Shown: one piece after another, positions 1 through 64,000 of the stretch
Layout: every line of letters starts with the position of its first letter
Position numbering within the stretch: position 1 is the stretch's first letter
DNA from: an uncultured Ruminococcus sp.
GTDB lineage: Bacteria; Bacillota; Clostridia; Oscillospirales; Ruminococcaceae
Direction: 5' to 3'
Length of the DNA stretch: 64,000 bases
Assembly (NCBI GenBank): GCA_947627275.1
Contig: CANQVK010000004.1
Location: forward strand, 1-64,000
The notes under the pieces: generated by a model
Databases searched by the model: none
Seen by the model: the letters and a program-made list of their open reading frames with translations, nothing else
Told to the model about the DNA's origin: nothing
Translations under genes and position numbers: made by a program

Positions 1-259
1 TGGAATCTCAGTTTTCGTAACATTCTGCCCCAAATGGAGCAGAATGTTACGACATTGATTCAAACAGTCTCCTTTTGTCAAGAAATGAAGTGAAACAATA
101 TCCGCTTAGGTTGTGGATAGTGCTATTTTAATAGCTCCATAATTAATTATACCAATTTTTATGGAAATGTCAATATACTTCATGTAATTTTCACAAAGCT
201 TCAAGATATGGGAAACGTGCATATTTTTTTCAATTTCGCCTTGAATAATTAAATTTTTC
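1..259. other. Intergenic start of window with a 13-bp inverted repeat
   Basis: I see no gene here. Positions 16-28 and 39-51 form a perfect 13-bp inverted repeat (CGTAACATTCTGC and its complement) around a 10-base loop. Neither side is followed by a clear T run, so it is a weak terminator candidate or a repeat fragment. The rest is AT-rich sequence leading into the ymdB promoter. Confidence 0.5.
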
Positions 260-288
260 TTGACATAAAATACTTCTCATGGTATACT
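260..288 (+). promoter_or_regulatory. Vegetative promoter of ymdB
   Basis: TTGACA at 260-265 and TATACT at 283-288 are separated by exactly 17 bases, about 40 bases ahead of the ymdB start codon. This is a near-consensus housekeeping-sigma promoter. Confidence 0.8.
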
Positions 289-328
289 AAGAACAGGAAA
301 ACGCTTTGGATTTATTAAGGAGAGAAAA

Positions 329-1102
329 TTGAAAAATCTATTATTTATAGGCGATGTTGTGGGGCAGACAGGGTGCGGATTTCTCCGCTCGAAGCTCAGG
401 AGCATCAAACAGCAGTTTGCTGTTGACATTACTGTGGTAAACGGTGAAAACTCGGCGCAGGGAAACGGTATTACCCCTGCTTCGGCGGATTCGCTCATCA
501 ATTCGGGCGCTGATATTATTACGACCGGCAACCATGTTTTCAGGCGTAAGGAGATATATCCTGTTCTCGATTCTTCCGACTGTATTCTGCGGCCTGCCAA
601 TTTCCCCGAGGGGGCTGCGCACGGAAAGGGCGTTTGTATTTTCGATATGGGAAGCTTCTCCGTGGCTGTGATAAATCTTATGGGTACGATCTATATGGAC
701 CCTCTGGATAACCCGTTTACAAAGGCAGACGAGCTGCTGAACGTTATTCGGACGCCCAATATTTTTATGGATTTTCATGCCGAAGCAACGTCCGAGAAAA
801 AGGCGATGGGACATTATCTTACCGGCAAGGTTACGGGGGTTTTCGGTACTCATACTCATGTGCAGACTGCCGACGAGACAATACTCGGAGGACATACGGC
901 GTACATTACCGACGCAGGCATGACAGGCGTTGAGCGTTCATGCCTTGGCGTAGAGATAAAGCCTGCCGTAGACAGACTGCGTTTTCGAGTGCCGACCAAA
1001 TTCAAGGAGGCTGAGGGAGACTGTTTTCTCTGCGGCGTTGTTGTCAGCTTTGACGAAAAATGCGGAAAGGCTTACAGTATCGAGAGGATCAATGTACGAT
1101 AA
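329..1102 (+). CDS. ymdB: YmdB-family metallophosphoesterase (TIGR00282)
   Basis: This 257-residue protein is a calcineurin-like phosphoesterase of the YmdB family. In Bacillus, YmdB hydrolyses cyclic nucleotides and influences biofilm and motility decisions. Metal-binding motifs are visible in order: IGDVVG near residue 7, NGENSAQGNG near 40, TGNH near 70, FHAEATSEK near 150 and GTHTHVQTAD near 175. The length is normal for the family. The start is TTG, chosen because AAGGAGAG lies 5-12 bases upstream and the protein then begins directly with the family N-terminus. spoVS follows, as in Bacillus, but it has its own promoter here. The family call is secure; the exact substrate is not shown by the sequence. 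Confidence 0.93.
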   Translation: MKNLLFIGDVVGQTGCGFLRSKLRSIKQQFAVDITVVNGENSAQGNGITPASADSLINSGADIITTGNHVFRRKEIYPVLDSSDCILRPANFPEGAAHGKGVCIFDMGSFSVAVINLMGTIYMDPLDNPFTKADELLNVIRTPNIFMDFHAEATSEKKAMGHYLTGKVTGVFGTHTHVQTADETILGGHTAYITDAGMTGVERSCLGVEIKPAVDRLRFRVPTKFKEAEGDCFLCGVVVSFDEKCGKAYSIERINVR

Positions 1103-1178
1103 AGCTATGTTTCTGCTTTTTTGTACATTATTCACAAAAAAACGATGAAAAATAATACACACAAATTTTAAAAAACTC

Positions 1179-1207
1179 TTGAAACGTTCGCAATTATATG
1201 ATATAAT
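1179..1207 (+). promoter_or_regulatory. Promoter of spoVS
   Basis: TTGAAA (1179-1184) and TATAAT (1202-1207) have a 17-base spacer. Downstream, ATACCGA (1237-1243) and TCGGTAT (1253-1259) form a 7-bp inverted repeat in the 5' leader that could be an operator or small hairpin. Confidence 0.75.
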
Positions 1208-1293
1208 GTAACTGTGCAGACTATAGCTTATTCAATATACCGACGGTTAGTATCGGTATCGTTTACAAATTAAATTTATAGGAGGCTTACACT

Positions 1294-1554
1294 ATGGAAA
1301 TCTTGAAAGTATCATCTCATTCGACGCCGAATTCTGTTGCAGGAGCTATCGCAGGAGTTATCAGAGAACATAAGGCGGTCGAGGTTCAGGCTGTCGGAGC
1401 GGGCGCAGCAAATCAGGCGATAAAGGCTATCGCTATTGCGCGAGGATACCTTGCGCCGATAGGTATTGACCTTATCTGCATTCCTGCCTTTGCCAATATT
1501 CAGATCGACGGCGAGGACAGAACTGCCATGAAGCTTATTTGCGAACAGAGATAA
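1294..1554 (+). CDS. spoVS: Stage V sporulation protein S
   Basis: This 86-residue protein matches SpoVS along its full length: the MEILKVSSHSTPNSVAGAIA start, the VQAVGAGAANQAIKAIAIAR core and the DLICIPAF segment are hallmarks. SpoVS is a small Alba-fold-like protein needed for spore coat and cortex maturation in Bacillus; homologues also occur in non-sporulating lineages, where they may act as regulators. A strong AGGAGG at 1281-1286 sets the start. A hairpin terminator follows. The gene shows sporulation ancestry but does not prove that the organism sporulates. Confidence 0.95.
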   Translation: MEILKVSSHSTPNSVAGAIAGVIREHKAVEVQAVGAGAANQAIKAIAIARGYLAPIGIDLICIPAFANIQIDGEDRTAMKLICEQR

Positions 1555-1596
1555 TTACAGAGCCGATCACATTGGCATTACGGTTATCATAATAAG

Positions 1597-1642
1597 ATGC
1601 GGTGAGTTTTGTCGTTATGAACCTCACCGCATTTATTATTTT
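1597..1642 (+). terminator. Terminator of spoVS
   Basis: A 10-bp stem (ATGCGGTGAG 1597-1606 with CTCACCGCAT 1623-1632) is followed by a T-rich stretch (TTATTATTTTG). Confidence 0.75.
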
Positions 1643-1693
1643 GCTTATAAGATCTCGTGAAAATTGATTTTCATGATAAGAAAGGAGTTTTCT

Positions 1694-2614
1694 GTGAATA
1701 TTGAAGTTACCAGAATAAATGAAGGAGTCTGCGGCGATCCTGATAAATTTGTTGAACTTACAAATGCGGCATACGTTTATCAGCTCAGAGAAATTGCGGA
1801 AAATATTGCCGAAAACAAGTCGGAAAGACCTGTTATTCTTCTTTCGGGACCCTCCGGTTCCGGCAAGACCACGACTGCGTTTATGATAGCAAAAATGCTG
1901 GGGGAGATGGGCTGCCGCACGCATACGCTGTCTATGGATAATTACTTCAAATCCCTGTCTGCTGAGGAAAAAGAGCTGTCGGCGCAGGGAAAAATAGATC
2001 TCGAATCGCCGAACCGTATCGACAAGGAGCTTCTGAACAGGCAGATAGAGGCGATAAACGACTGCCGTGCAGTAGATATTCCTAAATATGATTTTGCCGC
2101 TTCAAAGCGTGACGGCGTTAAAATGACCTTTGAGAGACAGCAGGGGGAGCTTGTGATCTTTGAGGGCATACATGCTCTTAATCCCGATGTTATTACCGTT
2201 CCCGACAGTATGCTGTGCAAGCTTTATGTGAGCGTGCGTTCACGTATAACGAAAGGTGGAATAGTTCTTCATCCCTCGAAGGTGCGGCTTATGCGCAGAA
2301 TGATACGCGACCGCAATTTCCGAAAGAGAAGCCTTGCCGAAACTATGAATATGTTCCACAGCGTTGAGGCTGGGGAGAATAAATACATAATGCCGTACAA
2401 ACACCGTTCCGACTATGATATTGACACCTTTATGGCGTATGAAATGAACGTTTATCGGGACAGTCTGCTTGACGAACTGAGGGGAATGACCGATATTCCC
2501 GAGCTTTCAGACGTTACGGCAGTAATGGCTGCTCTTGCGCCGCTGGATTCGGAGTTTGTGCCGAAGGATTCGCTTATTCGTGAATTTATCGGCAAGGGAG
2601 AATTTAAATATTAG
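1694..2614 (+). CDS. Uridine kinase-like nucleoside kinase
   Basis: The protein belongs to the uridine kinase/phosphoribulokinase P-loop family and probably phosphorylates a nucleoside with a nucleoside triphosphate. The Walker A motif GPSGSGKT is at residues 52-59, followed by LSMDNYF (substrate lid region), YDFAASKRDG and FEGIHALNP (Walker B side). I use the GTG at 1694, which has AAAGGAG 6 bases upstream, giving 306 residues; an in-frame ATG at 1664 has no such site. The roughly 45 residues ahead of the P-loop resemble the tail of the longer TGS-nucleoside kinases that have lost the TGS domain. Substrate specificity cannot be read from the sequence. Confidence 0.85.
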   Translation: MNIEVTRINEGVCGDPDKFVELTNAAYVYQLREIAENIAENKSERPVILLSGPSGSGKTTTAFMIAKMLGEMGCRTHTLSMDNYFKSLSAEEKELSAQGKIDLESPNRIDKELLNRQIEAINDCRAVDIPKYDFAASKRDGVKMTFERQQGELVIFEGIHALNPDVITVPDSMLCKLYVSVRSRITKGGIVLHPSKVRLMRRMIRDRNFRKRSLAETMNMFHSVEAGENKYIMPYKHRSDYDIDTFMAYEMNVYRDSLLDELRGMTDIPELSDVTAVMAALAPLDSEFVPKDSLIREFIGKGEFKY

Positions 2615-2645
2615 ACCCATTCATAAATCGAATGTTGATTAATAA

Positions 2646-2680
2646 AAAAGTAACGCCATGCTGAGGCGTTACTTTTTTAT
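2646..2680. terminator. Bidirectional terminator between convergent genes
   Basis: AAAAGTAACGCC and GGCGTTACTTTTTT pair around a 7-base loop, with A and T tracts on both sides. It can end both the plus-strand kinase and the minus-strand ECF gene. Confidence 0.85.
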
Positions 2681-2709
2681 TATTGCAGGGACTTTGGCAG
2701 CTCCCGTTT

Positions 2710-3249
2710 TTATAATTTAAATTTTTTCTTAAAGCCGACTCTGTCAAGCAGAAGTGAGACTGATACAAAAAGCAGTGCGCTTGTGCCTACCTGAACGCAG
2801 TACGCAGGAGTTTGACCGAAAGCCGCAGTAATAGCCGCCATTGAAAATCCGCCTGCCATTACCGTACCTTCGTAAAGGCTGTATCCGACTACGCATAGTA
2901 TCAGGGACGGTATTATTCCGAGAATATTGCGCAGGGTAAGTATTTTATCGCCCTTGTTTGAAAAAAACAGCGCTGTAACAGCTTTAATGATTATGGTTGC
3001 GGGCATCCACACGAGAAATCCCGTAAGACCGTCTGATAAAGCTCCGCCGATAGCTCCGGCAGCCACTGCATACGGAGTGGGGAGAATACACGCCGCAATA
3101 TATATAAGCCCGTCGCCTGCATGGGTGTAGCCTGCGCCTGTGGGAATGTGCAGATATGCAGTGAACACGTAGATAAGCGCGGCGAAAAGTCCTGCCGCAA
3201 TTACTCTGCGCAATTTAAGTGTTCTGGACTGTGAAATTGATTCTGACAT
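2710..3249 (-). CDS. ECF transporter S component (substrate-binding membrane subunit)
   Basis: This 179-residue protein is almost entirely hydrophobic, with about five to six membrane segments after a short basic N-terminus (SQSRTLKLRRVIAAGLFAAL). The pattern of an AALIYVFT-like first helix, PTGAGYTHAGDGLIYIAA and GAIGGALSDGLTGF is typical of S components of energy-coupling-factor transporters, which bind a vitamin or related small molecule and share a common energising module. No A or T component is nearby, so it probably uses a module encoded elsewhere. A 7-bp operator-like palindrome overlaps the transcription start, which suggests repressor control. The substrate is unknown. Confidence 0.75.
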   Translation of the reverse strand: MSESISQSRTLKLRRVIAAGLFAALIYVFTAYLHIPTGAGYTHAGDGLIYIAACILPTPYAVAAGAIGGALSDGLTGFLVWMPATIIIKAVTALFFSNKGDKILTLRNILGIIPSLILCVVGYSLYEGTVMAGGFSMAAITAAFGQTPAYCVQVGTSALLFVSVSLLLDRVGFKKKFKL

Positions 3250-3277
3250 AATAAAACCTCCGTTCGGTTTGGGAAAT

Positions 3278-3296
3278 ACCTACATTTATTGTAGGT
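3278..3296 (-). promoter_or_regulatory. Operator-like palindrome at the transcription start
   Basis: ACCTACA (3278-3284) and TGTAGGT (3290-3296) form a perfect 7-bp inverted repeat with a 5-base centre, beginning about 8 bases downstream of the -10 box. A repressor bound here would block initiation. I do not recognise the cognate regulator. Confidence 0.55.
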
Positions 3297-3303
3297 TAAG
3301 TTA

Positions 3304-3332
3304 ATTATAGCATGTTTTGTGCGTTATTTCAA
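3304..3332 (-). promoter_or_regulatory. Promoter of the ECF S-component gene
   Basis: Read on the minus strand, TTGAAA (3332-3327) and TATAAT (3309-3304) are spaced by 17 bases, with good spacing to the start codon at 3249. Confidence 0.8.
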
Positions 3333-3389
3333 GTGTAAATTATAACAACGCTCATGAATTTGAAGGATCAATTTTGTAGACATACAACA

Positions 3390-3418
3390 AAAAGGCGAGC
3401 CGTGAAACTCGCCCTTTT
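3390..3418 (-). terminator. Terminator of the small XRE regulator
   Basis: GGCGAG (3394-3399) pairs with CTCGCC (3408-3413) and is flanked by A and T tracts, so it can act on the minus strand. A close relative with a compensating base change lies at 4936-4970. Confidence 0.6.
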
Positions 3419-3428
3419 ATTATAAGAA

Positions 3429-3644
3429 TTATCTGTTCACAGCCTTTATATTTGTGCGTCCGAGAATATAATCAGTTGAAACACCATAAAAATCTGCAAG
3501 AGTAATAAGATGTTCTACGGGAATTGTCTGGAATCCCCGTTCGTAGCGTGAATAGACCGTCTGCTTTATATTCAGTATCTCTGCAATCTGCGTCTGATTC
3601 ATATCCATATCTTCTCTCAAATCTCTCAGCCTTTGAAAATACAT
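3429..3644 (-). CDS. Small XRE-family HTH regulator
   Basis: The 71-residue protein is a single Cro/C1-type helix-turn-helix domain: QTQIAEILNIKQTVYSRYERG carries the recognition helix, followed by the typical IPVEHLITLADFYGVSTDYILGR tail. I start at the ATG at 3644 because GGAG sits just upstream; a longer reading frame back to 3716 would run into the divergent promoter and lacks a ribosome site. It is divergent from the lipoprotein gene at 3802, whose promoter it probably controls. A decayed copy of its first codons lies at 4407-4451. Confidence 0.85.
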   Translation of the reverse strand: MYFQRLRDLREDMDMNQTQIAEILNIKQTVYSRYERGFQTIPVEHLITLADFYGVSTDYILGRTNIKAVNR

Positions 3645-3703
3645 AAAAATCAACTCCGATATTTGTAGAATATGCCGATTTTCAGAAAAAATCGACCGAC
3701 ATA

Positions 3704-3732
3704 TTGACTTTAACATATTTTCATGCTATAAT
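3704..3732 (+). promoter_or_regulatory. Promoter of the lipoprotein gene (copy 1 of a duplicated promoter)
   Basis: TTGACT (3704-3709) and TATAAT (3727-3732) have a 17-base spacer. About 100 bases around this promoter recur almost unchanged at 4440-4560. Confidence 0.85.
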
Positions 3733-3801
3733 GTGAATTATAGTACTGAAAAGTACTAAATACAAATATTCACAGTAATATTTATACAAGGAGGTTAATT
3801 T

Positions 3802-4383
3802 ATGAATATCAAAAGAAGGAGTATCTCTATATTTCTTGTATCTTCTATGTTATTTCTGACTGGCTGTGGAAACAGTAACAACTCAGGTAACGGCAAAAAA
3901 GGTTACAAAAATGCAGAAGATGCTGCTATTGCCGCGGCAGAAACACTTTTTCCTCGTGATATTGAAACTATGCTTCAGGATATTGCCCCTCCCGGATTTC
4001 TTGAAGAATGGGCAAAAAAATCATCTCTTAATACCGATGATGTTATAAGTGCCGTTGACAAGGAACTTGCTTTAGAGTCTGAGGAGGAACAGATTTTAAA
4101 GTCTGAAAAGATCAATTTCTCCATACGTGAAGTAACATCATTTGACACTGACAAAAAAGCTAAAATTAATAAATATATGACAAACTTGGGAGTGGAATTT
4201 CCAGAAGATATGGTGGAAGTTGAAGTGCTTGCTGAAATGCCGCAAAAGCTTAAAGATGAACAGCAATGGTCTGATCAAACCCCTGAGTTTTATTGCTTTC
4301 AATACGATGGAAAGTGGTATGGACTTTGGGAAAATATGATGGATTTAGAAGATTTAATTAATCCCAAAAGTTCAGATGAATAA
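3802..4383 (+). CDS. Uncharacterised lipoprotein
   Basis: The protein has 193 residues. A basic start (MNIKRR), a hydrophobic stretch and a lipobox LTGC with the lipidated cysteine at residue 22 mark it as a membrane-anchored lipoprotein. A polar Gly/Asn/Lys linker is followed by a mixed alpha/beta domain ending in a Tyr/Trp-rich strand (EFYCFQYDGKWYGLWENM), reminiscent of small NTF2-like or DUF4878-type extracytoplasmic domains, but I cannot assign a family. AAGGAGG at 3789-3795 fixes the start. It is divergent from a small XRE repressor, which probably regulates it. Confidence 0.75.
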   Translation: MNIKRRSISIFLVSSMLFLTGCGNSNNSGNGKKGYKNAEDAAIAAAETLFPRDIETMLQDIAPPGFLEEWAKKSSLNTDDVISAVDKELALESEEEQILKSEKINFSIREVTSFDTDKKAKINKYMTNLGVEFPEDMVEVEVLAEMPQKLKDEQQWSDQTPEFYCFQYDGKWYGLWENMMDLEDLINPKSSDE

Positions 4384-4406
4384 AAGGACAGAAAAAGCTG
4401 TTCCAA

Positions 4407-4451
4407 CCGAAAGTAATCCTCACGTAAGTCCATTAGCCTTTGAAAATACAT
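4407..4451 (-). pseudogene. Decayed 5' end of a second copy of the small XRE regulator
   Basis: Read on the minus strand from the ATG at 4451, the first 12 codons give MYFQRLMDLRED against MYFQRLRDLRED in the intact regulator at 3644; similarity then stops. With the duplicated promoter at 4509-4537 this shows that a regulator-promoter block was copied and the regulator lost. Confidence 0.7.
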
Positions 4452-4508
4452 AAAAGTCATCTCCGATATTTGTAGAATATGCCGATTTTCAGAAAAACAA
4501 CCGACATA

Positions 4509-4537
4509 TTGACTTTAACATTTTTTCATGGTATAAT
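4509..4537 (+). promoter_or_regulatory. Copy 2 of the duplicated promoter
   Basis: TTGACT (4509-4514) and TATAAT (4532-4537) with a 17-base spacer. The surrounding sequence (ATATTTGTAGAATATGCCG upstream, GTACTGAAAAGTA downstream) matches copy 1, so both downstream genes probably answer to the same regulator. Confidence 0.8.
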
Positions 4538-4585
4538 GCGAATCGTAGTACTGAAAAGTATTAAAAAGAAAGGAGGTGTTTTATT

Positions 4586-4975
4586 ATGAAGAAAAGCCAG
4601 CTGTGCTTTCCGCTGTCGATAGTTGCTGCAATAGCTCTCTTGGCGACAGGAGTATTGTTTATCTCTCATGAATGGGGTTCTTACAACGACGCGTCGAAAG
4701 CACCGACAATTGGTTGCGTATCAGGTGCAAGCTTAGTGTTTGCTATCGCTTCATTGATTCGGGCTAAGATTGAAAAAAACAATCCGTCCACTCTTCGTAC
4801 AACAGGTATTTTAATTAGCCTGATTTGTACGCTTGGCGCAATTGCTGCATTAATATTCTGCTGTACTTTTTTTAATGAAAATATGGATATTATTCAAGAA
4901 AAATATTTTCAATACAGACTTGAAAAAACAATACAAAAAGGACGAGCCGTGAAACTCGTCCTTTTTATTATCTGA
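4586..4975 (+). CDS. Small uncharacterised membrane protein
   Basis: The protein has 129 residues with three predicted membrane segments (about residues 8-26, 43-58 and 73-92). A strong AAAGGAGG precedes the ATG. I recognise no family. The last dozen residues are encoded by the transcription-terminator hairpin itself (4936-4970), with the stop at 4973-4975, so the natural C-terminus may once have been shorter. It is driven by a duplicate of the promoter used by the lipoprotein at 3802, so the two probably belong to one small regulon. Confidence 0.65.
   Translation: MKKSQLCFPLSIVAAIALLATGVLFISHEWGSYNDASKAPTIGCVSGASLVFAIASLIRAKIEKNNPSTLRTTGILISLICTLGAIAALIFCCTFFNENMDIIQEKYFQYRLEKTIQKGRAVKLVLFII
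4936..4972 (+). terminator. Terminator overlapping the 3' end of the membrane-protein gene
   Basis: AAAAAGGACGAG pairs with CTCGTCCTTTTT around CCGTGAAA. The loop is identical to the terminator at 3390-3418 while the stem carries a compensating change, so the two are related copies. Confidence 0.8.
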
Positions 4976-4984
4976 ATTTAACAA

Positions 4985-7441
4985 TCAACCCATTACAACT
5001 TCAACTTCGTGAACGCCGTCAGTGCAAGCAGGGATAACATTTCCGTCAACAGCTTTGCCGTCAACAGTCATGCTTACAACGCCCTTGCAAACGTGGTTGG
5101 GGTTCTTAATAGTGATGTTGTATGTTGCGCCGCGGAACTTTCTTGTAGCCGTGAAACCGTCCCACTCGTGAGGGATAGACGGGTCTACCTTAAGACCGTC
5201 CCAATCAGCGGCAATGCCGAGGATATACTGTGAAATAGCGACCATATTCCATGCGGCGGTACCTGTCAGCCATGAGTTTTTGCCCTCGCCGAAGCGGCTT
5301 GCGTCCTTACCTGCGATCATCTGACCGTATACGTAAGGCTCGGTCTTGTGCAGCTCGGAAATTTCCTCGTTGAATGCGGGAGCGATCTTGCTGTAGTACT
5401 CAAACGCCTTGTCGCCTCTGCCTGCGTAAGCCTCGGCACAGATGATCCAAGCGTTGTTGTGAGTGAAGATACCAGCGTTCTCCTTATAGCCGCCGGGATA
5501 TGTTGAAATTTCGCCGTACTGGATATAATATTTGGAGAATGCGGGGTTGTTGAGGACAAGACCGTATTTTGTATTGAGGTACTTGTCGATAGAATCAAGG
5601 GTCTTGATGTCTGCTCCGACGTCCTTGCCGATCTCAGACATAACAGCAAAGCCCTGAGGTTCGATAAATATTTTGCCTTCCTCGCACTCCTTTGAACCCA
5701 TTTTTGCGCCTGTTGAATCGTAAGCGCGGAGGAACCAATCGCCGTCGAAAGCGGATTCCATAACGTTTTTCTTCATCTTGTCGATCTCAGCCTGTGCAGC
5801 GGCAGCCTCATCGTCCTTGCCGAGGTGCTTGAGGATAGCGACATAATTCGGACCTGAATAAGTAAAGAGAGTAGCGACCATTACCGATTCGGCGATCTTT
5901 GAGTAACCGCCCTCGGCTGCAAACTTGGGATTGGTGTATGTCTGGAAGCTTTCGCCGGGAGTATCCGAGTAGCAGGAAAGGTTGATGCAGTCATTCCAGT
6001 CGGCACGCATAGCAAGCGGCAGACCGTGAGGACCGAGATTGTTCACTATCTTATAGAAAGAAACCTTGAGGTGGTCGAGCATCGGCTTAGCCTTGCTCAT
6101 ATCGTTGTCGTAGGGAACCATTTCATCAAGGATAGACCAGTCGCCTGTCTCTCTGATATAAGCGGAAACGGAAAGTATCATCCACAGCGGATCGTCAGAG
6201 AAATCGCCGCCGATGTCGGAGTTGCCCTTCTTTGTGAGAGGCTGATACTGGTGATAGCAGCCGCCGTCCTCGAGCTGAGTTGAAGCGATGTCGATGATAC
6301 GCTCTCTTGCGCGGTCGGGTATCTGATGAACGAAGCCGAGAATATCCTGATTGGAGTCACGGAAGCCCATACCTCTGCCGATACCGCTTTCAAAGTAAGA
6401 AGCTGAACGTGAAAGGTTGAAGGTAACCATACACTGATACTGATTCCAGATATTTACCATACGGTCAACCTTATCGTCGGGAGTATCAACGCTGAGGATG
6501 CCGAGAAGCTCGTCCCATGCTGCCTTAAGCTCTGCAAGACCTGCCGCAACCTTTTCGGGCGTATTGTACATGTCGATCATTTCGAGAGCCTTCACCTTGT
6601 TGATAGTAACGCCGTCAGCCTCGAACTTCTGGTCAACAGGCATTTCAACATAGCCAAGAATGAAGATAAGCGTCTTTGATTCGCCGGGAGCGAGAGTTAT
6701 CTTTTTATAGTGAGAAGCGATAGGCGACCAGCCGTCGGCAAAAGAGTTGTTTGCTGCGCCTGCCATAACAGCCTGCGGATCGTTGAAGCCGTTGTAAAGA
6801 CCGATAAACGAGTCTCTGTCGGTATCGTAGCCGTCGATCTCATCGTTTACGGTGTAGAAAGCGAAGTGGTCGCGTCTGTCTCTGTACTCTGTCTTGTGGT
6901 AGATAGTAGAGTCGACTACCTCAACACGACCTGTGGAGAAGTTTCTCTGGAAGTTTGTGCAGTCGTCCTGAGCGTCCCAAAGACACCATTCAGCGAAAGA
7001 GAAAAGGGAGAAAGTCTTAGTCTCCGTACCCTCGTTGGTAAGTACGAGCTGCTGGACTTCGCCGTTGTAATTCTGTGGAACGAAGAAAGTAACCTGAGCA
7101 TTCAGGTCGTTTTTCTTTCCTGTAATGATCGTATATCCCATACCGTGGCGGCATTCATAGGAGTCAAGCTCGGTCTTGACGGGAGACCAGCCGGGATTCC
7201 AAACAGTACCGTTGTCGTTAATATAGAAATATCGTCCGCCCATATCAATGGGGACGTTATTGTAGCGATAGCGTGTGATACGTCTGAGACGTGCGTCCTT
7301 ATAGAAGCTGTAGCCTCCTGCCGTATTGGAAATAAGCGAAAAGAAAGCCTGCGTTCCGAGGTAGTTTATCCAAGGATAGGGTGTTTTCGGGGAATTGATA
7401 ACATATTCCTTATTAGCGTCGTCAAAAAAACCGAACTTCAT
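4985..7441 (-). CDS. Cellobiose phosphorylase (GH94)
   Basis: This 818-residue cytoplasmic enzyme splits cellobiose with phosphate into glucose 1-phosphate and glucose, saving ATP during cellulose use. It follows the family closely throughout: [20 protein letters not shown] at the start, [17 protein letters not shown], the [20 protein letters not shown] substrate-binding block, and [10 protein letters not shown] near residue 490, which contains the catalytic aspartate. [10 protein letters not shown] and [12 protein letters not shown] near the C-terminus form the phosphate/sugar site. Length is normal (811-822 in known enzymes). AAAGGAGA precedes the ATG. The aldose epimerase gene lies upstream on the same strand. 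An inverted repeat just after the promoter may be a sugar-repressor operator. Confidence 0.95.
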
Positions 7442-7474
7442 AATGGTTATTCTCCTTTGTTTTTACATTACAAA

Positions 7475-7491
7475 TGCAGACAAGGTCTGCA
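7475..7491 (-). promoter_or_regulatory. Operator-like inverted repeat in the cellobiose phosphorylase leader
   Basis: TGCAGAC (7475-7481) and GTCTGCA (7485-7491) form a 7-bp inverted repeat around AAG, about 10 bases after the -10 box. A LacI-type operator is possible but unproved. Confidence 0.45.
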
Positions 7492-7500
7492 ATTTATAAT

Positions 7501-7529
7501 ATTATAACATATTTTTCAAAATATTACAA
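7501..7529 (-). promoter_or_regulatory. Promoter of cellobiose phosphorylase
   Basis: Minus-strand TTGTAA (7529-7524) and TATAAT (7506-7501) with a 17-base spacer. Confidence 0.75.
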
Positions 7530-7607
7530 GAGCTTACGTCAAATTAAGGCTGTACTATTTTTGACGCAGTTTTTGTGCAAAATCCACAAAACAGCAAAAA
7601 GCCGCAT

Positions 7608-7655
7608 CGTCATAACTTAAGCAGGGGGACTCCGTCGAAGGGACGTCGTCCACAT
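7608..7655 (-). repeat. Fragment of the CCAAAGGG repeat family
   Basis: On the minus strand this stretch (GGACGACGTCCCTTCGACGG, then AGTCCCCCTGCTTAAG) matches the interior and right end of the repeat at 22346-22442. It abuts the hairpin element at 7656, whose far side resumes with GTTGTAGACAATGG, the usual right end of this repeat family. Confidence 0.5.
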
Positions 7656-7763
7656 TTAAGGCAACCTCTAAAAAACTCTTTTGGCAAAAATCAGATATGC
7701 ACGGCATATGATGCGTCTATCTGATTTTTGCTTAATCAAATAGGTTTTTAGAGGTTGCCTTAA
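7656..7763. mobile_element. MITE-like hairpin element, copy 1 (short)
   Basis: This 108-bp element has identical 19-bp terminal inverted repeats starting TTAAGGCAACCTC. An inner 14-bp inverted repeat (GCAAAAATCAGATA at 7684-7697 and its complement at 7718-7731) lets the whole unit fold as a long hairpin. It encodes nothing. Copies with the same ends occur at 18767-18924 and 59791-59956. TTAA on both sides may be a target duplication. Confidence 0.75.
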
Positions 7764-7780
7764 GTTGTAGACAATGGTCG

Positions 7781-8788
7781 TTATTTTGCAAAGAATCTTT
7801 GATGCGCTTCAAATATCTCGCCGGGCTTTACCTCAACATATCCCGAAACTTCGGGGGAAAGGCTGAGGTTGGGAGCGTTTATCATAGCGGTCATAGGCTC
7901 GGGACAGAAGTAGTGGTTGAAGCCTCTGTCGTTCCAGATTATCCAGAACTTGTATTCGTCCGAGACTTCGTAGCAGAGCTTCTTTCCGCTTGCAGTATCT
8001 TCTGCGATAACGCCGTGGAACTCCATGCCGTCAAGCTCGGTAGTCTCGCCGATATACATATCGTTGTCCACTACCTGAAGCACGGGGCATTTTGTACCGC
8101 CCTTGTACTCCAGATCCCACATAGTAAGGGATTTAAGCTGCTCAGTGGGGAGACATCTCTCATTAAGCTCGCACTTTTTGCCGATCGGCACGGTAAGGCG
8201 AATATCCTCCTCCTTAGCGCCGTCAACAAAAGGAGCGTTTATTGACGTATGAGAAGCGAGGGACATCGGCAGCGCTTTACTGTCGTTGTTGATAAAGCAG
8301 ATGTTCTGTTCCAGACCGTTTTCCGACAGAGTGAACGTATATTCTGCCGTGAAGCGAACCGGGAGGTATTGGAAGAACTCGTCCTTTTCATCATAAACGT
8401 AGCGAGTCTTTACCCATGCGCAGTTGCTGTCGGCGTTATGCTCTATCACCTCGAATGTTCTTTTGTGGAGGAAACCGTGAATATGATTATTGTAAGGCGC
8501 TTTCTCGTTTACGGGGAGCTGATATGTGCCGTCGGAGGTTTTCAGCACGCCGTCTGCAAAGCGGTTGGGGAGGTAGAGCGTGGGAAGTCCCCATACCTCG
8601 GCGGACTTAATAATATCCTCAAAGGTATTGTCGGGATTCCAGCGGAAAAATTCTATGCCCTTTACGTTGTTTCTCAGTCGGATAACGTTGCAGCCGATCT
8701 GATAGGCGATAAGAGCTTCATAGCCCCCTGCGGAGAGCTTCACGCATGTCATGCCGTTGTGTTCCATAAGCTGTGTTGTATTTTTCAT
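7781..8788 (-). CDS. Aldose 1-epimerase family protein
   Basis: The 335-residue protein belongs to the galactose mutarotase-like superfamily, which interconverts alpha and beta sugar anomers or acts on related sugars. Family motifs are seen: the LPNRFADG strand near residue 75, NHIHGFLH with the conserved histidine near 103, and SLASHTSINAPF near 180 followed by a C-terminal beta-rich half with HGVIAED. Its place beside cellobiose phosphorylase suggests supply of the correct anomer for cellobiose breakdown, but that is inference. It has its own promoter at 8831-8859. Confidence 0.85.
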   Translation of the reverse strand: MKNTTQLMEHNGMTCVKLSAGGYEALIAYQIGCNVIRLRNNVKGIEFFRWNPDNTFEDIIKSAEVWGLPTLYLPNRFADGVLKTSDGTYQLPVNEKAPYNNHIHGFLHKRTFEVIEHNADSNCAWVKTRYVYDEKDEFFQYLPVRFTAEYTFTLSENGLEQNICFINNDSKALPMSLASHTSINAPFVDGAKEEDIRLTVPIGKKCELNERCLPTEQLKSLTMWDLEYKGGTKCPVLQVVDNDMYIGETTELDGMEFHGVIAEDTASGKKLCYEVSDEYKFWIIWNDRGFNHYFCPEPMTAMINAPNLSLSPEVSGYVEVKPGEIFEAHQRFFAK

Positions 8789-8830
8789 TTAAAATCAAGA
8801 CCTTTCTGTTGAAAATTTTTATTCACGTTT

Positions 8831-8859
8831 ATTATATCATATAATCAGGAAAATTGCAA
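8831..8859 (-). promoter_or_regulatory. Promoter of the aldose epimerase gene, within a repeated promoter block
   Basis: Minus-strand TTGCAA (8859-8854), a 17-base spacer and TATAAT (8836-8831). About 40 bases here (8829-8867) are nearly identical to the yccF promoter at 38801-38840, including a shared CCTGTTGC just upstream. Confidence 0.75.
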
Positions 8860-8887
8860 CAGGTGCGGAAATAGTTTTCATTTTAAA

Positions 8888-9346
8888 TTATTTTTTATAA
8901 GAGTTGAATTGCTTGTTGACTTGACGTATATTAGTAATTATTTTCACCGTAAATGCCGTCAGGAGAAGCAGGGTCGCCTCAATAAGCTGATAAAACGCAG
9001 CCGACCGAACATCGTGCATTTCCTGAGCGATCATTTCATTTTCAAGCTCCGGAAAATGGCGTTCATAAATATCAAAGAGACGTCCGGACGACGGTGTAAT
9101 TTGGTTGACGATAAAAGCCGCAAGGATTCCCATACTCATAAACAAAACCGAATCTATAATTTTCCTGTTCGCGGCTTTTGCCCAAATTACAGGCAAAAGA
9201 ATCGGTACTGCAAGGTAAATGCAAAGTACCGCAACACCGAAAAGTTCCCGTACATCAAGAAAAATCATCAGGGCATTCAACGCAATATAGCTTAATATTC
9301 CCACAGGCAGAAACAGCAGACCGCTTTTTTTGTTTTCCTTATCCAT
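8888..9346 (-). CDS. Uncharacterised membrane protein
   Basis: This protein of about 152 residues has four predicted membrane segments, two after a short charged N-terminus (MDKENKKSG), one near residue 75 and one near 125; an acidic loop lies between the last two. I recognise no family. I chose the ATG at 9346, which begins one base after the citrate synthase stop codon and so is probably translated by coupling; a GTG at 9382 would extend it into the citrate synthase gene. It may simply ride on the citrate synthase transcript. Confidence 0.6.
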   Translation of the reverse strand: MDKENKKSGLLFLPVGILSYIALNALMIFLDVRELFGVAVLCIYLAVPILLPVIWAKAANRKIIDSVLFMSMGILAAFIVNQITPSSGRLFDIYERHFPELENEMIAQEMHDVRSAAFYQLIEATLLLLTAFTVKIITNIRQVNKQFNSYKK

Positions 9347-9347
9347 A

Positions 9348-10694
9348 TCAGTCCATTCGGTTCTCCATATCCGTATACTCACGCATGGGCGAAATTGCCT
9401 TGTATGCAGGGCGTATTATCTTGTTGGAATTGATAAGCTCCTCGATACGGTGAGCCGACCAGCCGGAAATACGCGATACGGCGAAAAGGGGAGTGAACAG
9501 CTCGTCGGGTATTCCCAGCATACGGTATACAAAGCCGCTGTAGAAATCCACATTAGCGCATACGCCCTTGTAAATTTTCCTTTCCTCTGCGATGACCTCG
9601 GGCGCAAGACGTTCGACCATCGAGTACAGGTCGAACTCGTCATGTCTGCCCTTTTCCGAGCTGAGCTTCTCGACAAAGCCCTTGAATACCATTGCTCTCG
9701 GGTCGGAGTGCGAGTAAACGGCATGTCCCATTCCATAGATAAGACCTGCATGGTCGAAGGCTTCTTTATGGAGAAGCTTTTTCAGATATGCGCGTACTTC
9801 AGCTTCGTCAGTCCAGTCCTTGATATTCTGTTTCATATCGTCAAACATCATAGCGACCTTTATGTTTGCGCCGCCGTGCTTCGGACCTTTAAGCGAACCC
9901 AGAGCCGCCGCAATTGCCGAATACGTGTCCGTACCCGATGAGGAAACGACATGCACCGTAAATGTGGAATTGTTTCCGCCGCCGTGTTCCGCATGGAGAA
10001 CCAGCGCAAGATCGAGGATACGAGCTTCAAGCTCGGTATATTTTTTATCGGGACGGAGCATGTACAGCAGATTTTCCGCAATGGAGAGTCCGGGGTCGGG
10101 ATCGTGGATAAAAAGACTTCCTCCGTCGCGTGTGTATTTGTAGGCATGATAGCCGTATGTTGCCAGTACGGGGAAAAGCGTTATAAGCGAGATGCTCTGT
10201 CTCAGCACGTTGGGTATTGAAATGTCGTTGGCTGCATGATCGTAGGAATACAGCGAGAGGACGCATTTCGCAAGAGTGTTCATCATATTGTCGCTGGGGG
10301 CTTTCATGATAACGTCCCTTGTGAAAGTAGTCGGAAGATTTCTTGCTTCCGATAAAATGTCTTTAAATTCGTCAAGCTCCGTTTCTGTCGGCATATTTCC
10401 GAATAGGAGCAGATAAATGGTTTCTTCAAAGCCATATCTCTTTTCCTTGATAAAGCCGGTCACAATATCTTCAACGTTGATACCTCGGTAGAACAGCTTG
10501 CCTTGACCTTCCTCATCGACCTTTATGGTACTGATATTTGTAAGTCCCGCAACAACGCCGTTTCCGTTGATGTCTCTCAGTCCTCGTTTTACATCGTACT
10601 GAGTGTAAAGTTCGGGGGCGATCTTATAGCCCTCCATTGATTTTTCTGCAAGTTTTACGATTTCGGGTGTCAGTTCAATAAATCCGTATCCCAT
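9348..10694 (-). CDS. gltA: Citrate synthase
   Basis: The 448-residue enzyme condenses acetyl-CoA and oxaloacetate into citrate. Active-site regions are intact: LALVLHAEHGGGNNSTFT (first histidine), SLKGPKHGGAN (catalytic histidine), GMGHAVYSHSDPRA and NVDFYSGFV with the final aspartate. In an anaerobe of this type it serves glutamate synthesis through an incomplete TCA branch, not respiration; that role is inferred. AAGGAGG precedes the ATG. A strong promoter and a small palindrome lie upstream. The downstream membrane-protein gene starts one base after its stop. Confidence 0.95.
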   Translation of the reverse strand: MGYGFIELTPEIVKLAEKSMEGYKIAPELYTQYDVKRGLRDINGNGVVAGLTNISTIKVDEEGQGKLFYRGINVEDIVTGFIKEKRYGFEETIYLLLFGNMPTETELDEFKDILSEARNLPTTFTRDVIMKAPSDNMMNTLAKCVLSLYSYDHAANDISIPNVLRQSISLITLFPVLATYGYHAYKYTRDGGSLFIHDPDPGLSIAENLLYMLRPDKKYTELEARILDLALVLHAEHGGGNNSTFTVHVVSSSGTDTYSAIAAALGSLKGPKHGGANIKVAMMFDDMKQNIKDWTDEAEVRAYLKKLLHKEAFDHAGLIYGMGHAVYSHSDPRAMVFKGFVEKLSSEKGRHDEFDLYSMVERLAPEVIAEERKIYKGVCANVDFYSGFVYRMLGIPDELFTPLFAVSRISGWSAHRIEELINSNKIIRPAYKAISPMREYTDMENRMD

Positions 10695-10754
10695 TAATCT
10701 GCGCCTCCTTTTAAATATTAGCGTTCATAAGCCGGAGCTTTTTGCCGCTTTCCT

Positions 10755-10773
10755 ATTATCGTTAAATGATAAT
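10755..10773 (-). promoter_or_regulatory. Palindrome downstream of the gltA promoter
   Basis: ATTATC (10755-10760) and GATAAT (10768-10773) form a 6-bp inverted repeat about 11 bases after the -10 box, a possible operator. It is AT-rich, so chance occurrence is possible. Confidence 0.35.
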
Positions 10774-10783
10774 ACATGTTTAT

Positions 10784-10812
10784 ATTGTATCATATTTCAC
10801 CAAAAAAGTCAA
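10784..10812 (-). promoter_or_regulatory. Promoter of gltA
   Basis: Minus-strand TTGACT (10812-10807), 17-base spacer, TACAAT (10789-10784). Confidence 0.8.
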
Positions 10813-10918
10813 GCATAGTTTAAACAGTCTGTATAATACTTAAATGAATCGCCGTTTTTGTTTGGTGAATTTGTTAATTTCAACAATAAAACTTTATATA
10901 TTTTCACTAAACTTTCAC

Positions 10919-10947
10919 TTGACAATAAAATTTTACCGTGTTATACT
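10919..10947 (+). promoter_or_regulatory. Promoter of the ABC exporter operon
   Basis: TTGACA (10919-10924), 17-base spacer, TATACT (10942-10947). Directly after it, the 15-base unit TTAAATACGGACTTT is repeated in tandem (about 10950-10980), a possible regulator site. Confidence 0.8.
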
Positions 10948-11020
10948 ATTTAAATACGGACTTTTTAAATACGGACTTTGCACGTCCGAACAGAATATCA
11001 GGAAAGGAGAGATACTGTAA

Positions 11021-12751
11021 ATGCTGAAAAAACTTTTGTCTTATGTGGGCAGGTACAAAGAGGAAGCAGTCCTTGCTCCGGTGACTATTCTGGGCGAGGT
11101 CGCTATGGAGGTGCTTATCCCATATGTCATGGCTTCCATTATTGATAAGGGTATAAGATTGGGCAATATAAAGCACGTTGCCTTAATGGGAACGCTTATG
11201 GTCGCTATGGCGCTTGTGTCGCTTTTCTTTGGAGCAGTCGCCGGACGTTTCAGCGCTGTGGCTGCCGTTGGATTTGCAAAAAATCTCAGGGGAGCGCTTT
11301 TTAAAAAGGTGCAGTCCTTTTCCTTTGCCAATGTGGATAAGTTTTCCACAGCGTCCCTTACAACTCGTCTCACAACCGATGTAAACAATATTCAGATGGC
11401 GTTTATGATGTTTATACGTACTGCGGTGAGAGCGCCTATGATGATGATCTTTGCGCTTATTATGGCTGTTAATACCAATGCTGATCTGTCTCTGGTATTT
11501 TTATGCGCCATTCCCGTTCTCGGAGCTGCCGTTGCATTGATCATGACCAAAGCTCATCCGAGGTTCAAGGCGATGCTGACGCTTTACGACGGCATGAATG
11601 CAAGGGTACAGGAAAATCTTGTGGGTATACGTACCGTTAAAGCATTCGTTCGTGAGGACTATGAGAAGAAAAAGTTCACGGAAAGCACCGAACAGGTGCG
11701 CAAGGCTCAGGTTCGCGCGGAAAAGCTCGTTATACTTACAATGCCGTTCATGCAGTTTTGCATGTACGCAAGCATAATCGCCATTCTCTTTTTCGGCGGA
11801 CATATGATCGCAAACGGCGGAAATATGCTCACCGGCGATCTTACTCAGTTTATTACATACGTCGGACAGATACTTATGTCCCTTATGATGCTTTCATTCA
11901 TGTTTATGATGTTCGTAATTTCGAGAGCTTCTCTCCAGCGTATATACGAGGTGCTTACAGAGGAATCGGATATTGTTTCACCCGAAAACGCCGTTTCGGA
12001 GGTCATGGACGGTTCTGTAAGCTTCAGAAACGTGTCGTTCAGCTACTTTAAGGACATGAATAACCTTTCTCTTGAGAAAATCAACCTTGACATAAGATCG
12101 GGGGAAACTATTGGTATTATCGGCGGCACAGGCTCGTCGAAAACAACTCTGGTGCAGCTTATCCCGAGACTTTACGACGTAACGGAGGGCGAGGTGCTGG
12201 TCGGCGGACGAGACGTCCGTGAGTACGACCTTGAAGCCCTGAGAAATCAGGTCGCAATGGTATTGCAGAAAAACGTCCTTTTCTCGGGAACTATCAGGGA
12301 GAACCTGAAATGGGGCAATTCCGACGCTTCGGACGAGGAGATCGTCGAGGCGTGCAAGCAGGCGTGCGCACATGATTTTGTTATGTCATTTCCCGACGGC
12401 TACGATCAGGATCTCGGACAGGGCGGCGTAAACGTATCGGGCGGTCAGAAGCAGAGACTCTGTATTGCAAGAGCGCTGCTGAAAAAGCCTAAGATACTCA
12501 TTTTTGACGATTCCACCAGCGCTGTGGATACGGCGACGGACGCAAGCATCAGAAAGGCGTTCCGCGAAAACCTCAGCGAGGTGACTACGTTTATCATAGC
12601 TCAGAGGATCTCATCCGTACAGGATGCGGACAGGATAATCGTTATGGACGATGGAAAGATAATCAATGTGGGAACTCACGAGGAGCTTCTTAAAACGAGC
12701 GATATTTACAGAGAAGTTTATGAATCGCAGCAGAAAGGCGGTGATGAATAA
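11021..12751 (+). CDS. ABC exporter, half-transporter with degenerate ATP site
   Basis: This 576-residue half-transporter has six membrane helices (residues about 15-310) followed by an ATPase domain. The Walker A is altered (GGTGSSKT, serine replacing the usual glycine before lysine), the signature is VSGGQKQR, and Walker B reads LIFDDSTSAVD with aspartate in place of the catalytic glutamate. That pattern marks the degenerate partner of heterodimeric multidrug or lipid exporters of the LmrCD/TM287-288 type. Its stop overlaps the start of the next gene by one base (TAATG), so the two are made together. AAAGGAGAG sets the ATG. Substrate unknown. Confidence 0.92.
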   Translation: MLKKLLSYVGRYKEEAVLAPVTILGEVAMEVLIPYVMASIIDKGIRLGNIKHVALMGTLMVAMALVSLFFGAVAGRFSAVAAVGFAKNLRGALFKKVQSFSFANVDKFSTASLTTRLTTDVNNIQMAFMMFIRTAVRAPMMMIFALIMAVNTNADLSLVFLCAIPVLGAAVALIMTKAHPRFKAMLTLYDGMNARVQENLVGIRTVKAFVREDYEKKKFTESTEQVRKAQVRAEKLVILTMPFMQFCMYASIIAILFFGGHMIANGGNMLTGDLTQFITYVGQILMSLMMLSFMFMMFVISRASLQRIYEVLTEESDIVSPENAVSEVMDGSVSFRNVSFSYFKDMNNLSLEKINLDIRSGETIGIIGGTGSSKTTLVQLIPRLYDVTEGEVLVGGRDVREYDLEALRNQVAMVLQKNVLFSGTIRENLKWGNSDASDEEIVEACKQACAHDFVMSFPDGYDQDLGQGGVNVSGGQKQRLCIARALLKKPKILIFDDSTSAVDTATDASIRKAFRENLSEVTTFIIAQRISSVQDADRIIVMDDGKIINVGTHEELLKTSDIYREVYESQQKGGDE

Positions 12752-14643
12752 TGCCTCCGAAAAAGAATATGACTCCCATGCAGAAGCCCTCAGATGTCAA
12801 GGCGATAATCAAGCGTATTTTCAGTTATATGTATGGCTTCAAGCTGCATTTTGCGCTTGTGGTCGTTGGCGTTATTCTGAGCGCCGTGGCAGGCATTGCA
12901 GGCAACGCCCTGCTTACTCCGCTTATAAATAATATCGAGGACGCTCTTGAAAAGGGCATGTGGGATAAGAGGGCGTTTATCGGGATACTTGCCGTTATGG
13001 CAGGTATTTACGCTGTAGGCGCATTGTCGAGCCTGATGTTCCAGCGTATGATGCTCAAAGTTTCAACGACTACGCTTATGCGCATAAGAAACGATCTTTT
13101 CAGCAAAATGGAGTCGCTGCCCATAAAATACTTTGACAAGCACACTCACGGCGAGCTTATGTCGCTTTACACCAACGATACCGATACGCTTCGTGAAATG
13201 CTCAGCAACAGTATCGCGCAGTTCATAAGCTCGGCTATAACTATTGTTGGCGTTTTTGCTCTTATGCTTGCCTATAGCTGGATCCTGACTATTATCGTGG
13301 TCGTAATGCTTGTTATTATTATAAAGGTAATAGGCGTTATCGGTTCACGGAGCAGCAAGGGCTTTGTTGCGCAGCAGAAGGCGATAGGCAAGGCGAACGG
13401 ATATATCGAGGAAATGATAGACGGTCAGAAGGTCGTAAAGGTTTTCTGCCACGAGGACATTGCCAACGAGGAATTTAACAAGCTTAATGAGGAGCTTTGT
13501 GAAGCGGCTACCCGTGCGAATACGTTTGCAAATATCCTTATGCCTATCATGAACAATCTTTCCTATCTTCACTATGCGGCAACTGCTATTGTAGGCGGAA
13601 TTATGGCGGTAAGCGGCTTCGGCGGAATGAATATCGGAAAGCTCGTATCGTATTTGCAGTTTACAAGGCAGTTCGCTCAGCCTATCACACAGGTATCTCA
13701 GCAGCTTAATGCGGTTTTGACGGCTCTTGCGGGTGCAGAGAGGATTTTCAGGGTAATTGACGAAGAACCCGAGGCGGACGAAGGCTACGTTACTCTCGTA
13801 AACGCTGTAAGAGGGGCGGACGGTCAGCTTATCGAATCCGAAAAGAGAACGGGTATCTGGGCTTGGAAGCATCCTCATAAAGCGGACGGTACTGTAACAT
13901 ATACGGAGGTTCGGGGTTATGTGGAGTTTGACGATGTTGTTTTCGGCTACGAACCCGAGAAAACAGTTCTCAACGGTATCAGCCTTTATGCAAAGGCTGG
14001 TCAGAAGATCGCTTTCGTAGGCTCTACGGGAGCAGGCAAGACGACCATAACCAATCTTATAAACCGCTTTTATGACGTTCCCGACGGCAAGATACGCTAT
14101 GACGGCATAAATATCAACAAGATAAAAAAACGCGACCTGAGAATGTCACAGTCTATCGTATTGCAGGATACGCACCTGTTTACGGGTACTGTAATGGACA
14201 ATATCCGTTACGGCAAGCTTGACGCAACAGACGAGGAGGTCTATGCGGCGGCGAAGCTTGCGAATGCCGACAGCTTTATCACTCACCTTGAAAACGGCTA
14301 TAACACCATGCTTACCTCTGACGGTGCAAATCTTTCGCAGGGACAGCGGCAGCTTCTTGCCATTGCCCGTGCAGCGGTTGCAGATCCGCCCGTGCTTATT
14401 CTTGACGAAGCCACAAGCTCCATTGATACAAGAACGGAGGCTCTTATCGAAAAAGGTATGGATTCCCTTATGGAGGGACGTACAGTATTCGTTATTGCGC
14501 ACCGTTTGTCAACAGTCCGCAACTCACAGGCGATAATGGTTCTGGAGTACGGAAAGATCATCGAGCGTGGCAGTCATGACGACCTTATCGCTCAGAAGGG
14601 CAAATATTATCAGCTTTATACAGGCATGTTTGAGTTGTCTTAG
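12751..14643 (+). CDS. ABC exporter, catalytic half-transporter
   Basis: This 630-residue partner carries the intact ATPase site: Walker A GSTGAGKTT, signature LSQGQRQLLAIARA and Walker B VLILDEATSSID with the catalytic glutamate. Six membrane helices precede it. A 40-residue linker or insertion (roughly residues 350-395, rich in charged residues and containing WAWKHPHK) separates the membrane domain from the ATPase, as in many clostridial partners. Together with the preceding gene it should form one heterodimeric export pump. A terminator follows directly. Confidence 0.93.
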   Translation: MPPKKNMTPMQKPSDVKAIIKRIFSYMYGFKLHFALVVVGVILSAVAGIAGNALLTPLINNIEDALEKGMWDKRAFIGILAVMAGIYAVGALSSLMFQRMMLKVSTTTLMRIRNDLFSKMESLPIKYFDKHTHGELMSLYTNDTDTLREMLSNSIAQFISSAITIVGVFALMLAYSWILTIIVVVMLVIIIKVIGVIGSRSSKGFVAQQKAIGKANGYIEEMIDGQKVVKVFCHEDIANEEFNKLNEELCEAATRANTFANILMPIMNNLSYLHYAATAIVGGIMAVSGFGGMNIGKLVSYLQFTRQFAQPITQVSQQLNAVLTALAGAERIFRVIDEEPEADEGYVTLVNAVRGADGQLIESEKRTGIWAWKHPHKADGTVTYTEVRGYVEFDDVVFGYEPEKTVLNGISLYAKAGQKIAFVGSTGAGKTTITNLINRFYDVPDGKIRYDGININKIKKRDLRMSQSIVLQDTHLFTGTVMDNIRYGKLDATDEEVYAAAKLANADSFITHLENGYNTMLTSDGANLSQGQRQLLAIARAAVADPPVLILDEATSSIDTRTEALIEKGMDSLMEGRTVFVIAHRLSTVRNSQAIMVLEYGKIIERGSHDDLIAQKGKYYQLYTGMFELS

Positions 14644-14661
14644 AGCCTTGTAGCATGCGTT

Positions 14662-14698
14662 CCCCAAAAATCCGATGTCTATCGGATTTTTGGGGATT
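14662..14698 (+). terminator. Terminator of the ABC exporter operon
   Basis: A perfect 15-bp stem (14662-14676 with 14681-14695) and 4-base loop; the T run lies within the 3' arm. Confidence 0.75.
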
Positions 14699-14798
14699 AG
14701 TATTAGTATCTCGGCACTTTCGTCGTCTTCCTTGACATACGAATTTTCTGTTCCGCATTCTTTTATCTCTATACAACAAAAGAAAGGAAATTTTGGGA

Positions 14799-15692
14799 AT
14801 GTATTTTTTAAAAAGAACAATATCCGCAGCAGCGTCCGTTCTGCTTGCGTTATCAATGACAGCTTCACGGCAGCCGCAGACAATAGCGCTGGACGAACCT
14901 CTTGACATTCATTTGACTATCGAAACCAAGGAGATAGGCATAGCGGATATTCCTGACGATAGAGCTGTATCGCTCGAAGTGTATGTGGAAAATTCTCCGC
15001 CGTTTGCGGGAATGTGGATATATTTTGAAAAAGATCCGCGGCTTGAATTCAACCAGGTAAGACCTTTTTCCATTGTGGATGGCGTTAAAAATGCCAATCC
15101 CTTAAACACGTTATCCTACTTTGAGGTCGAACCGCATAAGTACGGCTGCTGCATACCGGCAAAAATGGGAAAACTTATAGAGCATTCGGGAGCGATCGTA
15201 AGGGTAAATGTGTTTCTGCCGGCAGATGCGGAAGTCGGCGATTTTTATTCAATGGATTTCAACAAATATATTGGGAATACCAGCATGGTAGTCGATTTAG
15301 GCTATGAAATGTCGGACAGATATTATGAATCGTCGTTCACTCAGCTAAATAGCGGCGGTATTCTCATAACAGAAAAAACTCCGCCGACTGAACCGACAAC
15401 AACATCCCCTGCTGAACAGGATTTTAAGCTCGGTGATGTAAACAACGATTCAAAAATTGATTCGTCTGACGCTTCGCTTATACTTGCGGAATTTTCACGG
15501 ATTCAGACGGGAGCGCTTTCACCGTTCACAGATGAGCAGATAAAAGCCGCTGATGTAAACCTCGATGAAAAGATAGATTCATCAGACGCTTCCATGCTCC
15601 TTGCATACTATGCTTACGTTCAAACAGGCGGTGAGATCGTCGATTTTAAGGTATGGTATGATACTGTTTGGAAAACATTATCCGCAGCTTAG
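14799..15692 (+). CDS. Secreted dockerin protein with a cohesin-like domain
   Basis: The protein has about 297 residues. A signal peptide (KR then SAAASVLLALSMTAS) is followed by a beta-rich domain at about 35-190 whose start (VSLEVYVENSPPFAGMWIYF) resembles cohesins and related carbohydrate-side beta-sandwiches. A Pro/Thr linker (TPPTEPTTTSPAEQ) leads into a type I dockerin at about 209-279. Both calcium loops are intact: GDVNNDSKIDSSDAS and ADVNLDEKIDSSDAS. The dockerin should attach the protein to a cellulosome scaffoldin. A 19-residue tail follows the dockerin. The start is either the ATG at 14799 or a TTG at 14793. The dockerin call is firm; the cohesin-like call is tentative. Confidence 0.85.
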   Translation: MYFLKRTISAAASVLLALSMTASRQPQTIALDEPLDIHLTIETKEIGIADIPDDRAVSLEVYVENSPPFAGMWIYFEKDPRLEFNQVRPFSIVDGVKNANPLNTLSYFEVEPHKYGCCIPAKMGKLIEHSGAIVRVNVFLPADAEVGDFYSMDFNKYIGNTSMVVDLGYEMSDRYYESSFTQLNSGGILITEKTPPTEPTTTSPAEQDFKLGDVNNDSKIDSSDASLILAEFSRIQTGALSPFTDEQIKAADVNLDEKIDSSDASMLLAYYAYVQTGGEIVDFKVWYDTVWKTLSAA

Positions 15693-15740
15693 GAGAATAT
15701 TTTTATCCCGAATGGGTAGAAAACAGAAAGCTGCAATAAC

Positions 15741-15768
15741 AAGGGGACGCTGTAACAGCGTCCCCTTT
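15741..15768 (+). terminator. Terminator of the dockerin gene
   Basis: AAGGGGACGCTG (15741-15752) pairs with CAGCGTCCCCTT (15756-15767) around TAA, followed by TGTCTTATTTG. Confidence 0.75.
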
Positions 15769-15771
15769 GTC

Positions 15772-16767
15772 TTATTTGTTGAATCTCTTGGCGATAATTT
15801 TTACCACAGGGCAGAGAAGTCCTGCGATCACCCAAACGACCCAGCTTCTTCCCCAATCAAAGGTGATGAAGCTGTAGCCGAGGTATAAAGCCGTAGCGAT
15901 AAGCCAATAGATCTGCATTATCGTAGCTGTTTTTTCATTGTCAAGTTTTTTCCGGCGGCTGTAGTCGTCTGTTTCAAGAAGCGTTTGGTAGCCGCCGTTG
16001 ATAATGCTTGTTCTGATTATCAGGAATACTCCGGCAGCTACGCATATAAACACCGCAAGTGCGCCGAAATCGCCGCTAATTTCGTTATGTTCACTCCGTG
16101 AAATAATATCGGCAGCTATGGCAGGCACGCAAGAGATAATACAAAGACCTATTCCGATTATAAGCTGCATGATATGTTTGGATTGGTAGTGATTCTTCCT
16201 ATCCTTTACCATTCCGTCAACGCCGTATTCCGTGTCAAGGCATTCATTGCGCAGGTAGTCGAAATTTTTTGTAAGGCTGTGACTGTAAATGAAAATACCT
16301 ACCGCAGCGGCTATCATAAGAAAGAGCGGTATTGCTCCGAGGTCGGCAAGCTCAGATTTTCTGAAGATCATATCAAAGATTATGGGCATAGTAGGAGAAA
16401 GTATGCAGAGCGATACTCCCAAGGCGGTAAAAAAAGAATGGCGAATGTTTTTTTCAAGGAACTCGGAAGCCTCCGCCATAGACACATGACGAAGCGGCGG
16501 TTCGGTTTCATCGTGTATCGGAGCTGCTTCGCTTATGTCTGCGGAAACGGACGCTATCGGATTCAGGTCAAGCTCGTCTTTTAAAAGTACGTCTGTGCTG
16601 ACGGAAAATATTTCCGACAGTCTTAAAATTCGGTTAAGGTCGGGAGTGGACTGCGCGCTTTCCCATTTTGAAACGGATTGACGGCTCACTCCCAATTTCT
16701 CGGCAAGCTCATCCTGAGTCATGCCCGATTTTTTTCTGAGTTCGATTATCTTATCTGCTAATATCAT
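15772..16767 (-). CDS. XRE-family regulator fused to a membrane domain
   Basis: The 331-residue protein begins with a Cro/C1 helix-turn-helix (residues 1-60; [21 protein letters not shown]) of the kind common in Clostridia. A polar linker follows, and from about residue 115 there are six predicted membrane segments. Such regulators probably sense a membrane signal and control nearby genes; the divergent or adjacent target is not evident here. GGAGG precedes the ATG and a clear promoter lies at 16833-16861. Confidence 0.85.
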
Positions 16768-16832
16768 AATGATACCTCCACGGAAAATTTTATGAATTTT
16801 GCGAAACCGGCTTTCGTGTTTTCCATGATATT

Positions 16833-16861
16833 AGTATAACATTTGTGGGAGTTGCAGTCAA
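16833..16861 (-). promoter_or_regulatory. Promoter of the XRE/membrane regulator
   Basis: Minus-strand TTGACT (16861-16856), 17-base spacer, TATACT (16838-16833). Confidence 0.8.
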
Positions 16862-16915
16862 TCAATTCGGCTTGGAAATTTGTCAACCGTCAGTTGCATC
16901 ACGGTATATAGCCGA

Positions 16916-16954
16916 GATCCGCCGTTCGGAATTTGAGTATCCGAACGGCGGATC
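16916..16954 (-). terminator. Hairpin after the CPBP protease gene
   Basis: A perfect 15-bp stem (GATCCGCCGTTCGGA at 16916-16930 with its complement at 16940-16954). No T run follows on the minus strand, so termination may be weak. Confidence 0.5.
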
Positions 16955-16973
16955 ATTAGAACTTTTAAACGTT

Positions 16974-18023
16974 TTATGCAGGCATTGCGTTAATGACCGT
17001 CAGCGCCAAGAGAACTATCGTAAGAAGTATGGTGACGGGTGCGGTGAAGTAAACGGCAAGCTTTTTCTTTTCCGACACCTCGGGGCATACGGGGTCAATA
17101 TGAAAGCTTTCCTTGTGCATTACTATTTCCAGAATAAACAGTATCAGACCAGCTGCTATAAGTCCCATTACAAGAAAACCTGCGCACATTAAGATAATAA
17201 ATGCTCCCAAGTTATCCATGATAACGTCAATGTTGCCGTTCTGCATTTCTTCGAGATCAATGTTTCCTATGAAAAGCGACGTTATTCCGCCGATCGTATT
17301 GATCGTAAAGTGTACGATAAGGGACGGGATAATAGATTTGGTTTTAAGTACCATAAATGCCGAGAAAATGCCCATTACAGCCGCAAATGGTATCTGTGGG
17401 TAGTTTGCGTGAAGAAGTCCGAAGAAAATTCCCGTTGAAATGGCAGCCGACCATGTGCCGTAGCGTTTGGCGTTGCCCAGCAATGCGCCTCGCATAAGTA
17501 TTTCCTCAAAAATAGGAGCTAAAAGCGTTATACTTACTATATTGGCGAATTTGGACAAAAAGGTATCGTCCGCCGAAAAATCCGTTTGATTAAGCTCTAT
17601 TCCCGTTAATGATTGCAGCAGATTAAAAAATAAAGTCGATGCGATGCTTGTGCCATATGTGAACGCTATGGTTATCAGGACCCATTTTAATACCCACCAT
17701 AGCGACTGTTCAGGTTTGCGGAACAGTGAGCCTATCTTTTCGGTCGTTCGTCCCGAGGGCGTTTTTTTGTAGATAAAGATCGCCAGAGGTACGCCCACAA
17801 AATATTGAAACATCATTCCAGCCAAAAAAGTTGCGCTGTCGTAAAGCTGAGAATCCTTATCAATAAATTGTCCCATTACCAAGCGAACAAGATAGCTTCC
17901 GCCTATCATACATATCAGGAAAATGAAAAGCATCATTGAGTTTCCGTTTGATGATTTTCTCATCGTTTTTGACGAGTATGCAGAGCTTTCGGTATTTTCC
18001 GCAATTGTGTTTTCCGTGTACAT
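16974..18023 (-). CDS. CPBP-family intramembrane metalloprotease
   Basis: This protein of about 349 residues with about eight membrane segments belongs to the CAAX-processing/bacteriocin-protection (Abi) family. The three catalytic motifs are present: EEILMRG (EExxxR), FFGLLHA (FxxxH) and VHFTINT (HxxxN). It should cleave a substrate within the membrane; members have been linked to bacteriocin immunity and protein processing. I place the start at the ATG at 18023 because GGGGAT lies just upstream; an in-frame ATG at 18035 is also possible. No bacteriocin gene is visible nearby. Confidence 0.88.
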   Translation of the reverse strand: MYTENTIAENTESSAYSSKTMRKSSNGNSMMLFIFLICMIGGSYLVRLVMGQFIDKDSQLYDSATFLAGMMFQYFVGVPLAIFIYKKTPSGRTTEKIGSLFRKPEQSLWWVLKWVLITIAFTYGTSIASTLFFNLLQSLTGIELNQTDFSADDTFLSKFANIVSITLLAPIFEEILMRGALLGNAKRYGTWSAAISTGIFFGLLHANYPQIPFAAVMGIFSAFMVLKTKSIIPSLIVHFTINTIGGITSLFIGNIDLEEMQNGNIDVIMDNLGAFIILMCAGFLVMGLIAAGLILFILEIVMHKESFHIDPVCPEVSEKKKLAVYFTAPVTILLTIVLLALTVINAMPA

Positions 18024-18080
18024 TATGATCCCCATTTCATAAAAATTATTTTAAATCTGTATATTAAATTGCATAACAAT

Positions 18081-18740
18081 TTACTTTTTCATTTCCGACA
18101 GTTCCTTTTTTAATCCGTCTACCTCCGCCTGAAGTCTGCATAATTCAAGGGACACGGGGTCGGGAATGTGTATCTGGTCGATGTCCTGAGTTACTTTGCG
18201 TTCGCTGACCTTTTCACCCTTACGGCGTACAACTCTTGCGGGAACTCCCACAGCCGTGCAGTCGTCGGGAATTGCGTTGAGAACTACGGCATTCGCCGCT
18301 ATTTTCACATTATTTCCCACCGTAAAAGGACCGAGGACTTTTGCGCCGGCTCCGACAAGAACGTTGTTGCCAAGCGTTGGATGACGTTTGCCCTTGTCCT
18401 TGCCCGTACCGCCGAGAGTAACTCCCTGATAGAGCAGGCAGTTATCGCCTATTACAGCCGTTTCGCCGATAACAACGCCCATTCCGTGGTCTATGAAAAG
18501 TCCCTTGCCAATGACTGCACCGGGGTGTATTTCAATTCCTGTTTTGTTTCTTGCATGTTGAGAAATTATTCTTGCCAAGGTGAAATATTTTCTCTTATAC
18601 AGCCAATGAGCTAAACGGTATGAGCGGATAGCTTTAAGCGTAGGATAGGTCAGCAGTATTTCAGCTGCATTCCTTGCCGCAGGGTCGCTTTGGCGGATAA
18701 GCTCTATATCCCGCCTTATTGTTTTAAAAATTTCAAACAA
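18081..18740 (-). CDS. cysE: Serine O-acetyltransferase
   Basis: This 219-residue enzyme transfers acetyl from acetyl-CoA to serine, giving the O-acetylserine used for cysteine synthesis. The left-handed beta-helix hexapeptide repeats run from about residue 70 to 165; DHGMGVVIGET carries the catalytic Asp-His region and GKRHPTLG the second active-site segment. It is the short form without the long N-terminal domain, as in other Firmicutes. The start is TTG at 18740 with GGGAGG 6 bases upstream. A hairpin element (18767-18924) sits immediately upstream, between the gene and any promoter. Confidence 0.95.
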   Translation of the reverse strand: MFEIFKTIRRDIELIRQSDPAARNAAEILLTYPTLKAIRSYRLAHWLYKRKYFTLARIISQHARNKTGIEIHPGAVIGKGLFIDHGMGVVIGETAVIGDNCLLYQGVTLGGTGKDKGKRHPTLGNNVLVGAGAKVLGPFTVGNNVKIAANAVVLNAIPDDCTAVGVPARVVRRKGEKVSERKVTQDIDQIHIPDPVSLELCRLQAEVDGLKKELSEMKK

Positions 18741-18766
18741 AGGTTACCTCCCGATATTTATTATAC

Positions 18767-18924
18767 GGCAACCTCTAAAAACCTCTTTTGACAAAAATCA
18801 GCTATGCTCGGCATTTGCTGCGTCACACCATCTTGGAGTACGGCAGTACGCCTTCGAGGACTTTCCCTGCGACTGCCGTATCTATCTGATTTTTGCTTAA
18901 CCAAACAGGTTTTTAGAGGTTGCC
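18767..18924. mobile_element. MITE-like hairpin element, copy 2
   Basis: This 158-bp copy begins GGCAACCTCTAAAAACC and ends with the complement GGTTTTTAGAGGTTGCC. Inner arms carry CAAAAATCAG and CTGATTTTTG. The centre (about 18810-18880) differs from copy 1 but resembles copy 3 in its right part (GGACTTTCCCTGCGACTG). Unlike the other copies it is not flanked by TTAA. Confidence 0.75.
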
Positions 18925-19114
18925 ATATCGTAATATTCACAGAACTTTTAACTTAAATTTACAGCGCATTTTTATATTATATGCAAAATAAATTTTATTC
19001 TCTATTGCGCAATTCACTTTTATCTTAACCGGAACCGCTGTATGCTTGATCGTGCAACGCAGCACAGGGCAAATCAGACAAGCAGAAACGTGTAACTTAT
19101 TTCTCTATGATTCC
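18925..19114. other. Intergenic region between cysE and the U32-like gene
   Basis: AT-rich sequence without a reading frame I would support. On the minus strand a TATAAT-like box at about 18974-18979 could drive cysE through the hairpin element, but no good -35 box is seen. Confidence 0.4.
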
Positions 19115-20053
19115 TTAATTAAATTTAAGCGCGCCGCTGTTTTCCATGGCTTTCAGGAGGGTGAAGCGAGCTTCGTCACGGTATTCGGGCTTTGCCATGT
19201 AGTACATGTAAGTCTCGGCGATATTCAGGTGACTTGATGTGCGTCCCTCTATTTTGAACTGTTCAAAGCCCATAGGCACGTATTTTTCCCATATATCGTC
19301 GGGAGAAATATGCGTGCGGAGGTTTCTTATTTCAAACACTCCTCTTTGAGAATAGGGACAGTCGCGGAAATGCTGAGGATCGAATTTAGACGGGTCAAAG
19401 GGCAGATTCGGGTATTTTTTGATATGCTCGTTATATGCTATCTGCTGAACGCCGATAGAGTGATAATGCTCTGAGCGGCGAGGGCAGTTAGGTTCGCAGC
19501 AGGCGTTTACAAGAAGCTCGCAGTCCTTTTTGCGCGGGAGCGTTGAAAGCACCTCGAAATTGTTATTGAAATCGTAGTCAACAACGACTATGCTGTAGTC
19601 CTTTTCAAGCTCGTCTTTAAGCTTGTCGGGGTCGTTTATGCGTTTGCATGTGGAGCTGGTGAGCTTGTACTTGGGGAAATTCCGTCTGATATAGTTCTCC
19701 AGAAGCGGCGACATGACGATAGCCTCGTTAAGACCGTTGTCCGCAAGAGTGAGTATCATGTTGCAGAAAGGGTCGCTGAGGTGTTTTTTCTCCAGAGCAG
19801 GATTGGTAAAGGTAAAGCGAAGCGGTATTCCTCTGTCGTTGAACGACTTTATGACCTGCTTGACGAAGGCACGGTCGCATACGCCGCCCTGCGTGCGTCC
19901 GCCGTTCCATATCGCAGGGGGAAATACGCCGTAGAATGAGGCAATTTCCACGCCCTCACGGAAAAATTCGGGGCGGTTTTGCAGCATATCCGCAAATAAT
20001 AAATTCAGCTTGAACCGCCCTGCAAAATCGGGCAGATGAAAACGTACTCTCAT
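19115..20053 (-). CDS. Peptidase U32-like iron-sulfur protein
   Basis: The 312-residue protein resembles the U32 peptidase/UbiU group in its closing half: the cysteine cluster NACCEPNCPRRSEHY near residue 190, CPYSQRG near 235 and the FKIEGR motif near 270 are typical, and these cysteines usually bind an iron-sulfur cluster. The N-terminal half is TIM-barrel-like. U32 members take part in tRNA or cofactor hydroxylation or protein turnover; the specific role here is unknown. AAAAGGAGA precedes the ATG. It lies downstream of hydE, separated by a repeat. Confidence 0.6.
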   Translation of the reverse strand: MRVRFHLPDFAGRFKLNLLFADMLQNRPEFFREGVEIASFYGVFPPAIWNGGRTQGGVCDRAFVKQVIKSFNDRGIPLRFTFTNPALEKKHLSDPFCNMILTLADNGLNEAIVMSPLLENYIRRNFPKYKLTSSTCKRINDPDKLKDELEKDYSIVVVDYDFNNNFEVLSTLPRKKDCELLVNACCEPNCPRRSEHYHSIGVQQIAYNEHIKKYPNLPFDPSKFDPQHFRDCPYSQRGVFEIRNLRTHISPDDIWEKYVPMGFEQFKIEGRTSSHLNIAETYMYYMAKPEYRDEARFTLLKAMENSGALKFN

Positions 20054-20088
20054 AAAAATCTCCTTTTATCAGTTATCAATTTACTGTT

Positions 20089-20311
20089 TACAACTTAAGA
20101 GGGTTTTGTTCCCTGTACTTTCTGTTAAAGACGTAACTCTTGGTGTCCATTCTCGTGAATTGGACTGTGAAAATCATGGAGACTATCAGTATTTAGTTAA
20201 TTTTTGGATTTACACAGTCCAATTCACGACAACAGAGATTCCAAAGGGGTCACCCCTTTGGCAGGGGGTGTGGGGGACAGAGTTCCCCGCTAAAGTTGTA
20301 AATAGTGATCG
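20089..20311. repeat. CCAAAGGG repeat with a 17-bp inverted-repeat insert
   Basis: The region starts TTTACAACTTAAG and ends GCTAAAGTTGTAAAT, the usual ends of this family. A perfect 21-bp palindrome of the CCAAAGGGG type lies at 20241-20261. Unique to this copy, CGTGAATTGGACTGTG (within 20153-20169) is repeated inverted at 20213-20229 with 43 bases between. There is no gene. Confidence 0.6.
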
Positions 20312-21349
20312 TCAATCAACAAAATCTCCTCTTTCGTCGGCGACCTCATAGCCTGCCCGTTCGATTTCGGCTTTAAGCAGGGCAAGTCCCTCTGCCGCTT
20401 CGCCGCCTGTGATGAGCTTGTTGTCGTAAAGATTGTACTTTCGGCGTACTTCCTTCGGCGAAAGATTCGGCATAATAACGTTGCAGCCTGTTTTAAGACC
20501 CAGAGTTCTGCCGTTTTCCGCAATAGTTCCGAGGGCTGTCGTGGCAGGAAGAAGAACTCTCGGGAACATCAGCCGAAGTATGCCCAGAAGTCGCAGGGTA
20601 AGCTCCGCCGTACCTCCTTTTTCGTTTTTGAAGGGAGTGTCCTTGTGAGGGATAAAAGGGCCTATCCCTATCATATGGGGCTGTAATTCCTGCAAAAAAC
20701 GAATATCCGAGATAAGGTCGTCCGTTGTCTGATACGGTGCGCCTACCATAAATCCCGAGCCGGTCTGAAAGCCAGTCTCTATTAAATTATACAGGCAATT
20801 CTTGCGGTTGTCAAGACTCATTTCGGCAGGGTGGAGCTTTTGATACAATTTTTCGTCCGCAGCTTCATGTCTAAGAAGATAACGGTCGGCGCCTGCCGCT
20901 TTCATTTTTCTGTATCCGACCGCTGAACGCTCGCCGATGGACAGGGTTATGGCGCAGTCGGGATATTTTTTGCGTATTTCCGATATAATGCCGCAGATAT
21001 GCTCATCGGTGAAAAAAACGTCCTCGCCGCCCTGCATAACAAACGTTCTGAATCCCAATTTATAGCCGTTTTCAGCGCATTCCATTATTTGGATGCGGTC
21101 AAGGCGGTAACGTTCGGCAGATTTATTGCTTCGTCTTATGCCGCAGTACAGGCAGTCGTTTTTGCAGTATGAGGAAATTTCTATAAGTCCTCGGAGAAAC
21201 ACTTTTTTTCCGTAGTATTTTCTGCGGACTTCGTCTGCCCGTTTCGCAAGATGTGCGGAGACTTCGGCGGAATCGTCCTCGATAAGACCCTTTAATTCCT
21301 CATCTGTCAGATCGCCTGTATGGTAAAGCTTTTCAATCAAATTTATCAA
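20312..21349 (-). CDS. hydE: [FeFe]-hydrogenase maturation radical SAM enzyme HydE
   Basis: This 345-residue radical SAM enzyme helps build the diiron H-cluster of FeFe hydrogenase. The cluster motif CKNDCLYCG (CxxxCxxC) is near residue 62, followed by FVMQGGEDVFF, the IGERS segment and FIPHKDTPF near 235, typical of HydE as opposed to biotin synthase. The start is TTG at 21349, supported by GGAGG that ends in the preceding nadA stop region. hydF and hydG are not in the window. It implies hydrogen-producing fermentation. Confidence 0.9.
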   Translation of the reverse strand: MINLIEKLYHTGDLTDEELKGLIEDDSAEVSAHLAKRADEVRRKYYGKKVFLRGLIEISSYCKNDCLYCGIRRSNKSAERYRLDRIQIMECAENGYKLGFRTFVMQGGEDVFFTDEHICGIISEIRKKYPDCAITLSIGERSAVGYRKMKAAGADRYLLRHEAADEKLYQKLHPAEMSLDNRKNCLYNLIETGFQTGSGFMVGAPYQTTDDLISDIRFLQELQPHMIGIGPFIPHKDTPFKNEKGGTAELTLRLLGILRLMFPRVLLPATTALGTIAENGRTLGLKTGCNVIMPNLSPKEVRRKYNLYDNKLITGGEAAEGLALLKAEIERAGYEVADERGDFVD

Positions 21350-21357
21350 GGAACAGC

Positions 21358-22293
21358 TCAGCCTCCGAGTTCTATCATTTTATCAATACATTTGCGGGCT
21401 GAGGAGATCAGTTCATCGTCCATGAGTATTTCAAACGCTTCGCCGTTGGGGTCGCCCGAGATCGCCAACAGCGACAGATACACATCGGGAAGCGTTGTAA
21501 GCTTCATGTTGCGGCAGACGAGGTTTTTCGTCAGCGGATAGAACTTTTTGTCCGGGCAGTCGTACTGCAAATGCTCGGCTATGGAGTTTTCCGTGCCGAT
21601 GATAAATTCTTTGGCGTCTGATTTCTTGGCAAAGTCCATGATACCGCTTGTTGAACCCACATAGTCGGCAAGCTCGGTTATCTCGGGGCGGCATTCGGGA
21701 TGTACAAGGAAAAGAGCGTTGGGATGTTCAGCTTTAGCCTTTTTGACTTCTCCGACAGTTACCGCCGCATGGGTCGGACAGCCGCCCTGCAAAAGCTTTA
21801 TATCTTTTTCGGGTAGCTGCTTTTTCACCCAGCCGCCGAGATTGCAGTCGGGAATAAAAAGGATCTTGTCGGAATCGAGAGCCTTGACTATCCTGAGCGC
21901 ACTGGACGAGGTAACGCATACGTCGCATACGGTTTTCAAAGCGGCAGTCGTATTGATATAAGCAACTACTGTGCGGTCAGGGTCGGACGCCTTTATCTGA
22001 GCGATCATATCCTTATCCATCTGCTCAGCCATAGGACAGCCTGCATCTTTGTTGGCGAGGTAAACATGCTTTTCGGGAGAGAGCATTTTAGCGGTTTCAG
22101 CCATAAAATGCACTCCGCAGAAAAGGATATTATCCGCATTGGTGTGAGCCGCATCTACGCTAAGCTTGTAGCTGTCGCCTGTAAAATCAGCTATCTCAAC
22201 TATTTCGCGCGCCTGATAGCTGTGGGCGAGAACGGCGGTGTTGGTTTTCTTTTTAAGCTCAATGACTTTTTCCTGTAATTCTTTTATGGTCAT
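21358..22293 (-). CDS. nadA: Quinolinate synthase
   Basis: The 311-residue iron-sulfur enzyme condenses iminoaspartate with dihydroxyacetone phosphate to quinolinate, the first ring of NAD. The three cluster cysteines are in CGVHFMAETAK, GGCPTHAAV and HPECRPEI; AHSYQAREIVEIADFTGDSYKLS starts the fold. It lies apart from nadC and nadB (44.5-46.9 kb), which act with it. AAAAGGAGA precedes the ATG; hydE follows 8 bases downstream on the same transcript. Confidence 0.95.
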   Translation of the reverse strand: MTIKELQEKVIELKKKTNTAVLAHSYQAREIVEIADFTGDSYKLSVDAAHTNADNILFCGVHFMAETAKMLSPEKHVYLANKDAGCPMAEQMDKDMIAQIKASDPDRTVVAYINTTAALKTVCDVCVTSSSALRIVKALDSDKILFIPDCNLGGWVKKQLPEKDIKLLQGGCPTHAAVTVGEVKKAKAEHPNALFLVHPECRPEITELADYVGSTSGIMDFAKKSDAKEFIIGTENSIAEHLQYDCPDKKFYPLTKNLVCRNMKLTTLPDVYLSLLAISGDPNGEAFEILMDDELISSARKCIDKMIELGG

Positions 22294-22345
22294 GACATTC
22301 TCCTTTTGGATTCAGGATTCTTTGGATATTTTGCAATAGCGGCGA

Positions 22346-22442
22346 GTATAACTAACATCAGGATTTCAAAGGGGACGGCGTCCCTTTGGTAGGGGCAGAG
22401 GGGACGGGGCGATAAGCCAAAGTCCCCCTGCTTAAGCTGTAG
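22346..22442. repeat. CCAAAGGG repeat between ridA and nadA
   Basis: AACTAACATCAGGATTTCAA leads into an imperfect palindrome (CAAAGGGGAC...GTCCCTTTG, 22367-22388), ending CTTAAGCTGTAGAC. It matches the repeat at 37790-37942. It lies just downstream of ridA on the minus strand, where its hairpin may help to end transcription. Confidence 0.6.
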
Positions 22443-22449
22443 ACAGTGG

Positions 22450-22827
22450 TTATAAAATCGTTTCGGCTATAACTTCCACTTCAACGAGCGCATTTTTGGG
22501 AAGTGTTTTAACGGCTACGCAGCTTCGTGCCGGAAGATTTTTGAAATACTTTCCGTAGATCTCATTAAATGCGGCGAAGTCATTCATATCCGCAAGAAAG
22601 CAGGTAGTCTTGACTGCTTTATCGAAGGAAGAACCTGCGGTTTCCAGAACGGCGGAAAGGTTGCGCATTACCTGCTCGGTCTGCTCCTCTACAGAGGCGG
22701 CTTCTATGGTGTTTGAAGCTGGATTTATTGCGATCTGTCCGCTGGTGTAGACCATTCCGTTTGAAATGACAGCCTGTGAATAAGGGCCTACAGCGGCAGG
22801 CGCTTTTTCGGTGTGAATTTTTATCAT
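22450..22827 (-). CDS. ridA: RidA-family enamine/imine deaminase
   Basis: This 125-residue protein hydrolyses reactive 2-aminoacrylate and 2-aminocrotonate intermediates. Family features are GPYSQAVISNGMVYTSGQIA, the GSSFDKAVKTTCFLADM strand and the arginine-bearing PARSCVAVKTLPKNALVEVE near residue 105. It follows ilvA by 28 bases on the same transcript, which fits: IlvA makes exactly the enamine that RidA clears. AGGAGG precedes the ATG. Confidence 0.95.
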   Translation of the reverse strand: MIKIHTEKAPAAVGPYSQAVISNGMVYTSGQIAINPASNTIEAASVEEQTEQVMRNLSAVLETAGSSFDKAVKTTCFLADMNDFAAFNEIYGKYFKNLPARSCVAVKTLPKNALVEVEVIAETIL

Positions 22828-22855
22828 AATTAAAACCTCCTATTGATAATGGGCG

Positions 22856-24055
22856 TTAATCGCCGGTAATTTTAAAGCCGTTTGATTTGAGTGCGTCCTT
22901 TATCTCCTCGATATGGGCGTAGTTGCGTGTTTCAAGGACTATTCTCAGGTAGCAGCCGTTTACAGCCGAACCCTCGTTGGCGCGTTCGTGATGAATGGAG
23001 ATAACATTTCCGCCAAGCTCGGCGATAATGCGTGAAACGTCCATAAGCTGCCCCGGCTTGTCGATAAGCTCGATGTTCAGTGTGCTGTTTCTGCCTGTCA
23101 TAAGCAGACCTCTCTTGATGACGCGGGAGAGTATAGTAACGTCAATATTTCCTCCCGAAAGCAGGCATACGGTCTTTTTCCCTTTGATAGGCACTTTATT
23201 GAACATTGCCGCAGCTACGGGAACAGCTCCTGCGCCCTCTGTTACAAGCTTCTGCTGTTCCATGAGAGCAAGGATAGCCGCTGAGATCTCATCGTCCGTG
23301 ACGGTAACGATCTCGTCCACATAATCAGAAACAAGCTTGTAAGTATTTTCGCCCGGTTCTTTAACTGCGATTCCGTCCGCAATGGTAGAAACGCTGTCGA
23401 GCTGTTCTATATGACCGTCACGCACGGAATTGTACATACTGGGTGCGCCCGTCGCCTGAACTCCGTAGATCTTGATCTTGGGGTTAAGGCTCTTGACAGC
23501 ATAGGCAACGCCCGAGATAAGTCCGCCGCCGCCGACAGGTACGATAACGGCGTCCATATCGGGTATCTGTTCGATAAGCTCCAAGCCGATAGTACCCTGT
23601 CCTGCAATAACGTTTTCGTCGTCGAACGGGTGAACGAACGTGTATCCATGTTCGTCACGCTGACGGAGAGCCTCGTTGTAGGCATCGTCGTATACGCCTT
23701 TTACAAGGCAGACCTCTGCGCCGTAGCTTTTTGTGGCTTCAACCTTGGATATGGGCGCGCCATCGGGGAGACAGATAATTGACCTTATACCGTTTTTGGC
23801 AGCCGCAAGAGCGACTCCCTGTGCGTGATTTCCGGCAGAGCATGCGATAACGCCCTTAGCCTTTTCCTCCTCTGAGAGACAGGACATCTTATAATAAGCG
23901 CCTCTTACCTTGAACGAGCCTGTAATTTGCAGATTCTCGGTTTTGAGCCATATATTTGATTCGGGATTGATTTTCGGCGCATGTATAACGTCCGTTTCTC
24001 TGATGACCTGTTTCAGAACATATTTTGCATGATAGATTTTATCAAGTGTCAGCAT
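22856..24055 (-). CDS. ilvA: Threonine ammonia-lyase with ACT domain
   Basis: The 399-residue PLP enzyme deaminates threonine to 2-oxobutanoate, the first committed step to isoleucine. The PLP lysine is in GSFKVRGAYYK, and the phosphate-binding glycines are in VPVGGGGLISG; SAGNHAQGVALAA and the LLSGGN motif are also present. A C-terminal ACT domain (about residues 325-399) should bind a regulatory amino acid. It is the shorter, single-ACT form. It sits at the tail of the branched-chain cluster with ridA. An inverted repeat (24080-24105) lies upstream. Confidence 0.95.
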   Translation of the reverse strand: MLTLDKIYHAKYVLKQVIRETDVIHAPKINPESNIWLKTENLQITGSFKVRGAYYKMSCLSEEEKAKGVIACSAGNHAQGVALAAAKNGIRSIICLPDGAPISKVEATKSYGAEVCLVKGVYDDAYNEALRQRDEHGYTFVHPFDDENVIAGQGTIGLELIEQIPDMDAVIVPVGGGGLISGVAYAVKSLNPKIKIYGVQATGAPSMYNSVRDGHIEQLDSVSTIADGIAVKEPGENTYKLVSDYVDEIVTVTDDEISAAILALMEQQKLVTEGAGAVPVAAAMFNKVPIKGKKTVCLLSGGNIDVTILSRVIKRGLLMTGRNSTLNIELIDKPGQLMDVSRIIAELGGNVISIHHERANEGSAVNGCYLRIVLETRNYAHIEEIKDALKSNGFKITGD

Positions 24056-24079
24056 TATAAAACCTCTTTTTTGATCACA

Positions 24080-24105
24080 GTCATAAATTTAATTAAGTTT
24101 ATGAC
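24080..24105 (-). promoter_or_regulatory. Inverted repeat upstream of ilvA
   Basis: GTCATAAA (24080-24087) and TTTATGAC (24098-24105) form a perfect 8-bp inverted repeat with a 10-base AT-rich centre. It may be an operator or a weak hairpin. Confidence 0.4.
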
Positions 24106-24111
24106 AGTAAT

Positions 24112-25311
24112 TTAATCGTTTATTGTTAATTGAGTTACAAATTGCTTTGCCGTTCTCGGCGAACGTCCGTTTCCGAAGGAGACAGCAAACTGCTCGGCTT
24201 TCATGGCAAGCTCGTCAAAGGACATGTCAATGCCGTGCGCCTTTGCAAGTTCGGCTGCAATAGCCGTGTAATCTTTCTTGTCGGGACGGCTGAAATTCAC
24301 ACGAAGTCCGAACCGTGCCGAAAGGGATAAAAGCTCCTGCATGGTGTCATTGCGGTGAACGTCGTCGCCCTCACGGTCTGAAAAACTCTCCTTGATAAGA
24401 TGACGGCGGTTGCTTGTCGCATATATTGCGATATTATCAGACCTTGCCGAAACTGAACCTTCTAAAACGGCTTTCAACGCGCCGAAGCAGTCCTCGCCCG
24501 ATGTAAAACTCAAATCGTCTATGAATATAATGAATTTCAGCGGATTTTCACTCAGTTCATCTATAATAACGGGAATATCCTTAAGCTGCTCCTTAGTTAT
24601 TTCCACAAGTCGCAGACCTCTGTCGGCAAATTCATTAACAACTGCCTTTACTGTAGACGATTTTCCCGTACCCGCATCGCCGTATAAAAGTACATTCTGA
24701 GCCTTTTTGCCGTCAATAAGTGCAAGCGTATTGTCGATCACGGACTGTCTCTCGCGCTCATATCCATAAAGTTCGGAAAGTTTCTGCTTGTCGGGAAATT
24801 TCACATGAACTATCTCTCCGCCGTTCATAGTGAACATGGTGTACTGAGCATACTGACCGTAGCCGTATCTGTGAACAAGTTTCAGTCGTTCAAGATAACT
24901 TCCCGCGATGTCAACAGGGGAAGTCGTCCATTTCGGCATGAAACCGTCATAATCAAGATTTTCCGTGAAATCGGCTGGAGTGAGTTCAGTAAGTTCCTGA
25001 AAGAATTGCAGTTCGTTTATAAGACATTCGGTCATTTCATGCGGAATCGTTTCGCCTTTTGCTGATTTTCTGATATAGAAATTATCGTTTTCAAGAATAA
25101 CTTTAAGAATATATCCGCTTAGATCAGTGTTTCCTGTTTCATACAGCGAATTTACGAGATCGCAGTAATATTCTATGAATTTTTCCGCATTATCTGTATC
25201 AGCCGAAAGAAGATACATTAGATCGCTTATGACTTTATCCTTGCCCGTCTCACGAAAAATAACTATTGAATTACGTCTCAGAGCGAGATCTTTAAATTTT
25301 TTACTCAGCAT
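24112..25311 (-). CDS. DUF815-family AAA+ ATPase
   Basis: The 399-residue protein has an N-terminal helical region (1-190) and a C-terminal AAA+ domain. Walker A is GDAGTGKSS, Walker [11 protein letters not shown], and sensor and arginine-finger regions follow ([14 protein letters not shown], then [16 protein letters not shown]). DUF815 proteins are widespread in Firmicutes, with no settled function. Its start overlaps the last codons of leuB by 7 bases, so it is translationally coupled to leucine synthesis, which is unexpected. An amino acid-related role is only a guess. Confidence 0.85.
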
Positions 25312-26381
25312 AAAGCCTCAAGAACCTTTTCAGTAATTTCGGTGCAGGTAAGGGGAGTACCCTCTGAACTGCCCATAAGGTCGGCAGTTCTCCAGCCGTC
25401 GTTCAGAACCTTGTCAACAGCCGTTTCGATAGCGTCCGCTTCATTGGAAAGACCGAAAGAGAATCGGAGCATCATAGCTCCCGAAAGGATAGTTGCGATA
25501 GGATTAGCCATATTTTTTCCTGCAATATCGGGCGCAGAGCCGTGAATAGGCTCGTACATTCCTCTTGTTGAAGCTCCTATTGATGCGCTTGCAAGCATTC
25601 CGATTGAACCTGTAATCTGTGAAGCTTCGTCGGAGAGAATATCGCCGAACATATTTGAAGTAACGATAACATCGAACTGACGTGGGTTGCGTACTAACTG
25701 CATAGCGGCGTTGTCAACGAACATGTCGCTGTATTCGACCTCGGGATACTCCTCGGCAAGACGGTGCATAGTCTTTCTCCAGAGTCGTGACGATTCAAGA
25801 ACGTTTGCCTTGTCAATGCTGCAAAGCTTCTTGTTACGCTTCATGGCGGAATCAAAGGCAACTCGTCCGATACGCTCTATCTCGGTAACGCTATAAGCCT
25901 CGGTATCGTAAGCCTCCTCGCCGTATTTGCCCTGTCTGTAGCCACGGTCTCCGAAGTAGATACCGCCTGTAAGTTCGCGGACAATCATCAAATCAAAACC
26001 GTCGCCGACGATCTCATCTTTAAGCGGAGAAGCGTTTCTCAGCGCAGGGTAAAGCTTTGCAGGACGTAAATTCGTATAAAGTCCCAAAGCTGTACGTATT
26101 CCCAGAAGCGCCTTTTCGGGACGGTTCTCGCCGGGCTGGTCGTCCCACTTAGGACCTCCTACAGCTCCGAGAAGTACGCTGTCGCTTGCAAGACAGCCGT
26201 CAACGGTTTTCTGTGGTAACGGCTTGCCGGTTGCGTCGATAGCGCATCCGCCGATAAGGTACGGTGTGAAATTGAATTTGTGACCGAATTTTTCAGCAGC
26301 TTTTTCAAGTACGGCAACAGCGCTGTCCACGATCTCAGGACCTATGCCGTCGCCTTTAAGAAGCGCTATATTAAATTCCAT
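25305..26381 (-). CDS. leuB: 3-isopropylmalate dehydrogenase
   Basis: The 358-residue NAD enzyme oxidatively decarboxylates 3-isopropylmalate to 2-oxoisocaproate in leucine synthesis. GDGIGPEI opens the fold; [13 protein letters not shown], the [13 protein letters not shown] helix, [25 protein letters not shown] and [13 protein letters not shown] are all intact. AAAAGGAGA precedes the ATG. It is preceded by a 136-residue unknown gene and overlaps the DUF815 ATPase downstream. Confidence 0.96.
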
Positions 26382-26396
26382 TTTTACTATCTCCTT

Positions 26397-26807
26397 TTAT
26401 AAATATTTTGCATAGTCCACGCCGACATAAGCAAGAGCGCTGTTTTTTATGACAATGCCGATTATCTTGCCCCAGTCGCCTGCACCTTCAACAAAATAGC
26501 TGATACTGTCGCTTTCGTGAATATCAACAATAAGTTCAAAGAACCAGCAGTATTTAAGAATATCCCTGACGTTTTCAAGTTTGTAATCTTCTGTACAGCT
26601 TTCGATAAGTCCTTGACAGATTTCGTCAATCATATCATCAGGCATTGAATTGAAATGTTCAATGCACTTTTCGGCATAGTCAGCAAGGGACAAATTTCTC
26701 AGGCATACGGAAAGCTCGTCGCTGTTTTCGTTTTTAAATATCTTGCTTTTGAAGCTGCCTCCTGCTATTCCCATAGGGGGATCAATTAATCTTAAATCTT
26801 TTATCAT
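26397..26807 (-). CDS. Uncharacterised 136-aa protein between leuD and leuB
   Basis: The protein has no signal peptide or membrane segment and is acidic, with helices in the centre (LADYAEKCIEHFNSMPDDMI) and a mixed C-terminus ending YVGVDYAKYL. I recognise no family with confidence; immunity-protein-like or SUKH/DUF folds are possible. Its ATG overlaps the leuD stop (TAATG), so translation is coupled. It interrupts the usual leuCDB order. Confidence 0.65.
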   Translation of the reverse strand: MIKDLRLIDPPMGIAGGSFKSKIFKNENSDELSVCLRNLSLADYAEKCIEHFNSMPDDMIDEICQGLIESCTEDYKLENVRDILKYCWFFELIVDIHESDSISYFVEGAGDWGKIIGIVIKNSALAYVGVDYAKYL

Positions 26808-27301
26808 TACTTGATTACGCCGTCAGCAATCGACTGAATAAGTCCGCCGTTTTCTATGATCTTCTGTACAAATTCGGGGAACGGCTCTGTTTTAAATTCC
26901 GCACCTGTTGTGAGGTTTTTAATTATGCCGTTATCGAGGTCGGCTTCGACCTTATCGCCCTCGGAGATGCCGTCAACTGCTTCTGGACACTCCACGATAG
27001 CAAGACCGATATTTATGGAGTTTCTGTAGAAGATCCTTGCAAAGCTTTTGGCGATAACAAGGGAAACGCCGCTTGCCTTGATTGCAATAGGAGCGTGTTC
27101 TCTTGACGAACCGCAGCCGAAATTCTGTCCTGCTGTGATGATGTCACCCGACTGAACACGGCTTACAAAGGTCTTGTCTAAGTCCTCCATACAGTGAGAC
27201 GCAAGCTCCTTGTGATCGCTTGTATTGAGGTAACGTGCAGGGATAATAACGTCCGTATCAACGTTATCGCCGTATTTTATAACATTTCCAGTGTATTTCA
27301 T
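26807..27301 (-). CDS. leuD: 3-isopropylmalate dehydratase small subunit
   Basis: The 164-residue subunit completes the isomerase that converts 2- to 3-isopropylmalate. [15 protein letters not shown] and [14 protein letters not shown], which position the substrate, are intact. I start at the ATG at 27301, which overlaps the leuC stop (ATGA) and has GGGAGG inside the end of leuC; longer in-frame starts reach into leuC without a site. It overlaps the next gene by one base. Confidence 0.95.
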
Positions 27302-28566
27302 TTGCTCATTACCTCCCACGGACTTGAAATTTTACCTGTAATTGCGCTTGCTGCGGCAGTTGCAGGGCTTGCGAGGTAGACCTCTGATTCAACGTGTCCC
27401 ATTCTGCCTACGAAATTGCGGTTTGTTGTAGTTACGGCTCGCTCCCCTGCGGCAAGTATACCCATATATCCGCCGAGGCACGGACCGCAGGTAGGCGTTG
27501 AAACTACAGCTCCGGCTTCTATGAAAATTTTCAGCAATCCCTGTTCCATAGCGTCAAGGTATATCTGCTGAGTGGCAGGTATAACGATAACTCGTACTCC
27601 CTTGGCGCATTTTCTGCCGTTCATTATTTCAGCGGCAATCTGCAAATCTTCAAGCCTGCCGTTGGTGCATGAGCCGATAACGACCTGATCTATCTTTATA
27701 TCACCGATCTCGCCGAAGGTCTTAGCGTTTTCCGGAAGATGAGGGAAGGAAACGGTAGGTTCTATTTTTGACAGATCAATGTCGATCACCTCGTCGTACT
27801 GTGCGTCCTCGTCCGCCTTATATACAGCAGGCTCGGCAGCTCCGTGAGACTTGATATAATCGAGCGTTATCTGGTCAACCTCGAAGATACCGTTCTTTGC
27901 TCCGGCTTCGATAGCCATATTTGCGATGCAGAGTCGGTCTGCCATTGAAAGTGAAGCAAGTCCCTCTCCCGTAAATTCCATTGAGCGGTACAGTGCGCCG
28001 TCAACTCCGATCTTTCCGATAATGTGGAGTATAACGTCCTTGCCCGAAACGTATTTTTTGAGACTGCCCGTCAGGTTGAACTTAATAGCCGAGGGAACTT
28101 TGAACCAAGCCTTGCCGACAGCCATGCCGCACGCCATATCCGTTGAGCCTACTCCTGTGGAGAACGCTCCGAGAGCGCCGTATGTGCAGGTGTGAGAGTC
28201 TGCGCCGATCACGCAGTAACCTGCGGAAACAAGACCTTTTTCGGGGAGCAGGGCGTGTTCGATACCCATTTCGCCCACGTCGTAAAAGTGGGTAACGTCG
28301 TTTGCGCCGCAGAAGTCACGGCACATCTTGCACTGTTCCGCCGCTTTGATGTCCTTGTTGGGGACAAAATGATCCATGACCATTGTTACCTTGTCCTTAT
28401 CAAAAACGCCTTTTTTGTTCAGCTTTGCGAATTCCTTGATAGCCACGGGGGACGTAATATCGTTGCCCAGCACTAAATCGAGCTTTGCAAGGATAAGCTG
28501 TCCTGCCTGAACGCTGTCAAGTCCAGCATGAGCCGCAAGGATTTTCTGAGTCATTGTCATACCCAT
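27298..28566 (-). CDS. leuC: 3-isopropylmalate dehydratase large subunit
   Basis: This subunit of about 422 residues carries the 4Fe-4S cluster. The cluster cysteines are in GSCTNGR and [36 protein letters not shown] and the NRNFVGRMG segment are family hallmarks. The start is the ATG at 28566 with AAAGGA 9 bases upstream; another ATG at 28575 touches that site and is less likely. It follows an acyltransferase gene, with a small hairpin between. It overlaps leuD. Confidence 0.95.
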
Positions 28567-28587
28567 GTTTATCATTCCTTTCAGATA

Positions 28588-28626
28588 TAAGGCATCTGAC
28601 GCACGATCTCTGTGCGGTGCTGCCTT
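28588..28626 (-). other. Hairpin in the leuC 5' region
   Basis: CGCAC (28600-28604) pairs with GTGCG (28612-28616), extended with a mismatch by GGCA and TGCC. There is no T run on the minus strand, so I call it an RNA hairpin of unknown use, not a terminator. Confidence 0.4.
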
Positions 28627-28684
28627 AATTTAGTTATCTATTATTAATGAATACCATCCAATATCCTTTATCTCATTCAAAGCA

Positions 28685-29827
28685 TCAGGTATTACAGGAG
28701 GATTTTTTCGGAAGTTTCTTTTTCACCGCTGTCAAAATGTCAGCTGATTTCCCGAATATAAAATTTATTATAACAGACGATATAAGCGACATTGCAAGAA
28801 GTATAAGCAGATCTGCCCATATGCTCCTTGTGCAGTAAACGATTTTTGTGGCTTCGAGGAAGTAGTAGCAGTAAAATGAATGGATAAGCCATATATTTGT
28901 ACTGTGGCTGCCTATATATCCGAAAATCTTTTTAACAGGCTTTATACCGTCAAAGAACTTCGATACAAGCACTGTAAATGCGATTACATATATAATATCA
29001 AGTAAATCGCCAAGAACATAACCTCTGCACCACATAACTGCAAAAACCGCAATAAGGGATACGATCGTACTGCATGGTATTTTTGAAAGCTGTTCCTTTA
29101 GTTTAACTATTGCATCAAATTTCGCAAATGTTATTCCGGCAAAAAAACACGGGGCAGGATTAACTAACGTCAGCAGTCTTTTATAAAAGAAGTTGTTTTC
29201 AAGTATGTTAAAATTGCTGAAGGACTGAAGCGCAGGGAAAAAACTTCTTGTGAGAATGTCTATCATGAATACGATAAACAGTTCAACGACAAAATACTTG
29301 TTTTTCTTTGTGGCAATACAATAGAACGTTCCCATAAACATTACGCATATATATGTCTGTATAAACCACCATTCACTGTTTATGCTGTCAGACATAGCAA
29401 AGAAGTTTGATACAACCACTGTTATAAGCGTTTTCATATCCTGTACATCATATCTTGTGCAGAGATAGCAGATATCGTCCCCTGAACGCCGGAAAAATAT
29501 AAACGCTATAGGTACGAATATCACGAATACCTTCCAATAGCTTTTAAAAAGTCCGATAACTGAATTTAACAGAGAATATTTTCCTGATTCCATACGCTTA
29601 TACATACCATATCCGCCGAGAAAGAAGAAAACAGCCACGCATAGTCGTACATTTGTCGCAAGATTTCCCAGATAACCTTCTGTAACAAATCCTTCCCACA
29701 GGGAATTGAATCCCTCAAAACCTTGGGGATAGCGGTTGGCGAATGCAGCGAGATGGTGAAGAAGCATCATTACAACCGCTATACCCTTCAATGCCTTTGT
29801 ATCTTCACGGCTAAACTCACTATGCAT
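28685..29827 (-). CDS. Acyltransferase 3-family membrane protein
   Basis: The 380-residue protein has about ten membrane helices. It starts like other acyltransferase 3 proteins ([19 protein letters not shown], with the catalytic histidine), followed by [18 protein letters not shown] and the late [17 protein letters not shown] helix. Such proteins transfer acyl groups to exported sugars or peptidoglycan. Its ATG overlaps the end of ilvD by 8 bases, placing it inside the branched-chain amino acid run, where no acyl transfer is needed. The target is unknown. Confidence 0.85.
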
Positions 29828-31481
29828 TTATTATCGCGCCCTTGTCAGCAGAGGAAACCATAGCCGCGTAGCGTTTGAGATAGCCTGTGATATTTTCCTT
29901 TTTCTTGATAGGCATAGTCTTTCTGCGCTCTTCAAGCTCCTCATCGGAGACTTCAAGAGTAATGCTGTAGTTGGGAATGTCGATAGAGATAATATCGCCG
30001 TCCTTGACGTAAGCTATCGTACCGCCGTTTACAGCTTCGGGAGAAACGTGACCGATAGCCGCGCCACGAGTAGCTCCGCTGAAACGTCCGTCCGTGATAA
30101 GCGCGACTGTCGAGCCTAAGCCTGCTCCCTGAATAGCGGAAGTCGGCGAAAGCATTTCACGCATTCCCGGACCGCCGGCAGGTCCTTCGTAGCGGATAAC
30201 AACAACGTCTCCTGCCTTGATACCGCCCTCGTAGATGACCTTGATAGCTTCCTCCTCGCTGTCGAAAACACGAGCAGGACCTTTGTGTACAAGCATTTCA
30301 GGAGCGACTGCGCTTCTCTTGACAACGCAGCGGTCGGGAGCAAGATTTCCACGGAGAACGGCGATTCCGCCTGTTTCGCTGTACGGGTTGTCAATGGGAC
30401 GTATCGTTTCAGGGTCTTTATTTATACAGCCGGAGATGTTTTCGCCGACCGTCTTTCCTGTGCAGGTCATGCAGTCAAGATTTATAAGATTTTTCTTTGA
30501 AAGCTCGTTAAGTACAGCGTAAACGCCGCCGGCTTCGTTGAGGTCTTCCATATATGTATGACCTGCCGGAGCAAGGTGGCAGAGGTTCGGAGTTTTGGCG
30601 CTTATATCGTTTGCAATATCAAGGTTTATATTAACTCCGCATTCGTTTGCAATTGCCGGAAGATGAAGCATACTGTTTGTCGAACAGCCAAGAGCCATAT
30701 CGGCGGTAAGTGCGTTATGGAAAGCCTTTTCCGTCATAATGTCAAGGGGACGTATGTTCTTTCTGTAAAGCTCCATTACCTGCATACCAGCCATTTTAGC
30801 AAGTTTTATTCTTTCAGAGTAAACGGCAGGTATAGTGCCGTTGCCCTTTAGTCCCATTCCGAGGACTTCCGTAAGACAGTTCATGGAGTTTGCGGTGTAC
30901 ATTCCCGAACATGAACCGCAGGTGGGGCAGGCATGGTTTTCGTATTCTTCAACGTCCTCTGCCGACATTTTTCCTGCCGAGTAAGCGCCTACGGCTTCAA
31001 ACATAGAGGAAAGGGACGTCTTTTTGCCTTTGACGTGACCTGCAAGCATAGGACCGCCGCTTACGAAAATAGTCGGAACGTTGATACGGGCAGCCGCCAT
31101 GAGAAGTCCGGGGACGTTTTTGTCGCAGTTCGGAACCATAACAAGCGCGTCGAAATGGTGCGCAAGAGCCATACATTCCGTGGAATCGGCGATAAGGTCG
31201 CGTGTAACAAGAGAATACTTCATTCCCGTATGTCCCATTGCTATACCGTCGCATACCGCTATTGCAGGGAATACTACAGGCGTACCGCCGTTCATGGCAA
31301 CGCCTAATTTTACGGCTTCAACAATTTTATCTATATTCATATGTCCCGGAACGATCTCGTTATATGACGAAACAATTCCGACAAGAGGACGCTTCATTTC
31401 CTCTTTTGTATGTCCGAGAGCGTTGAAAAGTGAACGCTGTGACGCTTTTTCAACACCCTCGCAAAAATAATTTCCGCTCAT
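29820..31481 (-). CDS. ilvD: Dihydroxy-acid dehydratase
   Basis: The 553-residue iron-sulfur enzyme makes the 2-oxo acids of valine and isoleucine. [16 protein letters not shown] and [20 protein letters not shown] supply cluster cysteines; [20 protein letters not shown] near the C-terminus holds the catalytic serine region. GAGGTG precedes the ATG. It overlaps the acyltransferase gene downstream and follows a 207-residue unknown gene. Confidence 0.96.
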
Positions 31482-31499
31482 TTTATTTCACCTCATTAA

Positions 31500-32123
31500 T
31501 TAAGTTTCAGTATATGTCGAAGCAGCTTCGTCAAGGGCGGCTATAAGCTTTTTTTCAAGTGGAGTTCCTTCAATATCCTTGTTGCAAGTAAGTCCGAACG
31601 CTTCACGCTCCCTTGCCGTACCGTCCCTGAAACCGTAGCAGTAAAGGTTTTTTCCGAAGTAGTCAAGTCTTGTTTTGAATGCAAAATATTTGTTGTCAAG
31701 TTTTACATATCCCTTGCCGACAGGATTTCCGCTGGCGACTGCATTGTATACGTCGTCATAAGGTCCGATGGATATATCCGGATAAATGTTTGAATATTCA
31801 GTAAAATCTTCGTTGCTGTACGGTTCGTACTGATAAGACGGATCAAGTTCGCAGTGGCTGTCGAATTCTATAAAATCTCCCGAAAGCCTGAAGGTATAGT
31901 TTTTATCAGCGTACTCTTTTTCAATGAGTACTGATTCTTTTGCAGGAATGCTTCCTGAATCAAGAATATTCTGCGGAGTTTTCTGGGCAGGAGCAGCAGA
32001 GGGTGCAGGCTTTGTATTTTTCGGAGCTGATGCCGGAGGAGCCGCCTGTGAAGAAGAATTAAGCTGTTTGCTGACAGTTTCCGCCGTATTGATTATTTTT
32101 TTCAGCGAATCAAAAAATCCCAT
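31500..32123 (-). CDS. Uncharacterised protein with Ala/Pro linker
   Basis: The 207-residue protein starts MGFFDSLKKIINTAETVSKQ (amphipathic helix), then has a disordered Ser/Ala/Pro/Lys stretch (residues 24-50), then a folded mixed domain with several aromatic residues (EKEYADKNYTFRLSG, YVKLDNKYFAFKTRLDYF). There is no signal or membrane segment. AAAGGA precedes the ATG. It sits between ilvC and ilvD. I do not recognise a family. Confidence 0.65.
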   Translation of the reverse strand: MGFFDSLKKIINTAETVSKQLNSSSQAAPPASAPKNTKPAPSAAPAQKTPQNILDSGSIPAKESVLIEKEYADKNYTFRLSGDFIEFDSHCELDPSYQYEPYSNEDFTEYSNIYPDISIGPYDDVYNAVASGNPVGKGYVKLDNKYFAFKTRLDYFGKNLYCYGFRDGTAREREAFGLTCNKDIEGTPLEKKLIAALDEAASTYTET

Positions 32124-32140
32124 AGTTATAATCCTTTCAT

Positions 32141-32205
32141 AAAAGCGCTGCTTACCCGGAGAAAATCGGGAAAGCAGCGGCGTACATTCCGATCAATCAA
32201 TCGGA
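32141..32205 (-). terminator. Terminator after ilvC and second hairpin
   Basis: On the minus strand CGCTGCTT-CCCG (32179-32167) pairs with CGGG-AAGCAGCG (32158-32146), followed by CTTTTATG. A smaller TCCGAT/ATCGGA hairpin precedes it at 32188-32205. It should limit transcription from ilvBNC into the genes beyond. Confidence 0.7.
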
Positions 32206-32220
32206 GAATATTTTGTGTGA

Positions 32221-33273
<1,053 letters not shown>

Positions 33274-33374
33274 TTAAAAATAATTAATATATGTAATTGC
33301 TTTTTGAGCAATTATATTTTAGTTAAGCGCCTGCCCATATAGGCAATGGCATTAAATTAATGGCATACGTGACG

Positions 33375-33887
33375 TCATTTCTCCGTTTTCAGGCAGTTTT
33401 CTCCTCTTTCGATAGCGACCATACCCGTGCGGCACATTTCCATAACGCCGTAGGGCTTCATAAGCTCGATAAAAGCGTCTATTTTGGACGTTTCACCCGT
33501 CAGCTCGCATACAAGAGCCGTCGGCGAGTAATCGACTATCTTTGAGCGGAATATTTCTACAGCCGTCATAATGTCCTGACGTGTGGACGGAGTGTTTCTT
33601 ACCTTTATAAGAAGCAGTTCCCTGATGACCGTTTCACGGGGATCGAGAACTTCGACCTCTTTAACGTCATGGAGCTTTTCAAGCTGTCTCACAATGCGTT
33701 CCTTGATGTCGTCGTCGCCGTGGAAAACTACGGTGATACGGGAAAATCCGCTTGATTCCGTTTCTCCCACCGTAAGGCAGTCGATGTTGAAGCCGCGGCG
33801 AGTGAACATTCCCGAAACTCTCGAAAGCACGCCGCTTATATTAGATACGATAACGCCGATAACGTACTGATTATTCATATTTTCCAT
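33375..33887 (-). CDS. ilvN: Acetolactate synthase small (regulatory) subunit
   Basis: The 170-residue subunit binds valine and controls the large subunit. An N-terminal ACT domain is evident (VIGVIVSNISGVLSRVSGMF, GFNIDCLTVGET), followed by the second ferredoxin-like half (KVRNTPSTRQDIMTAVEIFRSK). I use the ATG at 33887 with GAGGTG 6 bases upstream, 10 bases after the ilvB stop. Confidence 0.95.
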   Translation of the reverse strand: MENMNNQYVIGVIVSNISGVLSRVSGMFTRRGFNIDCLTVGETESSGFSRITVVFHGDDDIKERIVRQLEKLHDVKEVEVLDPRETVIRELLLIKVRNTPSTRQDIMTAVEIFRSKIVDYSPTALVCELTGETSKIDAFIELMKPYGVMEMCRTGMVAIERGENCLKTEK

Positions 33888-33897
33888 ATTCAGCACC

Positions 33898-35637
33898 TCA
33901 CTTTATTTCCGTGATAATGTCTTCGATAGAGCCGCCGGGGGGAAGCATCGGAAGAACGAATTCATTGCAGTCAACGGCGCAGTCAATAAGGAACGGACCG
34001 TTGTGAGCAAACGCTTCCGCAGCTGCATTTTCAAGCTCCTCTGCGGTAAACGCCCTTGCAGCTTTAGCGCCGAAAGCTTCGGCAAGCTTTACGAAATCCG
34101 TCTGACGGTCGAGAGTTGTGTTGGAGTATCTCTTGTCGAAGAACAGCGTCTGCCATTGGCGAACCATGCCGAGAACGCCGTTGTTCATGATAACGATAAC
34201 AACAGGGGTGTTCTGCGATACCGCAGTGGCAAGCTCGTTGAGGTTCATGCCGAAGCTGCCGTCTCCCGTAAAGAGGATAGAACGTTTTCCCTCGGCAGAT
34301 GCCGCGCCGATCGCCGCGCCGAGTCCATAGCCCATAGTACCCAGTCCGCCGCTTGTAAGGAACGTGCGCGGGTGTTTAAAGGGATAACGCTGAGCTGTCC
34401 ACATCTGGTGCTGACCTACGTCCGTAACGATGATGTCATGCTCATCGGCTTTTTCACTTATAATATCAATTATCTTGTATGGCGAAAGGCGGTTTTCCGC
34501 AGGAACGCCCATCATGCTGCAAGGCTTTGTGCAGTTTCCGCATTTCTTTTCAAAGGCGGAAGCGGCGGCGCTTTCAAGACGGTGTTTTTCCTCCGTGCGA
34601 AGCTCCTCGATACGAGCGTCCCACTCGGGTCGTTCAACGATCGAAAGCATGGGGATGAGCCTGAAGAGCGAATCCTTGATGTCTCCCTGTATAGCGAGAT
34701 TCGAGGTAATATTTTTGTCAAGCTCCGCCGAGTCTATATCAATATGTATAATGCTGAAATTTTTGTTGAAACGGTTCTTGTCGCCTGTAGCGCGGTCGGA
34801 AAATCTTGCTCCGAGAGCTATGACCAGATCCGCTTCGTCCTGCGCAACAGATGACGCATAATGACCGTGCATTCCGTTCATTCCGAGAAACCTTGGGTGA
34901 TCGTTCGGGATAGCGGAAAGTCCCATAAGAGAGCAGCCGATGGGAGCGTCGATCTTTTCGGCTAATTGAAGCAGTTCGGCAGACGCCTTGCCCGAGATTA
35001 TGCCGCCGCCGAAGTAAATATACGGACGCTTTGCGTTCTTTATCATTTCCGCAGCTTGTCTGAGCTTGCTTTCCGAGGCGAAGCTCAGGGGGAAAGGACG
35101 AACGGGGTCTTTTTTAGGTTCAAAGTCCCATACAGCGGTCTGAACGTCTTTCGGAATATCGACAAGAACAGGGCCGGGTCTGCCGGATTTGGCGATCTTA
35201 AAGGCTGTACGGAGAGTGTCGGCAAGTTCCCGGATGTCCTTAACGATAAAGTTATGCTTTGTTATCGGCATAGTTATGCCGACAATATCGACCTCCTGAA
35301 AGCTGTCCCGACCGATAAGAGCCGTGGGGACGTTGCCGGTGATAGCAACAAGGGGGACTGAATCAAGATAAGCGGTAGCGATTCCCGTGACGAGATTTGT
35401 AGCTCCCGGACCTGATGTGGCGATACATACGCCGACCTTGCCGGTTGCCCTTGCATAGCCGTCTGCGGCATGGGATGCGCCCTGTTCATGAGCGGTAAGG
35501 ATATGATTTATCCTGCCGCTGTTGAGGTATAGTTCATCGAAAATGTTGATAGCCTGACCGCCGGGGTAGCCGAAAACGGTATCGCAGCCTTGTTCTATCA
35601 GGGTCTCAACAATAATTTTAGCGCCTGAGATCTTCAT
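33898..35637 (-). CDS. ilvB: Acetolactate synthase large (catalytic) subunit
   Basis: The 579-residue TPP enzyme joins pyruvate with pyruvate or 2-oxobutanoate, the common step to valine, leucine and isoleucine. The essential glutamate is in LTAHEQGASHAADGYARA; the TPP motif runs GDGSFGMNLNELATAV to MNNGVLGMV; the GARFSDRATGD segment binds FAD. It is headed by a leader peptide and terminator, so its transcription is attenuated by branched-chain aminoacyl-tRNA supply (inference). Confidence 0.96.
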   Translation of the reverse strand: MKISGAKIIVETLIEQGCDTVFGYPGGQAINIFDELYLNSGRINHILTAHEQGASHAADGYARATGKVGVCIATSGPGATNLVTGIATAYLDSVPLVAITGNVPTALIGRDSFQEVDIVGITMPITKHNFIVKDIRELADTLRTAFKIAKSGRPGPVLVDIPKDVQTAVWDFEPKKDPVRPFPLSFASESKLRQAAEMIKNAKRPYIYFGGGIISGKASAELLQLAEKIDAPIGCSLMGLSAIPNDHPRFLGMNGMHGHYASSVAQDEADLVIALGARFSDRATGDKNRFNKNFSIIHIDIDSAELDKNITSNLAIQGDIKDSLFRLIPMLSIVERPEWDARIEELRTEEKHRLESAAASAFEKKCGNCTKPCSMMGVPAENRLSPYKIIDIISEKADEHDIIVTDVGQHQMWTAQRYPFKHPRTFLTSGGLGTMGYGLGAAIGAASAEGKRSILFTGDGSFGMNLNELATAVSQNTPVVIVIMNNGVLGMVRQWQTLFFDKRYSNTTLDRQTDFVKLAEAFGAKAARAFTAEELENAAAEAFAHNGPFLIDCAVDCNEFVLPMLPPGGSIEDIITEIK

Positions 35638-35694
35638 TTTACTTTCCTCTTTACGTTGATGATTTTGGTATTTTAGACAGTGATTGCAGACATT

Positions 35695-35718
35695 TACTCG
35701 CTGTGAGAGCGGCGAGTA
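35695..35718 (-). other. Second hairpin of the ilvB leader
   Basis: TACTCGC (35695-35701) and GCGAGTA (35712-35718) form a 7-bp stem between the attenuator terminator and ilvB. It lacks a T run and may protect or space the mRNA. Confidence 0.4.
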
Positions 35719-35732
35719 CGGGTCTGATTAAC

Positions 35733-35760
35733 AAAAAACCTCCGACTTCTGCCGGAGGTT
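35733..35760 (-). terminator. Attenuator terminator of the ilvB leader
   Basis: On the minus strand AACCTCCG pairs with CGGAGGTT around GCAGAAGT, followed by six T. It lies 25 bases after the leader-peptide stop, the classic attenuator position. Confidence 0.85.
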
Positions 35761-35785
35761 ATGCTTTATACGCAAAAGCGACATA

Positions 35786-35890
35786 TCAAGCAAAAGCACC
35801 ATTCGGGCAGAATGAATAACGACTACAGCCGCCAATGACCGTGCCGCTGATTATAATGACGCTAACGGAAGAAAAATAAGCCGTTTTCAT
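35786..35890 (-). CDS. ilvB operon leader peptide
   Basis: This 34-codon reading frame has its own AAAGGAG, 9 bases ahead of ATG. It encodes a run rich in branched-chain codons (VSVIIISGTVIGG at residues 9-21) and ends 25 bases before a strong terminator. Slow translation of these Val/Ile codons when charged tRNA is scarce would let RNA polymerase read into ilvB. The C-terminal part (CSRYSFCPNGAFA) is unlike classical leaders and has no obvious purpose. Function is inferred from layout. Confidence 0.8.
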   Translation of the reverse strand: MKTAYFSSVSVIIISGTVIGGCSRYSFCPNGAFA

Positions 35891-35925
35891 TACAGTCTGC
35901 TCCTTTAAAAAATGCTATTGAAATA

Positions 35926-35954
35926 ATTATATCACTTTTCCTCTGGAAAATCAA
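35926..35954 (-). promoter_or_regulatory. Promoter of the ilvB leader
   Basis: Minus-strand TTGATT (35954-35949), 17-base spacer, TATAAT (35931-35926); the leader ATG follows at 35890. Confidence 0.8.
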
Positions 35955-36072
35955 TAGCAGCGGAACAATTTGGCAATATCGTATATTTTAAACATTTTTT
36001 GTTGTACACATTCAACAGTTTGCTTTTGTTGAGGATTGGTATACTCACCATTCTTAATTCAAGCAACTTTAT

Positions 36073-37743
36073 TTATGACCGGTCTTTGCCGGTTTCCATG
36101 ATGTTTACAGCCGTAACAAGAGCCTTTATTGATGAAACGACAATATCGTTGTCGATGCCTGCGCCCCAGTAGCTTTTTCCGTTGGAAACGATCTCAACGT
36201 AGGACACGGCTTTTGAGGCGGAACCGACCTCCAGAGCGTGTTCGCTGTAGGTATTGATGCTGAAATCAAGACCCGTGTAGGAGCGTATAGCGTTGCTGAC
36301 AGCATCGAGACGGCCGTTTCCCGTATCGGCTGCGACGGCTTTTTTTCCGTTGTAGGTGAGAGTGACCGTAGCTTCGATACCGCCGCATTGAACGTAATGA
36401 GCTTCGAGGACGTTAAGAGGCGTTGTGATGTCCACAAATCTGGACTTGAATATTTCGTAGACTTCATCGGGGAGCAGTTCCTTATGCTTATGGTCGGAAA
36501 CGCTCTTGACAGCATAGCCTACGGTTTCACGCATTTTCTTAGGCAGATCGTAGCCGAAGCGGGTTTCAAGGATATATCCGATACCGCCCTTGCCCGATTG
36601 ACTGTTGATACGGATAACGTCGGCTGAATATTCCCGTCCGACGTCCTCGGGGTCGATAGGGAGGTAGGGGACTGTCCAGAGGTCGGTATGGCCCTCCTCG
36701 CGCCACTTCATTCCCTTTGCGATAGCGTCCTGATGAGAGCCGCTGAATGCCGCAAAAACAAGCTTTCCCGAATAAGGCGAACGTTCGTAAACGCTCATGC
36801 GCGTAACTCTTGTGTAAAGCTCCGTTATTTTCGGTATATCCGTAAAATCAAGCTCGGGATCAACTCCCTGTGAGAACATGTTCATTGCGAGTGTGATAAT
36901 GTCCACATTTCCCGTGCGTTCGCCGTTTCCGAACAGTGTTCCCTCGACACGGTCTGCGCCTGCAAGAAGTCCCATTTCCGTATCGGCAACCGCGCAGCCG
37001 CGGTCATTGTGGGGGTGAAGGGAAATAATGACGTTTTCACGGTATTTGATATTTTCGCACATATATTCTATCTGATTTGCATAAACATGTGGCATCGAGA
37101 GTTGCACGGTAACAGGCAGATTTATGATGACCTTATCATCGGGGGAGGGCTGCCATACGTCCAGAACGGCGTTGCAGACCTCCAAAGCGAATTCCGGCTC
37201 TGTTCCTGTGAAGCTTTCGGGCGAATATTCAAATCGGAAATTTCCCTCGTAATTTTCGCGGTATTTTTTGCAGAGTTCAGCGCCCGTAACGGCAATGTCG
37301 ATTATTTCCTCCTTGGATTTGCGGAAAACCTGCTCGCGCTGCGCAAGGCTGGTTGAATTGTAGAGGTGGACGATGGCGTTTTTGCAGCCTTTGAGAGCTT
37401 CAAACGTCTTTTTGATGATATGCTCACGGGACTGGGTGAGGACTTGTATCGTTACATCATCGGGTATCATATCCTGCTCGATAAGTGTGCGGCAAAATTC
37501 GTACTCGGTTTCGGATGCGGCAGGAAAGCCTATTTCTATTTCCTTGAAGCCGAGTTCGACGAGGAGCTTGAAGAATTCGAGCTTTTCGTCCAGACTCATG
37601 GGGATAATAAGAGCCTGATTGCCGTCTCTGAGGTCAACGCTGCACCATATCGGAGCTTTATCAACGTAGGACTTCTCAGCCCATTTCATTGAAGTTTTGG
37701 GAGCTTCAAAAAATTGTCTTGTGTATTTTTCGGTGTTTTTCAT
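36073..37743 (-). CDS. leuA: 2-isopropylmalate synthase (long form)
   Basis: This protein of about 556 residues condenses acetyl-CoA with 2-oxoisovalerate, the first leucine step. DLRDGNQALIIPM and SLHPHNDRGCAVADTEMGL hold metal ligands; the C-terminal regulatory domain (after about residue 430) is present, so leucine feedback is expected. It is the LeuA type of actinobacterial form, not the shorter clostridial type. The start is the ATG at 37743 with GGAGG; an upstream in-frame codon at 37782 has no site. A T-box lies upstream, separated by a repeat. Confidence 0.94.
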   Translation of the reverse strand: MKNTEKYTRQFFEAPKTSMKWAEKSYVDKAPIWCSVDLRDGNQALIIPMSLDEKLEFFKLLVELGFKEIEIGFPAASETEYEFCRTLIEQDMIPDDVTIQVLTQSREHIIKKTFEALKGCKNAIVHLYNSTSLAQREQVFRKSKEEIIDIAVTGAELCKKYRENYEGNFRFEYSPESFTGTEPEFALEVCNAVLDVWQPSPDDKVIINLPVTVQLSMPHVYANQIEYMCENIKYRENVIISLHPHNDRGCAVADTEMGLLAGADRVEGTLFGNGERTGNVDIITLAMNMFSQGVDPELDFTDIPKITELYTRVTRMSVYERSPYSGKLVFAAFSGSHQDAIAKGMKWREEGHTDLWTVPYLPIDPEDVGREYSADVIRINSQSGKGGIGYILETRFGYDLPKKMRETVGYAVKSVSDHKHKELLPDEVYEIFKSRFVDITTPLNVLEAHYVQCGGIEATVTLTYNGKKAVAADTGNGRLDAVSNAIRSYTGLDFSINTYSEHALEVGSASKAVSYVEIVSNGKSYWGAGIDNDIVVSSIKALVTAVNIMETGKDRS

Positions 37744-37789
37744 TTTAATTCCCTCCGTTTTTGTACTCACTGCTATTCTCAAAAGTATT

Positions 37790-37942
37790 AATTTACAACT
37801 TAAGTTAACTAATATCGGGATTCCAAAGGGACGGTGTCCCTTTGGCGGAGTCCAGAGGCAGCGCCCTGCAAGAGAGGGCGTTCCCTTATTAATGCAGAAA
37901 ACTTAAGTAAGAAATAAAATCGCTAAAGTTATAGACAATGCT
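37790..37942. repeat. CCAAAGGG repeat inserted between the T-box and leuA
   Basis: It begins TTTACAACTTAAG and ends GCTAAAGTTATAGACAATG. A perfect 23-bp palindrome (10-bp arms CCAAAGGGAC/GTCCCTTTGG around GGT) lies at 37823-37845. A second hairpin is possible around 37860-37885 (GCCCTGC/GAGGGC). It lies within the transcribed leader of leuA. Confidence 0.65.
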
Positions 37943-37974
37943 TTTGGGGTAGCAGGGAGTAAGTTGTAGATAAA

Positions 37975-38015
37975 TAAAAAAGTCCCCTCCACGCCTTAAC
38001 AGGCATGGAAGAGAC
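37975..38015 (-). terminator. T-box terminator
   Basis: On the minus strand GTCTCTTCCATGCC pairs with GGCGTGGAGGGGAC and is followed by TTTTTTATTT. Confidence 0.85.
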
Positions 38016-38300
38016 GAAATTTTATATTTCGCGGTACCACTCTTCTTGGTGCAAAGCACCCTCTCGTCTGCGTCAGTCAACGCATATCTCTGTAACGGGA
38101 GAATCCGGTCAAATTTACTTGGAGCAAACTGCTCTGTTGAATCGACTGCTCGGGGAGGAGCTATAACCCATGTACGCATACCGCATTTACACCGAACAGC
38201 GGCTCTCTGTGAAGCTCGACAGGCTTTATTTCCCTTCATAGCATTTAAAAAGATATGATTGCGTTACACGTTCCTGCACGATCTACAGCAACGCCGAGTA
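37976..38300 (-). ncRNA. T-box leader RNA of leuA
   Basis: The T-box core AAGAGTGGTACCGCG is at 38046-38031 (minus strand), ahead of a strong terminator. A stem-I region rich in paired segments lies at about 38090-38290. The UGGU bulge in the core would pair with a tRNA ending ACCA, as leucine tRNA does. The specifier is probably a leucine codon (a CUC candidate lies near 38158), but I could not fold stem I to prove it. Uncharged tRNA should switch on leuA. About 230 bases separate it from the leuA start, unusually far because of the inserted repeat. Confidence 0.85.
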
Positions 38301-38307
38301 CAATTTT

Positions 38308-38336
38308 ATTATACTCTGACGAATTTGTTTTGTCAA
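38308..38336 (-). promoter_or_regulatory. Promoter of the T-box/leuA transcript
   Basis: Minus-strand TTGACA (38336-38331), 17-base spacer, TATAAT (38313-38308). Confidence 0.85.
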
Positions 38337-38383
38337 TACGAAAAATGTAAACTTTTTATGAACGCATATGCCGATCGGTTCGC

Positions 38384-38749
38384 TCAGCTTTCTGTAATGG
38401 ACGCTCCGAAAGGCATAAGCGAGAGCTTCGCTATCTTGAAGCATTGTAATCCAAAGGGTATTCCTATAATTGTACAGCAGAGCAGCGCTCCGTTTACAGC
38501 CGCCGATAATGCCAATGGTATGCCGCTTATCAAAAGCCATATGATATTGACAAGCAAAGACACAGCTCCGCCGCCGTAATTTATTTCCTTTCCGAACGGG
38601 AAGAAGGCGAGAGACGCAAACTTAAAGCACTGTATTCCGATCGGTATACCTACGATCGTTAAACACCATAAAACGCCGGAAATGACCCAGCTAAGCCCCT
38701 GCCATATACCTCCGCACAAAAACCATATAATATTTCCCAAACATCCCAT
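38384..38749 (-). CDS. yccF: YccF-domain membrane protein
   Basis: The 121-residue protein consists of two tandem YccF (DUF307) repeats, each with the pattern W-hydrophobic-GIPxGxQCFKxA (TIVGIPIGIQCFKFASLAFFPFG and CTIIGIPFGLQCFKIAKLSLMPFG). It has about four membrane segments. Function is unknown across the family. GGAGG precedes the ATG. Its promoter lies in a block shared with the aldose epimerase gene. Confidence 0.85.
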   Translation of the reverse strand: MGCLGNIIWFLCGGIWQGLSWVISGVLWCLTIVGIPIGIQCFKFASLAFFPFGKEINYGGGAVSLLVNIIWLLISGIPLALSAAVNGALLCCTIIGIPFGLQCFKIAKLSLMPFGASITES

Positions 38750-39118
38750 AATGCTCCTCCATTCCGTCGTATATGTTGTTTTTTCGATTATTGAACAAGT
38801 TTATTATAGCATATAATCACGAAAAAAGCAACAGGCGCAGAAAAAATTTACCGTTGCAGGAACAGGTCGTGCCGTGTCCGTTAAAATAAATTATAAGGTC
38901 ATGTAATTATAGGTAAAAACGCACAACCGAAATAACAATATATCCGAATTTTTACGTGTCATGAAATATTATGTGCGGGCACGACACGCCGTGTCCCTAC
39001 ATCGGGAGATTTTAGCAAAAATATAATTTGTTGCCGAAAATTTTAAACAAGTATCGCGGCTTTTTAAGTAACTAAAAAAACAAATCCGAGGTTTTATATG
39101 CAAAATTCAATTTTTATA
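38750..39118. other. Gene-free region with repeat fragments
   Basis: It holds the yccF promoter and then AT-rich sequence. Two fragments of one GC-rich motif occur in opposite surroundings: GGTCGTGCCGTGTCCG near 38866 and GGGCACGACACGCCGTGTCC near 38976, a motif that looks like a dispersed intergenic repeat. I see no gene. Confidence 0.45.
38803..38831 (-). promoter_or_regulatory. Promoter of yccF, within a repeated promoter block
   Basis: Minus-strand TTGCTT (38831-38826), 17-base spacer, TATAAT (38808-38803). Positions 38801-38840 nearly match 8829-8867. Confidence 0.7.
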
Positions 39119-39147
39119 TTGACGAAATAAAAAGAAAATGGTAAAAT
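39119..39147 (+). promoter_or_regulatory. Promoter of the AIM24-walJ-rlmH group
   Basis: TTGACG (39119-39124), 17-base spacer, TAAAAT (39142-39147). Confidence 0.65.
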
Positions 39148-39208
39148 AAAAAAGGACAAAAGTCGTTTGACGTTTTGTTTTTATGGAAATCATGAAAGGG
39201 GAAAATTT

Positions 39209-39886
39209 ATGAATTATCAGATAATCGGAAATACCGTGCCTGCCGTCGAGGTGACGCTGAACGCCGGAGAATCCATGTTCACGCAGTCGGGCGGAATGAT
39301 ATGGCAGACAAACGGCATAAGCATGTCCACAAACGCAAGGGGCGGACTTGGCAGAAGCCTTGGCAGAATGTTTACGGGCGAATCAATTTTCATGGCGAAT
39401 TATACGTCTCAGACCAACGGAGCTAAAATCGCTTTTGGAGCAACGTGCCCCGGTTCTATCGTTCCCGTGGATATTTCCCGCGGCGAGCTTATCGTGCAGA
39501 AAGGCTCGTTTCTTTGCGCAGAGCAGACGGTAGACCTTAAGGCGACTTTCACAAAGAAATTCTCAGCAGGTCTTTTCGGCGGCGAGGGATTTATTTTGCA
39601 GAGACTTTTCGGCTACGGAATGGCGTTTCTGGAGGTTGACGGCGATATGGTAGACCGTGTTCTTGCGCCGGGAGAGACATTAAAGGTCGATACGGGAAAC
39701 GTCGTTGCATTTGAAACTTCTGTAAGCTACGATATTGAGACGGTCAAGGGTCTGGGAAATATTTTCTTTGGCGGCGAGGGACTTTTCCTTACTCGTCTTA
39801 CAGGTCCGGGACGTGTTATCCTCCAAACGCAGAATTTCAATGATTTTGCTATGAGAGTAGCGACAAGAGTACCCTCGAGAAGCTGA
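39209..39886 (+). CDS. AIM24/TIGR00266-family protein
   Basis: The 225-residue protein is a predicted beta-helix of the TIGR00266/AIM24 family, recognised by YQIIGNTVPAVEVTLNAGESMFTQSGGMIW at the start, GESIFMANY, GGEGFILQRLFGYG and GLGNIFFGGEGLFLTRLTGPGRV. The role is unknown in bacteria. The ATG at 39209 has AAAGGGG upstream. Its stop overlaps the walJ start (TGATG), so both are co-translated. Confidence 0.9.
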   Translation: MNYQIIGNTVPAVEVTLNAGESMFTQSGGMIWQTNGISMSTNARGGLGRSLGRMFTGESIFMANYTSQTNGAKIAFGATCPGSIVPVDISRGELIVQKGSFLCAEQTVDLKATFTKKFSAGLFGGEGFILQRLFGYGMAFLEVDGDMVDRVLAPGETLKVDTGNVVAFETSVSYDIETVKGLGNIFFGGEGLFLTRLTGPGRVILQTQNFNDFAMRVATRVPSRS

Positions 39887-40671
39887 TGGCAAGAATATAT
39901 CCTCTTTTCAGCTCTAGCAAGGGCAACTCTGCGTTTATCGGCACGGAAAGAGGCGGCGTACTTATTGATTGCGGCGTAAGCTTCAAGCGGCTTACAGCGG
40001 CTCTGGAGCGGAATGATCTGTCTCTTTCGGCGATAAGGGGAGTTTTTATAACTCACGAACATTCCGACCATGTAAGCGGACTGAAAATGCTTACAAAGTA
40101 TACGTCCGTTCCCGTATACGGACAGAAGCGCACTCTGCAAAGGCTTTGCAGCAGCGATAAGATTTCTCCCAATTCTCCCGTTATTGATATGACGGGAAAG
40201 AAAATAGCCTGCGGAGACTGCGAACTGACCTGTTTCAATACTCCGCATGACGCTATACAAAGCTGCGGCTACAGGATAACCGCTTCGGACGGCAAGGTCT
40301 GCGCCGTATGTACCGATCTCGGGCATGTTACGGACGAGGTGGACGAGGCGCTGAAGGGCTGTCGTCTGGTGCTTTTGGAGGCGAATTATGATGAAAGGAT
40401 GCTGCGCGGTGGACCTTATCCTATTTACTTAAAGGAGCGGATATTGTCGCCTAACGGTCATCTGTCGAATAACGACTGCGCAAAACAGGCGGCAAAGCTC
40501 ATAAAGCAGGGGACGACTCATCTTATCCTCGGGCATCTCAGTCAGGATAATAACCGACCTCAGGTTGCCGATAAAACCGTTGAAGCGGCGCTGTCGGAGT
40601 TTATCAGAAACCGTGATTATCTCATGGGAACTGCACCCATGGAAACCTCGGGGGAAGCGGTAATATTCTAA
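39886..40671 (+). CDS. walJ: WalJ/YycJ-type MBL-fold hydrolase
   Basis: The 261-residue metallo-beta-lactamase-fold hydrolase has the zinc motif THEHSDH at about residues 56-62 and GHVTDEVDEAL, LEANYDERML and LGHLSQDNNRP further on, as in YycJ, a possible exonuclease linked to the WalRK cell-wall regulon. In Bacillus and Staphylococcus it lies near rlmH, as here, though no walRK is present. Its ATG overlaps the preceding stop. Confidence 0.9.
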   Translation: MARIYPLFSSSKGNSAFIGTERGGVLIDCGVSFKRLTAALERNDLSLSAIRGVFITHEHSDHVSGLKMLTKYTSVPVYGQKRTLQRLCSSDKISPNSPVIDMTGKKIACGDCELTCFNTPHDAIQSCGYRITASDGKVCAVCTDLGHVTDEVDEALKGCRLVLLEANYDERMLRGGPYPIYLKERILSPNGHLSNNDCAKQAAKLIKQGTTHLILGHLSQDNNRPQVADKTVEAALSEFIRNRDYLMGTAPMETSGEAVIF

Positions 40672-40747
40672 GAGCCTGTTTACAGCTCTTTCCGGCGTTT
40701 TCATTGGAACTTGCAATTGCGTAAAAATATGAATAGAGTGTGCGAAG

Positions 40748-41221
40748 TTGAATATAAATCTGATAGTTATAGGAAAATTAAAAGAAGATTATCTCAGAAA
40801 CGCCTGTGCCGAGTATATAAAGCGGCTCGGGAGATACTGCGCTTTCGAGCTGCACGAGCTTGATGAATGCCGTTTGAGCGATTCGCCGTCCGAAAAGGAA
40901 ATAGCCGCTGCTCTGAAAAAAGAAGCGGCGGCAATAAAAAAGTATGTCAAAGGCATGATAGTTCCCATGTGTATCGAGGGGCGGCAGATGAGCAGTACCG
41001 AGCTTTCAACGGAAATAGCGAATGCCGGAGTGAACGGTCACAGCACCGTAACTTTTATTATTGGCAGCTCATTCGGACTTGATCCCGAAATAAAGCAAAT
41101 GGGACATTTAAGACTTTCAATGTCTAAAATGACGTTTCCGCACCAGCTTGCTAGAGTAATGCTTTTAGAGCAGATATACCGTGCTTTTCAGATCGCCGGC
41201 GGCGGAAAATATCATAAATAG
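40748..41221 (+). CDS. rlmH: 23S rRNA (pseudouridine-1915-N3)-methyltransferase RlmH
   Basis: The 157-residue SPOUT methyltransferase modifies ribosomal helix 69. FIIGSSFGLDPEI forms the SAM-binding knot and PHQLARVMLLEQIYRAFQI with GGKYHK ends it. The length is typical (155-159). The start is TTG at 40748; the ribosome site is weak (GAGTG), and no later methionine would preserve the N-terminus. A terminator follows. rlmH is the integration site of SCCmec in staphylococci, but no insertion is seen here. Confidence 0.94.
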   Translation: MNINLIVIGKLKEDYLRNACAEYIKRLGRYCAFELHELDECRLSDSPSEKEIAAALKKEAAAIKKYVKGMIVPMCIEGRQMSSTELSTEIANAGVNGHSTVTFIIGSSFGLDPEIKQMGHLRLSMSKMTFPHQLARVMLLEQIYRAFQIAGGGKYHK

Positions 41222-41249
41222 ACGGCTTCGGAAGCTTCCGAAGCCGTCT
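41220..41249. other. Perfect palindrome after rlmH
   Basis: AGACGGCTTCGGA and its complement flank a 4-base centre, giving a 30-base palindrome. With the terminator at 41261 it forms a double hairpin after rlmH. Confidence 0.6.
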
Positions 41250-41260
41250 GATAAAAAATA

Positions 41261-41300
41261 CTCCGAAATCTCTTGCTATGTGAGATCTCGGAGCTTTTTT
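41261..41300. terminator. Bidirectional terminator after rlmH
   Basis: CTCCGAAATCTC (bulged) pairs with GAGATCTCGGAG, with T runs on both strands. The plus-strand T run reaches the stop codon of the convergent gene. Confidence 0.75.
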
Positions 41301-41541
41301 ATATCAATTCATATTCAGCAATACCCTCGGCATTTTCTCTTAAAAAGCGTATACCGTCAATTTTACCGCTGTCAATATCCTGTTTAAACATTCTTCCGAG
41401 AACTCTTATAAGCTGTTCTTCTGCGAGTTTTTTGTATTCGCTCGGTGTCAAATTATCAATAACAGTAAACGGTTCGCCGACTTTTGCCGACCTTTTAGCG
41501 CGTTCTGCGATCTCGTCTGTAGTTATCCATACTGACGGCAT
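41299..41541 (-). CDS. Uncharacterised 80-aa protein
   Basis: This small, soluble, mixed-charge protein (MPSVWITTDEIAERAKRSAK start, LTPSEYKKLAEEQLIRVLGRMFKQ helix) has a strong AGGAGG ahead of its ATG, which makes it a credible gene. I recognise no family. It follows the cytidylate-kinase-like gene, 21 bases downstream, and is probably co-transcribed. Confidence 0.7.
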   Translation of the reverse strand: MPSVWITTDEIAERAKRSAKVGEPFTVIDNLTPSEYKKLAEEQLIRVLGRMFKQDIDSGKIDGIRFLRENAEGIAEYELI

Positions 41542-41562
41542 AAAATACCTCCTGTTCTGTTA

Positions 41563-42180
41563 TTAAGAGAATTTTTTATTGTATTCATTATAAGCCTTAA
41601 CTATGATCTCCGCACAAAGCTCGTCGCCGATCTCGCTGTTGAGACAAAGTGAATAAAGCTCTTTATCCTGCCAGCTTCTGCCTGTATTTACATTGAAAAA
41701 GGTTTCGCGGCGTTTGTCGGCTTTTTTCATGATAGCTTCGGCTTTGTTGGGCTTTATGCCGTATTCTTCTATTGCACGCTTGGTGCGAAATTCCTGCGGC
41801 GCATAAATATACACGTTGAAACAGCCCTTATCTTCGAGAATATAGCTTCCGCATCTGCCTACAAGAATGAAGCTGCCCTCATTTTCGGCGATCTCCGAAA
41901 TTATACGGCTTTCCATAAGAAATACCTTGTCCGATAGAGGGAGGTTATCTTCCATGGAGCGAGTGGGATTTGAAGAAAGCAGCAGGGAGTACAGAAAGCT
42001 TGTGGGAACGGTTTCTTCCGCATTTTCGAGCTGTTCCTTATCAATCCCGCATTTTTTTGCCGTCATATCGAGTATCTGTCTGTTGTAGCAGTTGATACCG
42101 AGCTTTTCAGCTGCGAGTCTGCCGATAATGCTTCCGCCGCTTCCGTATTGGCGTTCTATTGTGATGATGGGTTTCTTCAT
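41563..42180 (-). CDS. Cytidylate kinase-like family protein
   Basis: The 205-residue P-loop protein has IERQYGSGGSIIGRLAAEKL at the start, the altered P-loop used by the cytidylate-kinase-2 family, then FILVGRCGSYIL and RTKRAIEEYGIKPNKAEAIMKKADKRRETFFN, the lid. Proteins of this family are common in Clostridia; their nucleotide substrate is unproved. Its start is the ATG at 42180. Confidence 0.85.
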   Translation of the reverse strand: MKKPIITIERQYGSGGSIIGRLAAEKLGINCYNRQILDMTAKKCGIDKEQLENAEETVPTSFLYSLLLSSNPTRSMEDNLPLSDKVFLMESRIISEIAENEGSFILVGRCGSYILEDKGCFNVYIYAPQEFRTKRAIEEYGIKPNKAEAIMKKADKRRETFFNVNTGRSWQDKELYSLCLNSEIGDELCAEIIVKAYNEYNKKFS

Positions 42181-42376
42181 TTGATTTTCCTCACTTTCTC
42201 ATAGTTAATAAAATAATTATACCACGATTTTTCAACAGTTTCAATAAGAAAAGTGAAAAAAATGTGAAATGCTGAAAAAATCTGTCTTTTACACAACATT
42301 ATAAAAAATAAATTGTGCAAATTGACTATGCGAATAAATGATATGCGATATGTCAAAAAAATATCATTCACAGATA

Positions 42377-42405
42377 TTGACAGCTTGACAAAAATAAGCT
42401 ATAAT
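42377..42405 (+). promoter_or_regulatory. Promoter of PEP carboxykinase
   Basis: TTGACA (42377-42382), 17-base spacer, TATAAT (42400-42405). A second TTGACA at 42386 lies too close to the -10 box to compete. Confidence 0.8.
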
Positions 42406-42410
42406 AGTAT

Positions 42411-42475
42411 TTGAGGAACAAGGTGCTTTTTCAGAACCGCACTGGATCTTAAAGCTTTTCCTCACCTGAAAAGGA
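42411..42475 (+). promoter_or_regulatory. Foldable leader of PEP carboxykinase
   Basis: Two mutually exclusive stems are possible: TGAGGAA (42412-42418) with TTCCTCA (42458-42464), or AGGTG (42421-42425) with CACCT (42463-42467) plus TTTTTCAG with CTGAAAAG. Overlapping 3' arms suggest a switch, but I see no known riboswitch class. Confidence 0.35.
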
Positions 42476-42499
42476 TTATTTTTTAGGAGGTATAATACG

Positions 42500-44332
42500 A
42501 TGTCATTGACAACAAATGCTAATGTGTTAAAATGGGTCGATGAAATGATCGCTCTCTGCAAGCCCGAGAAGGTCGTTTGGATCGATGGCTCAAAGGAGCA
42601 GCTTGATGAACTTACTAACGAGGTAACATCGCTCCCCGAGGGCGACCCCAACAAAATGTACTGGCTCAATCAGGAAAAGCTTCCCGGCTGTCTGTATCAC
42701 AGAACTGCCGTAAACGATGTTGCCCGTGTTGAGGACAGAACCTTTATCTGTACAAGAACCAAGGAGGATGCGGGTCCTACAAACAACTGGTGCGATCCTC
42801 AGGAAATGTACGCTAAGCTCCGTCCTATGTACGACGGCGTTATGAAGGGCAGAACAATGTATGTTATACCCTATTCCATGGGTCCTGTTGCTTCTCCTAT
42901 CTCCAAGGTCGGAGTTGAGCTTACAGACTCTATTTATGTTGTTCTCAACATGAATATCATGACAAGAATGGGTAAGGCTGCTTTCGATAAACTGGGCGAT
43001 TCCAACGATTTTGTAAGAGGTCTCCATTCCAAGGCGGACGTTGACCCTGAGAAAAGATATATCGTACAGTTCCCCGAGGACAATACGATCTGGTCTATCA
43101 ATTCTGCATACGGCGGAAACGTTATCCTTTCCAAGAAGTGCTTCGCTCTCCGTATCGCTTCATTCCAGGGTAAGAACGAGGGCTGGATGGCTGAGCATAT
43201 GCTTATTCTCGGCGTTCAGAAGCCCGACGGCGAAACAAAGTATATCTGCGCTGCGTTCCCCTCTGCCTGCGGAAAGACAAACCTTGCAATGCTTATTCCT
43301 CCCGAGGGCTACCTTAAGGACGGCTACAAGGTATTTACTGTAGGCGATGATATTGCATGGCTCAAGCCCGGCAAGGACGGCAGACTTTACGCTATCAACC
43401 CCGAGAACGGCTTCTTCGGCGTTGCTCCCGGAACTAACGCAAAGTCGAATTACAATGCTCTTGCTTCCACAATGAAGAACGCTATCTTCACGAACGTAGC
43501 TCTCAACAATGCTGATAATACGGTTTGGTGGGAAGGTCTTGACAAGAATCCTCCCGAGGACGCTACAGAGTGGACCGGTATAAAGACAAACGGCAAGGAG
43601 TGGACTTCTCAGATCGGCGCAGACGGCAAGAACAAGAAGCTTGCACATCCCAACTCACGTTTCACAGCTCCGGCTGTAAACTGCCCCTGCATTTCACCTG
43701 AGTTTGACAATCCCGAGGGCGTTCCGATCTCTGCTATCGTATTCGGCGGCAGAAGAGCTTCTACAACTCCTCTTGTATACCAGTCGTTTGACTGGACGCA
43801 CGGTACATACGTTGGTTCCGCTGTATCTTCCGAGACAACTGCTGCTGCGGCAGGCGCGGTAGGCGTACTCCGTCACGATCCTATGGCTATGAAGCCTTTC
43901 ATCGGCTACAATGTAGGCGACTACTGGGCGCATTGGCTTGAAATGGGCGAAAAGCTCGGCGATAAGGCTCCTAAGATCTTCAATGTAAACTGGTTCAAGC
44001 AGGACGAGAACGGCAACTTCATCTGGCCCGGTTTCGGCGATAACATGCGTGTTCTCGATTGGATCATCAAGCGCTGCGAGGGTACTGTTGAAGCTGACGA
44101 GACAGCTATCGGATACCTCCCCAAGAAGGGCGACATCAACGTTTCAGGCATCGAGGACGAGGTAACTCCCGAGATCATGGATAAGCTTCTCAACGTTGAT
44201 ACTGACCTTTGGAAGGCTGAGATCGCTGAGATGAGAAGATATTACAATGACGACATCGCTGCCAAGGGCGGTAAGATCCCCGCTGCTCTTTATGAGGAAC
44301 TGGATAAGATCGAGGCTCGCCTCAATAAGTGA
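42500..44332 (+). CDS. pckG: Phosphoenolpyruvate carboxykinase (GTP)
   Basis: The 610-residue GTP-type enzyme interconverts oxaloacetate and phosphoenolpyruvate; in ruminal fermenters it usually runs towards oxaloacetate, feeding succinate or aspartate. The kinase-1 motif AFPSACGKTNLAM and GDDIAWLKP are present; FGGRRASTTPLVYQ and the PAVNCPCISPEFDNPEGVPI region are family-specific. Codon use is strongly biased, consistent with high expression. AGGAGG precedes the ATG. Confidence 0.96.
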   Translation: MSLTTNANVLKWVDEMIALCKPEKVVWIDGSKEQLDELTNEVTSLPEGDPNKMYWLNQEKLPGCLYHRTAVNDVARVEDRTFICTRTKEDAGPTNNWCDPQEMYAKLRPMYDGVMKGRTMYVIPYSMGPVASPISKVGVELTDSIYVVLNMNIMTRMGKAAFDKLGDSNDFVRGLHSKADVDPEKRYIVQFPEDNTIWSINSAYGGNVILSKKCFALRIASFQGKNEGWMAEHMLILGVQKPDGETKYICAAFPSACGKTNLAMLIPPEGYLKDGYKVFTVGDDIAWLKPGKDGRLYAINPENGFFGVAPGTNAKSNYNALASTMKNAIFTNVALNNADNTVWWEGLDKNPPEDATEWTGIKTNGKEWTSQIGADGKNKKLAHPNSRFTAPAVNCPCISPEFDNPEGVPISAIVFGGRRASTTPLVYQSFDWTHGTYVGSAVSSETTAAAAGAVGVLRHDPMAMKPFIGYNVGDYWAHWLEMGEKLGDKAPKIFNVNWFKQDENGNFIWPGFGDNMRVLDWIIKRCEGTVEADETAIGYLPKKGDINVSGIEDEVTPEIMDKLLNVDTDLWKAEIAEMRRYYNDDIAAKGGKIPAALYEELDKIEARLNK

Positions 44333-44351
44333 TCTGATTTTAATATATATG

Positions 44352-44378
44352 AAAAGCTCCCCTTTTGGGGAGCTTTTT
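44352..44378 (+). terminator. Terminator of PEP carboxykinase
   Basis: AAAAGCTCCCC pairs with GGGGAGCTTTTT around TTTT. Confidence 0.9.
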
Positions 44379-44512
44379 AATTGGATTGAGAAACAATTGG
44401 TACTCTATACAGGAAAGACATACGTCAGAACAATATCACGTTAAATAATCACTCATTAACAAAAAGTATGAGGGAACAAGATCCCCTTAAGTTTTCCGTA
44501 AGAACCTGTATA

Positions 44513-45355
44513 TTATTTTTTATTTATCTTCATAGAAACATCGAAACATTTAACGGAATGCGTCAATGCTCCGAGAGATATTATATCAACTCCCGTTTCA
44601 GCCACAGAACGGATATTCTCGGCAGTAACATTGCCCGAAGCCTCTAAAAGAGCCGCACCGCCGGTTATTTCGACTGCCTGCTTCATTTCGGCGCAGGACA
44701 TGTTGTCGAGCATGATTATTTCGACCTTGTTGGCGAGAGCCTCTTTCAGCTCGTCGAGCGTGCGGACTTCTACTTCTATTTTGACCGTATGACCGATTTT
44801 TTCACGCAGCGCCGATACAGCCGCAGTAATACCGCCGTATGCGTCTATGTGGTTATCCTTCAGCATTGCGGCGTCGGAAAGATTGTAGCGGTGATTTTTA
44901 CCTCCGCCAACGGTTACGGCATATTTCTGCAATGCGCGAAGTCCGGGGAGCGTTTTTCTTGTGTCGGTAACGGAAGCTTTCGTGCCTTTCACAAGCTCCA
45001 CGCATTTATTGGTCGCCGTTGCAATGCCGGACATGTGCTGGAGAATGTTCAGTGCAGTTCGTTCGCCTTTGAGCATGGTAAGGGTACTTCCCTCAAGCTC
45101 GGCTATAATATCGCCTTTCTGTACCTTTGTGCCGTCGGGCATAAGTATTTTGAAAGTCACATTACCTCCGGCAAGCTCGAATACTCTTGCGGCGATCTCT
45201 ATTCCGCATACCACGCCGCTGTCCTTAGCTACGTAGTACGCTGAGCTTTCATGTTCGGTCGGGATAAGATTATCTGCTGCGGCATCAATATAATTGATGT
45301 CCTCCATAAGCGCAGTTGTTATTATATTGTCAACATAGCATTGTAAAAGCTTCAT
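44513..45355 (-). CDS. nadC: Nicotinate-nucleotide pyrophosphorylase (carboxylating)
   Basis: The 280-residue enzyme converts quinolinate and PRPP to nicotinate mononucleotide. KGERTALNILQHMSGIAT, DTRKTLPGLRALQKYAV, GGGKNHRYNLSDAAMLKDNHI and VEVRTLDEL are the active-site blocks. I start at the ATG at 45355; another at 45367 gives four more residues. It follows nadB by 26 bases. Confidence 0.95.
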   Translation of the reverse strand: MKLLQCYVDNIITTALMEDINYIDAAADNLIPTEHESSAYYVAKDSGVVCGIEIAARVFELAGGNVTFKILMPDGTKVQKGDIIAELEGSTLTMLKGERTALNILQHMSGIATATNKCVELVKGTKASVTDTRKTLPGLRALQKYAVTVGGGKNHRYNLSDAAMLKDNHIDAYGGITAAVSALREKIGHTVKIEVEVRTLDELKEALANKVEIIMLDNMSCAEMKQAVEITGGAALLEASGNVTAENIRSVAETGVDIISLGALTHSVKCFDVSMKINKK

Positions 45356-45393
45356 AAATATCACCATTTTCTGTATTAAAGTAAAAATACGGT

Positions 45394-46851
45394 TTACTGA
45401 ATGACCTCATTGAGAATGATATAAGCCACAGTTACGATAGATTTTGCCAAAACATAGTCCGCATCGACAACGTACTTTCCGCTGAGCAGGTCATTACGGA
45501 TCTCCTCAACACGTTTCAGACCCTCGGCGGCGGCTTCCTTATCGGGAATTACAAAATAGCTGTTCTGCATTATCTTTCTTGTTTCCGTGCGAATACCCGA
45601 GGGTATTTTTTCAGCCCCGATATGAGCGTCAAACTCAGCCTGTTCAAATTCTTTCGGAGCAGAATCGAGCTTTGATACGATATTTTCGGCGGCTCTGCGC
45701 GAGAACACAAGCGCCTCCAGAAGCGAATTGCTTGCAAGACGGTTGCTACCGTGTACGCCCGTGTGGGAACATTCACCGCAGGCATAAAGGTTGGGCAGAG
45801 TAGTTTCGGAGTTGCTGTCAACGTCGATACCGCCCATAAGATAATGCTGACACGGGAAGATCGGCACAGGCTCTTTAGTCAGGTCGTAGCCCTGATCAAG
45901 CAGATTTTTGTATATCATGGGGAAGCGTTTTTTTAGAAATTCGCTGTCCTTATAGCTTATATCAAGATAAAAATCGGTAGAATTCTGCTTGCGTGATTCA
46001 AGAATTATTGCGTGAGATACTACGTCTCTCGGCGCAAGTTCCAGACGTTCGTCATAATTGTGCATGAAGCGTTCCTTATGGCAGTTAAGCAGGTATGCGC
46101 CCTCTCCCCGCACCGCTTCGGAAATAAGAAAGCATTCTCGGGTAGCGCGGTTGTTGAACGCTGTGGGGTGGAATTGAACATAGCTTAAATTTTTTATCTT
46201 TGCGCCCATTTCGTATGCGAAAGTAATGCCGTCGCCCGTTGCGATCGCCGAGTTCGTGGTAAACTGATATACTCGTCCGATACCGCCTGTTGCAAGTATC
46301 ATAAAATGGCAGTTGACGGTGGAATAATTGTCGTCGGCGTCCTTGAGGAACGCTGAGTAGCCTGTTGAAGTTCTTTTAGCGGCGCACATAAATACGTTCT
46401 CCATGATCGTCACATTTGAAAGCTGCTGAACGTTTTTCAGGAGAGTTGTGGTAATTTCCTTACCTGTAGAATCCGCTTTATGGAATATGCGGTGGTGACT
46501 GTGTCCGCCCTCGAGAGTACGGTGATACGAGCCGTCGGGATTCTTGTCAAATTCGACGCCCAGATCAATTATATGTTTTAGATCACGAGCCGCTTCGCTT
46601 ACAAGAATATCGACTGTTTCAACGTTATTCTTAAAGCCGCCTGCAACGAGAGTATCGTTTTGGTGAAAGCGGATATTGTCTGAGGGGGAATCGTAAACGC
46701 CGGCAATTCCGCCCTGAGCAAGCATGGAATTGCATAGCGGCAGTTCCCTTTTACAGAGTATGAGAATATTGAGGTGAGAGGGGAGGTTCAATGCAGCATA
46801 CAATCCTGCCGCTCCGCAGCCTGCAATAATTACATCATAATTTACAGACAT
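45394..46851 (-). CDS. nadB: L-aspartate oxidase
   Basis: The flavoprotein of about 485 residues oxidises aspartate to iminoaspartate, the substrate of NadA. GCGAAGLYAAL is the FAD fold; NSMLAQGGIAGV, EGGHSHHRIFHKADSTGKEI and FHPTAFNNRA hold active-site residues; GLDVDSN-like GGIDVDSNSETTLPNLYACGE follows. In anaerobes fumarate is the likely electron acceptor. The start is the ATG at 46851 with AAAGGAC upstream. It has a promoter and operator-like palindrome. Confidence 0.95.
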   Translation of the reverse strand: MSVNYDVIIAGCGAAGLYAALNLPSHLNILILCKRELPLCNSMLAQGGIAGVYDSPSDNIRFHQNDTLVAGGFKNNVETVDILVSEAARDLKHIIDLGVEFDKNPDGSYHRTLEGGHSHHRIFHKADSTGKEITTTLLKNVQQLSNVTIMENVFMCAAKRTSTGYSAFLKDADDNYSTVNCHFMILATGGIGRVYQFTTNSAIATGDGITFAYEMGAKIKNLSYVQFHPTAFNNRATRECFLISEAVRGEGAYLLNCHKERFMHNYDERLELAPRDVVSHAIILESRKQNSTDFYLDISYKDSEFLKKRFPMIYKNLLDQGYDLTKEPVPIFPCQHYLMGGIDVDSNSETTLPNLYACGECSHTGVHGSNRLASNSLLEALVFSRRAAENIVSKLDSAPKEFEQAEFDAHIGAEKIPSGIRTETRKIMQNSYFVIPDKEAAAEGLKRVEEIRNDLLSGKYVVDADYVLAKSIVTVAYIILNEVIQ

Positions 46852-46880
46852 AATCAACACGTCCTTTTGTTATAGGTTAA

Positions 46881-46896
46881 ATGCAGGAATCTGCAT
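46881..46896 (-). promoter_or_regulatory. Operator-like palindrome in the nadB leader
   Basis: ATGCAG and CTGCAT form a perfect inverted repeat around GAAT, between the -10 box and the start codon. A NAD-synthesis repressor site is possible. Confidence 0.45.
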
Positions 46897-46903
46897 TAAT
46901 TAC

Positions 46904-46932
46904 ATTTTACCATATTAACGTAAAATTTGCAA
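46904..46932 (-). promoter_or_regulatory. Promoter of nadBC
   Basis: Minus-strand TTGCAA (46932-46927), 17-base spacer, TAAAAT (46909-46904). The motif TATGGTAAAAT recurs 51 bases upstream (46965-46955). Confidence 0.65.
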
Positions 46933-47013
46933 TAGTTAATTTAAATTTTACCATACGATCTTTGTTTGCGCTCCTTGTTTGATAGTGCCTTAGAGCCTGT
47001 TTAGTATCTCAGT

Positions 47014-48174
47014 CTATTCTTCGTCCTCATCATAGAAAACGTTATAGTTTACGGCACGGTGCGCATATGTGCTGAGTACCAGTCCTATAATGGTATACAT
47101 GCTTACCATAGCCGTGCCGCCGCCGCTGATAAACGGCAGAGGTACGCCGATAACGGGGGCTGCCTTCAGTACCATTCCTATGTTCATCAGACAGTGGGTA
47201 AATAACAAGCCGAAAGCTCCCATGCAGATAAAGCGTCCCAGCCGATCGCAAGCAATGCGGCTGTCCGCAAAAACCTTAAGGCAGATATATGCTAAAACTA
47301 TGATCATACCGATACATCCAACAAATCCGAATACTTGTCCGGCATGTGCAAAAATAAAATCGTTGTGAAGTTCGGGAACGTATATATACTCATGCTCTGA
47401 GGCGAAAAGTCCCTTGCCGAAAACTCCCCCCGACTGCAATGCTCGTATGCCGAGATCCTGCTGATATTCGATATTTTCCGGGTCTGTTCCGGGATGAAAA
47501 AGTATCAGGATACGTTCTTTATGGAAGCTGCTCAGGAAGTTGAACCACATTACCGCTATTCCTGCCGCAAGTACAAAGGGAGCGGCCGCAAGGTATTTCC
47601 AAGAGATTTTTGCTGATATGAGCATAAAACCGAATATAGCGGCAAAAACGATAGCCGTACCGTAGTCGCCCTGAAGCACGACGATCCCTATGGGAACTGC
47701 TCCGTGCATGAGCAGCAGCAGCATGTTGAGGGGCTTGTTCATTTCTTCTTCAACCTTTGAAAGGTGGTATCCGAAGCTGAGGATAAAGGCGATCTTCATT
47801 ATCTCCGAGGGCTGTAGGCTGACTCCGAACACATTTATCCATGCACGGTCGTCCGCACCGTCTCTTGTAATGCCAAGAGACGTAAACGTTAATGCGACAA
47901 GGGCGAGAGACAGCGGTACGAATATAAACCAGAGCTTTACCAGTTTGCGGTAGTCTATATGCGATACTATTACCGCTACCGTAAGTCCTATGCACATGGA
48001 AACGAGCTGGGTCTGCCAGTATGTGTCGCCAATGCCCTCTCCGAGGCTGACTTTGCTCGATGCAATGCTGTATATCAGCAGAACGCCCAATACTGCGCAC
48101 AGTGTCACGGCAAACAGCAGTCCCAGATCAAGATTATGCTTGTTTGAATGTAATTTTTTAAATGCGGATCTCAT
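47014..48174 (-). CDS. rodA: Rod-shape determining protein RodA (SEDS glycosyltransferase)
   Basis: The 386-residue SEDS-family protein has about ten membrane helices. It polymerises lipid II into peptidoglycan with a class B penicillin-binding protein. LQPSEIMKIAF near residue 120, QGDYGTAIVF near 165, ELHNDFIFAHAGQVFG near 275 and LPFISGGGTAM near 350 are the family signature. It lies downstream of the YifB gene on the same strand. No penicillin-binding protein gene is adjacent. Confidence 0.92.
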   Translation of the reverse strand: MRSAFKKLHSNKHNLDLGLLFAVTLCAVLGVLLIYSIASSKVSLGEGIGDTYWQTQLVSMCIGLTVAVIVSHIDYRKLVKLWFIFVPLSLALVALTFTSLGITRDGADDRAWINVFGVSLQPSEIMKIAFILSFGYHLSKVEEEMNKPLNMLLLLMHGAVPIGIVVLQGDYGTAIVFAAIFGFMLISAKISWKYLAAAPFVLAAGIAVMWFNFLSSFHKERILILFHPGTDPENIEYQQDLGIRALQSGGVFGKGLFASEHEYIYVPELHNDFIFAHAGQVFGFVGCIGMIIVLAYICLKVFADSRIACDRLGRFICMGAFGLLFTHCLMNIGMVLKAAPVIGVPLPFISGGGTAMVSMYTIIGLVLSTYAHRAVNYNVFYDEDEE

Positions 48175-48240
48175 ATATTGTCCTTTCCGTTATACTCTTT
48201 GCAATAACAATAAGTATAGTTGCAATAACGGTGAGTATAT

Positions 48241-49776
48241 TTATTTTCTGTCCTGCGTTTTTCTATTTTCATCGTCAATGCGGTATTGAGCGGCTTCCGT
48301 AATATGATGACGCTTGATAAGCTCCGAACCGTCAAGGTCTGCGATCGTCCTTGATGTTTTAAGGATCCTCGAATACGCTCTTCCCGAAAGGCTCAGGGAT
48401 TTGAAAAGCCTGTCCAGAGAAGCCCGCGCATCGTTGTCCATAGTGCAGTATTCCCGGAGCTTATCGTCGGTTATCAGGGCGTTGCAGGTTATTGAAGTAC
48501 CCTTGAAGCGTTCAGATTGTATTTCACGGGCGGCTGAAACTCTTTTCCTTATCTCCTCTGAGGATTCCTCTTTCTTGTCGGAGGATAAGTCCTTGAACTC
48601 TGCGGGCGCGACTTCTATATGGAGGTCGAATCGGTCAAGGAGCGGCCCTGAAATTTTTTGCTGATACTCGGAAACTTTTTTTGCGGAGCAGACGCATTTT
48701 CTTGTGGGGTGACCGTAATATCCGCAGGGACACGGATTCATAGCCGCTATAAGCATGAATGTACACGGATAGGTGACCGTTCCCGAGGCTCGGGATATTG
48801 TAACGTTTCTGTCCTCGATGGGCTGACGGAGTATTTCAAGGGTACGTTTATCAAATTCCGCCACCTCGTCCAGAAACAGCAGTCCGTTGTGAGCGAGCGA
48901 AACTTCGCCGGGCTTTGGTATCGTGCCGCCGCCTGCAAGTCCGGCAGAGGAGATCGTGTGATGCGGCGCGCGGAACGGTCTTTTTGTTATTATGGGAGAC
49001 TCCGGCGACAGAAGTCCCGAAATGGAGTGTATTTTTGTTGTTTCAAGAGCCTCCTCAAAGGTCAGCGGAGGAAGTATGGACGGCATTCTTTTTGCAAGCA
49101 TACTTTTTCCGCTTCCGGGAGAACCGACCAGTATTGCGTTATGACCGCCTGCCGCTGCGATCTCCAAAGCTCTTTTGGCAAACTGCTGTCCCTTGACGTC
49201 GGCAAAATCAAGTATTTCATCGTACACCGGAGCAGGCGGTATGTAGCTTTCGCAGGGGGAAAGACGTTCCTCGCCCCGAAAATGACGTATAAGCTCCTCG
49301 CCGTTTTTTACGGCATATATGTTCACGCCTTTGATGACAGACGCTTCGCGTGCGTTGTCGAACGGTACGAAAACGTTTTCTATACCGAGTTCGTGAGCGA
49401 GGATTATCATTGGCAAAACGCCGTTTATACCTCTGACATCGCCGTTTAATGAAAGCTCTCCGATAAATGCGCAGCCGTCCGTATCTTCGTTTATCATGCG
49501 CATTGCACGAAGTATCGCCATAAATATAGCCATATCGTGGACAGAACCGCTTTTTTTGGTATCTGCCGGAGCAAGGTTCACCATGACCGACGCTACGGGA
49601 AAGCTTATATCGCAGGCTCTCAATGCCGCCCTTATCCTGTCGCGGCTTTCCTTTACGACCGTATCCGGCAGACCTACTATATCAAACTGGGGCTGACCCC
49701 GGCTTATATCTATTTCAACGTCCACAGGGAACGCGTTAAGCCCGAAAAGTCCCAGACTGGAGATTTTTGCAAACAT
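48241..49776 (-). CDS. YifB/ComM-family Mg-chelatase-like ATPase
   Basis: The 511-residue AAA+ ATPase has an N-terminal Lon-C-like domain (to about residue 180), Walker A GSPGSGKSM, FRAPHHTISSAGLAGGG, LLFLDEVAEF (Walker B) and the cysteine cluster NPCPCGYYGHPTRKCVC. ComM proteins promote branch migration during natural transformation. A TfoX-domain gene lies at 60 kb, but uptake genes are not in the window. It is divergent from rpoB and has its own promoter at 49844-49872. Confidence 0.92.
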   Translation of the reverse strand: MFAKISSLGLFGLNAFPVDVEIDISRGQPQFDIVGLPDTVVKESRDRIRAALRACDISFPVASVMVNLAPADTKKSGSVHDMAIFMAILRAMRMINEDTDGCAFIGELSLNGDVRGINGVLPMIILAHELGIENVFVPFDNAREASVIKGVNIYAVKNGEELIRHFRGEERLSPCESYIPPAPVYDEILDFADVKGQQFAKRALEIAAAGGHNAILVGSPGSGKSMLAKRMPSILPPLTFEEALETTKIHSISGLLSPESPIITKRPFRAPHHTISSAGLAGGGTIPKPGEVSLAHNGLLFLDEVAEFDKRTLEILRQPIEDRNVTISRASGTVTYPCTFMLIAAMNPCPCGYYGHPTRKCVCSAKKVSEYQQKISGPLLDRFDLHIEVAPAEFKDLSSDKKEESSEEIRKRVSAAREIQSERFKGTSITCNALITDDKLREYCTMDNDARASLDRLFKSLSLSGRAYSRILKTSRTIADLDGSELIKRHHITEAAQYRIDDENRKTQDRK

Positions 49777-49843
49777 TTTATCACTTCGCTTTGTAATTTG
49801 TAATTAAAAACCGTAAATCAAATCCGAAAGTTACCTTGATATT

Positions 49844-49872
49844 ATTATACCATTCTTTTTGAAAAATGTAAA
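49844..49872 (-). promoter_or_regulatory. Promoter of yifB
   Basis: Minus-strand TTTACA (49872-49867), 17-base spacer, TATAAT (49849-49844). Confidence 0.7.
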
Positions 49873-49933
49873 TAAAAAGGGAAAATATTTTCAGGGAAAT
49901 TTCGGTTCGTTTTGCGGTATTGTGCTATGCAAC

Positions 49934-49965
49934 AAAAAAATCGGATTTTTCAGTGAAAAATCCGA
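49934..49965 (-). terminator. Minus-directed terminator upstream of rpoB
   Basis: TCGGATTTTT (49941-49950) pairs with AAAAATCCGA (49956-49965). On the minus strand it is followed by seven T, so it would stop antisense transcription coming from the rpoB side. Confidence 0.6.
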
Positions 49966-50003
49966 CAAAGTTTCCAATGTTTTCAAAACTGCTTAAAAAT
50001 CCC

Positions 50004-50032
50004 TTGACAAAGCGATTTGAGTATGATATAAT
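50004..50032 (+). promoter_or_regulatory. Promoter of rpoBC
   Basis: TTGACA (50004-50009), 17-base spacer, TATAAT (50027-50032). Confidence 0.85.
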
Positions 50033-50211
50033 TTTATAATGTATCAGTATGTGAAGGTATCGCTATTCTTTCAAGATATTATAGCATAATTTATATACTC
50101 TTGTCAATAGCTTTTGAAAAATTTTTTATGGCAGCGTTCAATTGCCGTGAGAAAAATTCGGAACAGATACTTAACAGGCTTAAACGCAAAAACAAAAAGG
50201 AGGTTCCGCCT

Positions 50212-53200
50212 ATGGTGAACGTTACACCTAAGCAGCTGGGAAAAAATGTCAGAATGAGCTTCGGTAAGATTACCGAGCCTCTTGAAATGCCTAACCTTAT
50301 TGAGGTTCAGAAGAACTCGTATAAATGGTTCAGGGAAGAGGGACTTAAAGAAGTTTTCAGGGACATGACCGCTATTACCGATTACAACGGCAATCTGGTG
50401 CTTAATTTCAAGGATTACCGCTTCGACGATACGCCCAAATATACCCTTGCGGAATGCAAATCAAGAGGAGCTACTTATCAGGTGGCTATGCGCGCGACCG
50501 CTACTCTCTGCAACAAGGAAACAGGTGCGGTCAGCGAAAGTGAGATCTACATGGGCGATTTTCCGCTCATGACCGACAGCGGTACCTTCGTTATCAACGG
50601 CGCAGAGCGTGTTATCGTATCTCAGCTTGTCCGTTCGCCCGGCGTTTATTATGCCTTTGAAAAGGATAAGACCGGCAAGGATCTGTTCAGCGCAACCGTT
50701 ATCCCGAACAGAGGCGCATGGCTTGAATACGAAATGGACTCCAACGATATTGTTTACGTTCGTATTGATAAAAACAGAAAAATTCCGCTGACTACCTTTA
50801 TCCGCGCTCTCGGCATCGGAACGGACGAGGAGATATTCGAGCTTTTCGGCGACGACGAGCGTCTCAGACAAACTATTCTCCAAAAGGATCAGACAAAGAA
50901 CACCTCCGACGGTCTGATAGACGTTTACAAAAAGCTCCGTCCCGGCGAGCCTCCCACGGTCGAAAGCGCTATCACGCACCTCAATAACCTTTTCTTCGAT
51001 GCAAAGAGATACGATCTCTGCCGCTTCGGAAGATATAAATACAACAAGAAGCTCGGCATCGCTTCACGTCTTGCCGGACATACCCTTTCAGAGCCTGTTG
51101 TGAATCCCATGACGGGCGAGGTCATGGCTGAGGCGGGCGAAACCGTTTCCTATGACAGGGCGTGTGAAATAGAGCAGGCAGGCGTATATTCCGCATTCGT
51201 CACCGTAGAAGCCAAGGAATATTACACCAACGAGCGGGGCGAAACTCAGATACGCTTTGTGGAACGTGTTGCAAAGATAATCGGCAACGGCATGGTTGAC
51301 ATAAAGGGCTATATCGACTTTGACGTTGAAAAGTACGGCATCAACGAGAAGGTTTCCTTCAAGGTCCTCCGTGATATTATGGAGAACTCCGCAGACGACG
51401 ACGAGCTTGAGGAGAATATCAAGAAAAAGGCTGACGAGCTTGTTCCCAAGCACATTATCCTTGACGATATTTTCGCTACTATCAGCTACTTTATCAACCT
51501 TTGCGAGGGCGTAGGCACGGTAGATGACATCGACCACCTCGGCAACAGACGTATACGCTCCGTGGGCGAGCTTTTGCAGAACCAGTTCCGTATCGGTTAT
51601 GCGCGTATGGAAAGAGGTATCCGTGAGAGAATGAACATCCAGACTCAGGACGTCAATACCCTCACTCCTCAGACCCTTATCAATATAAGACCCATTTCTT
51701 CGGCTATGAAGGAATTTTTCTGCTCCTCGCCTTTGTCGCAGTTCATGGATCAGAACAACCCTCTTGCCGAGCTTACTCATAAAAGACGTCTTTCAGCTCT
51801 CGGTCCGGGCGGTCTTTCAAGAGACCGTGCAGGATTCGAGGTACGTGACGTTCACTACAGCCACTACGGCAGAATGTGTCCTATCGAGACGCCTGAAGGC
51901 CCTAATATCGGACTTATCTCGTATCTTGCAACGTTCGCGCGCATCAATGAATACGGCTTTATCGAAGCGCCTTACCGTAAGGTAGACAAGAAAACAGGCG
52001 TTGTAACGAACGAGGTAGTTTACATGACTGCCGACGTTGAAGATAACTACGTTGTAGCTCAGGCTAACGAGCCGCTTACCGAGGACGGAAAGCTTGCCCG
52101 TCCGAGAGTTAATGCACGTCACCGCGATCAGATACTCGAATGCGAGCGTGAGATCGTTGACTACATGGACGTTTCGCCTAAAATGGTCGTTTCAGTCGCT
52201 ACGTCGATGATCCCGTTCCTTGAAAACGACGACGCGAACCGTGCGCTCATGGGTTCAAACATGCAGAGACAGGCTGTTCCGCTGCTTAAAACGGAGCGTC
52301 CCTTTGTCGGCACGGGTATGGAATACAAGGCGGCGGTTGACTCGGGCGTATGTATCGTTTCCGACTGCGACGGCACTGTAAGCTACGTCGATGCGGATAA
52401 GATAAACGTTATCGGCAGCGACGGTATCGAAAGAAAATATGAGCTTATTAAGTTCAAGCGTTCTAACCAGGGTACATGCGTAAACCAGCGTCCGATCGTT
52501 TCCAGAGGCGAAAAGATCGCAAAGGGACAGGTGCTTGCGGACGGCCCCGCTACGGCGGACGGCGAGATCTCTCTCGGAAAGAATGCGCTTATCGGCTTCA
52601 TGACGTGGGAAGGCTACAACTACGAGGACGCCGTTCTTCTCAATGAGCGTCTTGTACGTGAGGACGTATTTACCTCAGTTCATATCGAGGAATATGAGAT
52701 CGAGTGCCGTGATACTAAGTTGGGTCCGGAGGAGATCACACGAGATATTCCCAATGTGGGCGACGACGCTCTTGCAAATCTTGACGAAAACGGTATTATC
52801 AGAATAGGTTCCGAGGTAACGGCCGGCGACATTCTTGTCGGCAAGGTTACTCCAAAGGGCGAGACAGAGCTGACGGCGGAGGAAAGACTTCTCCGTGCTA
52901 TTTTCGGCGAAAAGGCTCGTGAAGTCCGCGATAACTCCCTTAAAGTACCTCACGGCGAGGCAGGCGTTATCGTTGACGTCAAGGTCTTTACCCGTGAAAA
53001 CTGCGATGAGCTTTCGGCAGGCGTGAATATGCGCGTTATATGCTATATCGCTCAGAAGCGTAAGATCACCGTAGGCGATAAGATGGCAGGCCGTCACGGA
53101 AACAAGGGCGTAGTTTCACGTATTCTTCCCGAGGAGGATATGCCGTTCCTCCCCGACGGTACTCCGCTTGACATCGTACTCAACCCCCTCGGCGTACCTT

Positions 53201-54114
53201 CACGTATGAATATCGGTCAGGTGCTTGAAGTACACCTCGGCATGGCTTGCAAGGCTCTTGGCTGGCACATCATGACGCCTGTATTTGACGGCGCACACGA
53301 GGACGACATACGCGACTGCTTCCGTATGGCAGACGAACAGAATAAGGAGCGCCGCGGCGATGAGTTCGAGCTTAACACAATGGATAAGGTCATCAACCCC
53401 AAGGCTCTCGAATTCAATGAGGACTGTAAGTTCACACTCTATGACGGACGCACGGGCGAAAAGTTCGATAACCGTGTAACGGTGGGCTATATGTACTACA
53501 TCAAGCTCCACCACCTTGTTGACGATAAGATACATGCACGTTCTGTAGGTCCGTATGCGCTCGTAACTCAGCAGCCGCTGGGCGGTAAAGCTCAGTTCGG
53601 CGGACAGCGTTTCGGAGAGATGGAAGTTTGGGCTTTGGAGGCTTACGGCGCTGCTTATACCCTCCAGGAGATCCTTACTGTTAAATCGGACGATACTATC
53701 GGACGCGTAAATACCTACGAGGCTATCGTTAAGGGTCAGAACGTTCCTACACCGGGCATTCCCGAGTCGTTCAAGGTTCTTATCAAGGAAATGCAGTCCC
53801 TCGGTCTCGATGTCAAGGTTCTTGACATCAATCAGGAGGAGATCGACCTTAAACAAAGCTTCGACGACGATCCTATCCCTGTACGAGGCGATTTCAACGA
53901 TGAGGAGACAGAAAGTCTCGATGCGCTCTCCGATGATGAGATCGGCGATGCCGGCTTTACCCTCAACGCAGACGAAGAAGACGATTTCGACAGCATCGAA
54001 AAGGACGATACCTTCAGCTTCGATGATGAGGAGGAAACTGACATCTTCGGCAGCGACGATGACGGCGAAAATTTTGACGATTTCGATCTTGAGGACGATT
54101 CATTTGACGACTGA
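50212..54114 (+). CDS. rpoB: RNA polymerase beta subunit
   Basis: The 1300-residue subunit starts [19 protein letters not shown] with AAGGAGG at 50197-50203. The rifampicin pocket is wild-type in appearance: [19 protein letters not shown] and [35 protein letters not shown], the [20 protein letters not shown] clamp segment and [10 protein letters not shown] mark the C-terminal core. After it comes a strongly acidic tail of about 75 residues ([20 protein letters not shown] and more Asp/Glu/Phe repeats) that Bacillus lacks. It should form the beta part of core polymerase with the following rpoC. Confidence 0.98.
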
Positions 54115-54128
54115 TAAGCCGTGCCGAA

Positions 54129-54164
54129 CAAGCATACAGGGAACGGCTTTTCCCCGTATGCTTG
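54129..54164 (+). other. Hairpin between rpoB and rpoC
   Basis: CAAGCATAC and GTATGCTTG form a 9-bp stem, extended by GGG/CCC inside. No T run follows, so it is more likely an mRNA processing or pausing site than a terminator. Confidence 0.5.
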
Positions 54165-54217
54165 CTGAAAAAGAGTTTTGAATCAGGTATTCACATAAAA
54201 TTGCAGGAGGTAGCAGT

Positions 54218-57200
54218 TTGGAATTTAATACTTTTGAATCGATAAAAATAGGTCTTGCGTCTCCCGAACAGATCAGAAGCTGGTCTTACGGCGTCGTTGA
54301 AAGACCCGAAACCATAAACTACAGAACACAGAAGCCCGAAAGAGACGGACTTTTCTGTGAAAGAATATTCGGACCTACCAAGGACTGGGAGTGCCACTGC
54401 GGTAAATTCAAGAAGATTCGCTTCAAGGGCAAGGTATGCGACCGCTGCGGTGTCGAGGTAACGCGTGCGAGAGTTCGCCGCGAGAGAATGGGACATATCG
54501 AGCTTGCCGCTCCCGTTTCGCATATATGGTACTTTAAAGGCACACCCTCCCGTATAGGTCAGGTTCTTGAAGTGTCTCAGAAAAGACTTGAAGAAGTCCT
54601 TTACTTTACAAAATATATCGTTACCGACCCCGGAAATACCGAGCTTGTGAAGAAACAGCTCCTTTCAGAGAAAGAGTACTTCTCGTATATTGAAAAATAC
54701 GGCGACGATTTCAAGGCGGAAATGGGTGCGGAGGCTATAAAAAAGCTCCTCAACGAGTACGATCCGGCACGCTATGACGCTCAGAAGTACCGCCTTATCG
54801 AGATGGGCAAAATTTCTCTGGACGGTGGAAAGGTAACATGCTTCAATAACCCCATGGAATGTCAGTGCGACGAGTGCCGTAAATTTGCGGAGCTTACAGA
54901 CGTTGAGTGGAAGAACAATATCGAGCTTTGTTCCGACGATCTGAAAAATGAGCTTGCGGGTCTCCCCTCGGGACAGAAAAGAGTCAAGCTCATAAAGAGA
55001 TTGCAGATTATCGAGTCGTTCCGCCTTTCGGGAAACAAGCCCGAATGGATGATACTTGACGTTATCCCTGTAATTCCTCCGGATATTCGTCCTATGATAA
55101 TGCTGGACGGCGGACGCTATGCGACTTCCGACCTTAACGATCTCTACAGACGTGTTATCAACAGAAATAACCGCCTCAAGAGAATGCTGGAGCTTGACGC
55201 TCCTGATATTATCGTAAGAAACGAAAAGCGTATGCTTCAGGAGGCTGTTGACGCTCTTATCGACAACGGCAGACACGGCAGACCAGTTACAGGTCCGAAC
55301 AACCGTGCTTTGAAGTCGCTTTCCGACATGCTTAAGGGTAAGCAGGGACGTTTCCGTCAGAACCTTCTCGGTAAGCGTGTAGACTACTCGGGACGTTCCG
55401 TTATCGTTGTAGGCCCTGAGCTTAAAATGTATCAGTGCGGTCTGCCTAAGGAAATGGCTCTGGAGCTTTTCAAGCCGTTTGTTCTGAAAAGACTGGTCGA
55501 TAAAAAGGCTATTGCTAATATCAAGTCCGCAAGAAAACTCATCGACCGTGCCGACAACAAGGTCTGGGACGCTCTTGAGGACGTTATCAAGGATCACCCC
55601 GTAATGCTCAACCGTGCGCCTACGCTTCACCGTCTTGGTATTCAGGCGTTTGAGCCTATTCTTGTTGAAGGCCGTGCGATCAAGCTTCATCCTCTCGTAT
55701 GTTCGGCTTTCAATGCCGACTTTGACGGCGACCAGATGGCTGTACATCTTCCTCTTTCGGCAGAAGCTCAGGCTGAGGCTCGTTTCCTCATGCTTGCGGC
55801 AAATAACCTGCTTAAGCCCTCGGACGGAAAGCCTGTTGCAGTGCCTTCTCAGGATATGGTACTCGGTTCTTACTATCTGACGATGGCTAAGCCCGGCGAA
55901 CCCGGCGAAGGCAAGGTGTTCCGTGATGTGAATGAAGCGCTTATGGCTTATTACGAGCATGACGTTACGCTTCATGCCAATATCAAGGTAAAGATAACCA
56001 AGGATGTGGGCGGCAAGAAAGTCTCGAAAATAATTGACGCTACAGTCGGCAGACTTATTTTCAACGAAAACATTCCTCAGAATCTGGGCTATGTTGACAG
56101 AACGAACTCTGATAAGCAGTTTGATCTGGAGGTTGCGTTCCTTGTAGGAAAGAAGCAGCTCTCCGATATTATCGAGAGATGTATCAAGATACACGGTACA
56201 ACGACTACGTCGGAGGTACTTGACCGTATCAAGGCTCTCGGATATAAATATTCGACCCGTGCGGCTCTTACCGTTGCCGTATGCGACGCTACGATACCTC
56301 CTCAGAAAAAGGAGATACTCGCCAAGGCGGACGAGGCTGTACAGGAGATCACGGACGAGTATAACTACGGTTATATTTCAGCTCAGGAGAAGTCCAAGAA
56401 GATCGTTACTCTCTGGACAGACACTACAGACGCCGTTACAAACGCCCTGAAAGCGAACTTCGACAGATACAATCCTATATGGATGATGGCTGATTCCGGC
56501 GCTCGTGGTTCTATTTCACAGATCCGTCAACTTGCAGGAATGCGTGGACTTATCGCAAATACTTCTGGTGCGGTCATCGAGATCCCTATTCGTGCTAATT
56601 ACCGTGAGGGTCTTAACATTTTGGAATACTTTATTGCCTCCCGTGGCGCAAGAAAGGGACTTGCCGATACGGCTCTGCGTACTGCCGACTCGGGTTACCT
56701 TACACGTCGTCTTGTTGACGTTTCTCAGGATGTCATCATTCGTGAGGAGGACTGCGGCACTACAGACGGCATTGAAGTATTCGAGATCAGAAACGGCAAC
56801 GAAGTTGTTGAACCCTTTGCGGAGAGACTTGTCGGACGTTTCCTTGCAGACGACCTCAGAGACGAGGCGGGCGAGCTTATCGTTTCAAGAAATAAGCTTA
56901 TCAGCGATGCGGACGCAAAGAAGATCATCGAGGCGGGCGTTGAACGTATCAAGATACGTTCTGTACTCAACTGTAAGGCAAGAACGGGCGTTTGTGCCAA
57001 GTGCTACGGAGCGAATCTTGCATTTAACAATATCGTATCCGTCGGCGAGGCTGTCGGCGTAATTGCAGCTCAGTCGATCGGCGAGCCGGGTACTCAGCTT
57101 ACAATGAGAACGTTCCATACGGGCGGCGTTGCTTCTGCCGATGCGGAGGACATCACACAGGGTCTTCCCCGTGTTGAGGAACTTTTCGAGAGCAGACGAC

Positions 57201-57958
57201 CCAAGGGAGCCGCCATTCTTTCCAAGATCTCGGGCAAGATCCATATCGAAGAAGTCAAGACTACGAGAAACATCATTGTTTCCAACGATGAAACGGGCGA
57301 GTCTGAGAACTATATGATACCCTATAACTTTAAGATACGCGTTCAGGAGGGTCAGGAAATACCCAAGGGTACTCGTCTTACAGAGGGTAATATCTATCCT
57401 GCCGATATACTCAATATCCTCGGCACAATGGAGGTTCAGAACTATATTATCAATGAGGTTCAGAAGGTTTACCGTTTGCAGGGTGTTGACATCAACGATA
57501 AGCACATCGAGGTCATAGTCCGTCAGATGCTCCGTAAGGTGAAGGTTGAAGAATCTGGTTCAAGCTATCTGCTGCCCGGTACTCTTGTGGACAGCAAGGA
57601 GATAGATATTATCAACGCCGAGCTTCAGGCGCGTATAGACGCTGGAGAGTACGATTTGCAGCTTGTGCAGTATACGCCTGTTCTTCAGGGTATTACGAAG
57701 GCTTCATCAAATTCAGACAGCTTCATGTCGGCGGCTTCCTTCCAAGAGACTACAAAGGCTCTTACGGACGCTGCTATCAGAGGCAAGAGCGACAAGCTCC
57801 TCGGACTTAAAGAAAACGTTATTATCGGTAAGCTTATTCCTGCCGGTACAGGTATGGAATGCTATAATCAGGTCAAGGTCGTTAAGACAGAAACAGCCTC
57901 CGAGCATAATATTGCTGCTCCTGCGGCAGCTGCAAGCGCTCCTATGGCGCAGATCTGA
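54218..57958 (+). CDS. rpoC: RNA polymerase beta' subunit
   Basis: The 1246-residue catalytic subunit starts with TTG at 54218 behind AGGAGG. The N-terminal zinc ribbon CHCGKF and CDRCGVEV, the catalytic [15 protein letters not shown] (three Asp bind Mg), the bridge and trigger helix segments ([35 protein letters not shown]) and the second zinc site [13 protein letters not shown] are all intact. The C-terminus ends in Ala-rich sequence. A terminator follows at 57975. Confidence 0.98.
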
Positions 57959-57974
57959 ATATTTTAAACAGCAG

Positions 57975-58012
57975 ACGATGTCCCATTCCTCTTTGGGGGA
58001 CATCGTTTTCTG
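57975..58012 (+). terminator. Terminator of rpoBC
   Basis: ACGATGTCCC (57975-57984) pairs with GGGACATCGT (57997-58006), followed by TTTC; the base is extended by GCAG/CTGC. Confidence 0.8.
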
Positions 58013-58032
58013 CTAAGGAAATGGGGATTATT

Positions 58033-59196
58033 ATGAAAAAAATAATTGCGTCGATTTTAGCTTTATCAGTTATTACAGCGGTATTTTGTTCATGCGGTAA
58101 CGATGAGCCGAGTTCATCGGAGGAAATCATTTTGCCAACCTCGGAGGAAAGCTCCGCTGTTGAAGATGTTACTGAAGAAATTACAGAGGAATCTTCGGAA
58201 ATCATAGAGACTTCCGAAAGCAAAGCCGAAAACTCGTCAAACGCTTTGACAAATGACGACTATAAATCCGTCCTCACTGAGGGTTACAAAGCCTTTGAGA
58301 GCCGTGACGTCGATAGGATATTGCAGATTTCAGTTCCCGAAGGCACCTATAATTCAATGAAAAGCACTGGTTTTAACAAAGCGATCGTAGATGAATTCGA
58401 CAATATTTTTGATACTGAAACGAATATTGGAAATGTTGAAGTTCTGTCTGTTGAAACTGCCGAGCCTGAGGAACTCGAGTCCATAGAAAAGGCATATTCT
58501 TTCTTTGACAGTATTTTCGGCATTATGGCGGACACAGGTATAACCTATGCAATGCTTTCCGGCGAAGAAAGTATTCCCGAAGAAAAAATGCAGCTTATGA
58601 AGGAGCTCACAAGCAAATTTGAAGATATAAACGACCTTGAGAACATTGATATTACTGTTGAATTTGAAACATACGCCCATGTTACATACTCTATCAACGG
58701 TGAAGAAATCACGATGCCGGTGTTCAACACAGTAGGCGAAGAACTGAAAATTGACTCTATTATCGCTCCGTCCATGATAGGATATGTAAGCAAGTCAAAA
58801 CAGCAAGCCGCCAATGCAAACGCCAAAACTATTTATAATGCGGCAAATGCTGCTATTTTAGAATTAAGTGAAGAAGGGATCATATTTGAGGGTGTGAACA
58901 TTATAAGTTCCGACCACGAAAAAAACGTTCTCAACGGAATTTCCGAGGATACTCTTGAAAAATTATTTGATAAGATGGAGTGTTTCTATGACGAAGTTGA
59001 TGAAAAGGAATTTTTCCTCGTTTTAAATCAGGATTTATGCGAATTTACTGCCGTTAGCGAAAATGATAAAACTGCAACATATCCTATGGTTTCTATCTTT
59101 AATGGCGAGACGGTCGAACAGGTTGACAGTCTGCCCGAGTTTGACGAACTTTATGAAGATGTATTGAAGAATATTTCAAAGCTTGATGAGCGTTGA
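58033..59196 (+). CDS. Uncharacterised lipoprotein
   Basis: The protein of about 387 residues has a signal sequence ending in FCSC (lipidated cysteine near residue 22), then a Ser/Glu-rich linker of about 50 residues, and a folded exported domain. A late segment (QQAANANAKTIYNAANAAIL) resembles the N-terminal helix start of pilin-like ruminococcal proteins, though it lies mid-protein. The start is the ATG at 58033 with GGGGAT upstream. No family is recognised. Confidence 0.65.
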   Translation: MKKIIASILALSVITAVFCSCGNDEPSSSEEIILPTSEESSAVEDVTEEITEESSEIIETSESKAENSSNALTNDDYKSVLTEGYKAFESRDVDRILQISVPEGTYNSMKSTGFNKAIVDEFDNIFDTETNIGNVEVLSVETAEPEELESIEKAYSFFDSIFGIMADTGITYAMLSGEESIPEEKMQLMKELTSKFEDINDLENIDITVEFETYAHVTYSINGEEITMPVFNTVGEELKIDSIIAPSMIGYVSKSKQQAANANAKTIYNAANAAILELSEEGIIFEGVNIISSDHEKNVLNGISEDTLEKLFDKMECFYDEVDEKEFFLVLNQDLCEFTAVSENDKTATYPMVSIFNGETVEQVDSLPEFDELYEDVLKNISKLDER

Positions 59197-59245
59197 AAAT
59201 TTCCGGCATTTTATTTGCGTTTCAACAAAAAAACTAAAAAAATAC

Positions 59246-59274
59246 TGGACAAATAAAAAAAAATATGGTATAAT
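59246..59274 (+). promoter_or_regulatory. Promoter of the four-cysteine protein
   Basis: TGGACA (59246-59251), 17-base spacer, TATAAT (59269-59274). Confidence 0.7.
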
Positions 59275-59314
59275 ATAAATCATACGATTTCGAGTTTTAT
59301 TTGAGGTGTTTATA

Positions 59315-59725
59315 ATGGATCTTTTTTCTATATTCAAGGGCGGCAAATATTTTGACAAGCATATCGCTCCAAAATGCGACTATTGTCAGTTCGGCAGACG
59401 CGCTAAGGACGGCAACAAAGTTCTGTGCGAAAAAAGGGGACTTGTAAACTGCAACGATTCCTGCGGCAAGTTTATCTACTCTCCTCTTAAGCGTATCCCC
59501 GTAAAACAGTTGAATTTTGTTGGAAGTCTTGCGGACGAGGATATTTACATAGAATCAGCCGGCGACCGCGCTGAAAAAGAAGAACAGGAAAAGCCGGCTG
59601 AAAAAGCCGCTGCAAATAAAGAAGCTGCTCCCAAGGAGAATGAAGCTGCCGAGCCAAAAGCTGAGGAAACTCCCGATACTTCGAAAACTGCTTCGTCTGA
59701 TACTGCCGACGATTCAGCCGAATAA
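59315..59725 (+). CDS. Small cysteine-cluster protein with acidic tail
   Basis: The 136-residue protein has a probable zinc site formed by four cysteines in CDYCQFG, VLCEKRG and CNDSCGKF (residues about 21-50). From residue about 85 it is a low-complexity Ala/Glu/Lys/Pro tail. The family resembles small conserved clostridial proteins of unknown function. GAGGTG precedes the ATG at 59315. Confidence 0.65.
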   Translation: MDLFSIFKGGKYFDKHIAPKCDYCQFGRRAKDGNKVLCEKRGLVNCNDSCGKFIYSPLKRIPVKQLNFVGSLADEDIYIESAGDRAEKEEQEKPAEKAAANKEAAPKENEAAEPKAEETPDTSKTASSDTADDSAE

Positions 59726-59790
59726 TATCGTAACTTTGAATTTATATGATATGCGGTGGTTTTAGTCCGGAGACTGCTGTATATTATATA

Positions 59791-59956
59791 TTAAGGCAGC
59801 CTCTAAAAACCTCTTTTGGCAAAAATCAGCTATGCACGGCATATGCTGAGTCAAGTGCCCGCGGAGGGTGACGGCCAGCTTTCGGACACTTTCCTTGCCG
59901 CTGTCGAACTTATCTGATTTTTGCTTGATCAAATAGGTTTTTAGAGGTTGCCTTAA
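59791..59956. mobile_element. MITE-like hairpin element, copy 3
   Basis: This 166-bp copy starts TTAAGGCAGCCTCTAAAAAC and ends with TTTTTAGAGGTTGCCTTAA. Inner arms CAAAAATCAG and CTGATTTTTG match the other copies. The centre shares GGACACTTTCCTTGCCGCTG-like sequence with copy 2. It is flanked by TTAA on both sides. Confidence 0.75.
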
Positions 59957-60009
59957 AGTGTTCTGTTAGGTTCTGTTTTATTACTGACTGTACTGAAAAG
60001 GAGAAATTA

Positions 60010-60258
60010 ATGACTTCATTCAAAACCTTGGGTTTCGGTAAGACAATGGAAGATAAGCTCCACTCAGTCGATATTCATTCCGCTGAAGAATTAATCAATA
60101 TCGGCAGTAAACAAGCAGCATTCCGTCTTAAAGTCAAATATCCGAATACTTGCGTTGTTATTCTTTATTACCTTGAAGCCGCTATTCGCGGCGTTGATAT
60201 AAAACAATTGGATAATGCTTGTAAATCAGAATTAAAGGAATACTTTAAACAAATATAA
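60010..60258 (+). CDS. TfoX C-terminal domain protein
   Basis: The 82-residue protein is a stand-alone TfoX/Sxy C-terminal domain (LGFGKTMEDKLHSVDIHSAEELINIGSKQAAFRLK and LEAAIRGVDI), which has a helix-hairpin-helix-like fold. TfoX regulates competence in gamma-proteobacteria, but isolated domains in Firmicutes are of unknown role. AAAAGGAG precedes the ATG. It lies between the hairpin element and the tRNA-half array and may belong to the same accessory set. Confidence 0.8.
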   Translation: MTSFKTLGFGKTMEDKLHSVDIHSAEELINIGSKQAAFRLKVKYPNTCVVILYYLEAAIRGVDIKQLDNACKSELKEYFKQI

Positions 60259-60266
60259 AAAATCAT

Positions 60267-60304
60267 TCGCTTGTGTTGAAATTGGCAGACACATTGGAAT
60301 TTGC
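60267..60304 (+). repeat. tRNA-Leu 5'-half remnant A
   Basis: CGCTTGTGTTGAAATTGGCA and GACAC match the tRNA-Leu at 62144 with few changes through the D arm; the anticodon arm is altered (ATTGGAATTTGCG). It ends at GAGG, which is the ribosome site of the GrpB-like gene. Confidence 0.6.
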
Positions 60305-60316
60305 GAGGTCATAAGA

Positions 60317-60883
60317 GTGGGAAAAGAATTATTGCAGATGTCGTTAGATGAATTGTGGGATCTATTCCCAATAGCTCTTGTTGCCCATAATGATAAATGG
60401 AAATTGCTTTACGCCGAAATCGAAACAGAGCTAAAAAGCATTTTATCCGGCTGCCGGATCGAAAGGATCAGCCATATCGGAAGTACGGCTATATCGGGAA
60501 TATGGGCAAAGGATATTGTCGATGTGCTTATTGAGGTGTCAAAAGAATCCGACATTGAGGATACCGCAAGGACGATCGAAAATAACGGATTTATCCGAAT
60601 GTCTGCGGCAGCGGACAGAATATCTTTTAACCGTGGATATACGACAAAGGGATTTGCTGACAAGGTTTTTCATGTTCATGTTCGCTACGTTGGAGATAAT
60701 GATGAGTTGTATTTCAGAGATTACCTAAATGAACACGAAGAAATTGCTAAAGAATATGAGACTATGAAATTACAATTGTGGAAACAATTTGAATATGACA
60801 GGGACGCTTACACAAATTCCAAGACAGAGTTCGTTAAGAAATGGACTTCTGAAGCAAGGAAAGTTTATAATGGAAGGTACTGA
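60317..60883 (+). CDS. GrpB-family nucleotidyltransferase-like protein
   Basis: The 188-residue protein belongs to the GrpB/YqkA family, nucleotidyltransferase-fold proteins with the motif RISHIGSTAISGIWAKDIVDVLIEV near residues 49-74, whose active-site Gly-Ser and Asp residues are present. Function is unknown. The GTG start has GAGG 8 bases upstream, right at the end of half-tRNA A. It is a cassette-like gene. Confidence 0.88.
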   Translation: MGKELLQMSLDELWDLFPIALVAHNDKWKLLYAEIETELKSILSGCRIERISHIGSTAISGIWAKDIVDVLIEVSKESDIEDTARTIENNGFIRMSAAADRISFNRGYTTKGFADKVFHVHVRYVGDNDELYFRDYLNEHEEIAKEYETMKLQLWKQFEYDRDAYTNSKTEFVKKWTSEARKVYNGRY

Positions 60884-60934
60884 CCTTTCTTAAAATCTGC
60901 TGTGCAGATAAAATCCAGACAGAAAATTTAATAT

Positions 60935-60978
60935 GCGCCTGTGGTGAAATTGGCAGACACGCAAGATTTCGTTTGCGT
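60935..60978 (+). repeat. tRNA-Leu 5'-half remnant B
   Basis: From 60935 to 60969 it matches the tRNA-Leu at 62144 with one change (C to T in the D loop). It then departs from the tRNA but keeps a hairpin: ACGCAA (60959-60964) with TTGCGT (60973-60978), replacing the normal anticodon stem partner. Confidence 0.75.
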
Positions 60979-61000
60979 TACGATATTGGAGGTAAATATT

Positions 61001-61441
61001 ATGGATAATAACTTGATTAGTACTGGTAACTGTGGCGAATATTTTGTGGCTGCTGAGTTGGAACGTCGTGGGTTTACTGTCGCTGTACCAATGTCAAATG
61101 TAGAAAATTTCGATATTTTAGCTATAAATCGCTCAACACATAAACAAATTGCTGTGCAGGTAAAAACGACAAAAGACCAAAAAAAGGAGTGGGTACTTAA
61201 TAAAAAATGTGAAGAATTTTTTGGTGACAACATTTTTTATGTGTTTGTTGCACTACGAGGTTTAAATAATCCTGAATTTCATATTGTCCCAAGTCAAACT
61301 ATTGCAGAAACAGTTGCACTTGCCCATAAAACCTGGTTATCCACTCCAGGAAGAAATGGTGTTGCACATAAAGATAATCCTGTTAGAAAATTTGAGGATA
61401 CAGAAAATAAATACCTTGATAATTGGCAAATACTCTATTAA
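61001..61441 (+). CDS. PD-(D/E)XK nuclease-like protein
   Basis: The 146-residue protein has the restriction-endonuclease-like order GEYFVAAELERRGFTVAVP, then NFDILAIN (metal-binding Asp near residue 38), then IAVQVKTTK (QxK near residue 53). These residues match small PD-(D/E)XK enzymes of unknown role, some in mobile elements. GGAGG precedes the ATG. It may be a nuclease or a decayed relative; no methylase is adjacent. Confidence 0.72.
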   Translation: MDNNLISTGNCGEYFVAAELERRGFTVAVPMSNVENFDILAINRSTHKQIAVQVKTTKDQKKEWVLNKKCEEFFGDNIFYVFVALRGLNNPEFHIVPSQTIAETVALAHKTWLSTPGRNGVAHKDNPVRKFEDTENKYLDNWQILY

Positions 61442-61477
61442 TAAGTTGGCGTTCAAATCGACAGCAAAATTTAATAT

Positions 61478-61521
61478 GCGCCTGTGGTGAAATTGGCAGA
61501 CACGCAAGATTTAGGTTGCGT
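61478..61521 (+). repeat. tRNA-Leu 5'-half remnant C
   Basis: It matches the tRNA-Leu through the anticodon loop (GCAAGATTTAGGTT) with one change, then switches to GCGTTAC. ACGCAA (61502-61507) pairs with TTGCGT (61516-61521). Including the preceding AATTTAATAT, 45 bases are identical to remnant B. Confidence 0.8.
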
Positions 61522-61578
61522 TACTACAGTGAAAAGTACAATTGTAGCAAATCGGAATTTGTAGAGGAGATAGTAAAT

Positions 61579-62079
61579 ATGTTTTTGAGAAATTATAAAA
61601 AAGAAGATTCAGCAATAATCTATAAATGGCTCAGAACTGAAGAAGAATTATACAAATGGTCGGCTGACAGATTTAATAAATTTCCACTTTTTGAAGATGA
61701 CATTGACAATAGCTATACTCCACAGATTGAAACCGGAAGATTTATTCCACTTACAGCGATAGATGAGGAGGAAAATTTATTAGGTCATTTTATAATTCGA
61801 TATCCAAGAGAAGATGATGACTCTACTGTTCGATTTGGATTTGTTATATTGAATCCTGCTTTACGAGGCAAAGGCTACGGAAAGAGACTCTTGCATCTTG
61901 GAATAGAGTATGTTAAAGACAATTTAAGTGCGAAACGAATTGATTTAGGTGTATTTTCAAACAATGATAATGCAAGATTTTGTTACGAATCGGTTGGATT
62001 TAGAGAGTACAGTAGGCGAAAATGTGAGATGCCAATAGGTGTATGGGAATGTATTGATATGGAGTTATTTATAACATAA
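61579..62079 (+). CDS. GNAT-family N-acetyltransferase (RimJ/RimL-like)
   Basis: The 166-residue protein has the acetyl-CoA motif NPALRGKGYGKRLLHLGIEY near residues 95-114 and SNNDNARFCYESVGF near 138-152, typical of ribosomal-protein or small-molecule GNAT enzymes. AGAGGAGA precedes the ATG at 61579. It is the third cassette gene. Substrate unknown. Confidence 0.88.
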   Translation: MFLRNYKKEDSAIIYKWLRTEEELYKWSADRFNKFPLFEDDIDNSYTPQIETGRFIPLTAIDEEENLLGHFIIRYPREDDDSTVRFGFVILNPALRGKGYGKRLLHLGIEYVKDNLSAKRIDLGVFSNNDNARFCYESVGFREYSRRKCEMPIGVWECIDMELFIT

Positions 62080-62143
62080 AAGAACAAACGAATACGAGGA
62101 ATTTCACAGTTTATCGCATAAGTAAAAAAGGAAAATTAAATAT

Positions 62144-62228
62144 GCGCCTGTGGTGAAACTGGCAGACACGCAAGATTTAGGTTCTTGTGCCGAGAGGCAT
62201 GCAGGTTCGATTCCTGTCAGGCGCACCA
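62144..62228 (+). tRNA. tRNA-Leu (anticodon UAG)
   Basis: The 85-base gene has a 7-bp acceptor stem (GCGCCTG with CAGGCGC), a D arm, an anticodon stem CAAGA/TCTTG around TTTAGGT, a long variable arm (TGCC/GGCA) and a T arm (TTCGATT loop). The discriminator is A and the CCA end is encoded. It is the only complete copy in the array. Confidence 0.95.
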
Positions 62229-62280
62229 ACGGTAAAGTTACGAAATGTAATTCTGCCTTAAATTTTATAAAATTAATTAA

Positions 62281-62331
62281 AGGAGATCGTTGTTTGAATA
62301 AAAATAACCGACCTGAGATAGCAGCGTAAAC
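62281..62331 (+). CDS. Possible leader peptide MNKNNRPEIAA
   Basis: AAAGGAG (62279-62285) precedes a TTG at 62295, opening 11 codons that stop at 62330. A terminator-like hairpin follows. The first codons resemble the start of the downstream GNAT gene (MNKND). Very short, so the call rests on layout alone. Confidence 0.45.
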
Positions 62332-62332
62332 G

Positions 62333-62378
62333 GGAGGTTTGCGAATACTATCTCACACAAACCTCCCTTGTTGCGTCA
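62333..62378 (+). terminator. Attenuator-like hairpin before the GNAT gene
   Basis: GGGAGGTTTG pairs with CAAACCTCCC around about 16 bases (GCGAATACTATCTCACA), followed by TTGTTG. With the short peptide upstream it looks like an attenuator. Confidence 0.55.
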
Positions 62379-62400
62379 ACAACTTTCAGGAGGAAAAACA

Positions 62401-63054
62401 ATGAATAAAAATGACTACATTATCCGTTTGGAGACAGAGAAAGACTATCGTGCGGTTGAAAATCTTGCCCGTGAAGCGTTTTGGAATTTAAGCGTTCCCG
62501 GCTGCGATGAGCATTACTTTATCCATGTGATGCGAAAGCATAAGGACTTTATCCCCGAGCTTGCTCACGTCATTGAAAAAGACGGCAGAATTATCGGCTG
62601 TGTAATGTACACGAAAGCCAAACTTGCAGACGAAAACGGCAATATAAAGCCGATCGTCACTATGGGACCGCTTTGTATTCACCCTGATTTTCAGCGTATG
62701 GGATACGGTAAGGTTCTCCTTGAACACACCTTTGAAATTGTAAAGAAAATGGGATATGACGTTGTTATCAATTTTGGCAATCCCGACAATTACGTTGCTC
62801 GCGGCTACAAAAGCTGCAAAAAGTACAACGTCTGTTTCGAGGGCGATGTTTTCCCTGCCGCTTTGCTTGTGAAAGCCCTCAGCGACGACGCTCTCGACGG
62901 CAGAAAATGGTTCTATCACCCCAGTAACGCCGATGAACCGTGTGGAGATACTGAAGCTGTTGCGGAATTTGACAAACTCTTTCCACCCAAAGCAAAGGCA
63001 TGGCAGTCCAGTCAGGAAGAATTTTACATTCACTCCCATTCAGTTATCAGATAA
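62401..63054 (+). CDS. GNAT-family N-acetyltransferase
   Basis: The 217-residue protein has GPLCIHPDFQRMGYGKVLLEH near residues 87-107 (acetyl-CoA site) and VINFGNPDNYVARGYKSCKKY near 120-140, as in YhbS-like acetyltransferases. AGGAGG precedes the ATG at 62401. It follows the tRNA-Leu, outside the half-tRNA array, and carries its own attenuator-like leader, which could mean induction by a drug or metabolite. Confidence 0.88.
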   Translation: MNKNDYIIRLETEKDYRAVENLAREAFWNLSVPGCDEHYFIHVMRKHKDFIPELAHVIEKDGRIIGCVMYTKAKLADENGNIKPIVTMGPLCIHPDFQRMGYGKVLLEHTFEIVKKMGYDVVINFGNPDNYVARGYKSCKKYNVCFEGDVFPAALLVKALSDDALDGRKWFYHPSNADEPCGDTEAVAEFDKLFPPKAKAWQSSQEEFYIHSHSVIR

Positions 63055-63068
63055 TAACGGATAAAATT

Positions 63069-63099
63069 AAGCCGACAGTTTCTTGCTGTCGGCTTTTTA
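63069..63099 (+). terminator. Terminator of the GNAT gene
   Basis: AAGCCGACAG (63069-63078) pairs with CTGTCGGCTT, followed by TTTTAT. Confidence 0.85.
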
Positions 63100-63104
63100 T
63101 GATA

Positions 63105-63300
63105 TTATACGGTTTCCTTTTCAATACATACCGCCGAGCTATCCTCAAAATCCTCATTAAATTCAAATTTCACATCAAGGCTCTTATCCTCATTCTGGTG
63201 CACATAAATCTGTCTGACAAGCATATTTTCAAGTTTGTGTCGCTGATTTTACTTTCTGAAAGGATTTCTTCAAGCAACTCCGTTGTGCTTCAGATTATCA
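63105..63300 (-). pseudogene. C-terminal remnant of a serine recombinase
   Basis: On the minus strand the frame ending at 63105 reads LVRQIYVHQNEDKSLDVKFEF and FNEDFEDSS, the usual tail of large serine recombinases. Upstream, another frame continues with ELLEEILSESKISD, so there is at least one frameshift, and a stop lies further on. The rest of the gene is missing. The family call rests on resemblance to typical tails. Confidence 0.5.
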
Positions 63301-63313
63301 CGTTTCTGTCTGC

Positions 63314-63430
63314 TTGATTTTGTCAATAACACTTGACAAATTTCTCGCTCCTCGGCAAACTGAATATATCAGAATGTATTACGGAATTGGCTGCAAACCG
63401 CAGACCTTTTCACAAATCGGCGAGTATATT
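63314..63430 (+). pseudogene. Possible sigma-70 region 4 fragment
   Basis: LDKFLAPRQTEYIRMYYGIG and TFSQIGEY resemble the helix-turn-helix start of sigma region 4 (ERQ...YG...IGE). The frame continues into hydrophobic sequence that does not belong, so any gene is broken. Low confidence. Confidence 0.3.
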
Positions 63431-63622
63431 ATAATGAGCATATTCCTCGGCGCGATGCTATGCTCATTTCTTTTTCTGCTGTTGACTTTTCTCTCTATCT
63501 GCTATAATTGAAAAAAGCATGCGATATACGGAAACGAGGTCAAAAGTTAAAGACTTGTTAAGAATTTCTGTGGTATAATCAGAACATATAGAAAATCAAA
63601 AGCAAGAAAAGAGGTATACACT

Positions 63623-64000
63623 ATGTTCTGGAGAATACTTAAAAAAGACATTAAACGAAAAAAGACCATGAATATCATTCTTCTGCTGTTCGTCATTTTA
63701 TGCTCGATGTTTGCAGCAGCAGCGGTGAACAATATCATAGCTGTGACGGGCGGTATCGAGCATTATTTTGATGTATCCGGCGTTCCCGATGCTGTTGTGA
63801 CGATATGGGGAGAAAATGATGCAGAAGAAAAAATCGGGGAGCTTGTTTCCATCAGTGAGATAAAGACCGAGCATTGTCTGTACGGATTCAGCTCAAAGTG
63901 TTTTACGTACAAGGGCAAAAAGTTCAATAGCTTTATTAATCCTGCAAGGCTGATCTCCGATGATGAAATGGGTATCAAATACTTTGATGAGGATAATAAT
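63623..64000 (+). CDS. ABC transporter permease (FtsX-like), 5' part
   Basis: The first 126 residues run off the window. MFWRILKKDIKRKKTMNIILLLFVILCSMFAAAAV is a basic start with one membrane helix, followed by an exported region (HYFDVSGVPDAVVTIWGEND), as in FtsX/MacB-type permeases of ABC exporters. AAGAGGT precedes the ATG. Its ATPase should lie nearby, beyond the window or elsewhere. Confidence 0.75.
   Translation, partial: MFWRILKKDIKRKKTMNIILLLFVILCSMFAAAAVNNIIAVTGGIEHYFDVSGVPDAVVTIWGENDAEEKIGELVSISEIKTEHCLYGFSSKCFTYKGKKFNSFINPARLISDDEMGIKYFDEDNN

Follow-up and report, generated by a model that had tools for sequence, protein, structure and literature searches.

The window, by which we mean the whole 64-kb stretch of Ruminococcus DNA analysed, contains a single tRNA gene recognized by ARAGORN, a tRNA-Leu(TAG) at 62144-62228, and this one complete tRNA-Leu(UAG) closes a series of copies of its own 5' half, just as the original prediction had it. 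A search for GCGCCTGTGGTGAAATTGGC with up to 3 mismatches located 60267 (3 mismatches), 60935 (0), 61478 (0) and 62144 (1) in the window, with 0 matches in 100 shuffles and no further copy elsewhere in the window's own genome. The features of the array and its flanks are the following (LSR, large serine recombinase).

59306..59725, + strand: left chromosomal neighbour of the tRNA-Leu(TAG) gene; no Pfam match, homologue at most genus loci searched
60010..60258, + strand: gene with a TfoX_C domain (Pfam); homologue in the L090 array, a broken one in L127
60267..60302, + strand: half A, eroded tRNA-Leu 5' half without P' arm; 3 mismatches, comparison with G073
60317..60883, + strand: GrpB-family gene, unit 1; PF04229, 1e-44, same gene in the G073 and G129 arrays
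60935..60969, + strand: half B, tRNA-Leu 5' half up to the predicted crossover (attL); the G073 homology block stops at 60969
60970..60989, + strand: P' arm of half B, predicted serine-recombinase half-site; inverted repeat of the P arms at 12 attR sites
61001..61441, + strand: PD-(D/E)XK-like gene, unit 2; PF11645, 2.9e-5, below the curated cut-off
61478..61512, + strand: half C, tRNA-Leu 5' half up to the predicted crossover (attL); GCGCCTGTGGTGAAATTGGC match with 0 mismatches, half+arm alignment
61513..61532, + strand: P' arm of half C; inverted repeat of the P arms at attR sites
61579..62079, + strand: GNAT gene, unit 3; PF00583, 1.2e-12
62144..62228, + strand: complete tRNA-Leu(UAG), current predicted attB; ARAGORN, predicted crossover after 62178, 3' half 62179-62228
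62401..63054, + strand: GNAT2, right neighbour (Pfam); present too in array-free G058 and in G073
63120..63224, - strand: relic of an LSR C-terminus, convergent with the tRNA; tblastn 63%, 4e-8

Halves B and C, reported earlier as identical over 45 bases, are indeed identical, over a stretch of 47 bases that consists of AAAATTTAATAT and 35 nt of tRNA ending in ..GATTT in the middle of the anticodon loop, after which they continue as CGTTTGCGTTACG and AGGTTGCGTTACT. Both are 5' halves of tRNA-Leu(UAG) fused to a conserved arm of about 20 bp, and the predicted stop in the anticodon arm followed by TTGCG describes them well; half A is degenerate and has no P' arm. The 'TTGCG' after half A belongs to the GrpB leader, since in the relative G073 this leader reads likewise (AAATTTGCGAGGTTATAAGAGTG / AAATTTGCGAGG) and lies 3' of a separate arm. 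The placement of three genes each behind a tRNA-Leu 5' half is clear for B and C, half A being eroded, and among the gene types proposed GrpB and GNAT agree with Pfam, the PD-(D/E)XK match being weak.

The TfoX_C gene at 60010-60258 probably represents a further, older unit that has lost its 5' half, because its homologues sit in the L090 array and, broken, in L127. To its left, a stretch of about 165 bp (59793-59958) flanked by an inverted repeat (AAGGCAGCCTCTAAAAACC.. / ..GGTTTTTAGAGGTTGCCTT) was spotted by eye and looks like a small insertion element. Just past the window (L125 7879-13449, or G000:C4 at about 69.9-75.4 kb), conjugation-like ORFs seen by eye, including a coupling-protein-like ORF of 689 aa, are perhaps another integrated element near the array.

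Occupied and empty sites

A homologue of the 59306-59725 gene flanks tRNA-Leu(TAG) at most of the genus loci searched, and the arrays therefore lie at one chromosomal place. In G058 a gene of this type, the tRNA and GNAT2 are present and the array is absent in the 3 kb seen, and in G073 the GrpB unit, the tRNA and GNAT2 are contiguous. Homology between the window and G073 breaks at 60969 and resumes at 62139, the surplus of the window being 1,209 bp between 5' half and 3' half, that is, the PD-(D/E)XK and GNAT units. The comparison of strains proposed at the outset thus yielded a genome without exactly two units and with the break at the predicted crossover; on sequence grounds a gain in the window and a loss in G073 would fit this difference alike.

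Distribution of the half+arm layout

The half+arm site was found in eight named genome contigs, all eight from Ruminococcus and including R. flavefaciens Y1 and YRD2003. A sequence-only model built from an alignment of 50 half+arm sites matches 119 of the 125 genus genomes, a figure that is not an array count because intact tRNAs account for the matches that end at model position 49. In the family sample (396 genomes) matches reaching position 60 or beyond occur in at least 14 other genera, and the 20 loci retrieved for such matches, from 10 of those genera, all bear half+arm sites; the search of related genomes for a half followed by non-tRNA sequence has thus shown the layout to recur in Ruminococcus and 10 further genera. 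Outside the family, the class sample (391 genomes) gave no match to position 60 or beyond at E 1e-11, its matches ending at position 53 or before, i.e., tRNA-like. The layout is also present at tRNA-Leu(CAG). The genome set holds one genome per species, many of them draft, and some arrays stop at contig ends; contigs end inside arrays in G014 (C26 and C27), L053, L066 and L090, and some arrays are therefore probably longer than the assemblies show.

The recombinase and its predicted attachment site

Adjoining the terminal tRNA is the gene of an LSR of about 525 aa with Resolvase, Recombinase and zinc-ribbon domains, for all of which P0001, P0002 and P0003 exceed the cut-offs, and with a TnpX domain as best PDB match. 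In all 30 cases measured, a non-random sample in that many loci were retrieved for their arrays, the gene is situated 3' of the terminal tRNA-Leu(TAG/CAG) in convergent orientation, the distance being between 45 bp and 4.3 kb, with one additional copy 8.0 kb away; seven further hits, whose loci carry no tRNA-Leu(TAG/CAG), stand outside the 30. The LSR occurs in 35 of the 125 genus genomes at E 1e-60, and 4,632 of the 8,000 proteins scored are relatives at E 1e-100. A tree of 23 LSRs, 10 linked to tRNA-Leu(TAG) and 13 to tRNA-Leu(CAG), separates the two groups by one change with a support of 100/100, and 0 of 500 shuffles did as well; the LSR relic of the window has its nearest relatives in the TAG clade. 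No LSR match was obtained in 50,697 phage records at E 1e-60 and a single one (48.5% identity) in 72,556 plasmid records, the half+arm site giving just two matches, with a coverage of 32-34%, in plasmids. A search of viral contigs gave 0 exact matches.

At 12 opposite junctions (attR), a partner P arm is joined to a displaced tRNA 3' half; ten of them were found via the 3' half alone, and L112 and L122 were found first via the arm pattern, their 3' halves being recovered by BLAST as well. The P arm is an inverted repeat of the P' arm (0.535 vs 0.261, sd 0.048, for permuted columns, 0/10000), with the signal limited to offset 0, and the central dinucleotide between the arms, which is T33 plus base 34, reads TT in UAG genes and TC in CAG genes. 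Judged from these alignments, the arm is half of a near-palindromic LSR attachment site with its predicted crossover at T33-N34 in the anticodon loop. At three of the 12 attR sites (L071, L112, L122) another LSR follows within 250 bp of the displaced half: here one element lies within the tRNA of an earlier element. For G003, G007 and G020, whose tRNA-Leu(TAG) loci have an LSR, a search of more than 20 kb of downstream sequence gave no displaced 3' half, and G022, with its LSR fragment, gave none either. One decayed 3'-half remnant without P arm was seen in L137 (5936).

Elements that carry their own tRNA

Two elements could be read end to end, one of 16.5 kb at tRNA-Leu(CAG) in the window's genome and one of 12.8 kb at tRNA-Leu(TAG) in G051. 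Their order is 5' half and P' arm, left arm, complete tRNA, LSR, other genes, P arm and 3' half. Both split the host tRNA, whose halves lie at opposite element ends so that it is rebuilt at neither junction, and the complete tRNA that each brings as a replacement is of another allele. The two outer halves in G051 match at 7/7 and 5/5 positions, and the 5' half of the inner tRNA fits the displaced 3' half at just 4/7 and 3/5. The displaced 3' half pairs 12/12 with an array half in eight of nine genomes, and the complete tRNA fits it worse in G000, G014, G051 and G105, the outer half alone fitting it in the last of these. In G020, G041 and G074 pairing does not discriminate, in G003 the complete tRNA was left unscored, and G012 leans against the model, its displaced 3' half fitting the resident tRNA 12/12 and the attL/array half 11/12.

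These observations bear on the original prediction in two ways. Insertion into the anticodon loop, with a 5' half left behind and one whole tRNA kept, is supported by the comparison of G073 with the window and by the attL and attR sites. The proposal that every cassette brings a 5' half that rebuilds the tRNA with the resident 3' half is not supported: four of the nine genomes that have a displaced 3' half received a whole tRNA of another allele, and in these same four, including the window's genome at tRNA-Leu(CAG), the old tRNA 3' half lies 13-21 kb from its 5' half.

More generally, all 77 complete tRNAs pair with themselves 12/12, and of the 105 upstream halves, 89 remain once 16 eroded ones are set aside, of which 24, from 19 loci, disagree with the resident 3' half in at least two positions; by this difference complete tRNAs seem to arrive whole. 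Another idea drawn from it, that units insert at the tRNA 5' end, was dropped in view of the displaced 3' halves and their P arms. Local duplication of a tRNA-containing block followed by decay is a highly improbable origin of the arrays: near-identical neighbouring units in L074, L107 and L108 indicate that duplication adds copies, but units differ in genes and in tRNA alleles, with which the contrary case named at the outset, one segmental duplication of the whole block, does not fit, and these differences, together with the displaced 3' halves that match array halves at 13-21 kb, contradict local duplication as a general account.

The relaxase PF03432 was confirmed in L042, L057 and L071, with MobC in L042. 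The cargo of the window-genome element includes AbiE, type I methylase and specificity subunits and an OLD-like protein. In L048 (7515-8624), L061 (10462-11838) and L149 (3885-10568), genes lie between the tRNA and the LSR or behind the LSR, and the cargo of those elements (reverse transcriptase, HEPN protein, AbiE, type I methylase/specificity, OLD-like) is defence-like.

Units and cargo

Neighbouring sites enclose 108 intervals, of which 65 measure up to 170 bp without a counted gene, 33 measure 171-1500 bp and 10 are longer. The prediction that the genes run in the direction of the tRNA agrees with all 32 counted ORFs in intervals up to 1500 bp; in the longer intervals 7 ORFs run with the tRNA and 34 against it. 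The long intervals observed at tRNA-Leu(CAG) (L070, L072, L073, L075, L076, L077, L101, L103 and L118), of 3.4-6.8 kb (10 kb in G003) and with genes mostly antiparallel to the tRNA, are unlike the short units at tRNA-Leu(TAG).

Among 33 small-unit proteins (two repeats excluded, the near-copies of L050 and L053 both in, and two ORFs from a 1516-bp interval in), Pfam recognizes GNAT (3), GrpB, transglutaminase, DUF4357 and GIY-YIG (2 each) and single cases such as rhomboid and TfoX_C, and PADLOC recognizes PDC-S14, PDC-S57 and DUF3780 (2 each). A 343-bp unit is near-identical in two genomes and the sites on either side of it differ. An erosion comparison of array halves along the loci (10 / 13 / 4) revealed no clear gradient. 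Some array halves, from differing genomes and tRNA-Leu genes, have a hairpin-like extra insert in the D-arm region (L093 8252, L104 oriented 9863, L107 oriented 343), which is CGAACAAGTTCG in L093 and L104.

Genes often begin directly after the arm and run with the tRNA, as they would if half and arm formed a cis-acting RNA leader regulating each gene. We give this reading very little weight, since the RNAalifold consensus is weak (-1.22 kcal/mol, two-sided change in 1/9 pairs), most intervals are gene-less and the arm is accounted for as an attachment half-site. The least likely of the explanations weighed is a true integron or other tyrosine-recombinase platform at the tRNA: one-gene units, one direction and GNAT-type cargo recall it, but a motif scan of the array flanks returned one implausible tyrosine-recombinase ORF and many serine recombinases, and the seven PF00589 matches in the window's genome are all on contigs other than the array's.

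A probable stack of insertion scars

In these gut and rumen bacteria, mobile elements appear to cut tRNA-Leu in the anticodon loop and to bring a replacement copy that is cut next. We consider it very probable that the array is a stack of insertion scars left by integrative elements with a TnpX-like LSR, a reading that draws on the att architecture, the position of the LSR, the other-allele tRNA of the elements, the succession of attR and LSR and the pair of occupied and empty sites, all of them read from the sequences. The LSR tree, the pairing of the tRNA halves and the LSR relic of the window speak for it as well. The LSR would recombine an attP, made of P arm, TT or TC and P' arm, with the anticodon loop of tRNA-Leu, splitting the tRNA into a 5' half with P' arm at the left end (attL) and a P arm with 3' half at the right end (attR). 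A complete tRNA-Leu of the same isotype, inside the left end of the element and upstream of the LSR gene, would keep the cell alive and would be the target of the next element, because of which scars and left-arm cargo would stack, 5' halves and the genes between P' arm and tRNA accumulating before one working tRNA with which this cargo may be expressed. Element bodies would later be lost, e.g., between two copies of the tRNA 3' half, the left arm staying, so that the units of the window may have outlived their LSR.

Three observations at the window and in its genome go against the stack of scars: no element body is left between the tRNA and GNAT2, the LSR relic lies beyond GNAT2, an ancestral neighbour, and not between the tRNA and GNAT2, and no relaxase was found among the 10 ORFs of the window-genome element. 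The displaced 3' halves missed in G003, G007, G020 and G022 and the pairing results of G012 and G105 weigh against it as well. Given the lack of a body between tRNA and GNAT2, either bodies were lost later or single units move. In the latter case a unit of P' arm, gene, leader and 5' half would circularise and insert alone in the manner of an integron cassette, with the LSR provided in trans by the large elements, which would be only the source of the enzyme. Such free cassettes seem unlikely to us, even though the window has precisely two units that G073 lacks, next to the same right neighbour and without an element body, the 343-bp unit recurs between differing sites, 65 of 108 intervals are gene-less units of up to 170 bp, and the Tn4451-type recombinase is said, in the part of the source drawn on here, to integrate and excise without a directionality factor (PMC5704250). 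On the other side, complete tRNAs are always self-consistent and many upstream halves are foreign alleles, which is unexpected under unit-wise exchange of 5' halves; whole elements with the predicted ends exist; and neither a cassette circle nor a mobile single unit was found in viral and plasmid collections. We prefer the later loss of bodies to the movement of single units, because it works without a hypothetical circle and because left arms with genes are followed by full-length LSRs in L057, L072, L100 and L118.

The insertion idea of the original prediction was thus right in its outcome, and independently moving cassettes would be an unlikely rival; the units make better sense as left-arm cargo of serine-recombinase elements than as free cassettes. 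In its fullest form the rival would be a serine-recombinase counterpart of the integron: the LSR would also join attL-type sites (5' half and P' arm) with the tRNA, single units would move and be shuffled among species, their expression tied to that of an essential tRNA, and the element tRNA would be a self-renewing site that the host cannot lose; we regard this as unlikely.

Relation to known systems

No description of the layout of tRNA halves and one-gene units, or of a substitute tRNA that is the next target with stacking scars and cargo, was found in open-licence PMC text. If the steps proposed for the stack of insertion scars hold, the element gives a tRNA gene a double role, as an addiction module and as a landing site that renews itself: the element tRNA could not be dropped by the host, the next element would land there, and the genes from scar to tRNA would be trapped on a transcribed unit. 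By this simple route, arrays of single genes could form with no need of an integron integrase. The system would also provide recombinases that choose their target according to the tRNA-Leu isoacceptor, and would account for the turnover of tRNA-Leu alleles seen in Ruminococcus.

Integron cassette arrays are runs of single-gene units, all in one orientation, at a fixed site in the chromosome. The present arrays share these traits; unlike integrons, they have no IntI found at the array, and their site is a tRNA half with a serine-recombinase arm. SCC elements with Ccr recombinases likewise combine a large serine recombinase, one target and composites; we know of no tRNA replacement in SCC, and P0001 scores at most 80 bits against Ccr cut-offs of 700-900. 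The Tn4451/TnpX IMEs resemble our elements in an LSR with Resolvase, Recombinase and Zn-ribbon and, in some elements, a MobA-type relaxase and MobC, whereas the internal tRNA site and the replacement tRNA set the present elements apart. In the part of the source drawn on here, tRNA-targeting IMEs have tyrosine integrases and use 3' ends, and serine IMEs lie in dispensable genes (PMC5704250). The same part of the source describes accretion of CIMEs, ICEs and IMEs, a tandem pile-up at one att site in which decayed members retain their att sites (PMC5704250). Our arrays share both traits with accretion; there, as far as that part goes, accretion makes use of the attR of an element at the gene end, whereas here it would take place inside the tRNA brought by the previous element.

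The destruction of a tRNA together with the supply of a substitute has been published for actinobacteriophages with tyrosine integrases as tRNA-dependent lysogeny, according to the portion of that work considered here (PMC10865867). Phages and a tyrosine integrase act there, whereas the present elements have a serine recombinase and, in three of them, a relaxase, and the tRNA at the left end of the element would here be the next target, with scars that stack. If this is true, tRNA-dependent integration extends from tyrosine-integrase phages to serine-recombinase elements, and the system described here is like tRNA-dependent lysogeny, with a serine recombinase and a target that would renew itself.
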